Source: Pestalotiopsis fici W106-1
Taxonomy: Eukaryota > Ascomycota > Sordariomycetes > Amphisphaeriales > Sporocadaceae
Reading direction: 5' to 3'
Length of the DNA stretch: 64,000 nt
NCBI RefSeq assembly: GCF_000516985.1
Contig: NW_006917096.1
Span: 3,581,606 to 3,645,605 of the forward strand
Of the stretch, positions 1-64,000 are shown piece after piece. The position numbers and the translations under genes were made by a program. The notes beneath the pieces were generated by a model. That model saw nothing but the letters and a program-made list of their open reading frames with translations, was not told the origin of the DNA and searched no databases. Numbering within the stretch: position 1 is the stretch's first letter; each line of letters starts with the position of its first letter.

Positions 1-526
1 GTGGTCGAGACGCGGCTCGAGTGGGGATGTTTGGATCGACTCTACTGGGCATGATCGCATCTCGCTGCTTCCATGTACCTAGGTATGGATGGCAGTAAGG
101 ATACGTACATGGGAAATGACACTGGAGTGTTGGCTCGCGCATCTCTCCCGGCCCGTCGACTTCAGAGGTAGCTGGCGTACAGCCAGTACACAAGGCTGAA
201 ATAAACGGGTAGCGGCTGGCACGATGGCGAGGGATCCTTTGGGGCATGTGATTGCATGCCCTGTTGCATCTTGCGTAGACAATTCCGGATTGATATGATT
301 TGTGTTTTTTTTTTCTCCTTGAGCTATAGACAGCCACTGACTGAAAGAAATTGGGGGTATTTGTAGAGCATCGACCTAAAGTGACAGAAGGGAATAATGT
401 AATAAGTGACAGAATGGCCGGAAACAGTCCGACCTTGTAGGCTATCCCAGAAATTCGTTGATCGTTTCCCTGCCCAAACTCCAACGCAACGATATCATAA
501 CGACGTCCACATTGATCATGTCATAA
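1..526. other. Intergenic, 3' flank of GAS2-domain gene
   Basis: No supportable gene. The stretch holds a T-run near 306-315 and lies beyond the stop codon of the minus-strand GAS2-domain gene. Short open frames here have no recognisable protein features. Confidence 0.6.
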
Positions 527-3283
527 TCAAGCGACTTTCTTTCTATACACGCGCTTGGTTCCTCCAACTTTGCCTAGTTCGCCAAACTTGTTGCCATTCT
601 GTGGTTGCCCGGAAGCAGTCCGCTGCTCACCACTAGCGGTGCGAACCTTATTCCTCATATCCTCGACCCATTGACGGCTTTCCTCGTCGAGCGATCTCGT
701 CTTCTTTGGGTGTGGACCTGACATGCCCAGAATGCTGCTGTTTGGGTTCGATGGAGCGTACGAGTCCCGCGAATCGCCACTTGATTCGTCAGACGGTGGG
801 CTATCAGGCCGTGCTGGCACTGCAGGTCGTCTTAATGAATTCTCACCACCCGAAACCTTTCGAGTTTTTCGTATTGCAAGTGGTGTCATTGGCGAATCGA
901 GTGCGGAAGCTGGTCGAGCCGGCGGGCTGGATCCAGTCTTGGTGGCTGACAGGGTCGAAGAATCTCTAACCTCGACCTTGCCTTCACCCTTGGATCTTCG
1001 ACTGTGATGAATCGCATACTCCTTCAGATACTCGCCCAAATCGGCCCAACCTCCACCAACCCGAACCATGACCCGCTCTCCCTTCTCTCCAACGCAGCGC
1101 ACGAGCAACTTCAATGGAGGTTCGCCATTTGATCGTGATAGGTAATAAGTCTGTGTCTCGCGACTAGCTCTAGATTGGGGGCGTGATGCTCGAGCTGGTG
1201 CAAGGAGCCATGGAGTTTCGGATCGAGAAGACATGGTCGAACGAGTAGAGACAGCAGAGGTGCTGCGGCGATATGGTTCCGAGGTCCTTGCCCTTGGGCG
1301 GCTCGGCAGTTGCAGATCAGGTGGATTCAAGTTGATGGCAGATGGCCTTGTAGATAGACGGATATTGCTGGGAATGCCCTTCAGAACGGCCCTAATTTGC
1401 TGGTGCAAATCATCACCAACCTCACTGACGGTGCTCGGGTGCTCGGGGCTGCTCGCTCGGGTACCATAATCAAAGGAGCTCTCGGTATCAAATATGTGCG
1501 GGGGCGGATCCAAAGGACTAAGCGGAGGCGATGAATCTTCTTCAGGCGACTCCGGAATGCCGTTGAATGATACAGAAGGTGTTCTGCGCATGTATCTCAG
1601 CGGTGGCGAACTAGGCGGACTTGGTCCATCACTAGAAAACTGTGCGTCCGCGTCTGGCACTCGGGTTAGTTCGAGCTCGCTGAAATCGTCCCGTAGAGCG
1701 TCGTTGTCAGAGAGACCAAAGTCACTGGCAGGATCACGTAGTACGGTTGATGCCATTGACCTTTCGCTAAACCGCCGTGCGTCAAATCTTGCAGGGGGTA
1801 ACTGAAGCTCGTCTTCGCCGTCCTCGTCCTCCTCATAAACCGACTCCAGGATGGAGGATTCCGCATCAAATTCTGACAAGCTCTTCTTGTGTTGAAGTTG
1901 GGAGCCTGCAACTGAGATTTCTGGTACAGCGCGAAGAATGTTTCGGTTCATTTCGGAAAGGGCGGCCTCCGATACTACTCCGTCAGCTGGGCCATCGACA
2001 TCTTGAGCCTTTCGCCGACTTGGCTCGGTTTCCCGCTTTTGAAGGGCGTGCTGGGACACATCCTCCACTGCACCGGTAAATTGTTCAGTAGAGCCTTGGG
2101 TAGAGACCTCCTCTTCGCTCGAAGCGCTGCCTCTACCACTTTGATCTCTAGTAGGACTGGGAGTCTGAATCCGGATCTTCGGTTGCGGGGATGTAGGAGC
2201 TGCTCGGCCCCTTTCCGATTGCGATGGAGCATAGACGTCTCCCCACTCCCCTCTCCTCACACGCCTCTCCGCTGTAACCACCCACTCGGCGTAATCCTTC
2301 TCCACAGCATCCATCTGATCAAGCCAGGCATCAGGTAGTGTGTCCCTCATCCCTTCTAGAATATCCAGCATATAGTCGAGATCTCGCCCTGGGAGAGACA
2401 CTTTTTGCCGTAGAACCGAATTCATCACCTCAAAATCTTTTCGGGATACTACTGAAGTGCTCGGTGGCGGCGCTGTCTGTATAGCACTCCAGCCGGATTT
2501 CAGCGCAACCTGAGCTTCTGTGATCAACCTCAGAACTGTAGGTACTTTGCGCAGGACGATTATTCGAATATTCCACGTCTTGAGTAACTTTGTCAATCTG
2601 GAAAGATTCGGCAGCGTTTGCACAGTAATAGCAGTTATGACAGCGGTTATGTCTTCCATTTTCGTATACGGCATGGAGCTTGCGGCAAAGGTGAAACCGG
2701 CATCTGAAATGGGCGTGCCTGTTCGCGATAGAGGCATGATGTGATTGAAGAGTACATGGGATTTGATGTCCTCAAGGTCGAGTTCATCCAACCCTTTTTG
2801 TACTTGCTCAATCCTGCCTTCATAGCGCACAATTTCGGTGGCCGGCACACTACCCATATATTCCGTCTCTTGACTGGCCTCACCTTCAAGCTCCAGGCTT
2901 TGGTGTCCGTCTCCAACTGGCTCTTGAGACTCGGAATACTTTCTCCTTTTGGTTGGTGGCATTTCGAAGCCTGCAGACGTGCTGTCCTTGGGCCATGGCC
3001 AGTCCAAGAGCTCGTCGAGCCATTCGTGAATCTTCTTGGACGCTATGGCAGTCCTCATTGCAAAGTGCTGTTCTGATGGCGATGCTTCGTCAAGGCAAGA
3101 CTTGAGAACTCCGCTGGGAACTCGGAGGGCCTCGACAGCCGAGGCTGGCGTCAGGCGCATCAAAAGCGCATCGGCGCCGCGCCGCCGAGACGGAGACTGG
3201 GGAGATGTGGACCGCAAAGTTCGGCGCATGGTGGATCGCTGGCCTTGCGGAGTCGTGGTTGAAAGATTTGCTGGGTCGGCCAT
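527..3283 (-). CDS. GAS2/GAR-domain cytoskeletal protein, 918 aa
   Basis: Single-exon gene of 918 codons with ATG at 3283-3281. A compact basic module at about residues 722-770, with RVMVRVGGGWADLGEYL, matches the core of the growth-arrest-specific 2 (GAR) domain, which binds microtubules in animal GAS2 and spectraplakin proteins. The N-terminal third (about 55-370) is predicted mostly helical. The middle (about 370-720) is Ser/Pro/Asp/Glu-rich and probably disordered. The C-terminus is strongly basic. This layout, a helical head with a disordered linker and a late GAR module, is common in filamentous ascomycetes, where a microtubule or cortical role is assumed. That role is inference; the GAR motif is seen directly. 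The upstream 2.9 kb is free of genes, so the promoter is probably independent. Confidence 0.8.
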   Translation of the reverse strand: MADPANLSTTTPQGQRSTMRRTLRSTSPQSPSRRRGADALLMRLTPASAVEALRVPSGVLKSCLDEASPSEQHFAMRTAIASKKIHEWLDELLDWPWPKDSTSAGFEMPPTKRRKYSESQEPVGDGHQSLELEGEASQETEYMGSVPATEIVRYEGRIEQVQKGLDELDLEDIKSHVLFNHIMPLSRTGTPISDAGFTFAASSMPYTKMEDITAVITAITVQTLPNLSRLTKLLKTWNIRIIVLRKVPTVLRLITEAQVALKSGWSAIQTAPPPSTSVVSRKDFEVMNSVLRQKVSLPGRDLDYMLDILEGMRDTLPDAWLDQMDAVEKDYAEWVVTAERRVRRGEWGDVYAPSQSERGRAAPTSPQPKIRIQTPSPTRDQSGRGSASSEEEVSTQGSTEQFTGAVEDVSQHALQKRETEPSRRKAQDVDGPADGVVSEAALSEMNRNILRAVPEISVAGSQLQHKKSLSEFDAESSILESVYEEDEDGEDELQLPPARFDARRFSERSMASTVLRDPASDFGLSDNDALRDDFSELELTRVPDADAQFSSDGPSPPSSPPLRYMRRTPSVSFNGIPESPEEDSSPPLSPLDPPPHIFDTESSFDYGTRASSPEHPSTVSEVGDDLHQQIRAVLKGIPSNIRLSTRPSAINLNPPDLQLPSRPRARTSEPYRRSTSAVSTRSTMSSRSETPWLLAPARASRPQSRASRETQTYYLSRSNGEPPLKLLVRCVGEKGERVMVRVGGGWADLGEYLKEYAIHHSRRSKGEGKVEVRDSSTLSATKTGSSPPARPASALDSPMTPLAIRKTRKVSGGENSLRRPAVPARPDSPPSDESSGDSRDSYAPSNPNSSILGMSGPHPKKTRSLDEESRQWVEDMRNKVRTASGEQRTASGQPQNGNKFGELGKVGGTKRVYRKKVA

Positions 3284-6202
3284 GGTGATCTTGTTTTGTT
3301 TTTATTGATTTTTTTTGGTTGTATATGTCCTGTGTATTAGTAGTCCGATTGCTTGTTCTGCGTCACGAATTGGCCGCGAACATGCTTGGCCTTGGTGAAG
3401 GTCTCGGGAGAAGAAAATTATGAAAGCTTGTAATGACCGAGGTCGTCCATCTCTGGTGCAAATCGAGATCTAGTAGCAAGTAAAGTTGAGCGTTTGGTCG
3501 TGCTCATTTCCCATCCAGTGTCGCAAAGCCGGTCCCAGGTTCCACGATGTGCACGGCTATTCTGCCGGGTTCCTCGGCGGACGGATAGGATGTCTCTGGG
3601 AGCGACGGATGGCTACTTTAGAAGCTGATTGAGGGACTGGCAGCGTTTGCGATTGTTGGCGACTGACGTGTATTTTGTGCGCACTGCTGCAGCTTACTGC
3701 TGGAGGATTTCTTGACGTGTCAATCTATGGATGTTCCGGGTGGTTGGAAGGAGCGACAGGAGGCTAGGTGATGTATGCAGGCAGGCGATATTTAAGGTTT
3801 GCTTATTGCTATGCCAGGAATGCAAGAAAGCAGAAGAATAAGAAAGAGAGCGGCGGCGACGATTTGCCGGGGTATATGAAATGTGAGATGGGAATAAAAA
3901 GAAAGGAACGAATGATGTAGTCTGGGAGCCAGAGGCGGCAGGTTGACGGGACAAGGCAGGGCTGCAGTTGGCTGCGTTGTCTCGGTCATGAAACCCAAAG
4001 GGACGCCCGCATACACAGGTTACAGCCCTTTGGGCAACGACGACCTGTGCAGAGCAGCTGGCCGATCAACTGCTCTGTCGGCGGGCCGCGCGAGGGTATT
4101 GCGCCCAGTGAGAGGCAGCCGAAACAACAAAACTGGCTGGGAGAAAGGGAGCGGACGAAGATGATGAAGATACAAGGTACGTAGTAGGCCAGGTGCTAAC
4201 CAAAGAAGAAAAAAAGTTTCAACGGGCTACTAGCTGCTGGCCCTGATCTTCGTCATGCTCGTCCAGACCTCTCTGCCTGCCCACGGACCGGTTCTGTGCT
4301 GATTAAGGTGCTCGATGGAGATGTGAGATGAGATATGAGAAGAAAGGATCGAAATGCGCACACGTGCTTTGCAAACCTGTGATTATCTGAACACTGACTG
4401 ACTGACTGAATGGACCTCTTCTTGGCTCTGCAAAAGAGTGGGTGGAAGGGAAACCGAGCAGCCTCTGCCCGTATTTCATGCAAGGCCACGCCACCATAGT
4501 CCGCTAGAGAGCCCGTCGCAAGACCCCCCGTAAAATTTAATTAATGCTGTAATCGGCTCCAGACGCCAGGGGTAGCTCGGGCCAGCGATCGATTGGGGCG
4601 CTGTCAGTGGGGACCCAGTCACTGCAAGTGTACCTGTCCAGCTGCCTTGTTTTCCAAGAGTGGGTGCAGCCGCAGAGACGCGTTCCTGGTCTTCAAACTT
4701 TTAGAGTCGCGTTCGGGCCTTGCGGGTTGGCGGGACCCTGAGGTCAGGTCAGCTTAAACCAAGGAAGCGCGTTTTTTTTTTTTTTATCTCCGAATCGAGA
4801 AGGCTCGCGTCAGTGCTTCGTATATTCGTCAATAGGTATTATTTCTAGCTGGACCAAAAAATTCCATTGTCTCTTTCTTTTTCTCATTTTGCTTCAGTGC
4901 CAGGGCCATTCAATCAATTTTCCTGTCCCTTGCCTTGGTATATTACCTTGGTATATCAATATCCACTTCCATCTCCCCGGGTCCCTCCACAAGCCATGAA
5001 CGGTAGATGGCCTGTGGGTATTTCATTTGCACCAATTCTAGTCCGGCTAATTGGTTTCCTTCCTAGCAGTTGACGCACTGCAGCGGCCGCTACCAAGGCA
5101 GGTCCTAGGAGGTCCTATGCAGGTCTGAAGTGTACGAACTCCCGCTAAACCAAATGCTTATCGCTTCTGATCTGCAGCTCTACTGAACTCTAACATTTCC
5201 TGCTGAAATCCGTGGGCATTTCAGCCCCCCAAATAGTAACAATACCTGGCACACACGAGTCTGTGGGGTCGGGCAAGTTCAAGCTATTCTTTCTATAGGT
5301 ACAACTCAGTAAAATGAGCTGGCCTATTTCCATGTTGCGATGGCAACACTCAACACAATGGATATCCTACAGCAAGAGCTGACATCCACGCGAGTCCCGA
5401 CCTTTGCCAAGTCATCCAACGTCACTGGCTTGCGGGGTCCTAAAGCTCCGTAGGGAGTCCTTAAGCTTCAAACTCGATCTCCATTCGTTCCAGAATAAAT
5501 ACTGGCCCCATATTCATCCCACCACGTCCCCCTGACGGCTCTCGCCCTGCCACATGTCAGAGGTGCTCTTTTGTCGCACCAGCATGTGCCTGCCCCCATG
5601 TGTTCTGTCAGGCTGTCTTTCAGGCTGGCAATCTTGTATATACATAGTACAGGTATTGTTCAGCTTGTAGCAGCGGCACAACCCTGTTGCCGATCCCGCT
5701 AGATTTGGCGATCAACGCGACAATGCGCATCCAGTAAGCGCGTGGTCGGCTGGTGTAATCCTGCTCCGCGTCTTTGTCAGAATAAAGATCACCAACTGCA
5801 GCGACTTGAAGCAATCTCAAATATAGCTCAGCTATCTATCAGATAGTAAGATACCTAGGTTTGTAAGATGTAATCATTAAAAGATAGTCGTTGAGATTTA
5901 GCCACTCGCTGTGCGAGTCGAATCGTTTCACTAGCGGCCGCAACATCGGCTGCCGGATGTCCAGCCATAGTAGCAGTCCGTCTCCTGAGGTGTGAGGCAG
6001 GCAGCAATGCTAGCGTTCTTAAAACAAATATAAATTGAATTCATCCCTACCTTTTCTGACGATGTACAATACACAGGTGCATCATCGGATTTTGTGAGCT
6101 CTCTGGGTGGTTCAACTCTTCAGCCGAAGCCTGAACGGCGGTGTGAAAGCAGGCGAAATTCATCAGATATCAGGCGCCACGAAATATTTCCGGATTTCGG
6201 CC
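3284..6202. other. Long intergenic region, no gene seen
   Basis: About 2.9 kb between the divergent GAS2-domain and DUF7730-like genes. It contains simple tracts (A-run 4211-4216, T-run 4771-4784, a short TGAC/GACT repeat near 4393-4409) and no open frame with protein-like composition. It presumably holds two promoters and a long 5' leader. Confidence 0.55.
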
Positions 6203-7513
6203 ATGCCATCCATCAGAAAATGGATCAAACACAAGTTGGCTGGCAAGAACAGACAAGAAACACCGGATTCGCAACTGCCAGCACTAGATGATCCCTTATT
6301 TGCCCTTGCTAGAATCCAGCCGTTGACTACCACGGACCTCCTCGACGAGAAGATCCAGAACTATGGTCTTTTCGGCCGCCTGTCCCCTGAGCTGCGACAG
6401 CAGATTCTGAAATGCGTATTCGGTGGGGGAAGGACTATCCATCTAGATCTGGTTTATGATCATCCACGGGTGCGCAAACAGCAGGACTCGTTTCTGCTTG
6501 ACAGCGACTCGGATCACCTGTATTACGGAAGTGTTTCTACATTGGTTCCTAATACAGCCAAGACTAAACGTTGGCACTGGTCTGCCTGCCTCTGTCACCG
6601 CACGAGATATAGGAAATGGGATCCAGATCTTGTCATCGGTCGTCCAAATATCCACGCGCTCTGCCGGCCTGCTGAGCCATTTGAGGATCAGTGTGTACAG
6701 GGCTTCATCTGCAGCTGTCAGCCGGGCGAAACAACGTGCCTCGTTGATCTCTCTCATGTTATGAGTTGGCTGTTGGTGTGTAGACAAGCGTACGTATTGT
6801 GACCCAATGACTCGTGTTCTTCAAATGAAGTGCTCTTTCTGGATTTCTCAGTCCTATGCCAGCCCTGCTTACAACATGACCTTAGCTACGTCGATGGGAT
6901 ATTCATCATCTATGGAACCAACACATTTCATATATCTACACTACAGCTTTTGCTAAAAGTACCTCGTCTGATTCCGCATCACCTGTTTAACGAAATTACA
7001 TCTCTGGAGCTCACGTGGTACTTCGATTCCATCTATAAAAATCAAGAACCCGTTCAGCACAGTACCACGAGCGGTGACGAGGGACAAGGACCTTCCTTGC
7101 TCGCACTCTCTGCCACTATTCCAAAGATTTTTCCGCGGTTACAAAAGCTCTACATATCATTTCGAGGCTATGTTGACTTGTCCAATCATAGCACCAACAA
7201 GGAGATTATACCAGAGGTGGAAACTATCATACTTGGACCTACAGAACGCATATTATGTGCTATGGGGCCACGGCGTGGCAAGGAATTCAGTATCGGTCTT
7301 GATAGTCATACTCTATGGCACACTCTTGCCCAAAAATACGGTGACCCTGAAAGGAGAGACTCAGCAATGGGACGTTCAGAAATGCAAGGCGGGAAATTCT
7401 GGAAGTCCATCAACCAACCTACACGCAATCTCACTGCTAGTATAGAAACAGTCCAGGACGATCATTACGGGTACTGGATCTGTGGTCGTACCAAGGCGAT
7501 AACAGATCGATAG
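6203..7513 (+). CDS. DUF7730/F-box-like fungal protein, 404 aa
   Basis: Two exons, 6203-6789 and 6886-7513, joined by a 96-nt GT-AG intron (GTACGT donor, TTAG acceptor) in phase 2. The first part carries a short F-box-like stretch ([19 protein letters not shown], about residues 55-75). The junction reads [19 protein letters not shown], matching the CRQ-Y-YxxNTF core that defines the large fungal DUF7730 group. Function is unknown; the family is often described as F-box-like. I chose the ATG at 6203 because the protein then opens with a basic helix typical of the group. An in-frame ATG at 6107 would add 32 residues. A CxCH-type Cys/His cluster lies at about 135-200. It stands alone, with no operon-like neighbour. 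Confidence 0.72.
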
Positions 7514-7823
7514 ATATCTTCATTGTCATGTACGTGAGCACTCGACATCAAGAGACACGATCTTACTGGAAAAAGCACGGGTATACTGATTGATCTGACC
7601 ACTTTAGGTTATATATCTGTCTCTGATGTCTAACTCTGGTCGAGGACAGGACCGCTATTCACCATAGATATTCATCAATAGTTTAGTGTTTTGTGATGTC
7701 CAAACTCTACACGGCATTCAAGCGGGAATGATTGTTATTCATCCTTTGGTTTATTCTTGTAACTCCATGACTCCGGTTTCGTACAGAAGCAACTCTATCT
7801 CAACGCCATGGCGAAATGACACA
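7514..7823. other. Convergent intergenic region
   Basis: Short region between the 3' ends of the DUF7730-like gene and the minus-strand terpene cyclase gene. It is AT-rich and I see no features in it. Confidence 0.5.
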
Positions 7824-9131
7824 CTACGAATTCTTTGGCTTTGTAGGAGATGAGAATCGCAAATCATCACCCCGGACAAGCCGGCCGTCTGGAAGCATCC
7901 GCTCCGTCTTCCTGACTTCATACAGAACAAGAAGGTATATCAAGTCACAGCCAATTGCGCTTACGACCAGAAATATAGCAAATGGGTTGAGGAAATAGCC
8001 ATGCGCTTCAGGCCAGTACTACCATAGAAGACCATTGCAGAGAGGCATCCCACAAATGGTGCCGATGAATCGAGTAAACCTATGGTAAGCATGACATGTG
8101 AGCCGACTTTCCAAATGTATTATGACAAGAGAGAAAGAGCAGTAACAAAGGGCAAAGAACAGTCTGCCATGGTGAGCATAAACTCGACTCACCATATTTT
8201 GTAGTCTGTGCCACCCGAGTGCCCGCGATTGATCAGCATAGCAATACCGCAGGCACTAGTCAGCAATCCAGCAACAGCGGCAGACCAGAAAGCCAACTCG
8301 GTGGTGTCGTACCCATCGCGACCGAAATACTAGTGAGCCGAAAAGTGTTAGCCTCTCAATTCTTTCATGATTGGATATAAATTTCCCCCAAGTGCTCGAG
8401 CTACCGTCACCAGGTCGACAGGTATTTCCCAAGACAAAATTACGGGACCGGGAATCTCAAACATAGACTCTTCGAGAAAAACATGCCAAAATTAAGGACA
8501 CCACAGATTTTGATTACTTACCCACTTGCCCGCCTTATCGCCGGACCCCCGGTGAGGCTCGGCCAGCCACCAGGATACAAATGCCCAATGTCCCCACAGA
8601 CAGACGACGGCCATTCCGGCCATGAGCCCGGCCATGTGCCGGCCGACCCACGGAGACGTGTGGGCCCAGTCGAGGGGCGCGAAGCGGACGGTCGTCCAAG
8701 CGCAGCCGAGGTTGAGCAGGAACCAGAGGGTGAAGCCGGCGCGCTCAAGCCAAGCCTGGCTGACGTAGAAGCCGTAGACGGCCTCCCAGGTAATGTTGAC
8801 CACAAGAGCCGCGGCTGGAAGACCGTACGACTTGGTGGCGAGACTGCGTCGAATCGTCAAAATGTATGTGAGGTCCCAGCTGACAACTCCTAGCCCGAGG
8901 AGGACGGTCGAGAGCGGGACAAGCCACTACAACAACATGTGTTAGCAATTGCCCATTAGACTAGATAAATGAGTTTGAAACAGCTCTTTCAAATAATTTG
9001 TCTGAGCCTGCTCTCTTGGAACACCGATTTGGGCAATGCTTGCTCATGAGACAACCCAGAAAAGGAGAGAAATGACATCGGGAGTTGCTTACGGAGGGCG
9101 CATGATCTGGCGCTATGTCCGTAGAGCCCAT
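7824..9131 (-). pseudogene. PaxB-type transmembrane terpene cyclase, interrupted by in-frame TAG
   Basis: Four exons fit in frame: 9131-9093, 8926-8522, 8329-8193 and 8079-7824, all with GT-AG introns (166, 192 and 113 nt). The product has the PaxB/Pyr4 integral-membrane cyclase pattern. NITWEAVYG (E61) matches the catalytic Glu region of Pyr4, RGHSGGTDYKIW leads into a TRFIGTICG segment, and a late CDLIYLL contains the second conserved acid (about D239). These enzymes protonate an epoxidised prenyl chain to cyclise meroterpenoids or indole diterpenes. Codon 214 (8021-8019) is TAG, inside what should be a W-Y-YWPE segment, so translation stops at 213 of about 277 residues. That loses the last helices and the second acid. 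The downstream frame still looks like the family, so decay is recent, or the stop is a strain variant or sequence error. Confidence 0.72.
8019..8021 (-). other. In-frame TAG in terpene cyclase exon 4
   Basis: Reading exon 4 in the family frame gives CTA TGG TAG TAC TGG CCT. Either TAC or TAT at this codon would restore the expected aromatic residue, so one base change explains the stop. Splicing it out with the nearby GTAGTA would delete the conserved YWPE segment. Confidence 0.75.
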
Positions 9132-10450
9132 GATCTTATGTTTGTCAGGACTATGCACTCCGCCGAGTTGAGTCTGAATATTTTGGTCGCAATTGTAAGA
9201 ACAAGATGGATGAGTGTGAGCCGTGTCATCAAATGCGGCAGAATTGCGTCCGTTGTTTGCTCATAGTAGACGGTCCAAGCGTCCCTTCTGCGGATCCTTT
9301 ACAGATTCAGAGAGAGGATCAGGACTCTGGAGTACGTGTCTGCTGGCGCTAATTACTAAGAACGGCTAGAATCTGAATTCTGATGACTTTGGGATTGACA
9401 AGGGTCTCTGCAGTCATCAATGATCTTCGCTGACTTGATATAACTGGAGCCGGTCTGGGGCCCACCGGCAAGCCGAGAGCCTCCGGATCGTGCGCCGAGT
9501 CTGGCTCCAAACGGCGGGAGTATATGCACGGCAATCTTTAAAAAAGACTTGCAAGATCGAAGCAACATTAGATAAAGCTGATTTCAAAATCCCCATGACA
9601 GGAAGTCTATCAGCGTTGTGACTGTGGGTCTGCTCCGCAGGCTATTTCCGCTCTACATCTCCCGACAGTCAATGCTCAAGCAAGCAGCAGCTGATTGTAT
9701 ATTGATTGAATAATGAACACGGAAAGGTAAAGTGAGAGAAAGAAGAATAAAAGAAGGGAAAATATAAAAAAGAGAAATGGTGCTCTCGGCAGTTTGGCGT
9801 CACTAACAGTAAGCCAAAACTCTGATATCTTTGCGTTGTCCTCCATACTGCACAGCTTTTACTAAGTGAATGAGAACCATGTCTTGTTGCTATTGCGTTT
9901 TCAGTGCGAAAGTTCAATTATTATTTTGATTCTATGCTCGTCAAGCACCTAGATTCTGTCCCATGCGAGCCTAACTTTCGGTGTCTTCCGTTCTCGGTTG
10001 AGGTCGAGATCCATAATCACCCAAGTAGGAGGCGTCCCTATGACATAAGACATGGATCATTCCAGAAATGGTCTGAGAATGGATGTTTGAGCAGCTGCCA
10101 TGCTACGAACAGCACTGGAAGCGTTTCAGAAACGAGGGAAAGAGCGTAGAAGCCTTGTATTATTCCAGTGGAATAATATAGTTCTCTTCACGTACGCAGC
10201 TGGGCTCCCGTCCTTGTCCACCGTCCATTAGGGAAAGGACACATGATTTTTCAGTTTCTACATTACCCCATTTTGGACCTTGCCCAACTTTATGACATCT
10301 AGTCAAACCCATTGATTGACATTTCTCTCTTGATTTTCAGGCATCAGTTGCAACTCTCCCCGCCACATTCTGCCTAGGCTTCCGTCCTCGTCCCAATTTC
10401 ATCACACTACTGCACACCTAGCAGTCAAATCAATCAACGGTTCACTCATC
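9132..10450. other. Intergenic region, no gene seen
   Basis: About 1.3 kb between the divergent cyclase and coiled-coil genes. No prenyltransferase or other terpenoid-pathway fragment could be recognised in any frame. It presumably holds both promoters. Confidence 0.5.
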
Positions 10451-10855
10451 ATGTCGTCATCACAGAGCGCGGACAAGGGAGCAAGCGCTCATATCCAGGG
10501 ACATAGCCCTAATGTCGATCCCACGAAGACGGCATCAAAGCAGAGCCTCAAGGACTGCAATGGGCTGACTACCTGGCAACAGTGCATGATCGACGCCCAA
10601 GAGCGTATGCTCGAGGATCAGAGAGTCATGATGACCATGCTGCAGAGAATCCTGGAGCAGCAAGAGGAGATTCTGAGTGTACTTGAGAGACACGAAAGAC
10701 TGGAACGCAATAGCAGTCTTACATCCCTGGCCAGCGACAGCGGTAGCGGCAGCGATGACGAGTCGATGGCCGACAACAAGTAAGAGTATACAGCTTCTTT
10801 CACCTTGTACATTACTCTCTAATATCTCGTTTCCTCCAGTGAGACTTTACAGTAA
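10451..10855 (+). CDS. Small coiled-coil hypothetical protein
   Basis: The open frame from ATG 10451 gives 110 residues ending in a TAA at 10781-10783. Alternatively a GTAAGA donor at 10780 and CTCCAG acceptor at 10839, with a CTAAT branch site between, remove a 60-nt intron and end the protein five residues later at 10855. Both are open; I give the spliced span. Residues about 42-85 form a clear amphipathic coiled coil rich in Gln, Glu, Met and Leu (RILEQQEEILSVLERHERL). The ends are Ser/Asp-rich and probably disordered. No known domain was recognised. It sits between the terpene cyclase and the FAD epoxidase, but nothing ties it to terpenoid metabolism. Confidence 0.55.
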
Positions 10856-11429
10856 CGACAATCCAGAAGTATGACAACGAGCCCAAGATGCGATACCAGG
10901 AATCCACCAATGACGACCAGGGAGGAAAGGGTACCTGAAACATAACAGAGATGCTGGGTCACTCAAAAATCTTCATGCCCCATCGCTACCGAGCTAGATG
11001 TTTCCGTGATACAACCCAGTGAATACATTTTTGCTCCATTCCATCTTTAATATAATTTCAATCACGTGCAGAGACCTAAATGTTTTTATAAGAACCGACG
11101 CGCCTAGATGCCAAGAGCATCAGGTTTGAGAGCGCTAACAGTAGATTCGAGATGGACTGACACCAAAAATGTCAATAGATACCATCCGGTCCTGCAGGCT
11201 GCGTGATCTGACGTTTTGACTTCGATGTTACCTTTCAGGTATAGTGTGCCAAAAGGCCCCCTCTCCATTCGTCTCGTTTAGTATTAATGCAGATTCGCAC
11301 ATTGGTCAGGAATCGACCCATACTGGACACGCGGGGAAGTCATTTCAAGAATCCACAGAAGCACAAGTCAACGCGGTTTGGATCTTTACGAAACGAAATT
11401 CCAGAAGATATCCATTTCTTCGCGAAACC
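10856..11429. other. Intergenic, promoter side of FAD monooxygenase
   Basis: The frame is open upstream of the chosen start at 11430, but translation there has no family resemblance. The region is treated as promoter and leader. No further feature is seen. Confidence 0.5.
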
Positions 11430-12857
11430 ATGGCGCACTCAGCCGCTCCCTTTCTCGTGATCATCGTGGGCGGCAGCCTGGTAGGACTCACTACAGCATT
11501 GGCTCTAGGGAAGGCGGGTATCGACTTTCTAGTTCTCGAGAGACAGGAGATTGCGCCAAATGCGGGAGCGTCCATATCCATCCATCCACATATCCAAAGG
11601 GTCATGGAACAGCTTGGTGTTTGGCCAGAGATCAAGGAAAGGGTTTACCCTCTAGGCCAACGATATCACTATGATGAACATGGATACCTTCTTGATCATT
11701 CGAAGATACTCCTCGAGATATCCAAGATGTGAGTCGAATGCGAAAGTACCGCGGCCTCGGGACGAAATCACCAGTACAGGAGGTAACCACTAATATTTGG
11801 TACAAGGACTCTCGGCCGCTGGACTACATTCATGGAACGTAAATTCGAGCTACAGTGCATCTATAACCAAATCCAGGACAAGACGCGCGTCCGGTCCAAT
11901 TGCAGAGTAGTCTCATACACAGAGTCTCAACATGGTGTGGAGGTGACCACCGATCAAGGCGAGACTCTCGTCGGCGACATGCTGATTGGCGCCGACGGCA
12001 TACACAGCTCCATCCGAAGACTCTTGGCCGACAAGATGGAGGACCGCGATCCCGCTGCCGCCCGAGAGATGCGCGAGGGCTTTGAGAGCACCCACCACTG
12101 CATCTTTGCCACCTCGGCCAATGTCAACTCCAGCCACTTGGGCGAGCCGTTCCTGGCCGCCGGTGAAGTGCACAATGTCTACTACCGCGGGTTCTCGGGC
12201 GTCGCGGCCGCCGGGGCTCCCGGGCTGGTATTCTGGTTCCTCTTTGTGAAGAGCGATGGCGTTACCCGCACGCCCAACACGCCCCAATTCACCGAGGCGG
12301 AGATGGAGGCCACCATTTCCAAGTACGGGCACCACAAGTTAGGATCAAATTACACCTTTCAAGACCTCTGGATGGGACGACAAAAGGCCGCGATGGTGCC
12401 GCTGGAGGAAGGCGTCCTGAGAACAAAATGGCACTCGGGCGGCAGAGTCGTGCTGGTAGGAGACTCTGTGCACAAGGCCACGGTCAACCCCGGCCTTGGC
12501 GGTAACCTTGCCGTTGAAGGCGTTGTGCACCTCCTGAATGAGCTCGTGCCCTGGGTGCACCGATGCGTCGCGGAAGAAGCGAGGACTCCGACCAAAGAAG
12601 AACTGGTGTCAGTGTTTGACGAGTACGAGAAGAGACAGCGGCCACATGCCAACCTGATTGTCAGCAGGTCAGGTTACATTACCAGATATGAGGCCATGGA
12701 GACGTGGTGGCTGAGGGCTCTCCTACGAATCTCTCCATGGATTAGTGATCATATCAAGGCGAATGGCTTTGTTAGTTACATGAAGGAAGGACCTTGGCTG
12801 TCTTTTCTTCCGAACCCAGATGAGTCAGCGGTTCACGATACATCGAGTCACAAATGA
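11430..12857 (+). CDS. PaxM-type FAD-dependent epoxidase/monooxygenase, 449 aa
   Basis: Two exons, 11430-11728 and 11807-12857, joined by a 78-nt GT-AG intron. The start is set by the dinucleotide-binding motif, which must lie near the N-terminus: IIVGGSLVGLTTALALG at about residues 11-27, followed by an acidic-tipped strand (LVLERQ). Later come GADGIHSSIRR (about 160) and the ribityl-binding VGDSVHKATVNPGLGGN (about 318-334). The order and spacing match the PaxM/CtdE-like group of flavoprotein monooxygenases. These epoxidise a prenyl double bond before a PaxB-type cyclase acts. A C-terminal hydrophobic stretch (MKEGPWLSFLPNP) may sit at a membrane. All cofactor motifs are intact, in contrast to the neighbouring broken cyclase. 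The substrate is unknown; no prenyltransferase or polyketide synthase lies in the window. Confidence 0.82.
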
Positions 12858-13472
12858 AAACGCCTTGCAACAGAGAATCAAAATAAACATAAAAATAAAT
12901 GATATAGTACGTAGACTGTAGCACTGCATATGTTCTGTACCGAGTCCTTGATCAAGCATGAGACTTGTATAAACCATATACTTTTACATCTTTTCGAATA
13001 TAGATTTCCTCCACCTGGCAGTGTCAAATTCGCAAATATCGAATTGGAGCACAACAACCAATACTGTAGTGATTGTGTTTGGAAAACCCCTTGGAAGTTG
13101 TCTTGGCTGATACAGGCTCAGGGGAGCCGCCATGCGCCATGTTCTGCCATACGGCGGCAATAGACGGGATCCAGTACTCAGCTGCTCAGCCGCTTGTGGC
13201 AACGTATTGCCGACTGATTGGCGTTGCACACGAGGAATGGAATATTTTGATGAATCGCCAATATGATAAGCACGAAGGCCAAATCCAACCAGGCTGATAC
13301 GACGACCGTACCGTAGAAATTGAAGATAATATTCATCATGATTCTTCTACGTAAAAGGCGATTGGTGCACATAATGGGAAGTAAGGCCCTTCCTGTACAA
13401 CCAACAGCCCTTATGAGGCTGAACCCGGATAGCCACAGGCTCCAGCCACTGGCGCATCACAGGCGCATCGCA
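12858..13472. other. Intergenic, promoter side of HET gene
   Basis: Region between the FAD monooxygenase stop and the chosen HET start. The HET frame stays open upstream to ATGs at 13320 and 13374, so the true start could be earlier. Nothing else is recognised. Confidence 0.45.
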
Positions 13473-15478
13473 ATGACGAGTCCAGAGACTTACCAATACG
13501 AGCGCTTGGAAAAGGCGGACGACATTCGGCTCCTAGACATCCTGCCTGGGACGGACGAAGATCCAATCGCCATCTCGCTGCAGACCGTTTCACTGTCCAC
13601 CAACCCCGACTTTGAAGCGCTATCGTACGTCTGGGGCGACCCCGCGGTGACCGAGCAAGTCGCCTGCCATGGCAGACTCCTCCGGGTTACCACAAACCTG
13701 TTCAACGCTTTCAGACAGCTACGTCTGCCCGACCGGCGGCGCACGCTGTGGGCCGATGCCGTGTGTATCAATCAGACCGACCTGGACGAGAAGTCGCAAC
13801 AGATTCAGATCATGCACAGAATCTACAAGTCGTGCCGGACGTGCGCGATATGGCTCGGACAAGCTGACGAGCATTCTGCCGTGGCGTTGGATATCGTGCA
13901 GCTCATGGGAGAGATGGTGTGCAGACGCCGGGGTATTTCCATGGAGGAGCTGGAGAGTCAGCCGGAAAGAGATCGTCGAGACCCGATGCAGGCGCTTCGA
14001 ATCGGGTTGGATGAGAGTCTTCCGGCCATCAACTCACCCAGGTGGTTTTCGCTTTTTCGTTTCCTACGTCGAGAATGGTTCTCTCGTGTCTGGGTGAGTT
14101 GACTACTACCCTCTTCTGCTCTAAAGCCATGTCTTCTGATGTTTACATATGTGAGCAGGTCGTTCAAGAGATCTACTTCTCGCCCAATGTTCTCTTCTAC
14201 TGCGGTGATAGGACCACCAGGTACGCGCCGCTATTTTATACGACTGAATGGATCTTGCGCAACGGCATGCATGTGAATCATTCCGCTTTCAGGGAGCGCC
14301 ACCGGCAATGGAGCATATCCAAAGATTTCTCCTCGGGTACGCCTGGGCTCAACATTCTGGGCATGCGCCCCGAGTGCTACGGCGGGCAGCCCCCGATGCT
14401 GGCACAGCTACTTTCATCACATCGAAGTTTCAACGCCACAGACCCCCGCGATAAAGTGTACGCCATGATGCATCTACCGCCTTTTCGAAGTGAATACCCC
14501 GAGCTGGTGCCCGATTACCGCCGGTCGGCTGAGGATATCTACACCGACGTGGCCTTTCGGCTGTTAACTGGGCCCAAGCACCCCTTCTTTGTCCTGACCA
14601 CGATCGACATACACAAGGATCCCGACGAAGAGCTCCGCCTTCCTTCGTGGGTGCCGTGTTGGCACCGCGAAAGAAAGAACCCAAACATTGGCATCGTATG
14701 GTACCACCTAATGTCCACTGCCGTGTCCGAAGACGCCAAGGCTGCCTCACGCTTGGCTCTGCTACCGTCTCCAGGGCGAGCGCTGCAGGTACGCGGCTTT
14801 GAGTTCGACGTCGTGCAAGACGTGTGCGAGCAAAAATTCTGGACCTTGAACGGTCCCGATCAGCCACACATTCCGCTGTTCTCGCCGCTAACGCCGTGGG
14901 AGCCATACAGCCCCGAGGCTGGCCGGCCGCCCTACCAATCCGTACAGGGCATTATGGCGGCGTACTGTATGACTCTGACGGCGTCGTGCCGCCAAACCTA
15001 TGGCTTCCACTCTTTCCGCTGCGGAACCAAGGTCTATAGCGACCACGTTAGAGACTTTGTAGCCTGGCTAACGTGGATAAGGACTTTGCAAGAGATGCCG
15101 CAAAAGACGCCGCATCAGAATTTTTATCCTCCTGGGCTTCATGCGCTGCCCCAGCCAACGATGTTTAGCACCTCGGATGCCGAGGTCTCGGAGAGGTCAA
15201 AACGTTACAGCCACATGACCTCCCACTACAACATTGGTCGTAGTTTAGTCCGAACACGTAGGGGCTATCTCGGCACTGCGCCCAACAATGTAAGAAAGGG
15301 GGATGTCGTTTGTGTCTTTATGGGTGCTGCAGTCCCCTTTGTCTTGCGGGCGCGAGATGATACTGATGGCGGCTATATGATGATAGGCGATGCCAATATT
15401 CACGGCATCATGGATGGAGAAATTTTGAGAAATTGGGAGGATGTGAAGACGCAGCTCCGTGACTTGAATATATATTAG
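13473..15478 (+). CDS. Heterokaryon-incompatibility (HET) domain protein, 646 aa
   Basis: Exons 13473-14093 and 14159-15478, with a 65-nt GT-AG intron in phase 0. The N-terminal HET domain (about residues 40-210) shows its three signature blocks: EALSYVWGDP, LWADAVCINQTDLDEKSQQI and, across the splice, FSRVWVVQEIYF. The ICWIxQ-like second block and the aromatic third block are those of fungal HET proteins, which trigger cell death on non-self fusion or act in other defence reactions. The C-terminal 430 residues carry no recognised repeat or NACHT module, so this is the stand-alone HET type. The start is uncertain: ATG 13473 places the HET domain about 40 residues in, as is usual, while ATGs at 13374 and 13320 are in frame. 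There is no partner gene beside it. Confidence 0.85.
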
Positions 15479-15956
15479 TTGCAGCAACTGTGAAGACTGT
15501 GATCAGATTTTGCTGGCCCTTATTTCTCAGCACTATTTGCTTGCACATGATAGTCGCTGAAAACCATAGATCAACAAAGCACACAAGAATGGTCGGTAAT
15601 TCGTCGAAGGGCAAAGGTTGCGAAGAAGATTGATTTAATTGAGATGAACCAGTTCATGTCGATTCCTGCTCTAAACTTGAGTTGTATATAGAATACCCTG
15701 TTCTTCAGCTACAAAAGACACCTAACGCCCTGCCGTAAAACATGTCATTTTCAACTCCAGATAGCTCGACAGTCGCTCGAAGCGTTCTCTGCCGAGATGT
15801 AAAATATGCTCATATCTCGATCAATAAGGTATAAGCCACTGACTCCACCGTATATGAATGGATTCAAACGCCAATAGCGTCTGAGGGGAATATGACCACT
15901 TTCGTTTCAAAAGGGATGAGGCAAACTGATAAACCAGAGGGTCTCCAGTCTTACTT
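15479..15956. other. Convergent intergenic region
   Basis: Lies between the 3' ends of the HET gene and the minus-strand BAR gene. AT-rich; no feature seen. Confidence 0.5.
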
Positions 15957-17492
15957 CTAGTAAGTCAGTTCCCTCTTCTGGGGAATAGGCGGCGGGGGCT
16001 TCTTGGCCCGGCTGGGAGGCGGCGGCGGAGCCTTCTTGATCGACAGCCCGGTGTTGCTTGTTGTCCTGCTCAAGCTGCCGTAGCTGGTGGCGGGGCTTTC
16101 GCTGCGAGCATAGTCGGGACTTCCACTGCTTGTAGCTGTGTCGTAATCATCGGCAAAAACATCCTGTGACGTGTTTGTCGAGATTCGGCTAACAGGCCGC
16201 AGGTTGCCTCTGAGGGAACCGACGTTGATGGGAACGGGAGCAGCAGAAACACTGCTCTTTCGGAGGGCTTCCTGCGAAGGCGGCGGCAGTGGCGGCTCAC
16301 GATAAGCTGGTCTATCGCGCGGTCCCTCGAATGTGCCACCGTGGGTGCTGGAGCGGTTAAAGCCAGGACGAGGTGGTGAGATGGGAGTTGTAGAGCCGCT
16401 GCTGGCCTGGCGTACGGAGCGTGTAGGCAAGCGAACAGGTGCAGGAGCTGGCTCCTCCTCTTCGTAGATATCCTGCCGAGTTGCCCAGCGTTCTGTGCGG
16501 TCGTTGCGCTCACCAAAGGACTGCGCCGTATTGCTTCGAGATCGGGTGGTTCGACGAGACAGGCCAATGTCTGGGTTGCCGCCACGAGTGGACGAGGGCT
16601 GGCCGGTCGATGCAGGCCAGGCGGCACGAACACGTCGAAGCTCTTCAGCACATCGTTCATAATATTCGAGCTCAGCATCCATAAAGTTTGTGAGGTCCTG
16701 GATTGCTTCGGCTTCGGCTTCCTTGATGTCTTGCATGCGGCGATATACGTCTTCGGAAGACTCTTCGTACTTGGCCTTGGCCGATCGGAGTTCATCCTCG
16801 AGTCTAACGTCCTCACGTTTAGACTTGTGCAGCTTTGCGGTGCTCGCATCGTAGGCTAGTCTTCTGCTCTCCAACTTCTTTCGTGCATTCTAATTGTTAC
16901 GGGTTAGATATGGGCATACTTGAAAGACGCTATTGATGGGGCAGCTTACTTGGTATTCCTTCATCATTGCGAGGTTCCGCTCGCAGCCCTCCAACCAGTA
17001 CGAAGAAGCTTGTGCAGCATAAGTTTCTTGTAGTCCGGCAATACGCTCGTTGCCCTGTCCCATGGCGATCAAGCAGTTGCCAAACTCGGAATCCTGTTCG
17101 AAATCTTCGCCGTGGCTGATCATGGTCCTTCCCAGGAAACTAACTGGGAGCGCCTTTTCCTTGTCATCGTAGGCATCGCATCGCTTTGAGAGCGATTTTG
17201 TATAAACGTTCATGGATTTTTGGAGCTTGTCCATTCCTTTAAGTCGCAAAACAGTCAGCATATGCAAGGCACCTAGTACGGGAGGCTGATGCGGGTATAG
17301 GCTATAAGCTGTGGCGCGCACCACAGCCTATAGAATCCTTGGTGTATCGCAGCCAGAGTACTTACCATCGTGTCTCAATGCCATTTCCGTCTCCAACATC
17401 TTGAAATCGTCCGAAACACCCGTCTTAACCTCCTGGCCCATCTTCTCGCCGGCCCATTGGAACGCCCGATCAAACTTCTTGGTGATATGCAT
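15957..17492 (-). CDS. BAR-domain membrane-curvature protein with proline-rich tail, 448 aa
   Basis: Three exons: 17492-17366, 17236-16950 and 16889-15957, with GT-AG introns in phases 1 and 0. The N-terminus (MHITKKFDRAFQWAGEKMG) and residues up to about 245 form the long helical bundle of a BAR domain. This includes an amphipathic first helix and the conserved SxGxxxxxDSxFGNxL-like region (SHGEDFEQDSEFGNCLIAMG). The tail (about 250-448) is disordered and Arg/Ser-rich, ending in poly-Pro runs (PPPPPSR, KKPPPPIPQK) that are likely SH3-binding sites. BAR proteins of this type shape membranes in endocytosis or vesicle traffic and work with actin regulators. The family lacks an SH3 domain here, unlike Rvs167. 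Intron 1 contains an unusually good hairpin. Confidence 0.85.
17302..17333 (-). repeat. Hairpin-forming inverted repeat in BAR gene intron 1
   Basis: Arms CTATAAGCTGTGG (17302-17314) and CCACAGCCTATAG (17321-17333) are complementary except at one position, and flank the 6-nt loop CGCGCA. The hairpin lies inside the first intron of the BAR gene. It could be structural or chance. Confidence 0.6.
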
Positions 17493-20400
17493 GGTGACTG
17501 ATTTGACAAAGAATTCCGGCTTTGCTTAAATCAGTGTGTAGAGCAACGCTTGGCTCAGTTCGTGAGCAAAGTCCAGTCTCGAGAGTGGGAGAGAGGACGA
17601 CGAAGAAACAGTGGTAGAAAAAGGACTGAGCAAGAACTCGTAAAGACAAGAAGAAAAGCTAGCCCTGTCCTGGGGAGAACAATGGGTATTTGATATAATT
17701 GACAGCTTTGCAACTCGGTAGCTGTCTATCTTGTCTGTCGATGTTTCAATGCTATGGTTATCGCTGTGGCTATGCCGAAGCTAGGGGACTAGCCAGGGGT
17801 TTGGGTTTGTACCAGAAACGTTGATCCAGGTCCAGTGGGTTCAGCGTCCCGAAATTAGCGAGTACGTAGAGAAACGCGTGTCGTTTGGGTGTCTAATTGG
17901 CGACAGCGCCAAGGGGAGCAGGACGCTGCGGAGACAGACTAGTGCAAAAGAAGAAGAGCCGGTCTCGTGGTCCCAAGATGTCTCAACGATGGGTATGTAT
18001 GTATACCAGTTGAATCGATTGTAGTGCTGAAGTGGTTGTATACAGTCCGTCTGAAAGTGTTCTTTTCTTTGCGTCCAACCTTGAACGATGTGCGGTACGG
18101 GCGTCAGGGGTTGTGCGCAAGGGAAGATGAGGAGTAATTGAAAAGCAGGGCTGTTTTTGGCGGTACAGTTAGAGAGAGTGCTTTCTGCAGCTGTAAAATG
18201 ACGTTTCCCTTATGATGCTTGTTTTCTTTCTTCCTTTCTTAAGTGAGCCCGCTGTGGGGAATCGCCTTGCCTCAGTTTGAGATACGAGGGTGGGAACAGG
18301 AGAGAGTACGATGATCGAAAATCGTACCTGAATCTGGGTCAGGGGGCGTGCTCTTCTTTTCAATGCAAGATACGGACGGCTAGAAGTGGCGAAATGTAAC
18401 AGTGCCAAATACCTCGCCAACCTGAGGTGATTTTGTTATCAAAAAGAACGGCAACAGACAATGATTTGGTGGGTTCAAGGTTGCATGTAGACAAGCATTA
18501 AAGGTAGACAGAGTAGTAGTGCAATATGTGCGTTGGTCGATCGATGTCGCTAAGAAAGGGTCCCCCCCAAGGTTCATGTTGCCCCTCAATCATCCAGCCA
18601 GTCGCTGGACTGGGGGGAAGGAGCAAGGGCAGGATGGTAACTGGGTAGTACATACGAGCATTAAAGGAACTTATTACCGGATTGGAACAAGACAGTGGCA
18701 ATCAACCGCTGCAAACGTAGAAGAACATTAGCGAAGCAATCACAGCAGCAACTTCAATTACCTATCATTCCCTCATCCTTTGGTTACATACCATGTACTG
18801 CTACTATCAATTGTAGTGGTGTGTGTACGTTATCTCTTGGTCCCTGGCCGTCGTAACGCCGAGGGGTATCAATGGCTGCAATCGCCGGGTCCAGAAGCAG
18901 GGACCTAGACACTGCAGCTGATCCTTGGCACCCCAAACCTGCAAGCCTTATGCACGTGTAGTGTGTCTTGTACAGTAGCTCGAGTAGTGTATGCTGGCCC
19001 CGAGGCGTGGTCGAGGAGGAGAAGAGCGGGGGAGATGCAGTTGATTCGCCTGCCGCAGGTATGGGAAAAGACAATGGCAAAAGTTGGTGGATCTGTGGGT
19101 TTCTGGGCCCCTGGGAAATGGCCTTCAGGTCAGGAAGAGGGGACTAGAGCGCCAGCAACGCGACTGTCCCTGAGCAGGATTATCGTGACAGAGCCAGCAC
19201 AACTTCTGAGGGCCAAGGTGAATGCTGAATGGACACGATGAAATGCCGATGGCCAAGGTGGGTTATCAGTGGAATCGTGCCAAGTCCTTGGACTTCAGGT
19301 GCTTTCTTGTGTTCAGCATGCGCCCATCGATTAGTATGCAGTGAATATCGATTTCTAGATGGCAGAAGAGGTTGGATCAATGGCTGGGAGCTAATGTACA
19401 CAGTAGTTGAATTCTCATCCCAGCAGCGACTATATCTTGGGGGGTTTGCCATACTGGGAATCCATCTCCGTGGCGGAAAGTGGTATACTTCTGTCTACCT
19501 CATCTCAACTACAAACGACACCCGGAAAGCAGCAAGCCAACGAGTTGCTACCAAATTTTAGTGGATGTCATCATCGTCATGAATATTGTATTTTGGAAAA
19601 ACGTCACACGAGGTGCTGCTGTGTTGCGTGCCAAAACGAGATGCACTGCCCCAAGAACCGTGTTTCCAAAAGCGCGCGGTTCCTGAAAATCAATGGACAG
19701 CGAATGTCGACGTTCCAGAATTTCCTTGGACCAAGATCCGGTACCCACGTCCCGGTCAGATCGAGTGGCTGTCGGTGCTGTCGGCGGCCCTCCACATTTT
19801 CCAGTGTCCAGGGGGTAGTTCCTTTGGCAGGGTTTTGGTGGTTGGGTGCAGTGATTTTGGCCGCTATAATACAACCAATCCACCACTGTTCGGAGCCAAT
19901 TGTCCAGCTCTACACAGGTACACCTCGTACCCGTGGCGCAACGAATCGACAACGGCGCCAACCTTCTGCTTATCTTCCCTGCGTGCCATCGGCCTAGCAA
20001 AGGTCTAGAATATTTTGGCAAAAACTCACGAGGTGGTGGGAGCCCCAAAGAAATGTTGAGAAATTATTATTCCCTCAAAATGTCCCTGAAAATCAGCGTT
20101 CATCGCAATTGGTCGATCACGAGAGACGAATGACGGCGCAACTTTCACACGTGCCAACTTTGGGAGGTCAAAGTCTCCAATAACGTTGAGTTGGATCTGC
20201 AAGCCACAGCGCCACGGAATGTCACTTTTTCTCCCTGGACCTGCTGTAGAAGGGATAGATCATTACAGCCGGTTGAGCAGCGTTTTAGCGAGCCGCATAG
20301 GGAATCCCCGCCGCCGCCCCCGTCTATGGACAAGCGGCCCGACATCACATAGGTGAAAGGTACGGCGGGAAAAATGCCCACCAATGAATTCGGTTGCCAG

Positions 20401-22547
20401 TGCCCCGGATCGCAAGAAGGAAGCGGTACCGAGAGGGGAGCAAGCCATGCCAACCAGTCAATTCTGCCGATTCAACGAGTCTGTAGGATATAGGTGAGAT
20501 GGTGTCAGACAGGATCATCTTTGACAGCATACACACAAGTACGTAAATATGTAACTTTGTACCTTATGTACGCCAGACGTGAGGCATTCGCTTGAAGATC
20601 ATGATCAGTCATCTTTTTTAATGTTGGTAAAATTAGGAGTCGCTGTATCTTCAGCGCTTCTTTGCGGCAGTGTTGGTGTTCTGGGCTCACTCTGCGTGCC
20701 AACCGCCTGGGGCCAAAACAACCGCGCGCCCACCAAAACCGTTTCAGCCTCGAATTAGCATCGCCAATCACTCGACGATCATGCATTACATCTCACCGGA
20801 CCGATCAAAGATCAAGCAGTCTGTCTATTGTCTGTGCGGGTTCGACAGTCCACAATAACCCGCCGATCTTCTCTCTTGCCGCTACAGTCCAGACCGGCTC
20901 TTTTATTGTCTGGATTCCGGATGTCTGGATTGACCTTTGTCTCATTGACTTGAGCATCATGATGCGGTGGGTTATACGAGCTCTCCTCTCCGGTTTTTCA
21001 TGGACCTTTGGAACTCGGGCAGCCCTACCGCCTTCCGCGTTGCGTGTAGCACTGCCATTTATTCTGGGCCGCACCAGGTCTTGTCACGCTCAGAGAGTCA
21101 GACACTTTGCTTTTGTCATTCTGAGCAGCGATGATTGCATTTGCACCCACGTATCAGCGAACCTTGAAGGGGAAGCGGTATCGCGGAAGTTTGCGGCCAG
21201 CGGCATCGTGACGTAGACTCAGTGACCAGCCGCAAAAGATCGTCAAAACAAACCATAACAGGCCTCAATACCCAAGTACCGTACCTATGAGCTCGCATAT
21301 GCTCCATGTTGAAACGTGCATTGTCTTTCTTCAGTGAATGCACCAGTGGTGAGAGAAACGAAGCGGCATTTGCGTGGCTATGAACGAAAGGTGTCGTAGG
21401 GTTGGTATGATATACTAGCGCCTTCCACAATCCAGTGCAGCTCGCCCATGATCCTTATAGGCGACACGATCCATGACCGAAAACCCACGACTCAAGTCGT
21501 CCATGTCTATACCAAGGGTATAAAAACAGAAACATATATATCGAATGACCGGCTTTCATATAAGCATAAGTCAGAATAGCTGTGTTGCAGCCGGCCAGAT
21601 AAGAGATGTTTCGATAACGTTCTTGTATAATATTTCCAAATAAATAAGAAATCTTGTTTATTTCTTCTTTTTCTCTTTATATCTTCTTTAAAAAAAAGCT
21701 AACAAGAAATTCGGCAATTTTTCTATTGGCGAGCGACGTGCTAGATCATCCAAACCTATTATGGATTACGATGAGAGATCATTATGAGGACTATCTCAGG
21801 ACGCTCTTTCACTGCTTATCGTAGACCATCACAATGAAGGCTTGATTATATCACACAGCCGTGACATGCTATCAGGAATCAAAAGCTCGACGAGCGATAA
21901 GGCCAAAGTGATCTGAGTTATGCTTGCAAGGAACAAAGTCATCTTTCAAAGTACCCCATCCACCGGTAATCGGCGGTCAAGATGCGAACCTACAACATGG
22001 CTCTTGTGAGCCACGTGAAGCCATCATCTCCGACCATCATCTTTCGCAACACCGAGCAGCTACGGGGTTCAACTACCAAAGCGGACAGTCTAAAAAACTC
22101 CACCAGGAGCTGATTGTGTGTGCCGCTCACCAAAACCCGGGAATCGCCAAGTCTGCCGCGCCGTGCGCCAAGGTGCTAATGCTGGCGGCCAAGACAACAA
22201 ATGCGTTGCTGATATGCGGGTGTTCACGGTGTCGCCAGCCATTTCAGATCTTGGCGAGCATCGGTGCCTTGCTTGCCCCCTCTCGGAGGAACAGAGAAAG
22301 ATACAGACCAACCATGCTGCCCACGATGTCGTCGCGATACACCGCAAAGACGCGTCCCAATGTTCGGCCGGATGCGAAGACATTTCTGATAAGAGAAACG
22401 CCACAAAGCTGTGTATCTACAGGGGAGCTGATATACATATTGCGCATGTTTTTTTGCATTCGCCGAGGGTTTTTCAATTGATGGTCACTCGCTCTCAATC
22501 ACCCTGCAGCCTGTGTATACTGAGGTGTCGTTGGCGATAACAACAAG
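17493..22547. other. Gene-poor 5-kb region
   Basis: Between the divergent BAR and 5'-nucleotidase genes. Several open frames of 100-200 codons exist on both strands (for example near 19.4-20.0 kb), but their translations are Cys/Arg/Pro-rich with no domain, no family motif and no convincing splicing. An AT-rich, LTR-like stretch lies at 21583-21704. Otherwise I see only promoter-type sequence. Confidence 0.5.
21583..21704. repeat. Possible small solo-LTR-like remnant
   Basis: The stretch starts TGTTGCAG and ends AGCTAACA, giving TGTT...AACA termini. It is internally AT-rich with a TATA-like segment and a T-rich/A-rich tail, as in fungal LTRs. No matching target-site duplication was seen (AGCTG before, AGAAA after), so this is weak. 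Confidence 0.2.
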
Positions 22548-24375
22548 ATGCTGAGACTACAAGCATTTGCCATTGCCTCACTGGCTGGCCTGGCAGTTGC
22601 CGAGGACGCGCTGTACAGCAATCGGCTCAGCAAGCGGTTCATTGACAGCGATGGTAACTACAACATCTCCTTTTACCACATCAATGACGTCCACGCCCAT
22701 CTGGACGAGTTTTCCTCGTCTGGAACAGACTGCACCAACCCAGCCAAGGGATGCTACGGCGGTTACGCTCGAGTCAAGACGGTGATCAACGAGACCCGGC
22801 CGAGCCATGAGGATAGCCTCTTTCTCAATGTCGGTGATGAGTTTCAAGGCACGCTCTTTTATACCTTTTACGGAGGTGAAAAGATTGCCGAAACCCTCAA
22901 CCAGATGGGCTTTGACGCCATGACGCTGGGCAACCACGAGTTCGATGCCGGCGACGACGTGCTGGGAGAGTTTCTCCAGAACCTGACGTTCCCCATCATA
23001 TCGGCCAATATCGCCTCCGACAATGAGAAGCTCAACAAGACCATCAAGCCGTACCACATCTTTGAGGAGTACGAATTGGCCGTCATTGGTGTCACCACCG
23101 ACGAGGTCCCCAGCATCAGCTCGCCCGGCGAGGGCACCACCTTTAGCGACCCCATCGAGGCCGTCCAAAACACGATTGACCTGATCAAGAGCACCACCGA
23201 CATTAAGCGCATCGCCGCCATTACGCACATTGGCTACGATATCGACATTAGGCTCGCCCAGGAGACGTCGGGCCTCTTTCTCATCATGGGCGGCCACTCC
23301 CACACCCTGCTGGGCGACATGGACGGCGCCGAGGGCAAATACCCCACCATTGAGACCAACAAGGACGGCGACGAGGTCTTCATCGTCACGGCCTACCGCT
23401 GGGGCGAGTACCTAGGTTATATCGATGTCACCTACGACAGCGAGGGCAAGATTCTGGCATACCACGGAGCGCCCATCCATTTGACCAACACAACCGCGCA
23501 GGACGAGGACCTGCAGACCCAAATTGATGCTTGGAGAGTGCCGTTTGAGGCTTTTGCTTCCGAGGAGGTTGGCGAAACCAATGTGGAACTGGACCAGACA
23601 AAGTGCTATGACGAGGAGTGCGTCCTGGGTGGCTTCATGTCCGAGTAAGTAATGCCTGCACGAATATTATTCGGCTGTGGAGTTCCAGCTGACAGAAGCA
23701 TACAGTGCCATGTACCAGTATCGTCTCGACGGGGGAGGCTCCCCCGACTTTGCCCTTATTAATGGTGGTGGTGTCCGCGCCACCATCGACGTCGGCACGA
23801 TTACCCGCGGCGAAGTCCTCACCTCTTTCCCATTCGGAAATTCCATCGTGGAGGTGACATACGATGGCGAGACGCTGTGGAAGATTCTCGAGGGCCTCGT
23901 CAGCATGGTGAACCAGTTCACGGGAGAAGAGGTTGGCTCCTTGCTCCAGCTTAGCAAGAACATCAAGGTCGAGTACAACCCCGACAACGAGGTAGGCAGC
24001 CGCCTTGTCGCCGTGACTATTGGCGGCGAGCCGCTTGATAGCGAAAAGGACTACAATGTTGTCACCATTGACTTTTTGACTGGTGGTGGCGACAACTTCC
24101 TCGAGGAGGTTGATGGTGCCGTGTTGGATCTGATGGATGAGGTTCTCGTGTCATACATCCAGGCTCAGTCGCCAATCCCCGCAGATTACAGTGTTGCGGA
24201 CAGACTGGTGGTTGTAGATGGGGAGGCTGGTTCGAGTTCGGGAAATGCATCTGCGACAGCTACGGGAACTGCGGCGACGTCGACACCGACTAGCAATGGC
24301 GCCACGAGTCACGGCATTACTGTAATGTCCTTGGTCGCAGGACTTTTCGCTGTCACTGGCTCCATGTTGATCTGA
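22548..24375 (+). CDS. Secreted, probably GPI-anchored 5'-nucleotidase, 588 aa
   Basis: Exons 22548-23644 and 23706-24375, with a 61-nt GT-AG intron (CTGAC branch site). The N-terminus is a signal peptide (about 1-18). The metallophosphoesterase domain shows all its metal ligands in order: INDVHAH (D47, H49), GDEFQGT, LGNHEFD, THIGYD and GGHSHT. After the intron comes the C-terminal 5'-nucleotidase domain with ALINGGGVRATI and SFPFGNSIV, the substrate-binding loop. The protein ends in a Ser/Thr/Ala stretch followed by a hydrophobic tail with no charged end, a GPI-anchor signal. It should hydrolyse nucleoside monophosphates such as AMP at the cell surface. In insect-associated fungi, related enzymes make adenosine that dampens host immunity. 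Whether this applies here is unknown. Confidence 0.93.
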
Positions 24376-25234
24376 AGTCAGATTGGCAGAATATCAAAAT
24401 AGCATTTATATATGATCGAAATCCGACTTTTCATGGTTGATGCAGTTACCCTATTGATATCATTTTCCAATTTCGTACTTGTCTTCAACTTGATACTCAC
24501 TGAGGTGAGGTCTTCGTTGAAAAGCTTCGTTGAAAAACTCCTGGACTTGATTCTCAGTCTGCTCAGGTGGTTGAAGGCTACTTCTATATATTTTCTGGAG
24601 AACTACAGCAGTATTACTTATCGCAGTAATGTCTGCGATTCTACGACTCTATTTGATGCCGCCCAGCCTGATAAGGGTAGATGAGTTGCATCGGGTTCCA
24701 AGAATACCCATCCGATCTCCAATCTTTCTCCATAGAGTTCTAGATCTCCATAAGGAGGTTCGGTTTGATTCAATGCCTGAAGGCTCCCTCCTCCAAGTTA
24801 CGTCGTCGATGGGTTGACCAATAGTGTCTTATAACAAAATACCGGATCCTACGGTTAGGATGTTCGTTCGGTAGGCTGAGATTAAAAGATAGTCATCCGC
24901 TCCAAGCGATTCATGTACTCGGCCATTATTTCGCCGGGGTGTTTTGATAATAAAATATACTTACCAAGGTACGCAGGACAAACAAGACCTGACGAAAAGT
25001 AAAAGAAACAGGGCGGAAATGTTAAGCTGTTGTGCTGACAATAATACCAAGCTTTGAAAAATGGGCATATGCAATATTGAAATTCGAGTGACACCTGAGC
25101 TACTCAATATGGGGGCGCCTTCAAACAAGCTTATTCTCTCTCTTCTTGTTTGACCATGAAAAGTAAGAATCAATCATCAAGATTGGGCAAAAGGAATTAA
25201 ATATAATATGAGCAAAATGGACAAAAAGATGATT
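24376..25234. other. Intergenic region, nothing recognised
   Basis: AT-rich region downstream of the 5'-nucleotidase gene, up to the tRNA-Gly gene. No gene or repeat was recognised. Confidence 0.5.
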
Positions 25235-25305
25235 TGCATTAGCCGCGAATCGAACGCGGGGCCCATCGATGGCAACGATGGATTTTACCACTAAACCACT
25301 AATGC
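25235..25305 (-). tRNA. tRNA-Gly (anticodon GCC)
   Basis: Reading the minus strand from 25305 gives a 7-bp acceptor stem (GCATTAG with CTAATGC), the A-box region GTGGTTTAGTGGTAAAAT, an anticodon loop with GCC, the T-arm GCGTTCGATTCGC and a discriminator A. The length is 71 nt with no intron, as expected for eukaryotic tRNA-Gly. Confidence 0.95.
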
Positions 25306-25466
25306 TGGATTGTGTTGTCATGGGATGATGAATTAATGGAGACGTAAATGAATAGAAAACACAAGGTTTTCATAAAATGGAGTGCGTGCCGGAATCAAAT
25401 AGTGAGGGCATCGCAAGCACACACTTGGGTGGGCAACGCAGAGTATGGATGGTTAGGAGTGGAGGT

Positions 25467-25527
25467 GTGCGGATACGACCTTCTGGATCCGGCTCTGGTG
25501 CTAATAAAGCGGCCGTTTATCTACCTA
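25467..25527 (+). repeat. 61-bp direct repeat, left copy
   Basis: About 90% identical (55 of 61) to 36375-36435, same orientation. Five of the six differences are C/T or G/A transitions, in both directions. It lies 162 bp from tRNA-Gly and just outside the catabolic cluster. Confidence 0.8.
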
Positions 25528-25597
25528 CTCTGGTGCATGGAAATTATCATCCACTATTTGACACTAAGCTCCACGGGCGGTACCGCAAACTTACGAG

Positions 25598-25627
25598 GCG
25601 ATATCGCAGTATTCACAGCGTTATCGC
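25598..25627. promoter_or_regulatory. GCGATATCGC palindrome plus near-copy
   Basis: Exact GCGATATCGC at 25598-25607 and GCGTTATCGC (one mismatch) at 25618-25627. This is the same palindrome found in the promoters of the cluster genes. Here it lies about 200 bp beyond the stop codon of the MFS permease and not in front of any recognised gene. Confidence 0.45.
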
Positions 25628-25808
25628 AAATTCCTTCGCCAAACGTAGTGGGTGTGGTTTTAGGGTACTAACACGATATCAGGGCAAAAGAAAGGGAAGT
25701 TGGTTTGGGGGATACCGCAGACTGGATACGATGTAGAAAATATGCCATAGAGCTTATCTCACCACATACGTTGCTCGTCGATGATCAGGTCGAAATAAAT
25801 ATTTGCCA

Positions 25809-27538
25809 CTACAGCTTGTACTTGAACAAAGGCGACTTATCACCCATATCCGCTAGCTCATCATCTGTGTACTTCATCTTGATCTCCTCGAATGTGTACT
25901 TCTCGTTGGTCTTGTTGATGCGCCATAGCAAGAACTCTAGAGCAAGGGCCGCTACAATGCCTGCAGCAGCCATACCAAGTGACATACCAAAGCCAGTGGG
26001 ATACTTCGGAGCCTCACTCTCGACGTAGATGAAGGAGCCTGCAAGACCACCAGCACTGGCAAAAGTACCTAGTAGACCGATACCCACGTTTCGCTTCGCT
26101 GGACCTGCGAGATTGTTCGAGTTCCATGCGTTGGCGCCAGGGATGATAGGATACAAACCGATGCAAGCCAGAGAGACAGCGAAGTAGTTCTCGGCGATAC
26201 GGTTCTTAATATCCTGAGAGTACGCGCAAGTGATGGCAAAGCCGATGAGAACCAAGATCTGGGGCCCAACGATGAAGGGCATGCGCCACTTGAACCGATC
26301 AGCAAAGCGGGCTGACAAGTAAGCACTGATAGCCCCCAGCACATAAGGCGGGATGGTGAGGAGTTGGGCGTTAGCCGAGGTGTAGCCCATGTTCTTCATT
26401 ATCTGGGGCATGGTAAACTTGAAGCCGTAATTGGGGATAGTGTTGGAAAGCGCGATGATGGCCTGTAGGTAGATCTTCCAGTCGGTCAGGGTGGCCAATA
26501 CGACCTTGCCAGTAATCTTGTGGCCCTTGGCCTGGACTTCGCGGCCACCATCCTCAATCTCCTTACGCAGAGTCAAGTAGCGCTTCTCGTCTTCGGTAAG
26601 CCAATTTGAAGCAGCGGGTGTGTCGATTATTATGAAGGGACAAGCGAGTCCAATGATGGTACTGACACCGCCCTCTAGGAGGAAGATCCATCGCCATCTG
26701 TAAAAGACGAATTAGTAAACCCCAGTCGGTGACCAAGCCCATATGCGGCTGCGACTCACCCCTCGTATCCACCAATACCGTCCATCTTGGCAATAAGATA
26801 GGCCAAGAGGCCTGAGAAGGCACCGGCCAAGGCGCTTGATGTGTAAAAGAGGGCGACACGGACACCAACCTCACTCCAATTGTACCAGTTGGTGACGATG
26901 AGGATAGCGCCAGGGAAGAAACCCGCCTCTGTCACGCCCAGAAGCACACGACATACAAGCAGACCAGCATAGTTCCGGACAAAGCCACTGCAGAGCAGGA
27001 CAGTGCCCCAAGTCGTTGTCATGATGGCGATCCAGAGCGAAGGGCGCTTGAACCACTTGAGTGCCATGTTCGCGGGGATCTCTGTTCCAGTTGTACGCGT
27101 TAGAAAATTGCTCTTCACGCCAAGACGAGGAGAGGAGTTGACGTGCCCAGGAGAATGTATGGAATGAAGAAGATGGCTAGAGCAACATTGAACTGATTTC
27201 CGGTGAGGCCAATGTCTACCGAGAGGCCCTCGATATTGGCATTTCCAATATTGGCACGGTCGAGGTAACTGATGAGGTAGAGGAATCCCAAAGCAGGAAT
27301 GAGGCGCCAGTCAATCTATTGGCACAGTCCAAGTCAGATGTCAGTGATCAAGGCCAACGTGAATGCGTTTACAAACCTTGCGGAGGAGTTTCATCCTCTG
27401 CTCCTCAGTGAATCTGTTCATAAAGGCAGCATCGTCCTCGCTCAGAAGAGCATAGGGCATTGCTTCTTCTTGGGTCATTTTGGGGTCCCCCCTGACTTCA
27501 GCCATGGTGACATCTGGCTTCTCGTTGTCGAGTGACAT
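25809..27538 (-). CDS. MFS permease, allantoate/anion-cation symporter (Dal5-like) family, 513 aa
   Basis: Four exons: 27538-27377, 27315-27147, 27081-26760 and 26697-25809. Intron 2 (27146-27082, 65 nt) starts GCACGT, a GC-AG intron. It is chosen because it alone restores the family block FFIPYILLEIPANMALKWF, and it has a CTAAC branch site. The product has 12 predicted membrane helices. Its SYLDRANIGNANIEGL loop and GGYEGWRWIFLLEG segment are typical of the Dal5-like anion:cation symporter family, which imports allantoate, nicotinate and other organic anions. Both termini are hydrophilic and cytosolic. The gene is divergent from the DUF1446-DUF4387 gene, and their 750-bp shared promoter contains GCGATATCGC. 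Import of that enzyme's substrate is the natural inference. The actual substrate is unknown. Confidence 0.9.
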
Positions 27539-28286
27539 ACTGTATTGAGATGGGATGGAAACAAAGATAATGTCAAAAAGAAAAATACGACCTGAGCTTA
27601 ATACTGAAGAGAATAAGCCTAAAATCTGGTTGGGTGGGGGAAATAGGAGCATATGGAAGCAGATTGGCTTTTCTTATAGATACATAGGGACTATGAACTA
27701 ACTCAACAGACCAGCTGTTGGTGGTATTCTCGTGCATGGCCACTCGCACCCCATGAATGGAGGTCCAAGGTCTCGGGCAAAGCTAAAGACGAGTCATCCA
27801 ACATGGGGTCCGGGGCCCCGCAACCCACACCGGCAATATGTGGCAGGACTGCTGGAAACTTGGAATATGGCGCGTTGGCCGGTTTGTTCGAAGTTTGGAT
27901 CCCCTCGTTTTCGTTGGCCTGGGCCACCTGCACTTGCCCTGTCTTGGGCTCGCGCTGCGGAGCACGGCTTGCGTGATCGCTTTTTTATTCGGCATCGGAC
28001 ACGGCGGCCGATGCGATATCGCTTTGTGAGAAATCCCAGGTGATCATAATGGCGCGCGGCAACTCAGTCGAGGACTGGGGAATAATACATGGAGTATACC
28101 GTGAATTCCAGCTTTTGACGCAGTAGGGATTGGGGAAAATACAAAACTCCAGGTGGCTATATTAAAGACGCTCCCTACAAATAATTTGAAAATCATTTAA
28201 CCCCCCCCCTGGTTTTCCCCCTTCACCTTTCCTCACGGGTAACTTGTTTGAGATTCATTGTTACCAATCACAGTCCTGTCATTACA
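27539..28286. other. Divergent promoter region of MFS permease and DUF1446-DUF4387 gene
   Basis: Bidirectional intergenic region of about 750 bp. It contains the palindrome at 28013-28022 and a C-run near 28201-28210 just before the DUF1446 gene. No coding sequence was recognised. Confidence 0.7.
28012..28026 (+). promoter_or_regulatory. Candidate regulator site TGCGATATCGCTTTG
   Basis: Contains the palindrome GCGATATCGC (28013-28022) followed by TT, as in the ADH and MBL promoters. It lies about 265 bp before the DUF1446-DUF4387 start and about 475 bp before the MFS start. The inverted GCG/CGC triplets spaced by four bases suit a dimeric Zn2Cys6 protein. Binding is inference. Confidence 0.6.
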
Positions 28287-30379
28287 ATGACTGCCGCAGA
28301 TGTTGCTTCTAGGCCTTTGTGCCAGGTCATCACGCCCGTTGGTATGATGGGTTATGGCTTTTCAGAAGAGCAAGTGCAGGCCGCCCTCGAGAACTTCAGT
28401 CACTTTGCCACGCCTACAGCAATCATCCTTGATTCAGGTTCGACGGACTCCGGCCCCTCAAAATTGGCCCTAGGTACCACAACATGTCCTCGTTCATCCT
28501 ACGAACGAGATTTTCGGAAGCTGCTAGGCTTCAGCAAGAAGTACCAAGTGCCTCTGCTGATGTCGTCTGCGGGAGGCGATGGAAGCGATGAGCATGTGGA
28601 TCTCTTCTTGGAGATCATTCGTGAGATTGCCCAAGAGTCTGAGCACAGGTAAGTTCCAAAAAAAAAAAGGAAGAAAAGAGTAAGGGACCAAGTCTCAGCC
28701 GAGATACACTAACTCGGCGCAGCGATTGGAAGCTTAAAGTCCTTGCCATTTACTCCGAAGTTCCAAAGACTGTCGTCCTCGATAAGTTATCATCTGGAAA
28801 AATCCAAGGATGTGGCGAGTCGGTGCCTGCCTTGACGCCTGAAACGGTCGATGCCACACCGAGAATCGTAGCTCAAATGGGGCCGGAACCATTACTCGAC
28901 GCCATCAAGGCTCATCCAGATTACAATGTCCTCATAGCAGGACGAGCCTACGACCTGGCGCCTTATGTGGCTTTCACGGTCCAGAATGCTCTCAGTGCCC
29001 GCGGCCTTGCCGACTACACGGATCTCAGCCCGCAGGAGCTAGGCTGCATCTCGCACATGGGCAAGATCCTCGAGTGTGGCGGCCTGTGTGCTACGCCCAA
29101 GGGCCCGGGTGCGCTGGGCATTATGAATCAGGACCTCACTTTCGATATCCGACCCCTCGACCCCAAGTCCCGATGCACGCCTCTCAGTGTCGCTGCACAT
29201 ACCCTCTACGAGAAGACGCGACCAGATAAGCTCATCGGACCCGGAGGATACATCGATATAGCAAATTCCAAATTTAATCAGCTCGAAGATGGCAGGACAG
29301 TTCGCGTTCAGGGTTCGGTCTTTCACGCCAGTCGTCACGAAGGTACCACATACACCGTAAAACTGGAGGGCGCGCGCGTAGCAGGCTATCGCACGCTAAC
29401 CATGGGCTCTTTCAAGGACCCAATCCTCATTCCCCAGGTCCACTCGTTCCTCGATTCAGTCAAGGCGTTTGCCGGCTCGCAGCATAGTCACATAAGCGAG
29501 AAGTGGGACATTGGTTTCCACACGTATGGTTTCGACGAGCACAATCCTGACTTCGTGCCCAGTGAGGTCTTCGTCGTCGCCGAATGCATTGCCGAGTCGC
29601 AGGAGGTTGCCACCAGTCTTGCCTCAACAGTCAGGGTTCACTGCGTTCATGGCTCATATCCTAATCAAAAGGCCACCTCTGGCAACTTCGCAATGGGTAT
29701 CGGCGGCATGTTCGAGCTCGAGACAAAGCAGTGTGCTGAATTCTCCGTGTATCACCTCATGCCACTCCCGGAAGGTCAAGAAGGCTGTCGGCCGGCATCG
29801 ACCTCTCAGACAGATACCGATGGTCAAAGGGGGTTGTTCCGCTGGCAGGAATACACCATCGGCAATGGAAGTACATATAACAAAATCCGTGGTACAACAA
29901 CCGCCTCGGGCGCGGCAGTCTGCCAGCAGACAAAAAACCTTGCCAATTCTGCCAAACTCATGACCAACGGCAAAGCGGCGGTGCATAGGCAACTTAAGCC
30001 ATGCTTCGAGGGAAGGCCACAGACGCTCGTTGATGTTGCCAAGGTGGTCCGCTCAAAGAACTCAGGTCCGTATGAGATTACGCTCGATGTCATGTTTGAC
30101 AATATGGACGTCTACCAAACCATCAAAGCATCCGGTTTGCTTGACAGCAAATGCATCTCGCGCCTCTTTGGTGTACCCGAGGACGAGGTTATTTGGTGTG
30201 ACTTTTTCGACGTGGCTATGGCATTCAAAGCTACAATACCACGCAGACGCCGGGGACAGCCTGCTTGCTCAGGAGACTATCTCGAGAATGATGTTCATGG
30301 CTCTCAACAGTACATCCCGCTGGTCAAGCTCGCTCTGCCTGAAGGTTTGCAGCAGAAGCTCGAGGCTTTGAGTCAATGA
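28287..30379 (+). CDS. DUF1446 (AtuA-like) - DUF4387 fusion protein, 672 aa
   Basis: Exons 28287-28648 and 28723-30379, with a 74-nt GT-AG intron (CACTAAC branch site). Residues about 10-470 match the DUF1446/AtuA family, named for acyclic terpene utilisation. Visible features are an N-terminal GSTDSGP loop, LMSSAGGDGSDEHVD, LIAGRAYDLAPYVAF, HMGKILECGGLCATPKG and LDPKSRCTPLSVAAHTLYEKT. Residues about 560-670 match DUF4387 (GPYEITLDVMFDN through QYIPLVKLALPEGL). In bacteria these are generally separate proteins; the fusion is seen here directly. The biochemical reaction is not established to my knowledge, and a hydro-lyase or isomerase role in acid catabolism is only a guess. ATG 28287 is preferred to 28248, which would add 13 residues. 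The gene is the centre of the five-gene cluster. Confidence 0.88.
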
Positions 30380-30526
30380 TACTACGAGGATGAAAAAAAA
30401 AAAGTCGGAACTTTGTAATTAAATGAACATAGACTGAATCCACCATTTTTTATCTCACGAATGCCTACAAATAGCAAGAGACAAAGGTCGGATCCGTGCG
30501 TGATTGTCTTGACCCAAGACTCCAGT

Positions 30527-32547
30527 TCACCCTTTATCCAGGTTCAAAATTGAGTTTGAAATGTCATCAAACGGCGTGCTGTCCAAGAAGAGAGTTCCTG
30601 ACAAGAGATCTAGCCCAAACTGTGTGAGATCTCTTCTGGCCTCAGCAGCTGTGTAATCTCTAGGTCTTTGTCTCAGCACATCCTCACTGAACCGGCCTCG
30701 AGCCTGCCAGATAGACTGCACGACAATGTTGGCTGACATACGCGCCTGCACAGGTGCGACCATTGGCGGATCCTTTGTTGAGTCTGCACTACTCAGATAG
30801 GTTATGATGTCGCAAAGTCGCGCCCAGCTGTCATTTTCCAACTCGGAGCGTGAGTGTAGCAGCACCCATGCCTGCCCTATGTAGTTCTTGGCCGTGTCCT
30901 GATCAAGGTGCTCCGGAAACGCCAAGAGACGTAGGAGAACGTGCACCGCGTACACAATGGACGATCTTGCCGTCGCCGGCCATGGCTGAAGGGGCCTGTG
31001 AGAAGGGGCATGCTGGGCAGCCGTCGCAATGACTTGCGTCGCGTCGCGGCCTGCTTTAGAGAGAAATTTGGATGCTCGACTGTCGATACGAATGTTTTGG
31101 GTATCTGCCGTGAAGGCGAAGGAATATAGTTGCAGCTTCACTTTGAGTAGGGCCATTTCCGTGTATGTTGACATCTTATCTCCTATTTGCGTTTCAACTT
31201 CCTGGATTCCTCTCTCAAATATTCTCATCATATCAGTGCTCCCAGCTAGCAGCCCTGAGGACGATAGATCATTGTTCCCGAGAATGTTACAGATGTTGTA
31301 GCTCTGATATGCTATTTTCAATTGTTGTACGAGAACGGTGGGTAAGGCAACTTCTGACGTGCCGCGAACTACCGATAGTATGGTCGAGTCAAGAGGTACG
31401 GTACACGGAAGTCCCAGCTCGCTCGAAATTCTGTATTTATCAGAGTAAGTAGGGATGCTGATCTGCAAGGGATGATGGGGTAGATACGGCCTTACATTTG
31501 GTTAACAATAAAGCAGCCGATCCAGGCTTTAGTGAAGGCTAGAACTCCCATCGCATCAAGTCGATCGCCATACACAAAGTCGGAGAAGTGACATGGGCGG
31601 TGCAGTCCGGACCTTAACGCGATATGGGTAGCTGAGCCTGCGTACATCCAAGAAGGGTCTTCGCGGAGAGCCTTGAATGGAAAAGGCCACCAACAGAGCA
31701 GCAGAAGCGCCTGAACAGTTCCGAGGGGATGGTCTACTACTTCCTCAGTGCTGGTGGCAAGGGTTCTAACATGGGGTTCGAGCTGCAGGTGAAGCTGGCT
31801 GTATTTAGGGATGCTTTTAGATGCAATGGCAATCAAGACCCAGAAAAGCAGCTGGCTGCAACGTGGGTAGTTGAGATAAAATATGGAAGGCTCTGATAGT
31901 ATGGGGAAGAGATGATGGTATGATGTGAAATAGCTAGAAGATAACGTTAGTCAGGTAAAATCCCACGCAGCCCTGGTGAAGAAGTGATGCAGGCGAGCGC
32001 GCACCAATTAAGAATATCTGCAATCGCGACTGGTGATAATTCCAGTTCTCCTATTCTCCGCGTCTCAAATGCTGAATCTATAAAACAGGAGCCGTATTCA
32101 GGCACGGCGTAAATGTTATTTGCAAAGGATTGCGGTGTGCTGATAATGGGCAAGGGCTCTGCTGGGGAGTGGCCAGACCCCTGTTGATAAGTTCTCAAGT
32201 TTGCCGTTGGTGTAGGCGAAGCGTGAGTGGCATTTGACTTGATTTCCCTCAGCTCCTTCTCTATATCCTCTGCACGTCTAATGGAAATAGTCAGCATAAA
32301 TTTCACTTGTTCTTGCCCGGTCAACTTGCTTGCGTTTCGCGGTCCTCTGAAAGGATGGATCAATATGACAGCCAAGGGTGTGTTTGCGACATCTCGAACA
32401 GGGCCCCGGAAATGTCTCCTTTGGATCACATTTCACCTGCAAGCATATGATAAGCTTACCTCACTCTTCGAGAGCAATATACGGTAGGATGCGTACCTTC
32501 ATCTGACGACAGTTGACACACGTCCCGACCTTGCTTTGCGAGGCCAT
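30527..32547 (-). CDS. Zn(II)2Cys6 fungal transcription factor, 590 aa
   Basis: Five exons: 32547-32497, 32436-32330, 32277-32005, 31933-31496 and 31430-30527. Exons 1 and 2 encode a complete zinc cluster at residues 10-40, C-x2-C-x6-C-x9-C-x2-C-x6-C (CVNCRQMKVKC, then CSRCRKHTLGC). A basic linker (FQRTAKRKR) and a dimerisation helix (AEDIEKELREIK) follow. Intron 2 (32329-32278, 52 nt) begins GCAAGT: only this GC donor keeps the linker-coiled-coil frame. The remainder is a fungal-specific TF middle homology region (YFTSYHHLFPIL, then SGLHRPCHFSDF). It sits between the DUF1446 gene and the ADH gene and is divergent from the latter. Its 560-bp promoter holds GCGATATCGC, so it may control the cluster and itself. 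Confidence 0.9.
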
Positions 32548-33108
32548 AATGAAGAGGCAACTGTCACCCTTTCGCTTCAACTGGGTCACAGAGCGACCCC
32601 CTACATCTGATCCTCGCTATATCCGCGGAAGTCTATCAGATCATACGTTCAACGCGCCAGCGCGAAAATTATCATGATGTGTAATACTGACTTGAATTGA
32701 CATTGATCAAAGTCGAGGAGTCAAGTGGTGGGAAATTAATTCAATGTTCACTAGCCAGGTTCTCCGCTGCCGAACGACAGCCGAGTCATCTGGGGAGGGG
32801 CAACAGTCTGTTGCTTCCGTGCCAGAACCTAGAAAGGTAGCTTGAGGCCGAGGCTGTCAGACTGACCAATCGCAAAGGGCCGCGATATCGCTTATAGTGG
32901 GCCATGGTGTCGGTTCATCGACCCGATTTCGCCATTCAACTCCATGACGAAAGGCCATTGTCATTTATTCAAGCACATCAAACGGCAATACCCTGAAAAA
33001 CAGTTCCGGTAAAGTAGGCATATGCTATATATAGTACAAGAGAACAGCTTGGAGTCTTCTGGCAAGAAATACGGTTCATTCCATAATTCATAATCCTTCT
33101 CCGTCGCC
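32548..33108. other. Divergent promoter region of TF and ADH genes
   Basis: About 560 bp between divergent starts, with the palindromic site at 32882-32896. No coding sequence was recognised. Confidence 0.7.
32882..32896 (+). promoter_or_regulatory. Candidate regulator site CGCGATATCGCTTAT
   Basis: This 15-bp sequence is identical to the minus strand of 36125-36139 in the MBL promoter. It lies about 215 bp before the ADH start and about 335 bp before the TF start. The core is the perfect palindrome GCGATATCGC (32883-32892). Confidence 0.65.
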
Positions 33109-34430
33109 ATGGCTGCTGTTCCCACGATGGATGCAGTTGTCTTCCAGGGTAAGCTCCAGGTAAAGGTCGAACGCCGGCCAGTCCCAACCATCCAGGATGC
33201 TGGGGATATCATTGTGAAGGTCAAATACACGGCTCTATGCGGGAGGCAAGTCAGCACTGATACACCTTGATCTCTAGAGAAAAACGGCAAGTCTAACGGT
33301 TGATTTGAAGCGAATTGCATGTGTATCGTGGTCACCAGAAGTCTGAAAATGGCTTCATCATGGGCCACGAGTTCATTGGTGAAGTAGTGGAGACAGGATC
33401 CAAGGTCGTCACGGTCGTAAAAGGCGACACCATCATTTCCCCCTTCACCATCAGCTGCGGAGAATGCTTCTACTGTCAGCGTCAGTTATCGTCTCGCTGC
33501 GCAAAGGGCGCCCTTTTTGGGACTAAAGTACTTGATGGCGCCCAGGCAGAGTATTGTCGTGTGCCCCTAGCAGACAGCACTGTCGTCAAGGCCCCTCCCT
33601 CGATCGATAGCAAGAAACTTGTGCTCATGGCGGACATCTTCCCTACCGGATATTTTGCCGCCAAGAACGCTTTTGCCGGCCTGAGTCAAGATATAGTTGG
33701 TTCAAGTACAGTCGTTCTTCTCGGCTGTGGACCTGTTGGTCTCTGCGCTACCGTCAACGCACTAGAGTTTCGGCCGCAGCACGTCCTTGCTATCGACTCC
33801 GTTGAGGCGAGGCTAGATCAGGCAAAAGCCCTCGGGGCCGAGCCTTGGAATTTTCAGACCAATATGCAGGGCATCAGGGACCGCATCATGGAACTCACTG
33901 ACGGGCGAGGTGCTGATATCGTGATCGAGTCTGTGGGTCACAGTTCAGCTCTTCGGCTCGGATTCGAGCTCTTGCGTCCATGGGGAATCATCTCTAGTAT
34001 CGGTGTCCACAATGGGGAGATTCCATGGACAGGCAACGAGGCCTATGGAAAGAATTTGACTATCAAGATGGGAAGATGTCCTGTGCGGAGTATGTGCCCC
34101 TCGGTGTATTTCGCGGTCCACCCTATTGATAGTAACGATGCTAACACCCGACACGTAGGCCTTTTCAACGAAGCTCTCAATGTGCTAGCCAAAAAACAGC
34201 ATGATCTCGAGTAAGCCATCACATCTTGAATACACCCAAAGTACGAGCTCTAAACATACACAGCTTCATGATCGACAATATCAGGCCCATGTCTGATGCC
34301 GTTCAAGCGTAAGTGCCTGAGATTGGACCCAATCGTGAGTCTTTGGACTGATCGCATTCCTCAATTTCTTAGCTACGACGATTTCCACAACATGAAGTAT
34401 CAAAAAATAATTTTTGAGCCTGGCAAGTAA
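33109..34430 (+). CDS. Zinc-dependent alcohol dehydrogenase (MDR family), 379 aa
   Basis: Four exons: 33109-33245, 33311-34210, 34264-34308 and 34373-34430. Intron 1 (33246-33310) starts GCAAGT after AG, a textbook GC-AG intron. It restores ALCGSELHVYRGH, which contains the catalytic-zinc Cys. The catalytic His/Glu are in FIMGHEFIGEV. The structural-zinc lobe is present with four Cys (SCGECFYCQRQLSSRC). The cofactor fold shows LLGCGPVGLCA and an aspartate-ended strand (LAIDSVEARLDQAKALGAE), which favours NAD(H). The sequence resembles the formaldehyde dehydrogenase-like branch of zinc alcohol dehydrogenases. It probably oxidises a hydroxyl intermediate in the pathway served by the cluster. 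The substrate is unknown. The last two exons are short and encode the C-terminus (YQKIIFEPGK). Confidence 0.9.
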
Positions 34431-34753
34431 AGAATAATTCATGGCAAGGGACCGTTGTGGATCGAGCATGCGCAGCTCTTGATGCTCGAGAGTATTACCG
34501 GTATAATGCGGAGCTGCTTTAGTAGACAAAAAAGTTGAGATGACTCGCAATCAAACCAAAAAGAAATGTAAAAGCAAAAATGAACAGTTACAAATTGATG
34601 TAGCGGGATGCTCTTGGATCAGACCATAACTACTGCAAAGTCATCGCTCACGCTCACATTCACACAGAATACCGACGAGTGACCCAGAATCACTGAAATT
34701 GTACATCCTTGAAGCTTTCATTGGATCAATTATTACCAATCGTTCATATGACG
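34431..34753. other. Convergent intergenic region
   Basis: About 320 bp between the 3' ends of the ADH and MBL-fold genes. Nothing recognised beyond terminator-type AT-rich sequence. Confidence 0.5.
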
Positions 34754-35947
34754 TTATTTGATGATATCATTGAAGTCTCTCAAGAACGCCCAAAACATTC
34801 GGTCCCTCCATCCATGTTTCTTCCAATCATTCGCAGCTAGTGGAAACAGATCACCAATTTCTGTAACAGACTTGTCGTGTGCATATATGAACAGCACATT
34901 CTCGTCAGCATCAAGCTCCTGTGTCTTTCGCACAGTCTCTATGGCATCCTCAAGCGGAACGCCCCGGGCCGGGTCGAATATTGGATCCAGCGAGCATCTC
35001 CCCCGCGGTCGCTGAAGCCGCTCTATTACAGCACCTGGACAGGGGTAAAGCGAGGCTGATATGATTGGGTATTCAATGGTGTCGGGTAGTGGGATGTATT
35101 TGGATGGCCGCAGCTCACTTGCATGGTGGCACAAGTCCCCGCCCATGAATATAAATGTATCTGGATTCACAGTGGTCCGCGCAAGCCCCCCTAAGTGGCC
35201 GATTGCGTGTCCAGGAGTATCCAAGAGGTAGAAAGATCCATCACCAAAGAAGTCTATGGCTCGAAAACGGCCAATATGGATAGAGCTTCTGGTAAAGTCC
35301 AATTCGTTCACCTGCCTGTCTCTGCACAAGAAGAATGTTAGAATACAGGTGATTGGATAGAGCCGCACGGGTCGTAACATGGGCGCCGAGCAGAGCTAGA
35401 AAAGCTTACCTGACATCGGAAATTCGGATTGGAGAATCCTGACACTCTGGGTAAGCTGGCAAAAAGGCCTTTGTGAATCCTGGACCGACGACAAGCTCCG
35501 TGGTTGGAGGAAATTTGGAAAGGTCACCGATGTGATCCCAATGCCAATGACTATTTCACCATCAGTATTACGAAAAAGTACCCTCCCGATGCTAGTTTCA
35601 ACAAACCTCCACACAACACTGTGAATAGATGACAAATCTACGTGGTGCTTTTGAAGAACGTCTGGCACCTCGCAATTCACATCAATTTCGTACCCGTTTG
35701 TCTTGAGTCGATTTGATATAATAGGTGCAAAGTTCCTCCAATCTTTTGCGATACCGAGGTCAAATAGAATCTTCTTGCCATTGGCCGACTCAACAAGGAA
35801 AGACAATGATGGCATCTTCGGCATGTAGCCAAATCCGTCAAGTACAGGCGCCATCAGGCGGTCGGTCGGAATGCTGGAGATCGAGGAGCCGGCATCGATG
35901 ATACTCACGCGGGCCGCATGGCCCATGGGAACATTCCAGTTAGCCAT
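34754..35947 (-). CDS. Metallo-beta-lactamase-fold hydrolase, lactonase-like, 349 aa
   Basis: Three exons: 35947-35607, 35550-35410 and 35321-34754, with GT-AG introns of 56 and 88 nt. Splicing of exons 1 and 2 creates the metal-binding motif SHWHWDHIGD (HxHxDH, about residues 114-123). Further ligands follow in DTPGHAIGHLGG (His) and FMGGDLCHH (Asp). This is the ligand set of the dinuclear-zinc MBL superfamily, and the order and spacing resemble AHL-lactonase-like fungal members. There is no signal peptide, so the enzyme is likely cytosolic. It is convergent with the ADH gene and carries the shared palindrome in its promoter. A lactone- or ester-opening step in the cluster's pathway is plausible but unproven. 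Confidence 0.88.
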
Positions 35948-36109
35948 GCCTTGGTGATCTGAAGTCTGCGATAACGTGGTTGAACAGAATCCGACCGACT
36001 AGAGTTTAGAGGTCAGAAACATAATATACTTTGATTTCACAACGAAGCCTGCCCCCTACCCTTTGAGGAGCACACGTCGGTGGCGACGCCTAAGCCGAAC
36101 CCGCTAAGC

Positions 36110-36139
36110 GCGATATCGGCATCAATAAGCGATATCGCG
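36110..36139 (-). promoter_or_regulatory. Candidate tandem regulator sites in MBL promoter
   Basis: GCGATATCGG (36110-36119) and the exact palindrome GCGATATCGC (36129-36138). Read on the strand of the MBL gene, 36139-36125 is CGCGATATCGCTTAT, identical over 15 bp to the ADH promoter site and in the same orientation relative to the gene. It lies about 180 bp before the MBL start. Confidence 0.65.
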
Positions 36140-36374
36140 TTGACGGACGACGAAGTATAAGCAATGGAGAAAAACAAGGCGTTAGGAGCATCTTCCTAGC
36201 GTTGGAATTTTAGCACTCAGACCCTATCGCTCATGTCCCACACCAGAAACCGTCACGATATAGCCAGGTCAAAGGAAAGCGAGCGACTCGTTGAACAAAA
36301 TATCTGCCACGTCCTAGCTCAACCCTGTTTTAAAGAATCTTGTAAAGAGTGATATCGCAAGCAATGTCCAATAT

Positions 36375-36435
36375 GTGCGGATACGACCTTTTGGATCCGT
36401 CTCTAGTGCTAATAAAGCAGCCGTCTATCTGCCTA
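36375..36435 (+). repeat. 61-bp direct repeat, right copy
   Basis: About 90% identical to 25467-25527. Together the copies bracket the five-gene cluster, about 10.9 kb apart. No open frame or terminal structure identifies the parent element. Confidence 0.8.
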
Positions 36436-36932
36436 GGCCATACTCGATAATATACGTAACTTTTAGGTCTCCGGACTTGGATAAGGACGAGATGAGCACT
36501 CGAGCTCCATACGTCGAGCCGTGGGCGGGCGTCAATGTTTATGATAAAAGGGATGTAGCAAGCTGAACACACAGATCAGGAGGGGGGGGAGGATGGACCC
36601 CGGCACAGGTCGGGAATTGGATATAAAGAACGCCTTGACATTTTGTGACCTATCAACGATGGTCAACAGTAGACCTCTAGATATGGGATTTTCTGACATT
36701 GGTACTTCACAGGTGGTCTGGTTCTTCGTCCGCTGCCAGATCTCGGCAGTCCTGCCAGCCGCCGTAGCGAATCTGACAGATGACGCACTAGCGCAAAACT
36801 CCCACGCTATGTTCAACCCACAACTGCACTGTCATTTCACGTCCAACTCTGGCAAAAAGACTTGCAAACGAATCGCAATCCATCCAGACACAAAGAAGAT
36901 CAAAAAGAATTGTCATGAAGGGCAAAAATGAG

Positions 36933-37032
36933 CGACGTTGGCCTGATTCGAACAGACGCTTCCGAAGAAACAAGATAGGATGATATGGGATCAATTCTAG
37001 TCTTGCGCATTAGACCACTCTGCCACAACGCC
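36933..37032 (-). tRNA. tRNA-Ser (anticodon AGA) with intron
   Basis: On the minus strand from 37032 the acceptor stem is GGCGTTG with CAACGTC (one G-U pair). The D-arm region is GGCAGAGTGGTCTAATG. The anticodon stem is CAAGA with TCTTG, and the loop starts CTAGAA. An intron of about 18 nt follows position 37. A long variable arm and the T-arm GTCTGTTCGAATCAGGC follow. The discriminator is G, as in eukaryotic tRNA-Ser. Length is 100 nt including the intron. Confidence 0.88.
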
Positions 37033-37658
37033 TTGTGGTGATTGTTGAAGATAATTGTGTTATTACACGCTATAATACTAGTATGCTTAGGCGGGTACTC
37101 TAGCTGTACCCCGAAGTGGACCCGGGCGCTAGTATTTATCCATTGAAAGGGGCCTGGGCACTCCACCGTGTCAACGCGTCTGTCTATGTCGTACACATCA
37201 AGGTAGTACCATGTCAATTACTCTGTACGTATTGCCATGAGCCTTGGATTCAGTGTTTGGAGCTACAGAGTGTTGATCGTCTTCTCAACTCAATTGCGGG
37301 CAGTTTTCATTGCATCTACTTAGCCAAGCGAAGCCAGATTCGACACTACGTCGCTTGAGCGGAACTTGGGTCTTTTACTGGCATTCGAATCATCACTGCT
37401 GAGAAGTGCATCATCGGCCATGGCTACAACGCTGTACAGACTCCAGAGTAGAAACACCTATATTCCATCGGCGATACCTGGCATTGATTTCATTATGGTT
37501 TACTATACTGATCTTGCAAGTCCAACATCTGGCTCTGGATGATTCCTTGCGTCTTGTCTGTACATTTCTTGACTCCTTAGAACTCAATACTGATTGCGTT
37601 CAAAGAGCACCGTGAATACCTGGACCAGAAACCACTCGTGGTATACAAGTTCGCGGAC
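37033..37658. other. Intergenic region, nothing recognised
   Basis: Lies between tRNA-Ser and the 3' end of the uncharacterised 500-aa gene. Short frames only. Confidence 0.5.
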
Positions 37659-39309
37659 TCAACAAATCTCAAACGACAGCTTGGATCTCTTAAATGTCTT
37701 GCGCTCAGCCATGCGTGTATTCAGATTTCTGGTGACCAAATCCCAATCAACGACAGACGTGCTTTTGCAAAGATCCTCCCTCGTGTACGGGAGTCTCGTC
37801 ATCCTGCGAAAGGCTCTTTTCTGCCGCTCTAGGCGCTGGTCACATAGACGTTTGGCTTGCCTTATCAGAAAATCTGCCGCCTCCAGATAGTGGCCCATGT
37901 CGTCCTCGGTATGGGCGACTGTCTTTTCATTCATTTCAAAAGCTGATGGAAACTTCCACTTGAGCCTCTTTTCGAGGGACGTAACATTCGTGCCATACTC
38001 TCCATCGCCCCACTCGACAGCAATGGAGGCAAAGCCGCCTGGACATTCGCCCTCTCCGAAACACGAAGACGGTTCAAACATGCCTGCATCGTCTGGCATA
38101 TCTATATGGCTTTCAAAGAAGCTGATATCTTCGTCCACTATGCTGTTGCAGTCGTCACTGCAGGAGGAAGTGTCGCCGTCCGTGGCCCAAGCATCCGTAC
38201 CCCAACCTCCACTATTGTCATTCGTCTCGATACCCCAAAAGTCGTTGGAGTCGAAAAGGTTGAAAGCATTCTTCTCTTCGGGATTTTCGGAAACTTCATT
38301 TGATGAAGACTGTTGGTTGACACGGTGAAATTCATTGTCATCGAGTTCAGCAAAAGGAAAGGCGGCGAGTCGATCAATGTGATTCTGCATCTCGACCTTC
38401 TTTGCTGCAACCATTCGAAGTTGTATATCGGCATGGAGATCTTCTCCATGGTATTCGACAAGGCTGACAAGATCCAAGCCCTGTATTGTGAAATGATCAA
38501 TGACCTCATCGGACCAAGGGGGTTTCGAGGAGATTGAATGTGCCATCTTCAGCAATGCTGCAGATGTTTGTTAGTAAACTGATCAAGAATGCGTTGCAAA
38601 GCATTGCAAGTCCGTTCTGGGCACTTTGGAGGGTTCTTACTGGTTCCCAAATTTCCAAAGGTAACTGATGATCCGAGAGATTAGGCATACGACGATTACT
38701 CTGAAGCAATTCTTTCTGAACCAGGCAATACCAATGATAGACTGCTGTGATTGTTGCAAGGGGCCAATCTGGTGCTATTGGTTTCTGCCAGCGACTGAGC
38801 ACCTCAACGTTAGCTCTTGCTAGGATCTTTGCGAGCCCAATCCAAGGTGATGAGGTGTCGTGGAAAGGAGGCCCATCGGCGAACTTGGGAAGGTTGGAAT
38901 AGAGATTTTCTTTTTTCACTCTGATGGGAACGTAGGTTGAATAATGATATTGCCGTTGCAGTGAGCTTGAATTCTGATGGTGGAAATAGGTGCTCGCTCA
39001 AGGGGGTGAGTGTGGTCGGGCGCGGTTTGGTTGGAAGGGACTGAACATACCGTGAATTAACCAACAAAGCAAAGCGCAAAGCGGGAAGGAGGTCCCAAGC
39101 AAAATCGGAAGCTGTCTAGGGCCGTGCAATCGTTTGAGCGCGAGTGCAACTTGGTGGTTTGAAGTCTGAAAAGGGTGACCAATTTTATGGATAACGCCAG
39201 AATTATCTGCATCGATTTCACCATGTGCGCGAAAATTTGAACAGAGCAGCAGGTTCCACCTGGCGCCTGTTGTAGTTGCAGTGGTTCTTTGTGAGTCAAT
39301 CCGTCCCAT
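37659..39309 (-). CDS. Uncharacterised protein, 500 aa
   Basis: I do not recognise this family. Three exons, 39309-39051, 38996-38641 and 38546-37659, join in phase through GT-AG introns of 54 and 94 nt (the latter with a TTACTAAC branch site). This consistency makes the model credible. Residues 1-86 are basic. Residues about 90-205 are mixed and aromatic-rich (ATITAVYHWYCLVQKELLQ), possibly helical. Residues about 205-290 look helical with KKVEMQNHIDRL. Residues about 290-390 are strongly acidic, with Ser, Asn and Gly-Trp. The last 100 residues are basic (RLERQKRAFRRMTRL). No signal peptide or clear membrane segment is seen. The acidic-then-basic tail would suit a nuclear or RNA-associated protein, but that is speculation. 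Exon 3 could also start independently at its own ATG (38546). Confidence 0.55.
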
Positions 39310-39744
39310 GTGAATGGTTGTGGTAAACGCGGGCGCGGAAGGTACAGCTTTAGAATTAGTCACCACTGGTGCTCTCTGCCTCTCAATTCATGTCTACAAA
39401 GAACTGATGAAGAGAATCTTGCACTATATAGTATTCGTACCGGCAAAGATGGAGGGAGGCAATATTGTCTCCAGTAGTGATGCGTATTGATGGTAGATAT
39501 TTATAAGACTTGATGAGTTTGATTACAGATACGTAAAAGAGTTCACCATTCCTTTGTCGTGTTTGTACTGAGTGCCGAGGCTGGCAATTGTTTAAGCAGG
39601 AAATCTGATCCGCTGTACTGAGTGCGGTTCTTGCTCCTCTTCAAGAATCTGTAAATATCCTCACCCAAAGTCTTGGTGATGCAAAAGTTTGTCTTTGTGT
39701 GGAAAAAGACACACAAAGGACGTACAAACTTCATGCATTGTATC
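39310..39744. other. Intergenic region between tandem minus-strand genes
   Basis: About 430 bp. Presumed promoter of the uncharacterised gene and 3' flank of the sugar transporter gene. No further feature. Confidence 0.5.
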
Positions 39745-41389
39745 TCAAGCTGTATTGACAGCAAGCCGCAGACCGGTCAGCGAGGATCCATTAGATTCCG
39801 GCAGAGCCAGTGAATTATTCCCAGCATCGGCAAGCTCAATGCTTTCCTTTGCAGTTCCCACTTTACGCAGAAGCCGTCTTCGCAGACTTTGTGCTAGATT
39901 ATTGATTCCTGGCTGATGGAAAGCTTCTTGGATTTCTTCAAGCGACCGGCCACGGGTCTCTGGCATGTAAGCTGCGAGCACAGCGACAGTACCGAGAGCA
40001 AGTCCTCCAAACAGAAAATAGGCACCAAAGGCAGATTTGTCCAGCAGGATTGGTGTCAGAATTGCGACAAGCCAATTTGTAAACTGTTCACTCGGCGATT
40101 AGTATCGATTTTATACCAGGAGAAACCCCCCAAAGCAAACACTTACAAAAGCAAGACCTTGAGCTATAGAGTTTGCAGCAGCACGTGTGTTTGAAGGCTG
40201 AATTTCGCTTGCGTAGATCTTGCCAACAATTCCCCAGGTCGCGCAATACGTTAGACCAAACGCAAAGACGGACGCGATAACGACCCAGCGGGCAACTCCG
40301 TACGGATGTACCACCCCGGCAGCGTATAGGGTGCCGATCAACAACATGATGGTCCCAAGAACAATACCTCCAGCGATTGCAGAGGTTCGACGTCCCCATT
40401 TATCGGCGAGCAAGAAGGCCGGGATCGATATCGCAAGCATCAAAATGGCCGAGAGGCCAGAAGCAAGAAAAGACGCCGTCGATGACGAGAGCCCAGCTTG
40501 TGAAAATAGTACGGGGGCATACTGGCATGGCATTAGACCTGAACGGCTGCTTCGGGAGGGATGAACCTACGTATAAGACTCCATCTATGCCTGAAAGTTG
40601 GACCATGCCCAAAACAAACAGGGCCAGGATAGTCCGCGATCGATATCCTCGGCGGAAGAGTAACACCAAACTCTGCCACAGAGAAAGACTGCTCCTCTGC
40701 TCGGTGGCCGTGAGAAAGTCCCGTTCGGCCTCGATCATGGAAAAGTCCAACCAGTCTAGCGCCATGAGAGCATTTTGCCGCCTCCCATGCAACATCAACC
40801 ACCTCGGCGAGTCTGGAATAACCATGCAGCTGGCAACGAAAAAGATGCTGATGACGCACTGAATAATATACGGGATTCTCCACGACATGTCGGAGGGAAT
40901 GTTGACAGTTCCGTAACATGTGAAATACCCCACGCATATACCGGCCGTCGCCATAAACTGAGGCAGACCAGCCAGAATGCCACGGTGTTTGACGGGCGCA
41001 ATCTCGCAAATGTACACGCTCACGTTGCTCAGGAACACGCCCTGGCCAAACCCGGCAATGGCCCTTCCAGCCAAGAATCGGCCCAGACTCGAAGCGCTCC
41101 CTTCGATGGCGGCGCCAATACCAAAGAGCACGGCCCCCAGCATAATGACCTTTAATCTGCCCAGAGAGTCTGCGAGCTGGCCTCCAAACACGGACGGCAC
41201 CGCGCCAGTGAGCATAATGAGCGATACCGAGAACCCAATCAGAAAAGGCGACAATGGGCCCATTGTTTTTGTGAATTCGTCCATCTCCATTACCGCGCCT
41301 ACGGATCCCGTGTCATAGCCGTTGATGAAGCCGCCTAATGCCACGGCGACGGACGCGAGGACATACTTTGGTATTAGCTTGCCAACCAT
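39745..41389 (-). CDS. MFS sugar transporter, 510 aa
   Basis: Three exons: 41389-40571, 40521-40147 and 40083-39745, with GT-AG introns of 49 and 63 nt in phase 0. The product has 12 predicted helices and the sugar-porter signatures: GGFINGYDTGSVGAV in helix 1, GGQLADSLGRLKVI after helix 2, RFLAGRAIAGFGQG in helix 4, PDSPRWLM before the central loop, DKWGRRTS after helix 8, and PETRGRSLEEI after helix 12. It imports a hexose, disaccharide or related polyol; the sequence alone does not tell which. The C-terminal tail (about 60 residues) is cytosolic and basic then Ser/Asn-rich. It is not near any glycoside hydrolase in this window. Confidence 0.92.
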
Positions 41390-42385
41390 GGTCGATGCTC
41401 TCTCGCTATGACCGGATCAGGGGAATAGATGGATGAATTTGGAGAAAGTATTGGGAGAAATGGTGGATGAGAAATATGCCTTCCGAATTTTCAGATAAAT
41501 TTGAATATCCGAAAAGAATTATCCATCTTAATGTCTTCGATGTCTTCCACACAAGTTGTTATCATTCACTACTAGGTATGTTCTACTATATCAACGATAG
41601 CATCTTACCATGCTAGGGAACCCCGCGCGCCCTTTACGTCAAGAATGCGGGAAATGATCAGCAAAATGAACTCCGACATAAGCCCTACTGCAGGAGACAA
41701 GACAACCATCTTGCCCCCCTGGAAAATGAACATTCGCACCTGGCACGTGGAAATAAACACAACACTATCCACATGGTCGGCACCGTTGTGACGATCCACT
41801 TCTTTTCTAGTGACGCTTTTTAGGCGAGCAACCCAATAAGACGTCGCCGTCGAGTGATTGCCTCTCACCCGCACATTGATCTCGATATCAGGTGTTTATC
41901 TCTCGCAATTACCAGGTTTATTCAGTGACGAGACAGTGTTTGCAAGGTATGATGCAAAAGTCTGGGATGCTTATCACGATCCTTGGATTGTAGCAACTTT
42001 GAGGTCCAGCCGGGTATCGGGAGCTAGCCCCAAGTCTAGGCTCAACATCATGAGAGGCATATATGATTGCAGAACCTGTCTAATTCATTGTATGAGAAGC
42101 ACTGTTTAATGCATATGTTTATCTCTCTTGGTAAGAAAAGGCAGTTCCACGACAAAATAGACAACTGAATTTCTATATTTTTAACGTGCAAAGGGCGAGC
42201 GCAGCAGCGCCCTTGGGGTATCTTGATAGGAATCATAATGTGTCGCTCCCTTTCGACTCCCCTCGAACTCCTGTAAACATGACCTTTTGCATGAACGCTC
42301 CTGCGCCTTTCTACCCAAGATGCTTCTAGATCCTGCTACCTCAATATATAAGATATTTCTGGTTTTTATTTATTTATTTATTCTT
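41390..42385. other. Intergenic region, nothing recognised
   Basis: About 1 kb upstream of the sugar transporter and downstream of the CFEM receptor gene. A TTTA repeat lies near 42367-42382. No gene seen. Confidence 0.5.
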
Positions 42386-44307
42386 TTATATCCAGCCACC
42401 ATGTCCTGACGACCCAGGAGGGAGTACCTCTGGTGCTGTATATGTTCGCATTCGTGGTGCTGGGTATCTGTGCGCCGGTGCTCTCGATGCTGGAGGAGCT
42501 AATGGCCACTCATGGTTATTTTGGTAAAACGGGTCATTTTCGTTTCTGTCTCGAATGAATGACGCGGCTATAGGAGTAGTGCGACTCCTATGTACTGTCG
42601 CAATGGGTGTGACATGATCATTTCGGTAGGTCCTGAAATGCTGCTGCTGCTGCTGCTGCTGCTGTTTTTGCTGCCACTGCTGTTCTCTTTGCTGTTCTCT
42701 TTGCTGTTCTCTTTGCTGTTCTCTTTGCTGTTCTCTTTGCTGTTCTCTTTGCTGTTCCCGATGGTCTTGGAAATCCTCTCGGTACTCTTGACGAATTTGT
42801 ACAAATTCATTCTTTGGGGATTGATCCTGGAGCTCAATATCGCGGTCCCAAGGATTTGGCGTCGTCCCAGACGACACCGAATCGCCGCTAATGGCATCGT
42901 AGGGGTTCTTTCGCGTCGACTTGGTCCCGGATTTCGGTGTGGAGCCCGTCTTTGCGGCGCTCGACCTCTTGCGCGTCGTCCTGAACTCGTCCGGCCAAAT
43001 GTGCACAATGACGAGGCGTATGGTCGGCATGCAGAGCACAATGACCGTGACCTTGACTTCGAGCGACGTCCAGATGACTGGACTGGTATAGTCCCACGTG
43101 GGGTTGGACGACTTGGAGAACTGCAAAATGTGCAGCAGCCGGAAGCAGGCAGCCAGGACGACAAAGCTCCCCAGGCTGAACATGCAGAGCGTCATGAGCC
43201 GCTTCTTCCATGGCATGTTGAGCTGGACTATGATGGGCAGCGGTATAATCATAATGGTAAAGTCCTGTGCGATGCCCATGACAGCAGTGTAGATGGCGAG
43301 AATATTGACGTCGAGACATTGATGATGATCAGACGCCGCGGTTATCACCTCCCAATTGTAGCTTATGGGCCAGCATTGGAATACGACCACAAATATGTTG
43401 GCGATGGATGATAATACCACCCATACCATCACTATCCAACATATTTTGCGAAAGACTCTGATGGAAAAGACTCGGATGAGAAAGAGAAGCAAGCTCACGC
43501 GGCAGAGAGCCAGGACTGCAATATAAAATATTTCATCAATGAAGAAAAGCTGCCAAAGTCAGTTCAATGGTCGAGTGTAATCGTATCTGGTGGCCATACT
43601 TTTAATGCCGTCTGGATTGTGTTGACGTCGAGATCCCATATGTCACGACCAAGCGCTGTAATACGGACTACAGATGGCTTTTAGTGAATTGTCCACAAGA
43701 ATAGGCTCGTTGGAAGAGGGAAACTGACCGTAATTGCCGAGCACAATAAATGGCAAAAGGGTGAGGAGAATGGCAAACACAATCCAGTCGTCCGGCCCAA
43801 TTGTTTTGGCGATCTTGTATTTGCCTATTAGACGTACCAGCATAAAGAGCACCGTGGCAGTGTCAAGGACTAGGAATGGAGCTATATCCTCAGTTTGGTG
43901 TCGCTCTGCCCTGCCACATGCTACTTCATCGGTCTTGGCGAGTTCTAAAGAATGTATCAGTATACAAGGCAGATTGACTCGAGGCGGGAGCGAGGAGTTC
44001 CTACGCAGTCTTTCTAGTACTGTACAGCTTGCCGATACACAGTCATTGACGGCATCGTATAGTGAAGAATCTTCGCAGATACAAGTCGAGTTCGTCACCG
44101 AGTGGCAAGCGGAGTCGGGCACTACCTCGAGTATACATTGCAACTAAAGGTGTTGTTTGTGAGCGTCCTGCCAAACATGAATATCATCAATGAATTGGAA
44201 CCCACCCCGCATGCTGGAATCTGGTCGGCATAATCGAGAAAGCTTTTCGCGTGACTTAGGCTGAACAGAAACGTGGCTGCCAACACGTACAGCCGTACGA
44301 TCCTCAT
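42386..44307 (-). CDS. CFEM-domain PTH11-like seven-helix receptor, 558 aa
   Basis: Five exons: 44307-44206, 44143-44005, 43944-43729, 43655-43600 and 43549-42386, all GT-AG and phase-consistent. A signal peptide (about 1-20) precedes a CFEM domain with eight cysteines (IPACG, LQC, DSAC, STCIC, NDC, SASC, VAC). Then come seven predicted membrane helices with the rhodopsin-like fungal motifs DDWIVF, ALGRDIWDL and FQCWPISYNW. This is the PTH11 class of fungal G-protein-coupled-type receptors, which sense surfaces or ligands in host-associated fungi. The cytosolic tail (about 360-558) is basic, then contains seven tandem REQQ units and a Gln run (about 436-478), and ends Pro-rich. The ligand is unknown. 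Confidence 0.9.
42643..42765 (-). repeat. REQQ minisatellite and CAG/Gln repeat inside receptor tail
   Basis: Seven near-perfect 12-bp units (TGCTGTTCTCTT on the plus strand) encode REQQ repeats. They are followed by a CTG/CAG triplet run coding for Gln. Repeat-unit identity at DNA level suggests recent expansion. The open frame visible on the opposite strand is a by-product of this repeat. Confidence 0.9.
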
Positions 44308-46723
44308 GGCTGGAATCGGTATGGCGACGAGACCAGACTTCCTGCGACCAGACTCGCCTCGACGACACGCCCTACGATGGTATAGCGAACCCAGCTACCA
44401 TCTCGGAGACTCGAAAAAGGTATTGTTGTTGTTGTTGTTATTGTCGCCTTCTGATCGGAGATTTTTGAAGGGTTGATCGGTGCGGGCGCACTGGGGATTC
44501 TTGAGGCAAAGTATGAAAACGACTCAGGGATGGGCTGAGCCGCCTCATTGTTGAATATAGCATCATGGGCAACCCTGTTTACCAGACGGCTAGATCCACA
44601 GCAGAGTAGTCTGAGGCCAGCGGTTGTCAGATCCGCGGCGGCGCGGCTGTCTATCACAAAACTAGATGAGCTAGACCGTGCCTGTGTTCCTCACTAACAT
44701 TGAAGCGTCTTATTTCGAACCTAGCTTGATATACGGACACGAGATTAGCGTGATGGAGGTTTATGAGCCGCCGATCTGCTGTGGGCTGTTTCGGCAGAAG
44801 AAAGGTAGATGAAAGATGGCCCGCGCTGTGAACTGTGCTCATGTCGTCAACAAAGTACTGTATCACAATGCGAACCTTGCCATAGTAGGACATGGTCACG
44901 AATGAGAGGTCACTAATGAGATGTTGATGACAGGAGCCTTGCAGTACCAGACGAGTACTAGCCTCCCAGAACGGATTATAGGATGAGGCAGATGCCTCCT
45001 CTCTTGCCTCTGGTGGGCCCATGGCGAGGGATCGGGTTTCGGCAGCTGGCCAGACTGATTGCTTTTTTCATAGTTCTGCCAGTAGTTTGGGTCCGTTCGT
45101 AGTCAGTGCGCACACATAAACCTCTTGTCAAATATGACAACCGCGGCTGCATAGTAAATAAAACTGTGCAAAAGTTGGCTTTGGCAGTTTGCGTGTCAGG
45201 TCGTCTTGGAAACCACTGATTGAGGATTCGTAGATGAATGTCACGATCGACAATGCCAATCTCGGATTTTGAGTTGAATTGGGTTCCTCATCCAACCTCA
45301 CCTTGCATCGACGAGCGTTCCATTTACAGTCTGAAACAGACTATAGATACCCGTCATCTAGAGCCAGCGCTCAGATCAAGCGCACTGGGCCAAAATAGGC
45401 AATGAGATCTCGACCGATTCACCAACGAATCCGGAGAAGAAACCTCACAAGGTTAGCTTAGCTGCTTAGGTAGAGCTCTTGGTCTCCAAAAAGACGTGAA
45501 CGCTAAGTACTGTAGCTTTACGGCTCTTTTTTAACCAAAAGACCTCAATCAAGTCAACGCTAGGTAGTTTGCAACCGGGATGACCGGCAACTGAGTTCCA
45601 GTTGGCAAGCATCGTCCGGCACCCATCGTCTGGGATGCCATGCGTACTTTAGACTTTTGGCCAGCATCTGTCTGTGGACAGACGTTCAGAGTCGCCACCG
45701 GCGAGAGGCACTATAGGGGTCCCGTCTGCCAGCCCGGAGTGCAGTCCACAGTCTCGACTTTCCAAGGAACGTGGTCTGGCGGCACGTGGTCCAATGTACT
45801 GTATCACAGACGCACAAAATTGTCGGCTTTAGCTCCCGCGACCGTCCCGGCGGAAGACAATGGTCCCCTGAGTCATGGACCCTTTTTGCAAGCTCACCTA
45901 AGCCCTGGCCAGCGGGTGATCTCCGTCAAGGATAAAATGCGGAGATTTGGGTGGCTTGCCGGATATTGGGTATCATCATATTAGCGGAAACACACACAAA
46001 GGTGGTTGAGAATTCTTCTGTGAGATGTTCTGGTCAAGTCGCAGGGATGAATGGTGAAGCCGCCCACGTCATGATGGCCGTTTAAGCCTTCTGTCAGTCG
46101 CTGTCATTTTGCTGTCACTCTTATATTCTTCCGGAGCTGAGAACGAGTTGACTGGCTTTTTTTTTCTCCCCCTTCCATTCGTGGTCAGAATCCTCCTTTG
46201 AGCGACGCCACACTCTCCACTTCCTTAGGTACTTTGTAGCTCTGAGTTATGTAGGTAGGCTGCCTGCTAAACAGGATATTGCAGCACAACTTCAACCGAG
46301 GATCAATCACGATGCACATTTTGGGGCAAGAGATGCCGAGTGTACTACATTCTGACTAGTGCTTGAAGCAACTGGTCACTGGTGGTACAGATCTTTTGTC
46401 AGTTGACAACGATACAAATGCACGCAGCGCTAAATTGGCAGTGATGCTGCGGGGGCCAGACTGACCACCGATTTCACAGCACGGTACCTGTTTGATTCTC
46501 CCACAACCTGACAGTTTGTTCATTTTCATTGGACTAGAAGCCTTCAGTATTTATATCATATTTATTTAATTCTTTGTTTTAATCTGGACGGTGCATAATG
46601 CGAGCAGTCTGTGGCATTCAGTAAATGCATCCAGATTGTCCAAGTTGTCCTGTACAAGGCATCAACCATATCAGACGCCCGCCCATAGGCAGCTCATTGC
46701 TTTTTGTACCCATTTGCTCCGAC
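44308..46723. other. Long intergenic region, no supportable gene
   Basis: About 2.4 kb upstream of the CFEM receptor. A TTG/ATT triplet run lies near 44420-44441. A 122-codon open frame on the minus strand (45022-44654) has no recognisable features. No RNA gene was recognised. Confidence 0.5.
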
Positions 46724-47137
46724 TTAGAATCTCTCCTTATCCTTGATGGGCATGTCACTGCCCGTGGTCTTCTTGTATTGACCGCGGATGAAGTCGGAAA
46801 TCTGTTCGTCCTTGGCCTGCTCGGCCGCGCTCTCATTGCTTTGGTCTCCTTGACCGAGAACATGCTCCTGGACCCAGTCGACACCTGTATTGCAGCATCA
46901 GATATTAGCAGATTGTACGCGGGTAGCAGATGAACACCCCAATGGATTGGGGGAGGAATGCATTCTTCTCGACTTACCCTTGTCCAGAGCATCTTCATTC
47001 TTCTCGCTCTCCTTGCCGCCACCAGCCATGCCGTTCAACTTGTCCATGAAGCCGCCAGACTCCTGCTTCTGGTCTTGGTTGGTGGCCTGCTGGCCCTCGG
47101 ACTTGTTGCCGCCGGTGAGCTTGTTGACGAAATCCAT
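46724..47137 (-). CDS. Small hydrophilic fungal protein, 106 aa
   Basis: Two exons, 47137-46978 and 46884-46724, with a 92-nt GT-AG intron in phase 1. The product begins MDFVNKLTGGNKSE, has a Gly/Gln/Lys/Glu-rich low-complexity middle, and ends with a more ordered half (GVDWVQEHVLGQG, then DFIRGQYKKTTGSDMPIKD). It has no Cys, no signal peptide and no membrane helix. The composition, rich in Gly, Lys, Glu, Gln and Asp, resembles hydrophilin-like or stress-induced fungal proteins. The similarity is of composition only; no function can be given. The repeat of the VNKLTGG and MDKLNGMAGG blocks suggests an internal duplication of a short helix-Gly unit. Confidence 0.75.
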
Positions 47138-48881
47138 GATGATCGAGGGTTGGGTTGTTGACTTCGCAGAGTAGAAATGTCAGTGTAGGTATGTTGTTTT
47201 TGGAAAAAGAAGAAGAGGTTTGGATGAGTTCGAACGAGATGGAGAGAGATAGAGAAGAGGAGGTAGCCAGATCTCCGCAAACACAACAACGCAGCTGCCA
47301 ATGATATATCGGGCAATCAGGTGAGTGTCTCCTTTGCCAAGCCACCGTCCACAAAACAAGCTGAAGGTGATTCAACAACCAATCGTGAGCCCATGATGTC
47401 ACCGCCAAGAAGCAACTGTGAGCCCCACCAGGCCGTGTCACTGGAGATAAGGTTTGCATCGTTTGATGCTGGTGAGATAGATGACAGATGAGTCGAATTT
47501 TGATTAAAACCCCCCCAGATCCTACAATTCGTTCTCTTGACATGTACAGCGTGTTTTTTGCACCTCCATGTTCAAATGTTCCATGATTGGAGCGCCATAG
47601 TTGATTCGAATTGGTACCTCCCAGCTCCAGAAAAGTCCTGCGGGGACCCCGCAGATCGGGAACCCCCGGTGATATTCGGGGGGCTCGTCGCGCTTGTGCG
47701 CGGTGATAAGTATTACCACTCTGGGAGGAGTCTTGTTTATGGTCTCTACACACCATGTAAAAGAGGTTGATGACAACATGGCTCAGAACCAAAGATCTAA
47801 ATCAAGTGACTCTGTGGCCTGCTCACTTGTATGTGGACACTCCTCATGTATCCTGCCATGTTCAAGTTGCATTTTCCCGAGTCTTATCATGCTTTTCAAG
47901 CAACACGACAGCATGGTGATCCAATGAGCAAAATGTGGACACCTACCATGGAGAACCGCTTTCCGCTTTTGAGCATCTGTCATTACCTGTTATTCGCGAC
48001 ATTGCAATCAATCATGCTGACGTCCTAGTATTACCTCGTCAAGTCCGAGATGATCTCTACTAGACAATAGCGGCAGATGCATTACATCCATCAACCGAAC
48101 ACTACTTGTGAGAAGAAACCATTGATTGCTGGACTATGATCTATTTATAATGCATCCCCCCAAAACCGATACGCCTTGATCTCATTGCTATAAATGAATT
48201 CCTCAGCCGGAATCAAGGCAGATCGAACCAACGCAGAGAGAACAAGCTTGGGCACAACTTATTGTCACCTCATTCTGGAGCTGAGGGCACAACTTCCCGT
48301 GCCTCTGGTATCATATGGTATCATAACTAAAACCATCATTCGCAATGCTGGTGGACCGCTGGAAATTCTTTGTCCATGCATTCTCCTTTCCCTTCAAAAA
48401 ATCAAAGTTTTTTCCTTGTACCAGAAAGACCAATCTCAACCTCCATTGCACTGTACGCCAACCACAGGATGCTCTGTGCCCTCAGTATTCCTCACATGTT
48501 TGTGGCTGCTTGCCGATAAGAGAAACTGAGAGCAGTTTCAAAAAAAGTCATTATATATGACCTTGTCCCATTTGGGCAATGCTGCTCGTCAAATGAGGTC
48601 ATGACTATCGCAGCCAAAATAGATCTGCCAGTCATGCTGCAGAACATGCCTGACCGAAGCTCGGCCAGAAATCTCTCTCATGAAAATGGCATGATTCCGC
48701 GATATGAATCTGCATCCGTCTCGTGGCCGAAAGTATAGTCGGTCAGGCCATTCAGCCTGGCGGCACGAGAACATCGTAGGCCGTTGACCAAATATCGGAT
48801 GCCATTCAATAATCAACACTAGACGCCAAGAGGTGGTGATGCTGAGAGATTTCTATAAAGCCCATAGTCATCGTTGGAATG
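47138..48881. other. Intergenic region, nothing recognised
   Basis: About 1.7 kb between the small hydrophilin-like gene and the 3' end of GRR1. Short frames on the plus strand (for example 48194-48529) have no protein-like features. Confidence 0.5.
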
Positions 48882-51361
48882 CTATTCCCGTCGACCCTCC
48901 AACGAGTCGCTCTGGAGTGACGCTGTACTGGGTCGGCCATTAGACTGACCAGGTCCTCCAGACGCATTGACAGCGGCTGTACTAGGTCCCTGGGTGTAAG
49001 ATACCTGGTGTTGGAAGGCCGACGGAGGAATCTGTAAAGCTGGCGTTTCTTGAGTGGGTGTCGTCGATTCAACTTGGGGCGTAGACGACGCAAAAGTATC
49101 GAGTGCAACGGCTGGGTTCGTGTTGTCTCTGAGCAAGAGGCGCTCGAGATCTTCTCGAGAAGCAGGGTTTGCTGCGGTGCCCTGCAATCCTAGCCAACTA
49201 GTGTTTTGCGGACCTGGATGTTGGGGCGTTGCTGGTGCAGGTGGCGGTGGTGGAGGCACCCCAAGATTGTGATTCTGAGTGGCGACAGGGTCAGGTCCGA
49301 CGGCGAAATCACTACCTTCGCCCATGTCATCGTCCTCGACACCGTCGTTATCCTCAAAGGTATCTGGATCTTGGATTGCCAGGGTTCTGCTGGGCGCCGC
49401 ACCTGGATGGAACTGTGCAAATTCTTCCCTTGAGTTTAGATAATCTTTCAAGCCAGTAACGCCTCTGCCAGAGAAGACACAGAAAACCTGTCGCTGGTGT
49501 TCGGTGAAATCAGGAGGGGCATCCCTGCAAAAGGCATCTAGATCGTCACGTAAGAATGCCGTGACGCCGGTCAAGCTGAGATGAGTAAGTTTTGGGCAGG
49601 CATTTAGAAGTCGAATAATGCTCTGGATAATCCCACATGTTAGCATGAAGAAAATGTGGATGGCCACATGTCAATTACTTACAGGCAATGTCAGGTTCAC
49701 GCAGTAGCTCAGATGAACTCTCTCCAAGCTGCTGCTGTGGCTGTAGTCGGTCACAACGTTACCACTAGCATCTCGACGAGATCGGGCTCGCTGATTGGCC
49801 TTGGCAAGAGCATACATGCTCTCATCTGTGATGTTACTGCATCGCACCAGACCAATGCGCTTGAGCTTGGGCAATGTTGCAAGTCTGGTGACAGACTCAT
49901 CTGTGAGATGCTGGCAACAGCCCAGGTCAATGTAGCGAATCCTGTTGCAGCAATGGACAAGCCTCTTCACAGCGTCGTCCGTGATGTGGCGACAGTGTCC
50001 AAGATGCACATAGTGGAGGTTCTTTCCCAGCCGCGAAATAGCATAGACAGCTGCATCGGTGATGTTGCCGCACTTGGCAAGAACCAGGTTACGGAGGCGA
50101 GGGGCTACGTCGATGATCTTTTCGACCGCACGATCCGTAAGACGAGTGCAACAAGTGAGGTCGAGGATGCGGAGATGCTCATAGATCTTGTTGGAGGAGA
50201 GTGACAGGAACGCAGAATCGTCAATCAACTCGCAGTTGGCAAGACGAAGTTCGCGGAGAGACTGTCCTTGAGCAAGCAGAGCAGTGACTGGCTCATTACC
50301 GATTCTGCGGCAGGAATGAAGGTCAATCTCGAGAATGTTTGGGCAATTGATAGCAAAGGCCATGACAGCGTCGTCGTTGAGTTGATCACAATCGTTGAGT
50401 TTGAGCTGTGAACAGTAGTCAGTATGAAAGAGTGTGATTGGAGCTCACTAGATCCTGCGCAGGGCCGACTCACTCTCTTGATGTACTTGCAGCTCTCAGC
50501 CAGCCTCATCAGACTCTCGTTGGAGATGCGCTTGCAGTTGGTCATGTTGAGCCCTTGCAATCTGGGGCAGTTGTCAGCAATGGCGAAGACCGAAGCTTCT
50601 GTGATTTTGTCATCTTGAGAAATATCAAGCGCCAACAGATGTGGGCTGTTCTGCACCAGGGCCTTGAGTCCAATATCTGTAAGCTCTCTGCAGTTGGTCA
50701 AGGTAAGACGTTCGACGCGGGTGCAGACAGCGAGGGGGATGACACTTCCATCGTTGACTTCCGACGACAGAGTGGCAAGATTCAAGCGCTTGATGAATTC
50801 GGGATATGCAAAGGTCGGCTGCTGAAGTTGCAATGTCTGACATATCTGCGTATGTTTCTCCCATGAAGTGCAAGTTGGGCGGTGCCACAACATCTCTACC
50901 ACGTTTCGTGCCCATCGTCTTGATACCAGCATACATCTGAACATATCAGCGGGTGAGCTGAGTCGGGAAAATATGCTGATGAGGATTTCGCTGGGAAGGG
51001 TAGCCGCTGGGGGCAGACATTCTTGGTCGTTAACCTGCATGTCTTGAAGATTGGGCATGACGCCCAACGAAGATTCCGAGTCATTGTTGATCGCATAAAA
51101 ATCGGACTCGTCATTATCGCGGGGAAGCGGGGAGTTTGTCGATGACGAAGACCGAGAGTCGCGCGCTTCGACGTCCATCATGTTGTTATTGTTAGAGTCT
51201 ACTGGCGTTTGTTGACTCGGGGGCTGATCTGGTGATGGTTGTTGTTGTTGTTGTTGTTGTTGTTGTGGCACCGAGTCCATGGCTTCGTTTGTAGCAGTCG
51301 TGACCTGTCCAGCCTGGGATCGGCCTGCTATCAAGTCAAGGGCAGCAGCAGGAGGGCGCAT
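48882..51361 (-). CDS. grr1: SCF ubiquitin ligase F-box/LRR protein Grr1, 783 aa
   Basis: Three exons, 51361-50474, 50405-49683 and 49622-48882, with GT-AG introns in phase 0. The N-terminus is Gln/Asn/Ser-rich, with a nine-Gln run at 33-41. The F-box is at about 121-165 (LPSEILISIFSRLSSPADM), which binds Skp1. Residues about 200-560 hold some twelve cysteine-containing leucine-rich repeats, such as LTLTNCRELTDIGL, LDLTCCTRLTD and IGLVRCSNITDESM. They are arranged as in yeast Grr1 and ascomycete GrrA. The C-terminal 200 residues are acidic, Pro-rich and disordered. Grr1 selects phosphorylated substrates such as G1 cyclins and nutrient-signalling factors for degradation. In filamentous fungi its orthologue is needed for ascospore formation. 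Length and architecture are typical. Confidence 0.95.
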
Positions 51362-54176
51362 TTTTCAGCCGTCGGTCCTGGATTAGATGGCTGGGCAGTA
51401 ATGACTATCCGCTGGTTTGTGACGTTGATGTCGCTTCCTCCAAACCGGAATATGGGGTCGGGGGCTTGTCCGTGAGCCCGCAGGGCCCGGGCTCGCTTCG
51501 TCCTGCTGGTGGCTTTTCAGGATGGAAACTGTGTCGCTCGACTAGAGGTATTCGGCTGAATTAAGCGCAGAAGCAAGGGGCGCGTCCTGATGATATCGCT
51601 TAGACCAGACGACACCTTTGTGTTGTTTTGTTGTGAGGCTGATGTGTGTGAGATGCACTGTGACTGACTGACTGACGGTGGTTGAAGCCGGGCTTTTGGA
51701 ACCAGGAAACTAAGGTCAGGTAGGAAAGGCACCACCAACCCGCTGAGCGTTGCTGCCACTGGACTGGGACGCGTGGGGCTGGCTGGACGACTGGGACTTT
51801 TTTGCGTTAAGTGAATATCGGAGAAGACGGAAGCCCCGCTACGGCCCTGCCATTTAGTGCTAGGGCCCCCTGAAACAGGCGTCTGATCTGTACCTTCGTT
51901 AGGTACTTATTATTGCACCAAGCCGGCAACGGCGGGAGCGAGTTGAATGCTATTTGGATGAAATTTCGAAGCACTGGTGTGATGACGATGGTGCATAACG
52001 ACTGCGAGTATCATGGTCCCCGAAAGAGTGGGATGTCAAGATTCTGCAATGGGTTTGGACCCTCGACTTTAAGCAGCTGCAGGTAGGTATGTAGTAGACA
52101 GTGAGTAGGTAAATGTTTACTAGGAACTACTCTGTACTAGTTTGCTGTGTCGTTGGTGACTTTCCACGTTTCTTTCTACTGTATCTGCAAATTTACACTT
52201 TTTCGGAAAGATCCATCTTAGCCTCAACGTAGCAACAGAGCACGGTTCAGGCTTAAAAAGTAGTACTCTTATTCTCACAGAGCCTCCGACGTCAGTGCCA
52301 ACTGTGTGGTCCACTCTGGACACGCTCGTGACCATGTTTGGCTATAGACGTTCTCTAGTAAGGTATGAGGTTTGATGAATCAGGTCTCGGGAAAGTAGAG
52401 GGAGACAGCTTCGGCCAGTTCAGAGTAACAACGCCAGTTTCGTGTACGTCTTCCTTTCGACGGGCACATTCAGCGCCAATACTGAGCTGGCAATCATTGT
52501 GCCGGCCGGTGTTATCGCTCCCGCGTGCTCCATGGGTGTGCTAGTAATTATTGTGCCGGCTGACAAACTCTAAAATTCTTTTAATAAAGCATCGGGTCGG
52601 GGCTTGGCGAGGTTTTGATATTGTGCCCAGAAGGTTGGCTCTGTCTTCCCCAAAGACTCGCCCAGAAAAAAGAAATACCACACTTCGCCAGCCAAACAAG
52701 CTCTTCTCATAACCATAATTTAGACAATATTACCTAGAGAATAAACAGCTCGTGACGTTTGTTGCTGTGTTCCCTGCTCGCCGTTGGATGATCAGCAGTC
52801 CCCTTCTGGAATCCTTTTGGCTTGTTCCCGCATCTGTCCTGAAAACTAGGCGAATAGTATTGGCAGAATTCCAGCTATCTACCATACAAGAGTAGTAAGC
52901 CATAATCCATGATTAAATAGAGATGCATGATGTAGACATTTGGACGTTCCCCGCGCGAATCGGCCTGTTTGCTTCACTGTCCCGAGTCCAAGTCCATTTA
53001 TAGACACAAATACGATGCAGAGATGATTCAATTAAACTAGTCGCTTGGAGCAAATGGGAATTGTGATAAGAAGTTTTGCGCAATTGCGAAAAAGTTCGTC
53101 CCCATTCATAGGACAAGATCATTCATTTGTCATTGTTCGGAGCACATATGACAGCTCTTTAAGTGCATATCACGCTCGGATACGAGATAAGACTCAACTT
53201 GGGGAGACCATTCAATTAATTGCCCATCTACCATTGCAGTCTGTATATTACAGCAAGCATTGACAAGAAGATGGATAAGCAATGTGAGTGGGACCAATGT
53301 GGTGTGGTGCTGCCCAACGGCGGCGACAGTGACAGTTATTAACCTTACATACTACCTAATGTAGGTTGCACGTTGTCACTGATGCAAAAAATTGCGCTCC
53401 AGCTCGGGACTGTTGTGCCCCGACTTCTCCGTCCTTTCGAACTCTCAGACGTAAAAATGCACCCTTGAGTTACCTAGACAACCGACTGGACATGTCTCTT
53501 GGGTGGCTCACCTCTGTCCCAAGGTCGCATTCTTGCAGAAAAGACAATCTCTACATCCTGCAGAAAGCTCAATGTGATGAGGCCCGGCGCTTAAGAGAGC
53601 GTCAGCCAGTCAACTGGAGCAGATCACCTTGAACAGTGACAACCAGAATAGATAACCCCCCTGCACCTGATCTCGTTCATGATTGATTAATTCGCACTTC
53701 TCGTGGCGAATTACAGGGCTGGCCGGGCGTGGATCTTGTACAGAGTACACTAGCCCACGATTGTCTCCGACTCCCCGGACCCCAGCTTGGCACTGGCTCC
53801 CATGCCCAGGTTAATTTTGACTCCACTGATGAGCCTACTAAACTTGAAGGTTAAAAAGAAATGCAGATTCGGCACAAGTTCGATCGATGATATTCTGTCG
53901 GGCCGTTGCGGCCAGTCAAGCAGATCACAGCTTGGCTTGCTGTGGTGCTTCCAATTATCAAGCATCGGCCGATTAATGACGATGGTGAGCTGCTTTAGCG
54001 TGGGTTGAGCTATTGCCATTACTGTCAATTCAACCTTCAAAAAGTTCGACTGCTGCAATTTGTTCTGGGGTGGCTCATCCTCATTCGAATCTTTCATGTT
54101 GTTTACGTAGCACCCTGTGTTCTAATCCGTTCTTTGATTCTGCGCAGCTGGACTTGGTACGTCATTGCCATCTATC
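51362..54176. other. Long intergenic region, nothing recognised
   Basis: About 2.8 kb between divergent grr1 and AIM18. A TGAC/GACT run lies near 51661-51675. No tRNA, repeat family or coding sequence was recognised. A long upstream region and probable long leader are common for this type of regulatory gene. Confidence 0.5.
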
Positions 54177-55358
54177 ATGATGAGATCTGCACGCACACGC
54201 GTCCATCTGGATGCCGTCCTCCGCCCACTGCAACAGACCACACGATCGAGACTGTCGCGGCTGCCGCAATGCCCAAGTGCCTCCGCGCAGGCTCGAACTT
54301 TCATGGGTCGCTCGCGCCCCTCGCATCGAGCATATGAAAGCTTAAACCTCGATCGCATGCGCACCGATTCCTACTCGTACCATATCAAGAGGCAAAGATT
54401 TCTTGCTGCCGGATCAATTGCTGGAATCGTCGCCTTCATCTACACGGCATACCTACTCAAGAAGGAAATTGACAAGCCGACAAAATTCGACTCTGGCCTA
54501 CCAAAGAATGCCGACCCCTTCTTGACCGAGGCCGGGAGTAAGCGGAAGACTGTGGTGCACGATCAGGAGGGCAGGGAGATGGTCCCCACTGGTAACACGA
54601 CCATTCAGTGGTTTCCAAGGACATTGGAACTCAAAGCTGGGGCCGTCGACGGGCAAGAAGTACACAATGGCGTCGAGTATACTCTCGTGGGCTTGGGTAC
54701 AAGGACAGTCACATTCTTGGGCTTTGAGGTCTACGTCGTGGGCTACTACATTGCAACACCCGATATCGCAGCCATACAGGCAAGACTCATAAAGGACATC
54801 AATCCAATTGCAACGACTCTTGTGCCGAGCGAGCGTGACGAATTGCGGAGACGGCTCCTGGACCCGGTCGAGGGTGAGAAGCTCTGGCTTGATATTCTCA
54901 AGGACGTCAAGCCCAGAAGCGCCATGAGAATCATCCCCGTGCGGAACACAGACTTCCCTCATCTACGCGACGGTTTTGTCAGGGCGATCACAGCACGATC
55001 GCAGGCGCACAAGCAGGAGTACAACGATGAGGCATTTGGTGCCTCCATGACTGAATTCCGGACACTTTTCAACAGAGGTAAGCTGCCGGCAAAGGGAGAG
55101 TTGATCATGGTTCGCGATGAGGCGGGTGCCTTGACAATCATGTACGATGATGGCAAGCAGCAAAAACAAAAGACTGAAAACGAGAATGTTCTCGGTACTA
55201 TTGGTCGCGTGGCGGATGAGAGGGTTAGCCGGGCGCTGTGGCTCAACTATCTTGCTGGAAAGGCTGTAGCAAGTGAGCCGGCAAGAAAGAACATTGTCGA
55301 GGGCATCATGGAATTTGTTGAACGCCCAATAGGCACCGTCGCTGCTCAAGTCCTATGA
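54177..55358 (+). CDS. AIM18: AIM18/FMP22-like mitochondrial chalcone-isomerase-fold protein, 393 aa
   Basis: Single exon from ATG 54177. A second ATG follows directly. The N-terminus is a basic, Ser/Arg-rich mitochondrial targeting sequence (about 1-40), followed by one membrane helix (about 75-95, FLAAGSIAGIVAFIYTAYLL). The rest is a chalcone-isomerase-like domain with VEYTLVGLGTRTVTFLGFEVYVVGYY near its start and FRTLFNRGKLPAKGELIM and WLNYLAGKAVASE near its end. This matches yeast Aim18/Aim46, inner-membrane proteins facing the intermembrane space. Their relatives of the chalcone isomerase fold have been reported to bind heme and lack flavonoid activity. The precise role is unknown. An upstream ATG-less open frame adds only four codons. 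Confidence 0.9.
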   Translation: MMRSARTRVHLDAVLRPLQQTTRSRLSRLPQCPSASAQARTFMGRSRPSHRAYESLNLDRMRTDSYSYHIKRQRFLAAGSIAGIVAFIYTAYLLKKEIDKPTKFDSGLPKNADPFLTEAGSKRKTVVHDQEGREMVPTGNTTIQWFPRTLELKAGAVDGQEVHNGVEYTLVGLGTRTVTFLGFEVYVVGYYIATPDIAAIQARLIKDINPIATTLVPSERDELRRRLLDPVEGEKLWLDILKDVKPRSAMRIIPVRNTDFPHLRDGFVRAITARSQAHKQEYNDEAFGASMTEFRTLFNRGKLPAKGELIMVRDEAGALTIMYDDGKQQKQKTENENVLGTIGRVADERVSRALWLNYLAGKAVASEPARKNIVEGIMEFVERPIGTVAAQVL

Positions 55359-57081
55359 CGAAAAGAAACCCTGGCTGGAACCCCTCGCTTCCGGTGAGGC
55401 ACAGTTCAAGGCGAATTGCTTTACAGCCTTCTCGGAATGTACAAACCCACTTTTGATAGCGCACGTGGAGGAAAATGTACATTATGAAAGATACCAAAAT
55501 CGCCCATCATCCATGCGCGGGAACGCTGAAGGCAAACTCCCAAGTTGTGGTGTGACCATTATCCAAGGCACCCAGGAAATGGTAACAGTTGCGTAACCTT
55601 GATGAATCATTTCGTCACGAACGTTTATTCTCGATAGGATGCAGGTTTTTCTCTCAGTCCTACAGAGATTCGCAGGTTTGTGACAGCATGAAAGTACTGC
55701 GCATCATGCATCCAGGGCCCGGTCACATAGTGACGATCGCTAATGGACTGACCACCCATGGCACAGCTGGTGGCCTGCTGACGCCAAGCATCATGATATC
55801 ATCCTACTACGCACGCAGAGTTGTATGTATGCATGGGGAGCATTCCAGTGACCCCTCATGCAAACTGATATCCAGGCCCTTTCTGGTTTCATCAACACTG
55901 AAGGAAGCTCAATTCAGCATTCCAGGCACTTGGCACCAATTGAGATATTATACATGTTTCAGTTATATGGAGCTGGGTAAGGTAAGTTTCTTTCCGGCCT
56001 CCAGCTCTTGTCGAATTATTCTTGGCTAGCCTCGCTTATACTCCTAGCCGGCCGTGTCGAGGTGATTGGTGTCGATCAACGGTCTCACAGAAGCGACAAC
56101 TACCTAGTTCGCATCACTGCGATGCGAGATCATACAGCGGATAGTGGTTCGTCCGGTCGAAGCAATCAACCCGCTCGGGCGGATGCCGTGATCGTATATG
56201 CTCCCATCCATCCAACCGGTCTAGGACTCGGAGGATCCCCGCTGCTCGAATCGCTGATTGGGCCTTTTATGCACCTCACCTCACCGCCATCGGTTTTCTA
56301 TTCAATCCCCCCAGGAATCGGCAAGCCTTTCTTCTCCGAATGGGAGACACCACCCATGCGGCAGATGCACAATTAGTCTATGCCAAGGTTGCCCGGCATC
56401 GCTCTAGATGCAGACAAGCACAGAAGCTTATCCGGGCCCCTTGTTCTGCGGGGCTCGCTCAACTTTTGACTCTCATGGACACAGATCTAAGTTGCATACT
56501 CTGCACCATGCAACGTCGGTCCGTCCGGGCAGCGCAGCTCTAGATCTCACCTGCTCCATGGTTTCTGGATTTCCATTTGACTCTGCATCGCCCGACTCGT
56601 GCATGCTGCCACACAACCATATACAATATGAGTTCTAAGCCAGAACAGGCAGGCCGCCATACTGTCGAGCGTCATTATAGTTGTGTGTGCCTCGAACGTA
56701 CAGGTGGATTGCTGCAGCCCTCTGTTCTTGATGCTGCAAAATTACGCACATTAGACAGAACTCTGTCCAGGGTGAGTGCAATATACCTAGGACTTACATG
56801 ACTTGTTGCAGAAGATGGGAGTCTTGGCGGCACGCACAGTATTGCCTCCGACTCCCGACTTGATATAGAAGGCGAGATGCATGAGAGAAGATTACATTTC
56901 AGCTCCACTCCACTGTCATCGGTGCTTCTGCCTTGGTGAAGTGAGGCGTTTTGAGGAAAGATAAGGAGTAGCTTCTTTTCTTTCTGTCCCATTTTTTATC
57001 CATACTCCAGCTGTGCTCTTGACCAAGTGAGCAAATTGCTTCACGAGTGAATCGCCACTGTAAAGATATCCATCAACCAAG
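55359..57081. other. Intergenic region, nothing recognised
   Basis: About 1.7 kb between AIM18 and the carboxypeptidase gene. Short open frames without family features. A presumed promoter lies at the right end. Confidence 0.5.
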
Positions 57082-58950
57082 ATGAGGTTTTCTAGCAGGT
57101 CGGCAGCATTAGCTTGCTGCCCTCTGCTGATACAGGCAGCTCTTGGCAATGTATTACCTCGGTATATCGAGGACCTCATCAAGAAACAATTACCTGCCGA
57201 GCCAACTGGGGTTACAACCCTGAAGTCACCAAAGGGAATGACCATTCGCTTCAAGGAACCTGGTAAAGAGGGTATTTGCGAGACGACACCAGGAGTCAAC
57301 TCATACTCTGGATATGTCGATCTAGATTCCAACACACATATGTTCTTCTACTTTTTTGAAGCAAGGTGTGTTTCCTTACGCGCATCGCTCTACCCGTTGG
57401 CTATATGAATCCAGTGCTGATATCATGATGCTTAGACACAACGCCAACGAGGCTCCAATCACATTATGGCTCAATGGTGGCCCTGGATCAGATTCCATGA
57501 TCGGTCTCTTCGAAGGTGCCAATTGTACCTCACAATTTTGATGTTTAGACAACTAACTTGTGCTTAGAGCTTGGTCCTTGCAACGTGACCCACGATTTCA
57601 TTACCAAAGTCAATCCGTATTCTTGGAGTGAGGAGAGTAATCTGTTATTTTTATCTCAGCCTCTTGGCGTAGGTTTCTCTTACGCGGATGAGGTCGAGGG
57701 CATCTTTGATCCAAACACTGGATTTCCAACACCCAACGTAAATCCTGACGGACGTTATGCAAACACAGACCCGTTCAGATACAGCACCACAGAGCTTGCC
57801 GCTATGGGAACATGGGAAGTTCTTCAGGCATTCATTTCGGCCCTGCCTGTTCTGGATTCGAAAGTGACATCACGGTCGTTCAACCTCTGGACCGAGAGCT
57901 ACGGCGGACACTACGGACCTGGATTCTTTCATTACTTTAAAGAGCAGAATGAATTGATCCAAGCCGGCGAGGCCGAGGGCTGTGAGCTGCAACTTCACAC
58001 ACTCGGGATTATCAATGGTCTCATTTCCACCAAGATTCAAATGCCATACTATCCCGAGTTTGCCTATAAGAATACGTACGGAATTCAGGCCATCAACGAG
58101 TCGACGTATGAATTTGCCATGACCGCCTTCAATTTCCCTGAAACCGGTTGCTCTGCCCAGCTCGATTATTGTGCCCAGGCCAACCGCAGCGACTGGCAGG
58201 GCCAGAAAACGTGTTCCCAAGCCGTATCCATCTGCCGCAACCTCGTCGAAGGCCCATACGAGGTCATTGCTCCCAACAGCGCCTATGATATTCGTCAAAA
58301 CAGACTTACCTCTCAAGTTCCACCAAAGTATTGGTCCGACTGGCTCAATACTGCCACTGCGCAAAACGCCCTTGGAGTTGATCTCAACTACACGGGCACA
58401 AGCTGGGAAGTTTATCAAGGTTTCGACTATACTGGTGACTGGGCGTATCCGACTCTATTGGAGGATCTTCAGGATTTGTTGAACCAAGAAGTCCGCGTCG
58501 CATTGATATATGGCGATGCTGTAAGTCATTCCTTTGATGACACCATCACATTCCACATAGAACAAGAGAGGCGCTAACAAACAAACCCAGGATTATATCT
58601 GCAACTGGTTCGGCGGCGAGGCCGTCTCGCTCCAGGTCAACTATACGCACTCGGCGCAGTTCCGCGCGGCAGGGTACGCGCCCTTTGTGGTGGACGGCGT
58701 CGAGTACGGTGAGTCCCGGCAATACGGTAACTTTAGCTTTACGCGCGTCTACAATGCCGGCCACGAGGTGCCCTACTACCAGCCGCGCGCCTCGCTTGAG
58801 CTCTTCCGCCGTGTACTGGCCGACCTGGCTGTCTCTGACGGCAGTGTCCGCGTCACTCCCACGTACGAGAGCGACGGTACCGCCACGGCTACCCATGCTG
58901 AGCTATTTACCGGCTGGTTTACCGGCCGGCCGGAGAATAATGATAAGTGA
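57082..58950 (+). CDS. Secreted serine carboxypeptidase, S10 family, 558 aa
   Basis: Four exons: 57082-57365, 57436-57515, 57568-58520 and 58591-58950, with GT-AG introns of 70, 52 and 70 nt. A signal peptide (about 1-22) is followed by a propeptide-like segment. The S10 core shows SGYVDLDSNTHMFFYFFEAR, the oxyanion-hole block LWLNGGPGSDS, and ELGPC. The catalytic Ser sits in WTESYGGHYGP, the Asp in GDADYICNWFGGE and the His in VYNAGHEVPYYQP, so the triad is complete. The Thr before the nucleophile Glu-Ser replaces the more common Gly, a variant seen in a fungal subfamily. Several N-glycosylation sites are present. The enzyme would remove C-terminal residues from extracellular peptides in acid conditions. 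There is no GPI tail. Confidence 0.93.
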
Positions 58951-59761
58951 TGCTGAAATGATGCACATGTGAGAGTTTGTGAAGATATAGATCTGTGGCA
59001 CATTCGTTAGAATTTTGTTTTGAGAATATATACTCTGGCACCTTTGGTTAAACAGTGATTCTTTGGTGAATAATGAATCTCAGCAACAACTAACCCCTGG
59101 CGACGTCTCTGCTCTCACTTGTTTTGCTGTAAATCTGCATTGCCTGAAGCACATTGGGATGTCTCGAGTATTTACATTTCAGTGTCTCAAGGCTTGCAGC
59201 GGGCAGATATGCTGATTGTGTATCCAGCCCAGCCTGACTGAAACGCTTTTCGATTTGGGCTACGAGTAGTACTTTGTTTGAAGCCCTGTTGATAGGTAAG
59301 CTTACTTTCAAGCATATTCCAAAACAGTTTGGGTGCACGCATCGGCTCTACTCTTGGGGCTCAGTGTCAGCTGAGACATCTAAATGGGGACACGATGCTA
59401 CCGAGAGAGTGGAGGTCCAGCCTTCTATTCGCTGAATACTACCCCAATATGCATGCCAGAAGTGAATGCAGGAAGCCGGCCAGTAACACTCGAGTGTCGG
59501 AACGGATCTCCCCAGCACGCATGATGCTTTTTGTATCTGTCCACTCAGAATTTGACCTGCGAATGCCAAGTTATAGAATTTGGTGATTCCCTAGTCGATC
59601 TCGAGGCTACATGCAATTGATATCTATGGCCGCCAATGATGCAGTATCGAATGCCAGAAAATTTGCGGGTACACAGCATCTTCGATCATGGCTCAAAGAG
59701 ACCCGAGACGGAACGTACTTAGAGGCAGCCTTATACCACGCCCTGGCCCCGAGAGGATGCT
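58951..59761. other. Intergenic region, may hide the first exon of the next gene
   Basis: No convincing gene. The membrane glycoprotein that follows lacks a signal peptide in its first visible exon, so an upstream exon probably lies in the right-hand part of this stretch. I could not identify it. Confidence 0.4.
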
Positions 59762-60737
59762 ATGATTTCCGCCCAGTTCTTCTCATCATACCAGTACACC
59801 ACTTCATCAAGACAATGTTTTTGTCCAAACTTTTTGCGAGGCGAGAAATTCGGAGGGAAACTACAATCCCGACTAGATGTTATGCCTTATGCAGTAAGCA
59901 GTACTTTCATTAATCCAAAATTTACTTCATTGATTGGTCTAATTTATAATAGATGATGCGCAGACTGAAGCTCAAAGCGTCGGCAAAACCACAAAATTGT
60001 GCGAAGAGGGTAGTGCGTTCCGGACAGCCTACGATCAATGTGTCGCTTGTTTGGTCACCAGCACTGATGATGACAATGCCACAAGCTACATATCGACAAG
60101 TTTCCAGCAATATTTCGACTTCTGCAATTTCACCGACACCTCTGGCGTGACCACCGTGGTGCAACGTATTACCGCCGTCGCCAATATAACGGTTGCAGGA
60201 CAAGCAGTGCCTTTCACAACTATCACGGCAGACGTTACGATTAGTCTGACTGGAACCGCCTCTGTTACCACCAGTGACGCCGGTGAGGGTGCGGTCCCGC
60301 TGACGGCAACGAACTCGACTGTTTCAGCTTCTCCTACGATCACCACCGATAGCAACTTGATCCCGTCTGCCGAGCCCACTACGAGCGCTGAACACGATTC
60401 CAGTAGCAAAGCTTGGATGGCCGGCCCAATCGTTGGTTCAGTATCAGGTATCGCTATAATTGCCTTAATTATTTTCCTGTTGTATCGTCGACGCACTGCC
60501 AAGAGGACACCACATTCGGACGACTTTGCAGATAAACCACAGCTGCACTCTGATTGTGTACCGCGGCCGCTACCTGAAGAACTCGACGCGGGCATGAGAC
60601 ACGAGTTACCCGGCGATGAACCGAGAGATCAGAACGCGCTCATAAACGAACTTCCGGCGAAGGAATCAACTACACAGGGGAGAACATTTGGCAAGATTGA
60701 ACTGCCATCATATGAACCTAGGCAGCTACCTAGCTAG
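59762..60737 (+). CDS. Single-pass membrane glycoprotein with Cys-rich ectodomain (5' end unresolved)
   Basis: Visible exons 59762-59893 and 59964-60737 are joined by a 70-nt GT-AG intron in phase 0, giving 301 residues from the first in-frame ATG. The ectodomain is Cys-rich (RQCFCPNF, then LCEEGSAFRTAYDQCVACL and YFDFCNFT), an arrangement seen in many uncharacterised fungal surface proteins. A Ser/Thr-rich stalk (about 120-200) leads to one membrane helix (AGPIVGSVSGIAIIALIIFLL) and a basic stop-transfer (YRRRTAKR). The cytosolic tail of about 75 residues is acidic/Pro-rich. This is the design of type I sensor- or receptor-like proteins. The reported N-terminus has no signal peptide, so translation probably starts in an unseen upstream exon. 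An acceptor TACCAG just after the ATG supports this. Confidence 0.6.
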
Positions 60738-60960
60738 GTACAACACGTCAAAATTTAGACGAAACGTTATAGCAATGACTATGCTGACTGCAACACATCG
60801 TATATATGAGATGAATGAAGCCCGGAATATCCCGTGGTATCTGCGTACCATGGATTGATTTTGCCGTCTTCTTATTTCCAAGGAATCGTTCGAAAAATGC
60901 TCATCGGGCAAGGTAAGAGGTCTAATAGTCGCAAATTAGTTCTTCATCGTGACACGCAAT

Positions 60961-63118
60961 TTAGGTGGACTTTGCTCGATGCTTGTCGCAACTTACCATT
61001 CGAATGTCGTACTCCTCATCAAAAGCCGCTCTTAACCCTACGTGGCTGTGGCTGGATAGTATCCCTACAATGGCATTGAGGGAGGTCTCCGCATCCGAGT
61101 AAAGTTGACGCCTTTGCAGCGGCTGCAAGTTTTCGAGTAAACCCCAGCCCTTTTGGCCCTTTTCCTCAACCTGGCTCCGGGCGGCTTTCTTGGTCTGTTT
61201 TTTCGTGGGCATAATCTTCGGTGGTTTGTTGACGCTCACTGCCTTGTCTTTCACAACGTCAACCTTTCCGTTGACGATCACGGCCTTGTCTTTCACAGGA
61301 TTAGCCTTTCCCTCAATTTTTGTGCCCACCTTGGCAACAATATGCATGGGGACCTCCTCGTCGGTATCCTCCTTCTTTTCCGGTGCCAACTCCATTGACG
61401 TGATACTCCTGCCGCCGTCGGTAGTAACCCGCTTTCGGATCTGCAGTTTGACATAGCGTTTGCCCAAAGTTTTCGGAACTTCTTGGCCAATTCCATTGAC
61501 TTGCGTGTCCAACTGGGCTGTTGGACAGAATAGCAATGCCTCGCCGATGCCGAGGTTGACGATTGTATCCAATAGCGTGCCTGGGGCTTGAGAATCTTGA
61601 TCCGTCGCGGCAGCCAGATGCCTCTTCAATATTTCATACCACCGAGGGGACAAGAAGCGATGGACAAAGGTCGCATTGGAAAGTTCAATGAGTTCAGGCG
61701 ACAGTGTTGGATCCTGGGTTGCGATGATAACACGGGTTCCAGTATGGCGCTGCTGGCGAATGACGGAGATGAGATCGTTCGTGAGAACACGTGCTTCGCC
61801 CGTCTGGACAAGGAACTGTATATGATTTTGAATATCAGTCAACCAAATTGGCCAACAAGTTGAAAGTATGGTGCGGAGAGGACTATCTCACCTTGTGTGC
61901 TTCATCTACAGCCACGACTCGGCCACAGGTACCACGGTCCTCCATAAAGATAGACAGGCAGATTGAGAACAATGCGCAAGCATCATCGGATGCCACGAAT
62001 GGATCACTCAAGTCGACTATTGTCACGGAGCCTGGTGCAAAGGCCCAGATGTCTTCGTCGGCTTGCGCCGGTCGGGTGTATTCGGTCAGTGGTGATGGTG
62101 CAAGGAATGTGTCCAGTAGTTGTAATCGCATCTTTAGAGGGCCCTCTTGGGCTGGAGCCCATTTGATCTCTGAAAGACGCCGCCGAAACTCATGATATGT
62201 GAATTTCGGGCCCTCCATCGCCATTTGTCGAACGATATTCATCACAACCTCCATGTATAAGGGCGTCTTGTCTGAACTTGGGTCTACTGCCATCAGCTTA
62301 AGGATTCGTGATATATTCAACTGATTCGTCGTCAAGTAGAGAGGCATGACCTTTGGTTGATTCGAGTTGGGCGCTAGACCTCGAAGACCTCTATAGAGAC
62401 GTTTCATGGTCCAGATATTTGAGGGACAGACGAGGACCTTGACTGGAATCCCAGCCGAGCAGAGATAGGCAGCTTCGCATAGCTGGGTAGTAGTGTCGTT
62501 GGTGAAGTTATCGTAGTGCATAATCATTCCAGCTAGGGGTTTCGGAAGACTGCCAGTGCCACTTTTGCTGTCAATGTAGCTCTCCAGGAGGCAACTGAGC
62601 GTATGGCTCTTTCCAGCGCCTTGAGATCCGCAGATGAAAGCCGACCATGGAGTATTCATATTGGCCAGAACAAGTCTGTCTTTTGGAAATGCTTCTTGGG
62701 CATCAAGTCGAATGCCCATCAATCCAAATTGCGGAATCACGTCCATAGTAGCGTCCTCCGTGTCAGACTGTATCAACCTTCCCACACCCAAAGTGAATAT
62801 AGGTGCATTCATGAAGGCTTCAAGGTACTGCTGTCTGGTTTGATCCCAACTTGTGAAAGAGGTATTGTGCCCATTGGTGTTGTTGGCAGAGTCTACAAAG
62901 GTTATGAGTTCCTGAAACTTCGAATCTTCATCAAACAACGCATGTCGAATGAGTCTCTGTGCTTCTTGTGTCGATTCCTGCTCATCATACTTGTGTTCTT
63001 CTTGTACAAGCGATTGCTGCTGCTGGTTCTGGGACCACATGGCCGGGATAGAAGGCGAGGGTGCATGTTTGCTTGCGATCCCTTGGTTGCCTGAGCAATC
63101 AATTGTTGCGGACGGCAT
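60961..63118 (-). CDS. HerA/FtsK-like P-loop ATPase, 693 aa
   Basis: Two exons, 63118-61892 and 61815-60961, with a 76-nt GT-AG intron in phase 0. A Gln-rich N-terminus precedes a P-loop domain: Walker A in FICGSQGAGKSHTLS (about residue 165) and Walker B in RVVAVDEAHKF at the exon junction (about 403-410). A sensor-like RVIIATQDPTLSPELIEL follows. This arrangement is that of the HerA/FtsK class of DNA- or protein-translocating ATPases, of which fungi have many uncharacterised, lineage-specific members. The C-terminal 200 residues are Lys-rich with a short imperfect repeat (NPVKDKAVIVNGK and VDVVKDKAVSVNK), a likely linker or nucleic-acid-binding tail. A GTAAGT near the end (61000-60995) could splice the tail differently. 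Function is unknown. Confidence 0.8.
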
Positions 63119-64000
63119 GATAGAGATGACCTGGCTGCTCGAGAATCACCCAAGAGACTAGAAAACTTGGCGCTTTAGTCCTCTATGCTGTATGATGCGT
63201 GTATGGCAAATAAAGCTGGTGTTCATTAGAGTATACCGAGTTCTCGATGCAGATTATCTACTAGAGGATATATACCTAGATAAGTTTCATTACCTACGAA
63301 TTCAGGACTCCGCAGATTTTAAAGACGTATTGGACTTCCGGAATTGCATTGGAGGGAAGAAAGAAGAAAAAACCTGACGCTTCTTTTCCATGTCCTCCCA
63401 TCATCACTAGCATGCCGAGCGCTGTAAACTCAAATTGCCGCTTTATTCCAAGTCCCAATTTTTTTTTTTTTTGCGTCCGTTGCCAATACCGCGCTGCTGT
63501 GACAAAGAAAACATTGAAATGTTTTCCAAATAAAGTCCAGATTATGACTTTCTCCCCCTAAAACCATGAGCTGCTGCTTTGCGATCAACAGATCATAGAC
63601 GACGAGTTTCTGCATTGATACTGAGGGAAGCATTTGGGGTCCCAAAGAATTTGGCGGGATGCATGTGCATTAAATCCACCAGATGTCTCCAGCTGAGACG
63701 TAGGAAAGGACGGGCCGGTGCATGCCTAAATTTTTATTTTTTTTAATTTTTTTTTTTGGGACGGCCCATTCAATATTCGCTGTTGGTCTTCCATTATGCA
63801 TCAAATGCATCTTTCTTTTCTATCAATTGCCAATTTCTCCAATGGCCATGGACGAAAGGGAATAAACTCAAACTATGCGCTGTTAAGTTAGTCGGTAGGT
63901 AGTCTTCATGAACCAACATTTCGTCGTTCGGGCCGCCATGCAGTTGGGGTTCATGTCACAACCACCGACCTGCCGATCAGTCTGAGTCTTTCAACAATGG
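63119..64000. other. Right-hand intergenic region
   Basis: Upstream of the ATPase gene. T-runs at 63460-63472 and 63734-63757 are the only notable tracts. No gene was recognised up to the window end. Confidence 0.5.

What the first reader, a model, noticed from the sequence alone, without database searches (positions are those of the whole stretch)
25598..36139. A 10-bp palindrome, GCGATATCGC, marks the promoters of one five-gene cluster
Exact copies were found only at 25598, 28013, 32883 and 36129. Chance would give about 0.06 copies of a given 10-mer in 64 kb. Three sit in the MFS/DUF1446, TF/ADH and MBL promoter regions, 180-265 bp before the DUF1446, ADH and MBL starts. The ADH and MBL sites share 15 bp (CGCGATATCGCTTAT) in the same orientation relative to their genes, and near-copies lie beside the first and last. 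The inverted GCG/CGC triplets spaced by four bases suit a dimeric Zn2Cys6 protein, and the cluster encodes one. This looks like an undescribed regulon operator. The copy at 25598 has no obvious target gene.
Basis: partly seen in the sequence, partly recalled or inferred. Interest (0 to 1): 0.85.

Follow-up and report, generated by a model that had tools for sequence, protein, structure and literature searches.

The report
Private operator of transferred gene cluster
A short palindromic DNA word repeated at the promoters of one five-gene cluster in a fungus is most likely the landing site of the cluster's own regulator, a relative of the yeast Leu3 protein, and the cluster appears to have been passed between distantly related fungi, perhaps together with this switch.

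Summary
Genome-wide there are 53 copies, about what chance gives, but four within 10.5 kb has P about 1e-5. The window matches Pestalotiopsis fici W106-1.

Among 120 triplet-pair and spacing combinations, GCG-N4-CGC is the most enriched in the cluster's non-coding DNA (8 seen, 0.4 expected). It adds two sites beside 25598, making a three-site array, and weaker sites in two promoters. Among solved structures the cluster's Zn2Cys6 domain matches only yeast LEU3. Leu3/LeuB bind CCG-N4-CGG, the same everted geometry with another outer base. I conclude that this is the private operator of a Leu3-class regulator. Binding is inferred, not shown.

Two additions. Protein trees of the AtuA-like and MBL genes group P. 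fici with ambrosia Fusarium against the species tree, which suggests horizontal transfer. A 62-bp direct repeat, found at only two places in the genome, brackets the five genes and every exact operator copy. Conservation of the operator in other fungi could not be tested, because no fungal relatives' DNA is held.

The parts
25577..25586 (.). GCGGTACCGC, first site of the left three-site array (GCG-N4-CGC)
25598..25607 (.). GCGATATCGC, exact copy 1, middle of the left array; no visible target gene
25618..25627 (+). GCGTTATCGC, third site of the left array (start-to-start steps 21 and 20 bp)
27971..27980 (+). GCGTGATCGC, secondary GCG-N4-CGC site in the MFS/AtuA divergent promoter
28013..28022 (+). 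GCGATATCGC, exact copy 2, MFS/AtuA divergent promoter
32654..32663 (.). GCGCCAGCGC, doubtful GCG-N4-CGC candidate in the TF/ADH divergent promoter
32882..32891 (+). GCGATATCGC, exact copy 3, TF/ADH divergent promoter
36110..36119 (+). GCGATATCGG, near copy 19 bp from exact copy 4
36129..36138 (-). GCGATATCGC, exact copy 4, MBL promoter
36349..36358 (+). GTGATATCGC, near copy just inside the right 62-bp repeat
25809..27538 (-). MFS transporter gene (exon borders not all settled)
   Evidence: MFS_1 on two exons: E 1.7e-9, and E 2.7e-7 (under the curated cut-off); imperfect models
28287..30379 (+). AtuA (DUF1446) + DUF4387 fusion gene, 672 aa, exons 28287-28648 and 28723-30379; PFICI_09545
30527..32547 (-). 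Leu3-class Zn2Cys6 transcription factor, 590 aa, exons 32497-32547, 32330-32436, 32005-32277, 31496-31933, 30527-31430; second intron taken as GC-AG; PFICI_09546
33109..34214 (+). zinc-dependent alcohol dehydrogenase gene (a 3' exon to 34430 is possible)
34754..35947 (-). metallo-beta-lactamase-fold hydrolase gene, 349 aa, HWHWDH motif; PFICI_09549
25466..25527 (+). left copy of the 62-bp direct repeat
36374..36435 (+). right copy of the 62-bp direct repeat, 90% identical; no third copy found in the genome

Best explanation
The palindrome is the operator of the cluster's own regulator. Anatomy (shown): five genes share three promoter regions, MFS/AtuA divergent, TF/ADH divergent, and MBL. Each region has exactly one GCGATATCGC, and a weaker GCG-N4-CGC or one-mismatch site lies in each. 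A three-site array marks the left edge. Mechanism (inferred): the Leu3-class Zn2Cys6 protein binds as a homodimer to two everted CGC triplets four bases apart. From there it switches on or off the transporter, the AtuA-DUF4387 enzyme, the alcohol dehydrogenase, the MBL-fold hydrolase and its own gene, probably in response to the pathway's substrate. The site in the TF/ADH region would give autoregulation. The set looks like a small catabolic module with uptake, hydrolysis, oxidation and a regulator. If regulator and sites travel together, the module can be controlled in a new host, which fits the evidence that it was transferred horizontally.
For: Local density: 4 of 53 genome copies within 10.5 kb, P about 1e-5. 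The second, CGA-N2-TCG (P 2e-4), is the inside of the same palindrome; the third is P 0.012. The sites other than the four exact copies remain enriched by themselves (4 against 0.38, P 6e-4), and the enrichment holds against ORF-free DNA of the window, 8 against 0.27. The regulator's DNA-binding domain (54 residues) hits only LEU3 in the PDB at E 0.01 or better (2er8/2ere and 2erg; best E 2.6e-8), gapless over the zinc cluster and linker. LeuB of Aspergillus fumigatus binds CCGN4CGG, and changing one triplet abolishes binding (PMC6221358, passages seen). Motif and that site share the CG of both triplets and the 4-bp spacing. None of the listed motif places is near the two AtuA paralogues found in this genome (C1:3.626 Mb, C5:0.417 Mb).
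Against: No binding or expression data. The outer base of the triplet differs from Leu3's CGG, so specificity is assumed to have shifted. Elsewhere in the genome the sequence is at chance frequency, so most copies are presumably not bound. Over the whole window GCG-N4-CGC is not in excess (18 against 13.3; 11 of 100 shuffles reach it); only the module is enriched. Against a background of 217 kb that included loci fetched for holding the motif, a copy in each of the three promoters gave only P 2.7e-3, and three unrelated 7-mers were shared by all three with P 3e-4 to 9e-4. The left array has no visible target, and 32654 GCGCCAGCGC is a poor site. The motif was picked after reading, so its P values are not a priori, although the triplet-spacing scan is less exposed to this. 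In an exon-by-exon search with the yeast Leu3 domain, two other loci of this genome score better than the cluster's own. Conservation in Fusarium or Clonostachys promoters could not be tested.
Confidence: 0.74

Rival explanations
1. A different, host-encoded regulator binds the palindrome, for example another of the genome's many Zn2Cys6 proteins, and the cluster's own factor uses another site.
For: Zn2Cys6 proteins are numerous: 21 matches at E 1 or better to this DNA-binding domain in the genome, 3 of them the cluster's own. Two other loci match the yeast Leu3 domain better exon by exon. Three 7-mers unrelated to the palindrome are shared by all three promoters.
Against: All 8-, 9- and 10-mers present in the three promoters are pieces of this palindrome and its AA/TT extension. 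A host-wide factor should leave more copies in promoters elsewhere; 30 of 47 other copies examined are in long ORFs, as expected by chance. Of the 18 other matches, the nearest listed motif copy is about 67 kb away (2 of 53 places are unlisted).
Confidence: 0.12
2. A GATA factor (nitrogen or iron regulation) uses the GATATC core, which reads GATA on both strands.
For: In module non-coding DNA GATATC is in excess (7 against 1.1, P 2e-4), and so is plain GATA (29 against 17.4, P 0.007).
Against: The excess of GATATC vanishes once the CG flanks are removed (2 against 1.7), and the fungal GATA consensus HGATAR (recalled) is at 9 against 5.3, P 0.09. Sites 25577 and 25618 keep the triplets but not GATATC.
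Confidence: 0.04
3. The palindromes are structural or recombinational marks of the module, for example traces of how it moved, and not operators.
For: Sites lie near both ends, close to the 62-bp direct repeats.
Against: Two of the four exact copies lie inside the module, in divergent promoters. Site-to-gene distances are promoter-like (182 to 265 bp). The direct repeats themselves hold no copy.
Confidence: 0.06
4. Chance clustering picked out by a reader scanning for palindromes.
For: The genome total of 53 is close to the 49 expected; three other pairs of copies lie within 10.5 kb of each other on contig C1.
Against: P about 1e-5 for four in 10.5 kb, about 0.01 even after allowing for 1,024 palindromic 10-mers (my arithmetic). 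In addition, one copy falls in each promoter region, the 12-bp extension has a consistent orientation, and further GCG-N4-CGC sites are in excess.
Confidence: 0.03

Closest known systems
Leu3 / LeuB operator, CCG-N4-CGG everted repeat (S. cerevisiae, Aspergillus)
   Same: 10-bp site, everted triplets, 4-bp spacing, CG shared in each triplet; the regulator's zinc cluster and linker align with LEU3.
   Different: Outer base of each triplet differs (GCG...CGC). The cluster's genes are a transporter, AtuA-DUF4387, ADH and MBL, not branched-chain amino-acid genes. Four of the eight sites have the core ATAT.
Cluster-specific Zn2Cys6 regulators of fungal gene clusters (e.g. TerR of the terrein cluster, PMC4360782, seen only in the search listing)
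   Same: A pathway-specific regulator encoded in the cluster with its sites in the cluster's promoters.
   Different: The five genes here include no synthase; the set looks catabolic. The site form GCG-N4-CGC was not seen for fungi in the listings.
Horizontally transferred fungal metabolic gene clusters (recalled as a class)
   Same: Protein trees against the species tree.
   Different: Bracketed by a 62-bp direct repeat found at only two places in the genome.

Membership tests
Leu3/LeuB class of Zn2Cys6 regulators | C6 zinc cluster with the LEU3-like spacing and linker | tested here: met
   PF00172 E 1.6e-6 and PF04082 E 1.2e-13; only LEU3 chains in the PDB at E 0.01 or better, best E 2.6e-8, gapless over 45 residues
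Leu3/LeuB class of Zn2Cys6 regulators | Everted triplets spaced by 4 bp in target promoters | tested here: met
   GCG-N4-CGC ranks first of 120 combinations in the module's non-coding DNA; protein-DNA contact itself not tested
Leu3/LeuB orthologue (amino-acid regulator) | CCG-N4-CGG sites | tested here: not met
   of 12 in the window, the only one between the direct repeats, at 30970, is inside the TF gene; 36519 lies outside the right repeat
Leu3/LeuB orthologue (amino-acid regulator) | Targets in branched-chain amino-acid synthesis | tested here: inconclusive
   the cluster's genes are MFS, AtuA-DUF4387, ADH and MBL; targets elsewhere in the genome were not examined
Leu3/LeuB orthologue (amino-acid regulator) | Control by alpha-isopropylmalate (recalled) | not testable with these tools
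   needs biochemistry
Horizontally transferred cluster | Gene trees reject the species tree in more than one gene | tested here: met
   AtuA p-AU 0.003 and MBL p-AU 3.9e-5 against Fusarium+Clonostachys. TF tree agrees, no AU test, long branches flagged. MFS and ADH not tested. Rows hand-picked: 25 of 120, 26 of 120 and 10 of 17 listed hits; quick trees; AtuA groups tested after its tree was seen
Horizontally transferred cluster | Patchy presence, absent from close relatives | tested here: inconclusive
   the P. fici clusters (90% identity) of AtuA, MBL and TF have 1 member each; the two other-Pestalotiopsis rows taken into the trees fall with paralogues. Genome-level absence not checked
Starship or other self-moving element | Own recombinase or transposase gene inside the boundaries | tested here: inconclusive
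   the five genes recognised between the repeats are metabolic or regulatory; no recombinase-specific search was run

The most novel reading that the evidence does not exclude
The 10.9 kb between the 62-bp direct repeats is a self-contained transferable unit, carrying a catabolic pathway, its Leu3-class regulator and a private operator set with a shifted half-site (CGC instead of CGG). It entered P. fici in one event that left a 62-bp direct repeat between two tRNA genes. The left operator array is the surviving promoter of a sixth gene lost at the junction.
Probability: 0.22. Interest if true: 0.75.

Novelty: new variant of a known kind. Interest (0 to 1): 0.58.

Why it matters
If right, this pairs a Leu3-class regulator with a changed half-site and names its candidate target sites in one small cluster. 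That makes the triplet specificity of a very large family of fungal regulators directly testable. It also suggests how a metabolic cluster can work on arrival in a distant fungus: regulator and operators move as one block. The direct repeats bracketing the block give a possible footprint of the transfer itself.

Tried and rejected
A GATA-factor reading was rejected: GATATC without the CG flanks is not in excess, though plain GATA is (29 against 17.4). A StuA-like reading (pattern recalled) was rejected too (1 against 1.1). CCG-N4-CGG as the cluster's site was rejected. A genome-wide regulon was rejected: the total of 53 is at chance and other copies show no promoter bias. The three close pairs on contig C1 are more than expected (P 0.01). 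Two of the six sites lie in ORFs of unrelated genes, proline racemase and CRT10, and a third in a 282-aa ORF without a Pfam match, so no second regulon was claimed. Is the 62-bp repeat a mobile repeat family or a known RNA? Only two places in the genome (the tool calls repeat counts lower bounds) and no Rfam match in the window. A sixth gene at the left edge: two ORFs there have no Pfam match. My hexamer coding scores were too weak to use. The automatic gene models were partly wrong. The start of the TF and the MBL exons were then set by constraint; the MFS exons and the ADH 3' end remain unsettled. Papers on six locus tags and on DUF4387: none. A search combining DUF names with 'fungi' and one on catabolic clusters (no paper) gave nothing useful; one on P. 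fici and transfer listed 10 of 39 papers, of which I looked at passages of one.
Full report
OBSERVATION. GCGATATCGC is present at 25598, 28013, 32882 (not 32883) and 36129 and nowhere else in the window; 0.05 copies are expected and 0 of 100 shuffles had 4. Allowing one mismatch gives 11 against 1.6. Of 55 palindromic 10-mers present in the window it is the only one with three or more copies. Of 36 10-mers with four or more copies, 18 were set aside for low complexity; among the rest only this one has four copies inside 10.5 kb outside one 12-bp tandem repeat. The genome holding the window (G000, 51.7 Mb, 20 contigs) has 53 copies against 22 of the reversed control, near the 49 of plain chance (my arithmetic). 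So the word is not common, and what is unusual is its concentration: 4 of 53 within 10,541 bp, seen in 1 of 100,000 simulations.

WHOSE GENOME. The AtuA-like and MBL proteins are 100% identical to PFICI_09545 and PFICI_09549 of Pestalotiopsis fici W106-1, and the TF's best match is PFICI_09546 (94% by BLAST; 99%; the annotated form differs at the start). Contig C3 (6,145,034 bases) has exactly the contig length given for PFICI_04822. C6 (3,900,538) is close to, but not the same as, the 3,909,710 given for the cluster's proteins, so assembly versions may differ slightly. The published assembly is 52 Mb (PMC4320822, passages seen).

THE CLUSTER. Between two 62-bp repeats lie five genes: an MFS transporter (minus; MFS_1 on two exons), an AtuA/DUF1446-DUF4387 fusion (plus), a Zn2Cys6 regulator (minus; PF00172 and PF04082), a zinc alcohol dehydrogenase (plus) and an MBL-fold hydrolase with HWHWDH (minus). 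They share three promoter regions, and each of these holds exactly one GCGATATCGC. The sites are 265, 218 and 182 bp before the AtuA, ADH and MBL starts. In all three the 12-bp form GCGATATCGCTT faces the same way relative to AtuA, ADH and MBL. That form has 10 places in the genome, 3 of them here.

A WIDER, LESS POST-HOC TEST. In the module's 2,486 bp of non-coding DNA I counted 8 kinds of triplet pair at spacings 0 to 14 and compared them with the rest of the window. GCG-N4-CGC came first of 120, with 8 against 0.38 expected, P 7e-9. The second, CGA-N2-TCG (P 2e-4), is the inside of the same palindrome; the third has P 0.012. Against the ORF-free part of the window it is 8 against 0.27. Without the ATAT core, 4 remain against 0.38, P 6e-4. 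Over the whole window the pattern is not in excess (18 against 13.3); the excess is the module's. The added members are 25577 GCGGTACCGC, 25618 GCGTTATCGC, 27971 GCGTGATCGC and the doubtful 32654 GCGCCAGCGC; two more (26128, 31993) lie outside the non-coding stretches counted. The left copy is thus the middle of a three-site array with 21- and 20-bp steps, about two helical turns. GATA boxes do not explain the signal: GATATC without CG flanks is 2 against 1.7, although plain GATA is 29 against 17.4. A weaker test, against 217 kb that included loci fetched for holding the motif, gave P 2.7e-3 for a copy in each promoter; there all shared 8- to 10-mers were pieces of the palindrome and its extension, but three unrelated 7-mers were shared too.

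THE REGULATOR. Spliced at a canonical intron and a GC-AG intron, its DNA-binding domain reads CVNCRQMKVKCDPKETFPGPCSRCRKHTLGC, followed by a linker. In the PDB its only matches at E 0.01 or better are LEU3 chains (2er8/2ere and 2erg, best E 2.6e-8), aligned without gaps (the last residue of that 54-residue query was read from the intron). Of the 8 homologues that keep this region intact, 7 have CRQMK and the most distant (P0012) has CRQLK. LeuB of A. fumigatus binds CCGN4CGG, and mutation of one triplet abolishes binding (PMC6221358, passages seen); CGG triplets are typical for well-studied Zn2Cys6 proteins (PMC5559640, passages seen). The motif has the same everted 4-bp geometry with the outer base changed. 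The only CCG-N4-CGG between the repeats, 30970, is inside the TF gene. The yeast Leu3 domain itself matches two other loci of this genome slightly better in an exon-by-exon search, so I place the cluster protein in the Leu3 class and do not call it the Leu3 orthologue.

SPECIFICITY TO THE CLUSTER. Of the 49 other genome copies I could place 47. Of these, 30 lie in ORFs of at least 150 aa, in loci that are 60% so covered, so there is no promoter bias. None of the listed copies is near the two AtuA paralogues found in the genome, and the nearest to any of the 18 other matches to this DNA-binding domain is about 67 kb away. Three other pairs lie within 10.5 kb on contig C1 (P 0.01); two of these six sites are in proline racemase and CRT10 ORFs.

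ORIGIN OF THE CLUSTER. The best named relatives after P. fici are ambrosia Fusarium (the term is recalled): AtuA 88% and TF 83% in F. euwallaceae, MBL 86% in F. ambrosium. Clonostachys follows at 72, 54 and 66%. Fusarium and Clonostachys are both Hypocreales, while Pestalotiopsis is Amphisphaeriales. The trees join P. fici with Fusarium in all three proteins, support 99 to 100. The AU test rejects Fusarium+Clonostachys for AtuA (p 0.003) and MBL (p 4e-5). It also rejects P. fici AtuA grouping with PFICI_01096 and three homologues from its wider relatives (p 6e-8); since one of those is a paralogue in the same genome, old duplication with many losses could explain that last result alone. The groups follow the accepted taxonomy but those of AtuA were tested after its tree was seen, the trees are quick ones, and the rows are my selection (25 of 120, 26 of 120, 10 of 17 listed). 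The direction of transfer is open. MFS and ADH were not tested. For Hyaloscypha the records listed do not share a contig length, and linkage of the MBL gene was seen only in P. fici.

THE BRACKETS. A 62-bp direct repeat, 90% identical, lies at 25466-25527 and 36374-36435. Searches of the genome with either flank find no third place. The five genes and all sites in the parts list lie between the copies. Outside are tRNA-Gly(GCC) at 25235-25305 and an intron-bearing tRNA-Ser(AGA) at 36932-37032. A direct repeat with sharp borders around a cluster of discordant phylogeny is what an insertion could leave. Without relatives' DNA the empty site cannot be shown.

CONCLUSION. Shown: the sites, their geometry, their concentration, the class of the regulator, the discordant trees and the repeats. 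Inferred: that the cluster's regulator binds the sites as a dimer and controls all five genes, and that the module moved as a unit. Not tested: binding, expression, and conservation of the sites in other fungi. One search found 29 papers holding the string, of which the 20 listed showed no fungal operator; one search found one bacterial paper; two searches found none on the six locus tags tried or on DUF4387.

Noticed in passing
25466-25527 and 36374-36435: 62-bp direct repeat, 90% identical, found at only two places in the genome, bracketing the five-gene cluster and every exact operator copy.
   Followed up: partly
28287-35947 (AtuA, TF and MBL genes): Three cluster proteins are closest to ambrosia Fusarium (83-88%), against the species tree; probable horizontal transfer between Amphisphaeriales and Hypocreales, direction open.
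   Followed up: partly
32278-32329: The regulator's second intron appears to be GC-AG. The public proteins P0001-P0003 (P. fici, two Fusarium) lack an intact Zn2Cys6 domain, apparently through mis-splicing, so the regulator is recorded without its DNA-binding domain.
   Followed up: partly
25235-25305 and 36932-37032: tRNA-Gly(GCC) and an intron-bearing tRNA-Ser(AGA) flank the bracketed module on either side, both on the minus strand.
   Followed up: partly
25577-25627: Three-site operator-like array at the left edge with no recognisable target gene; possibly the promoter of a gene lost at the junction.
   Followed up: partly
genome contig C1: 688414/696247, 2872897/2874764, 4671447/4675945 (L001, L002, L006-L009): Three further pairs of the exact palindrome within 10.5 kb, more than expected (P 0.01); two of the six sites lie in ORFs of unrelated genes.
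   Followed up: partly
about 42678-42750: Tandem array of a 12-bp unit (GAGAACAGCAAA and rotations), about six copies.
   Followed up: no
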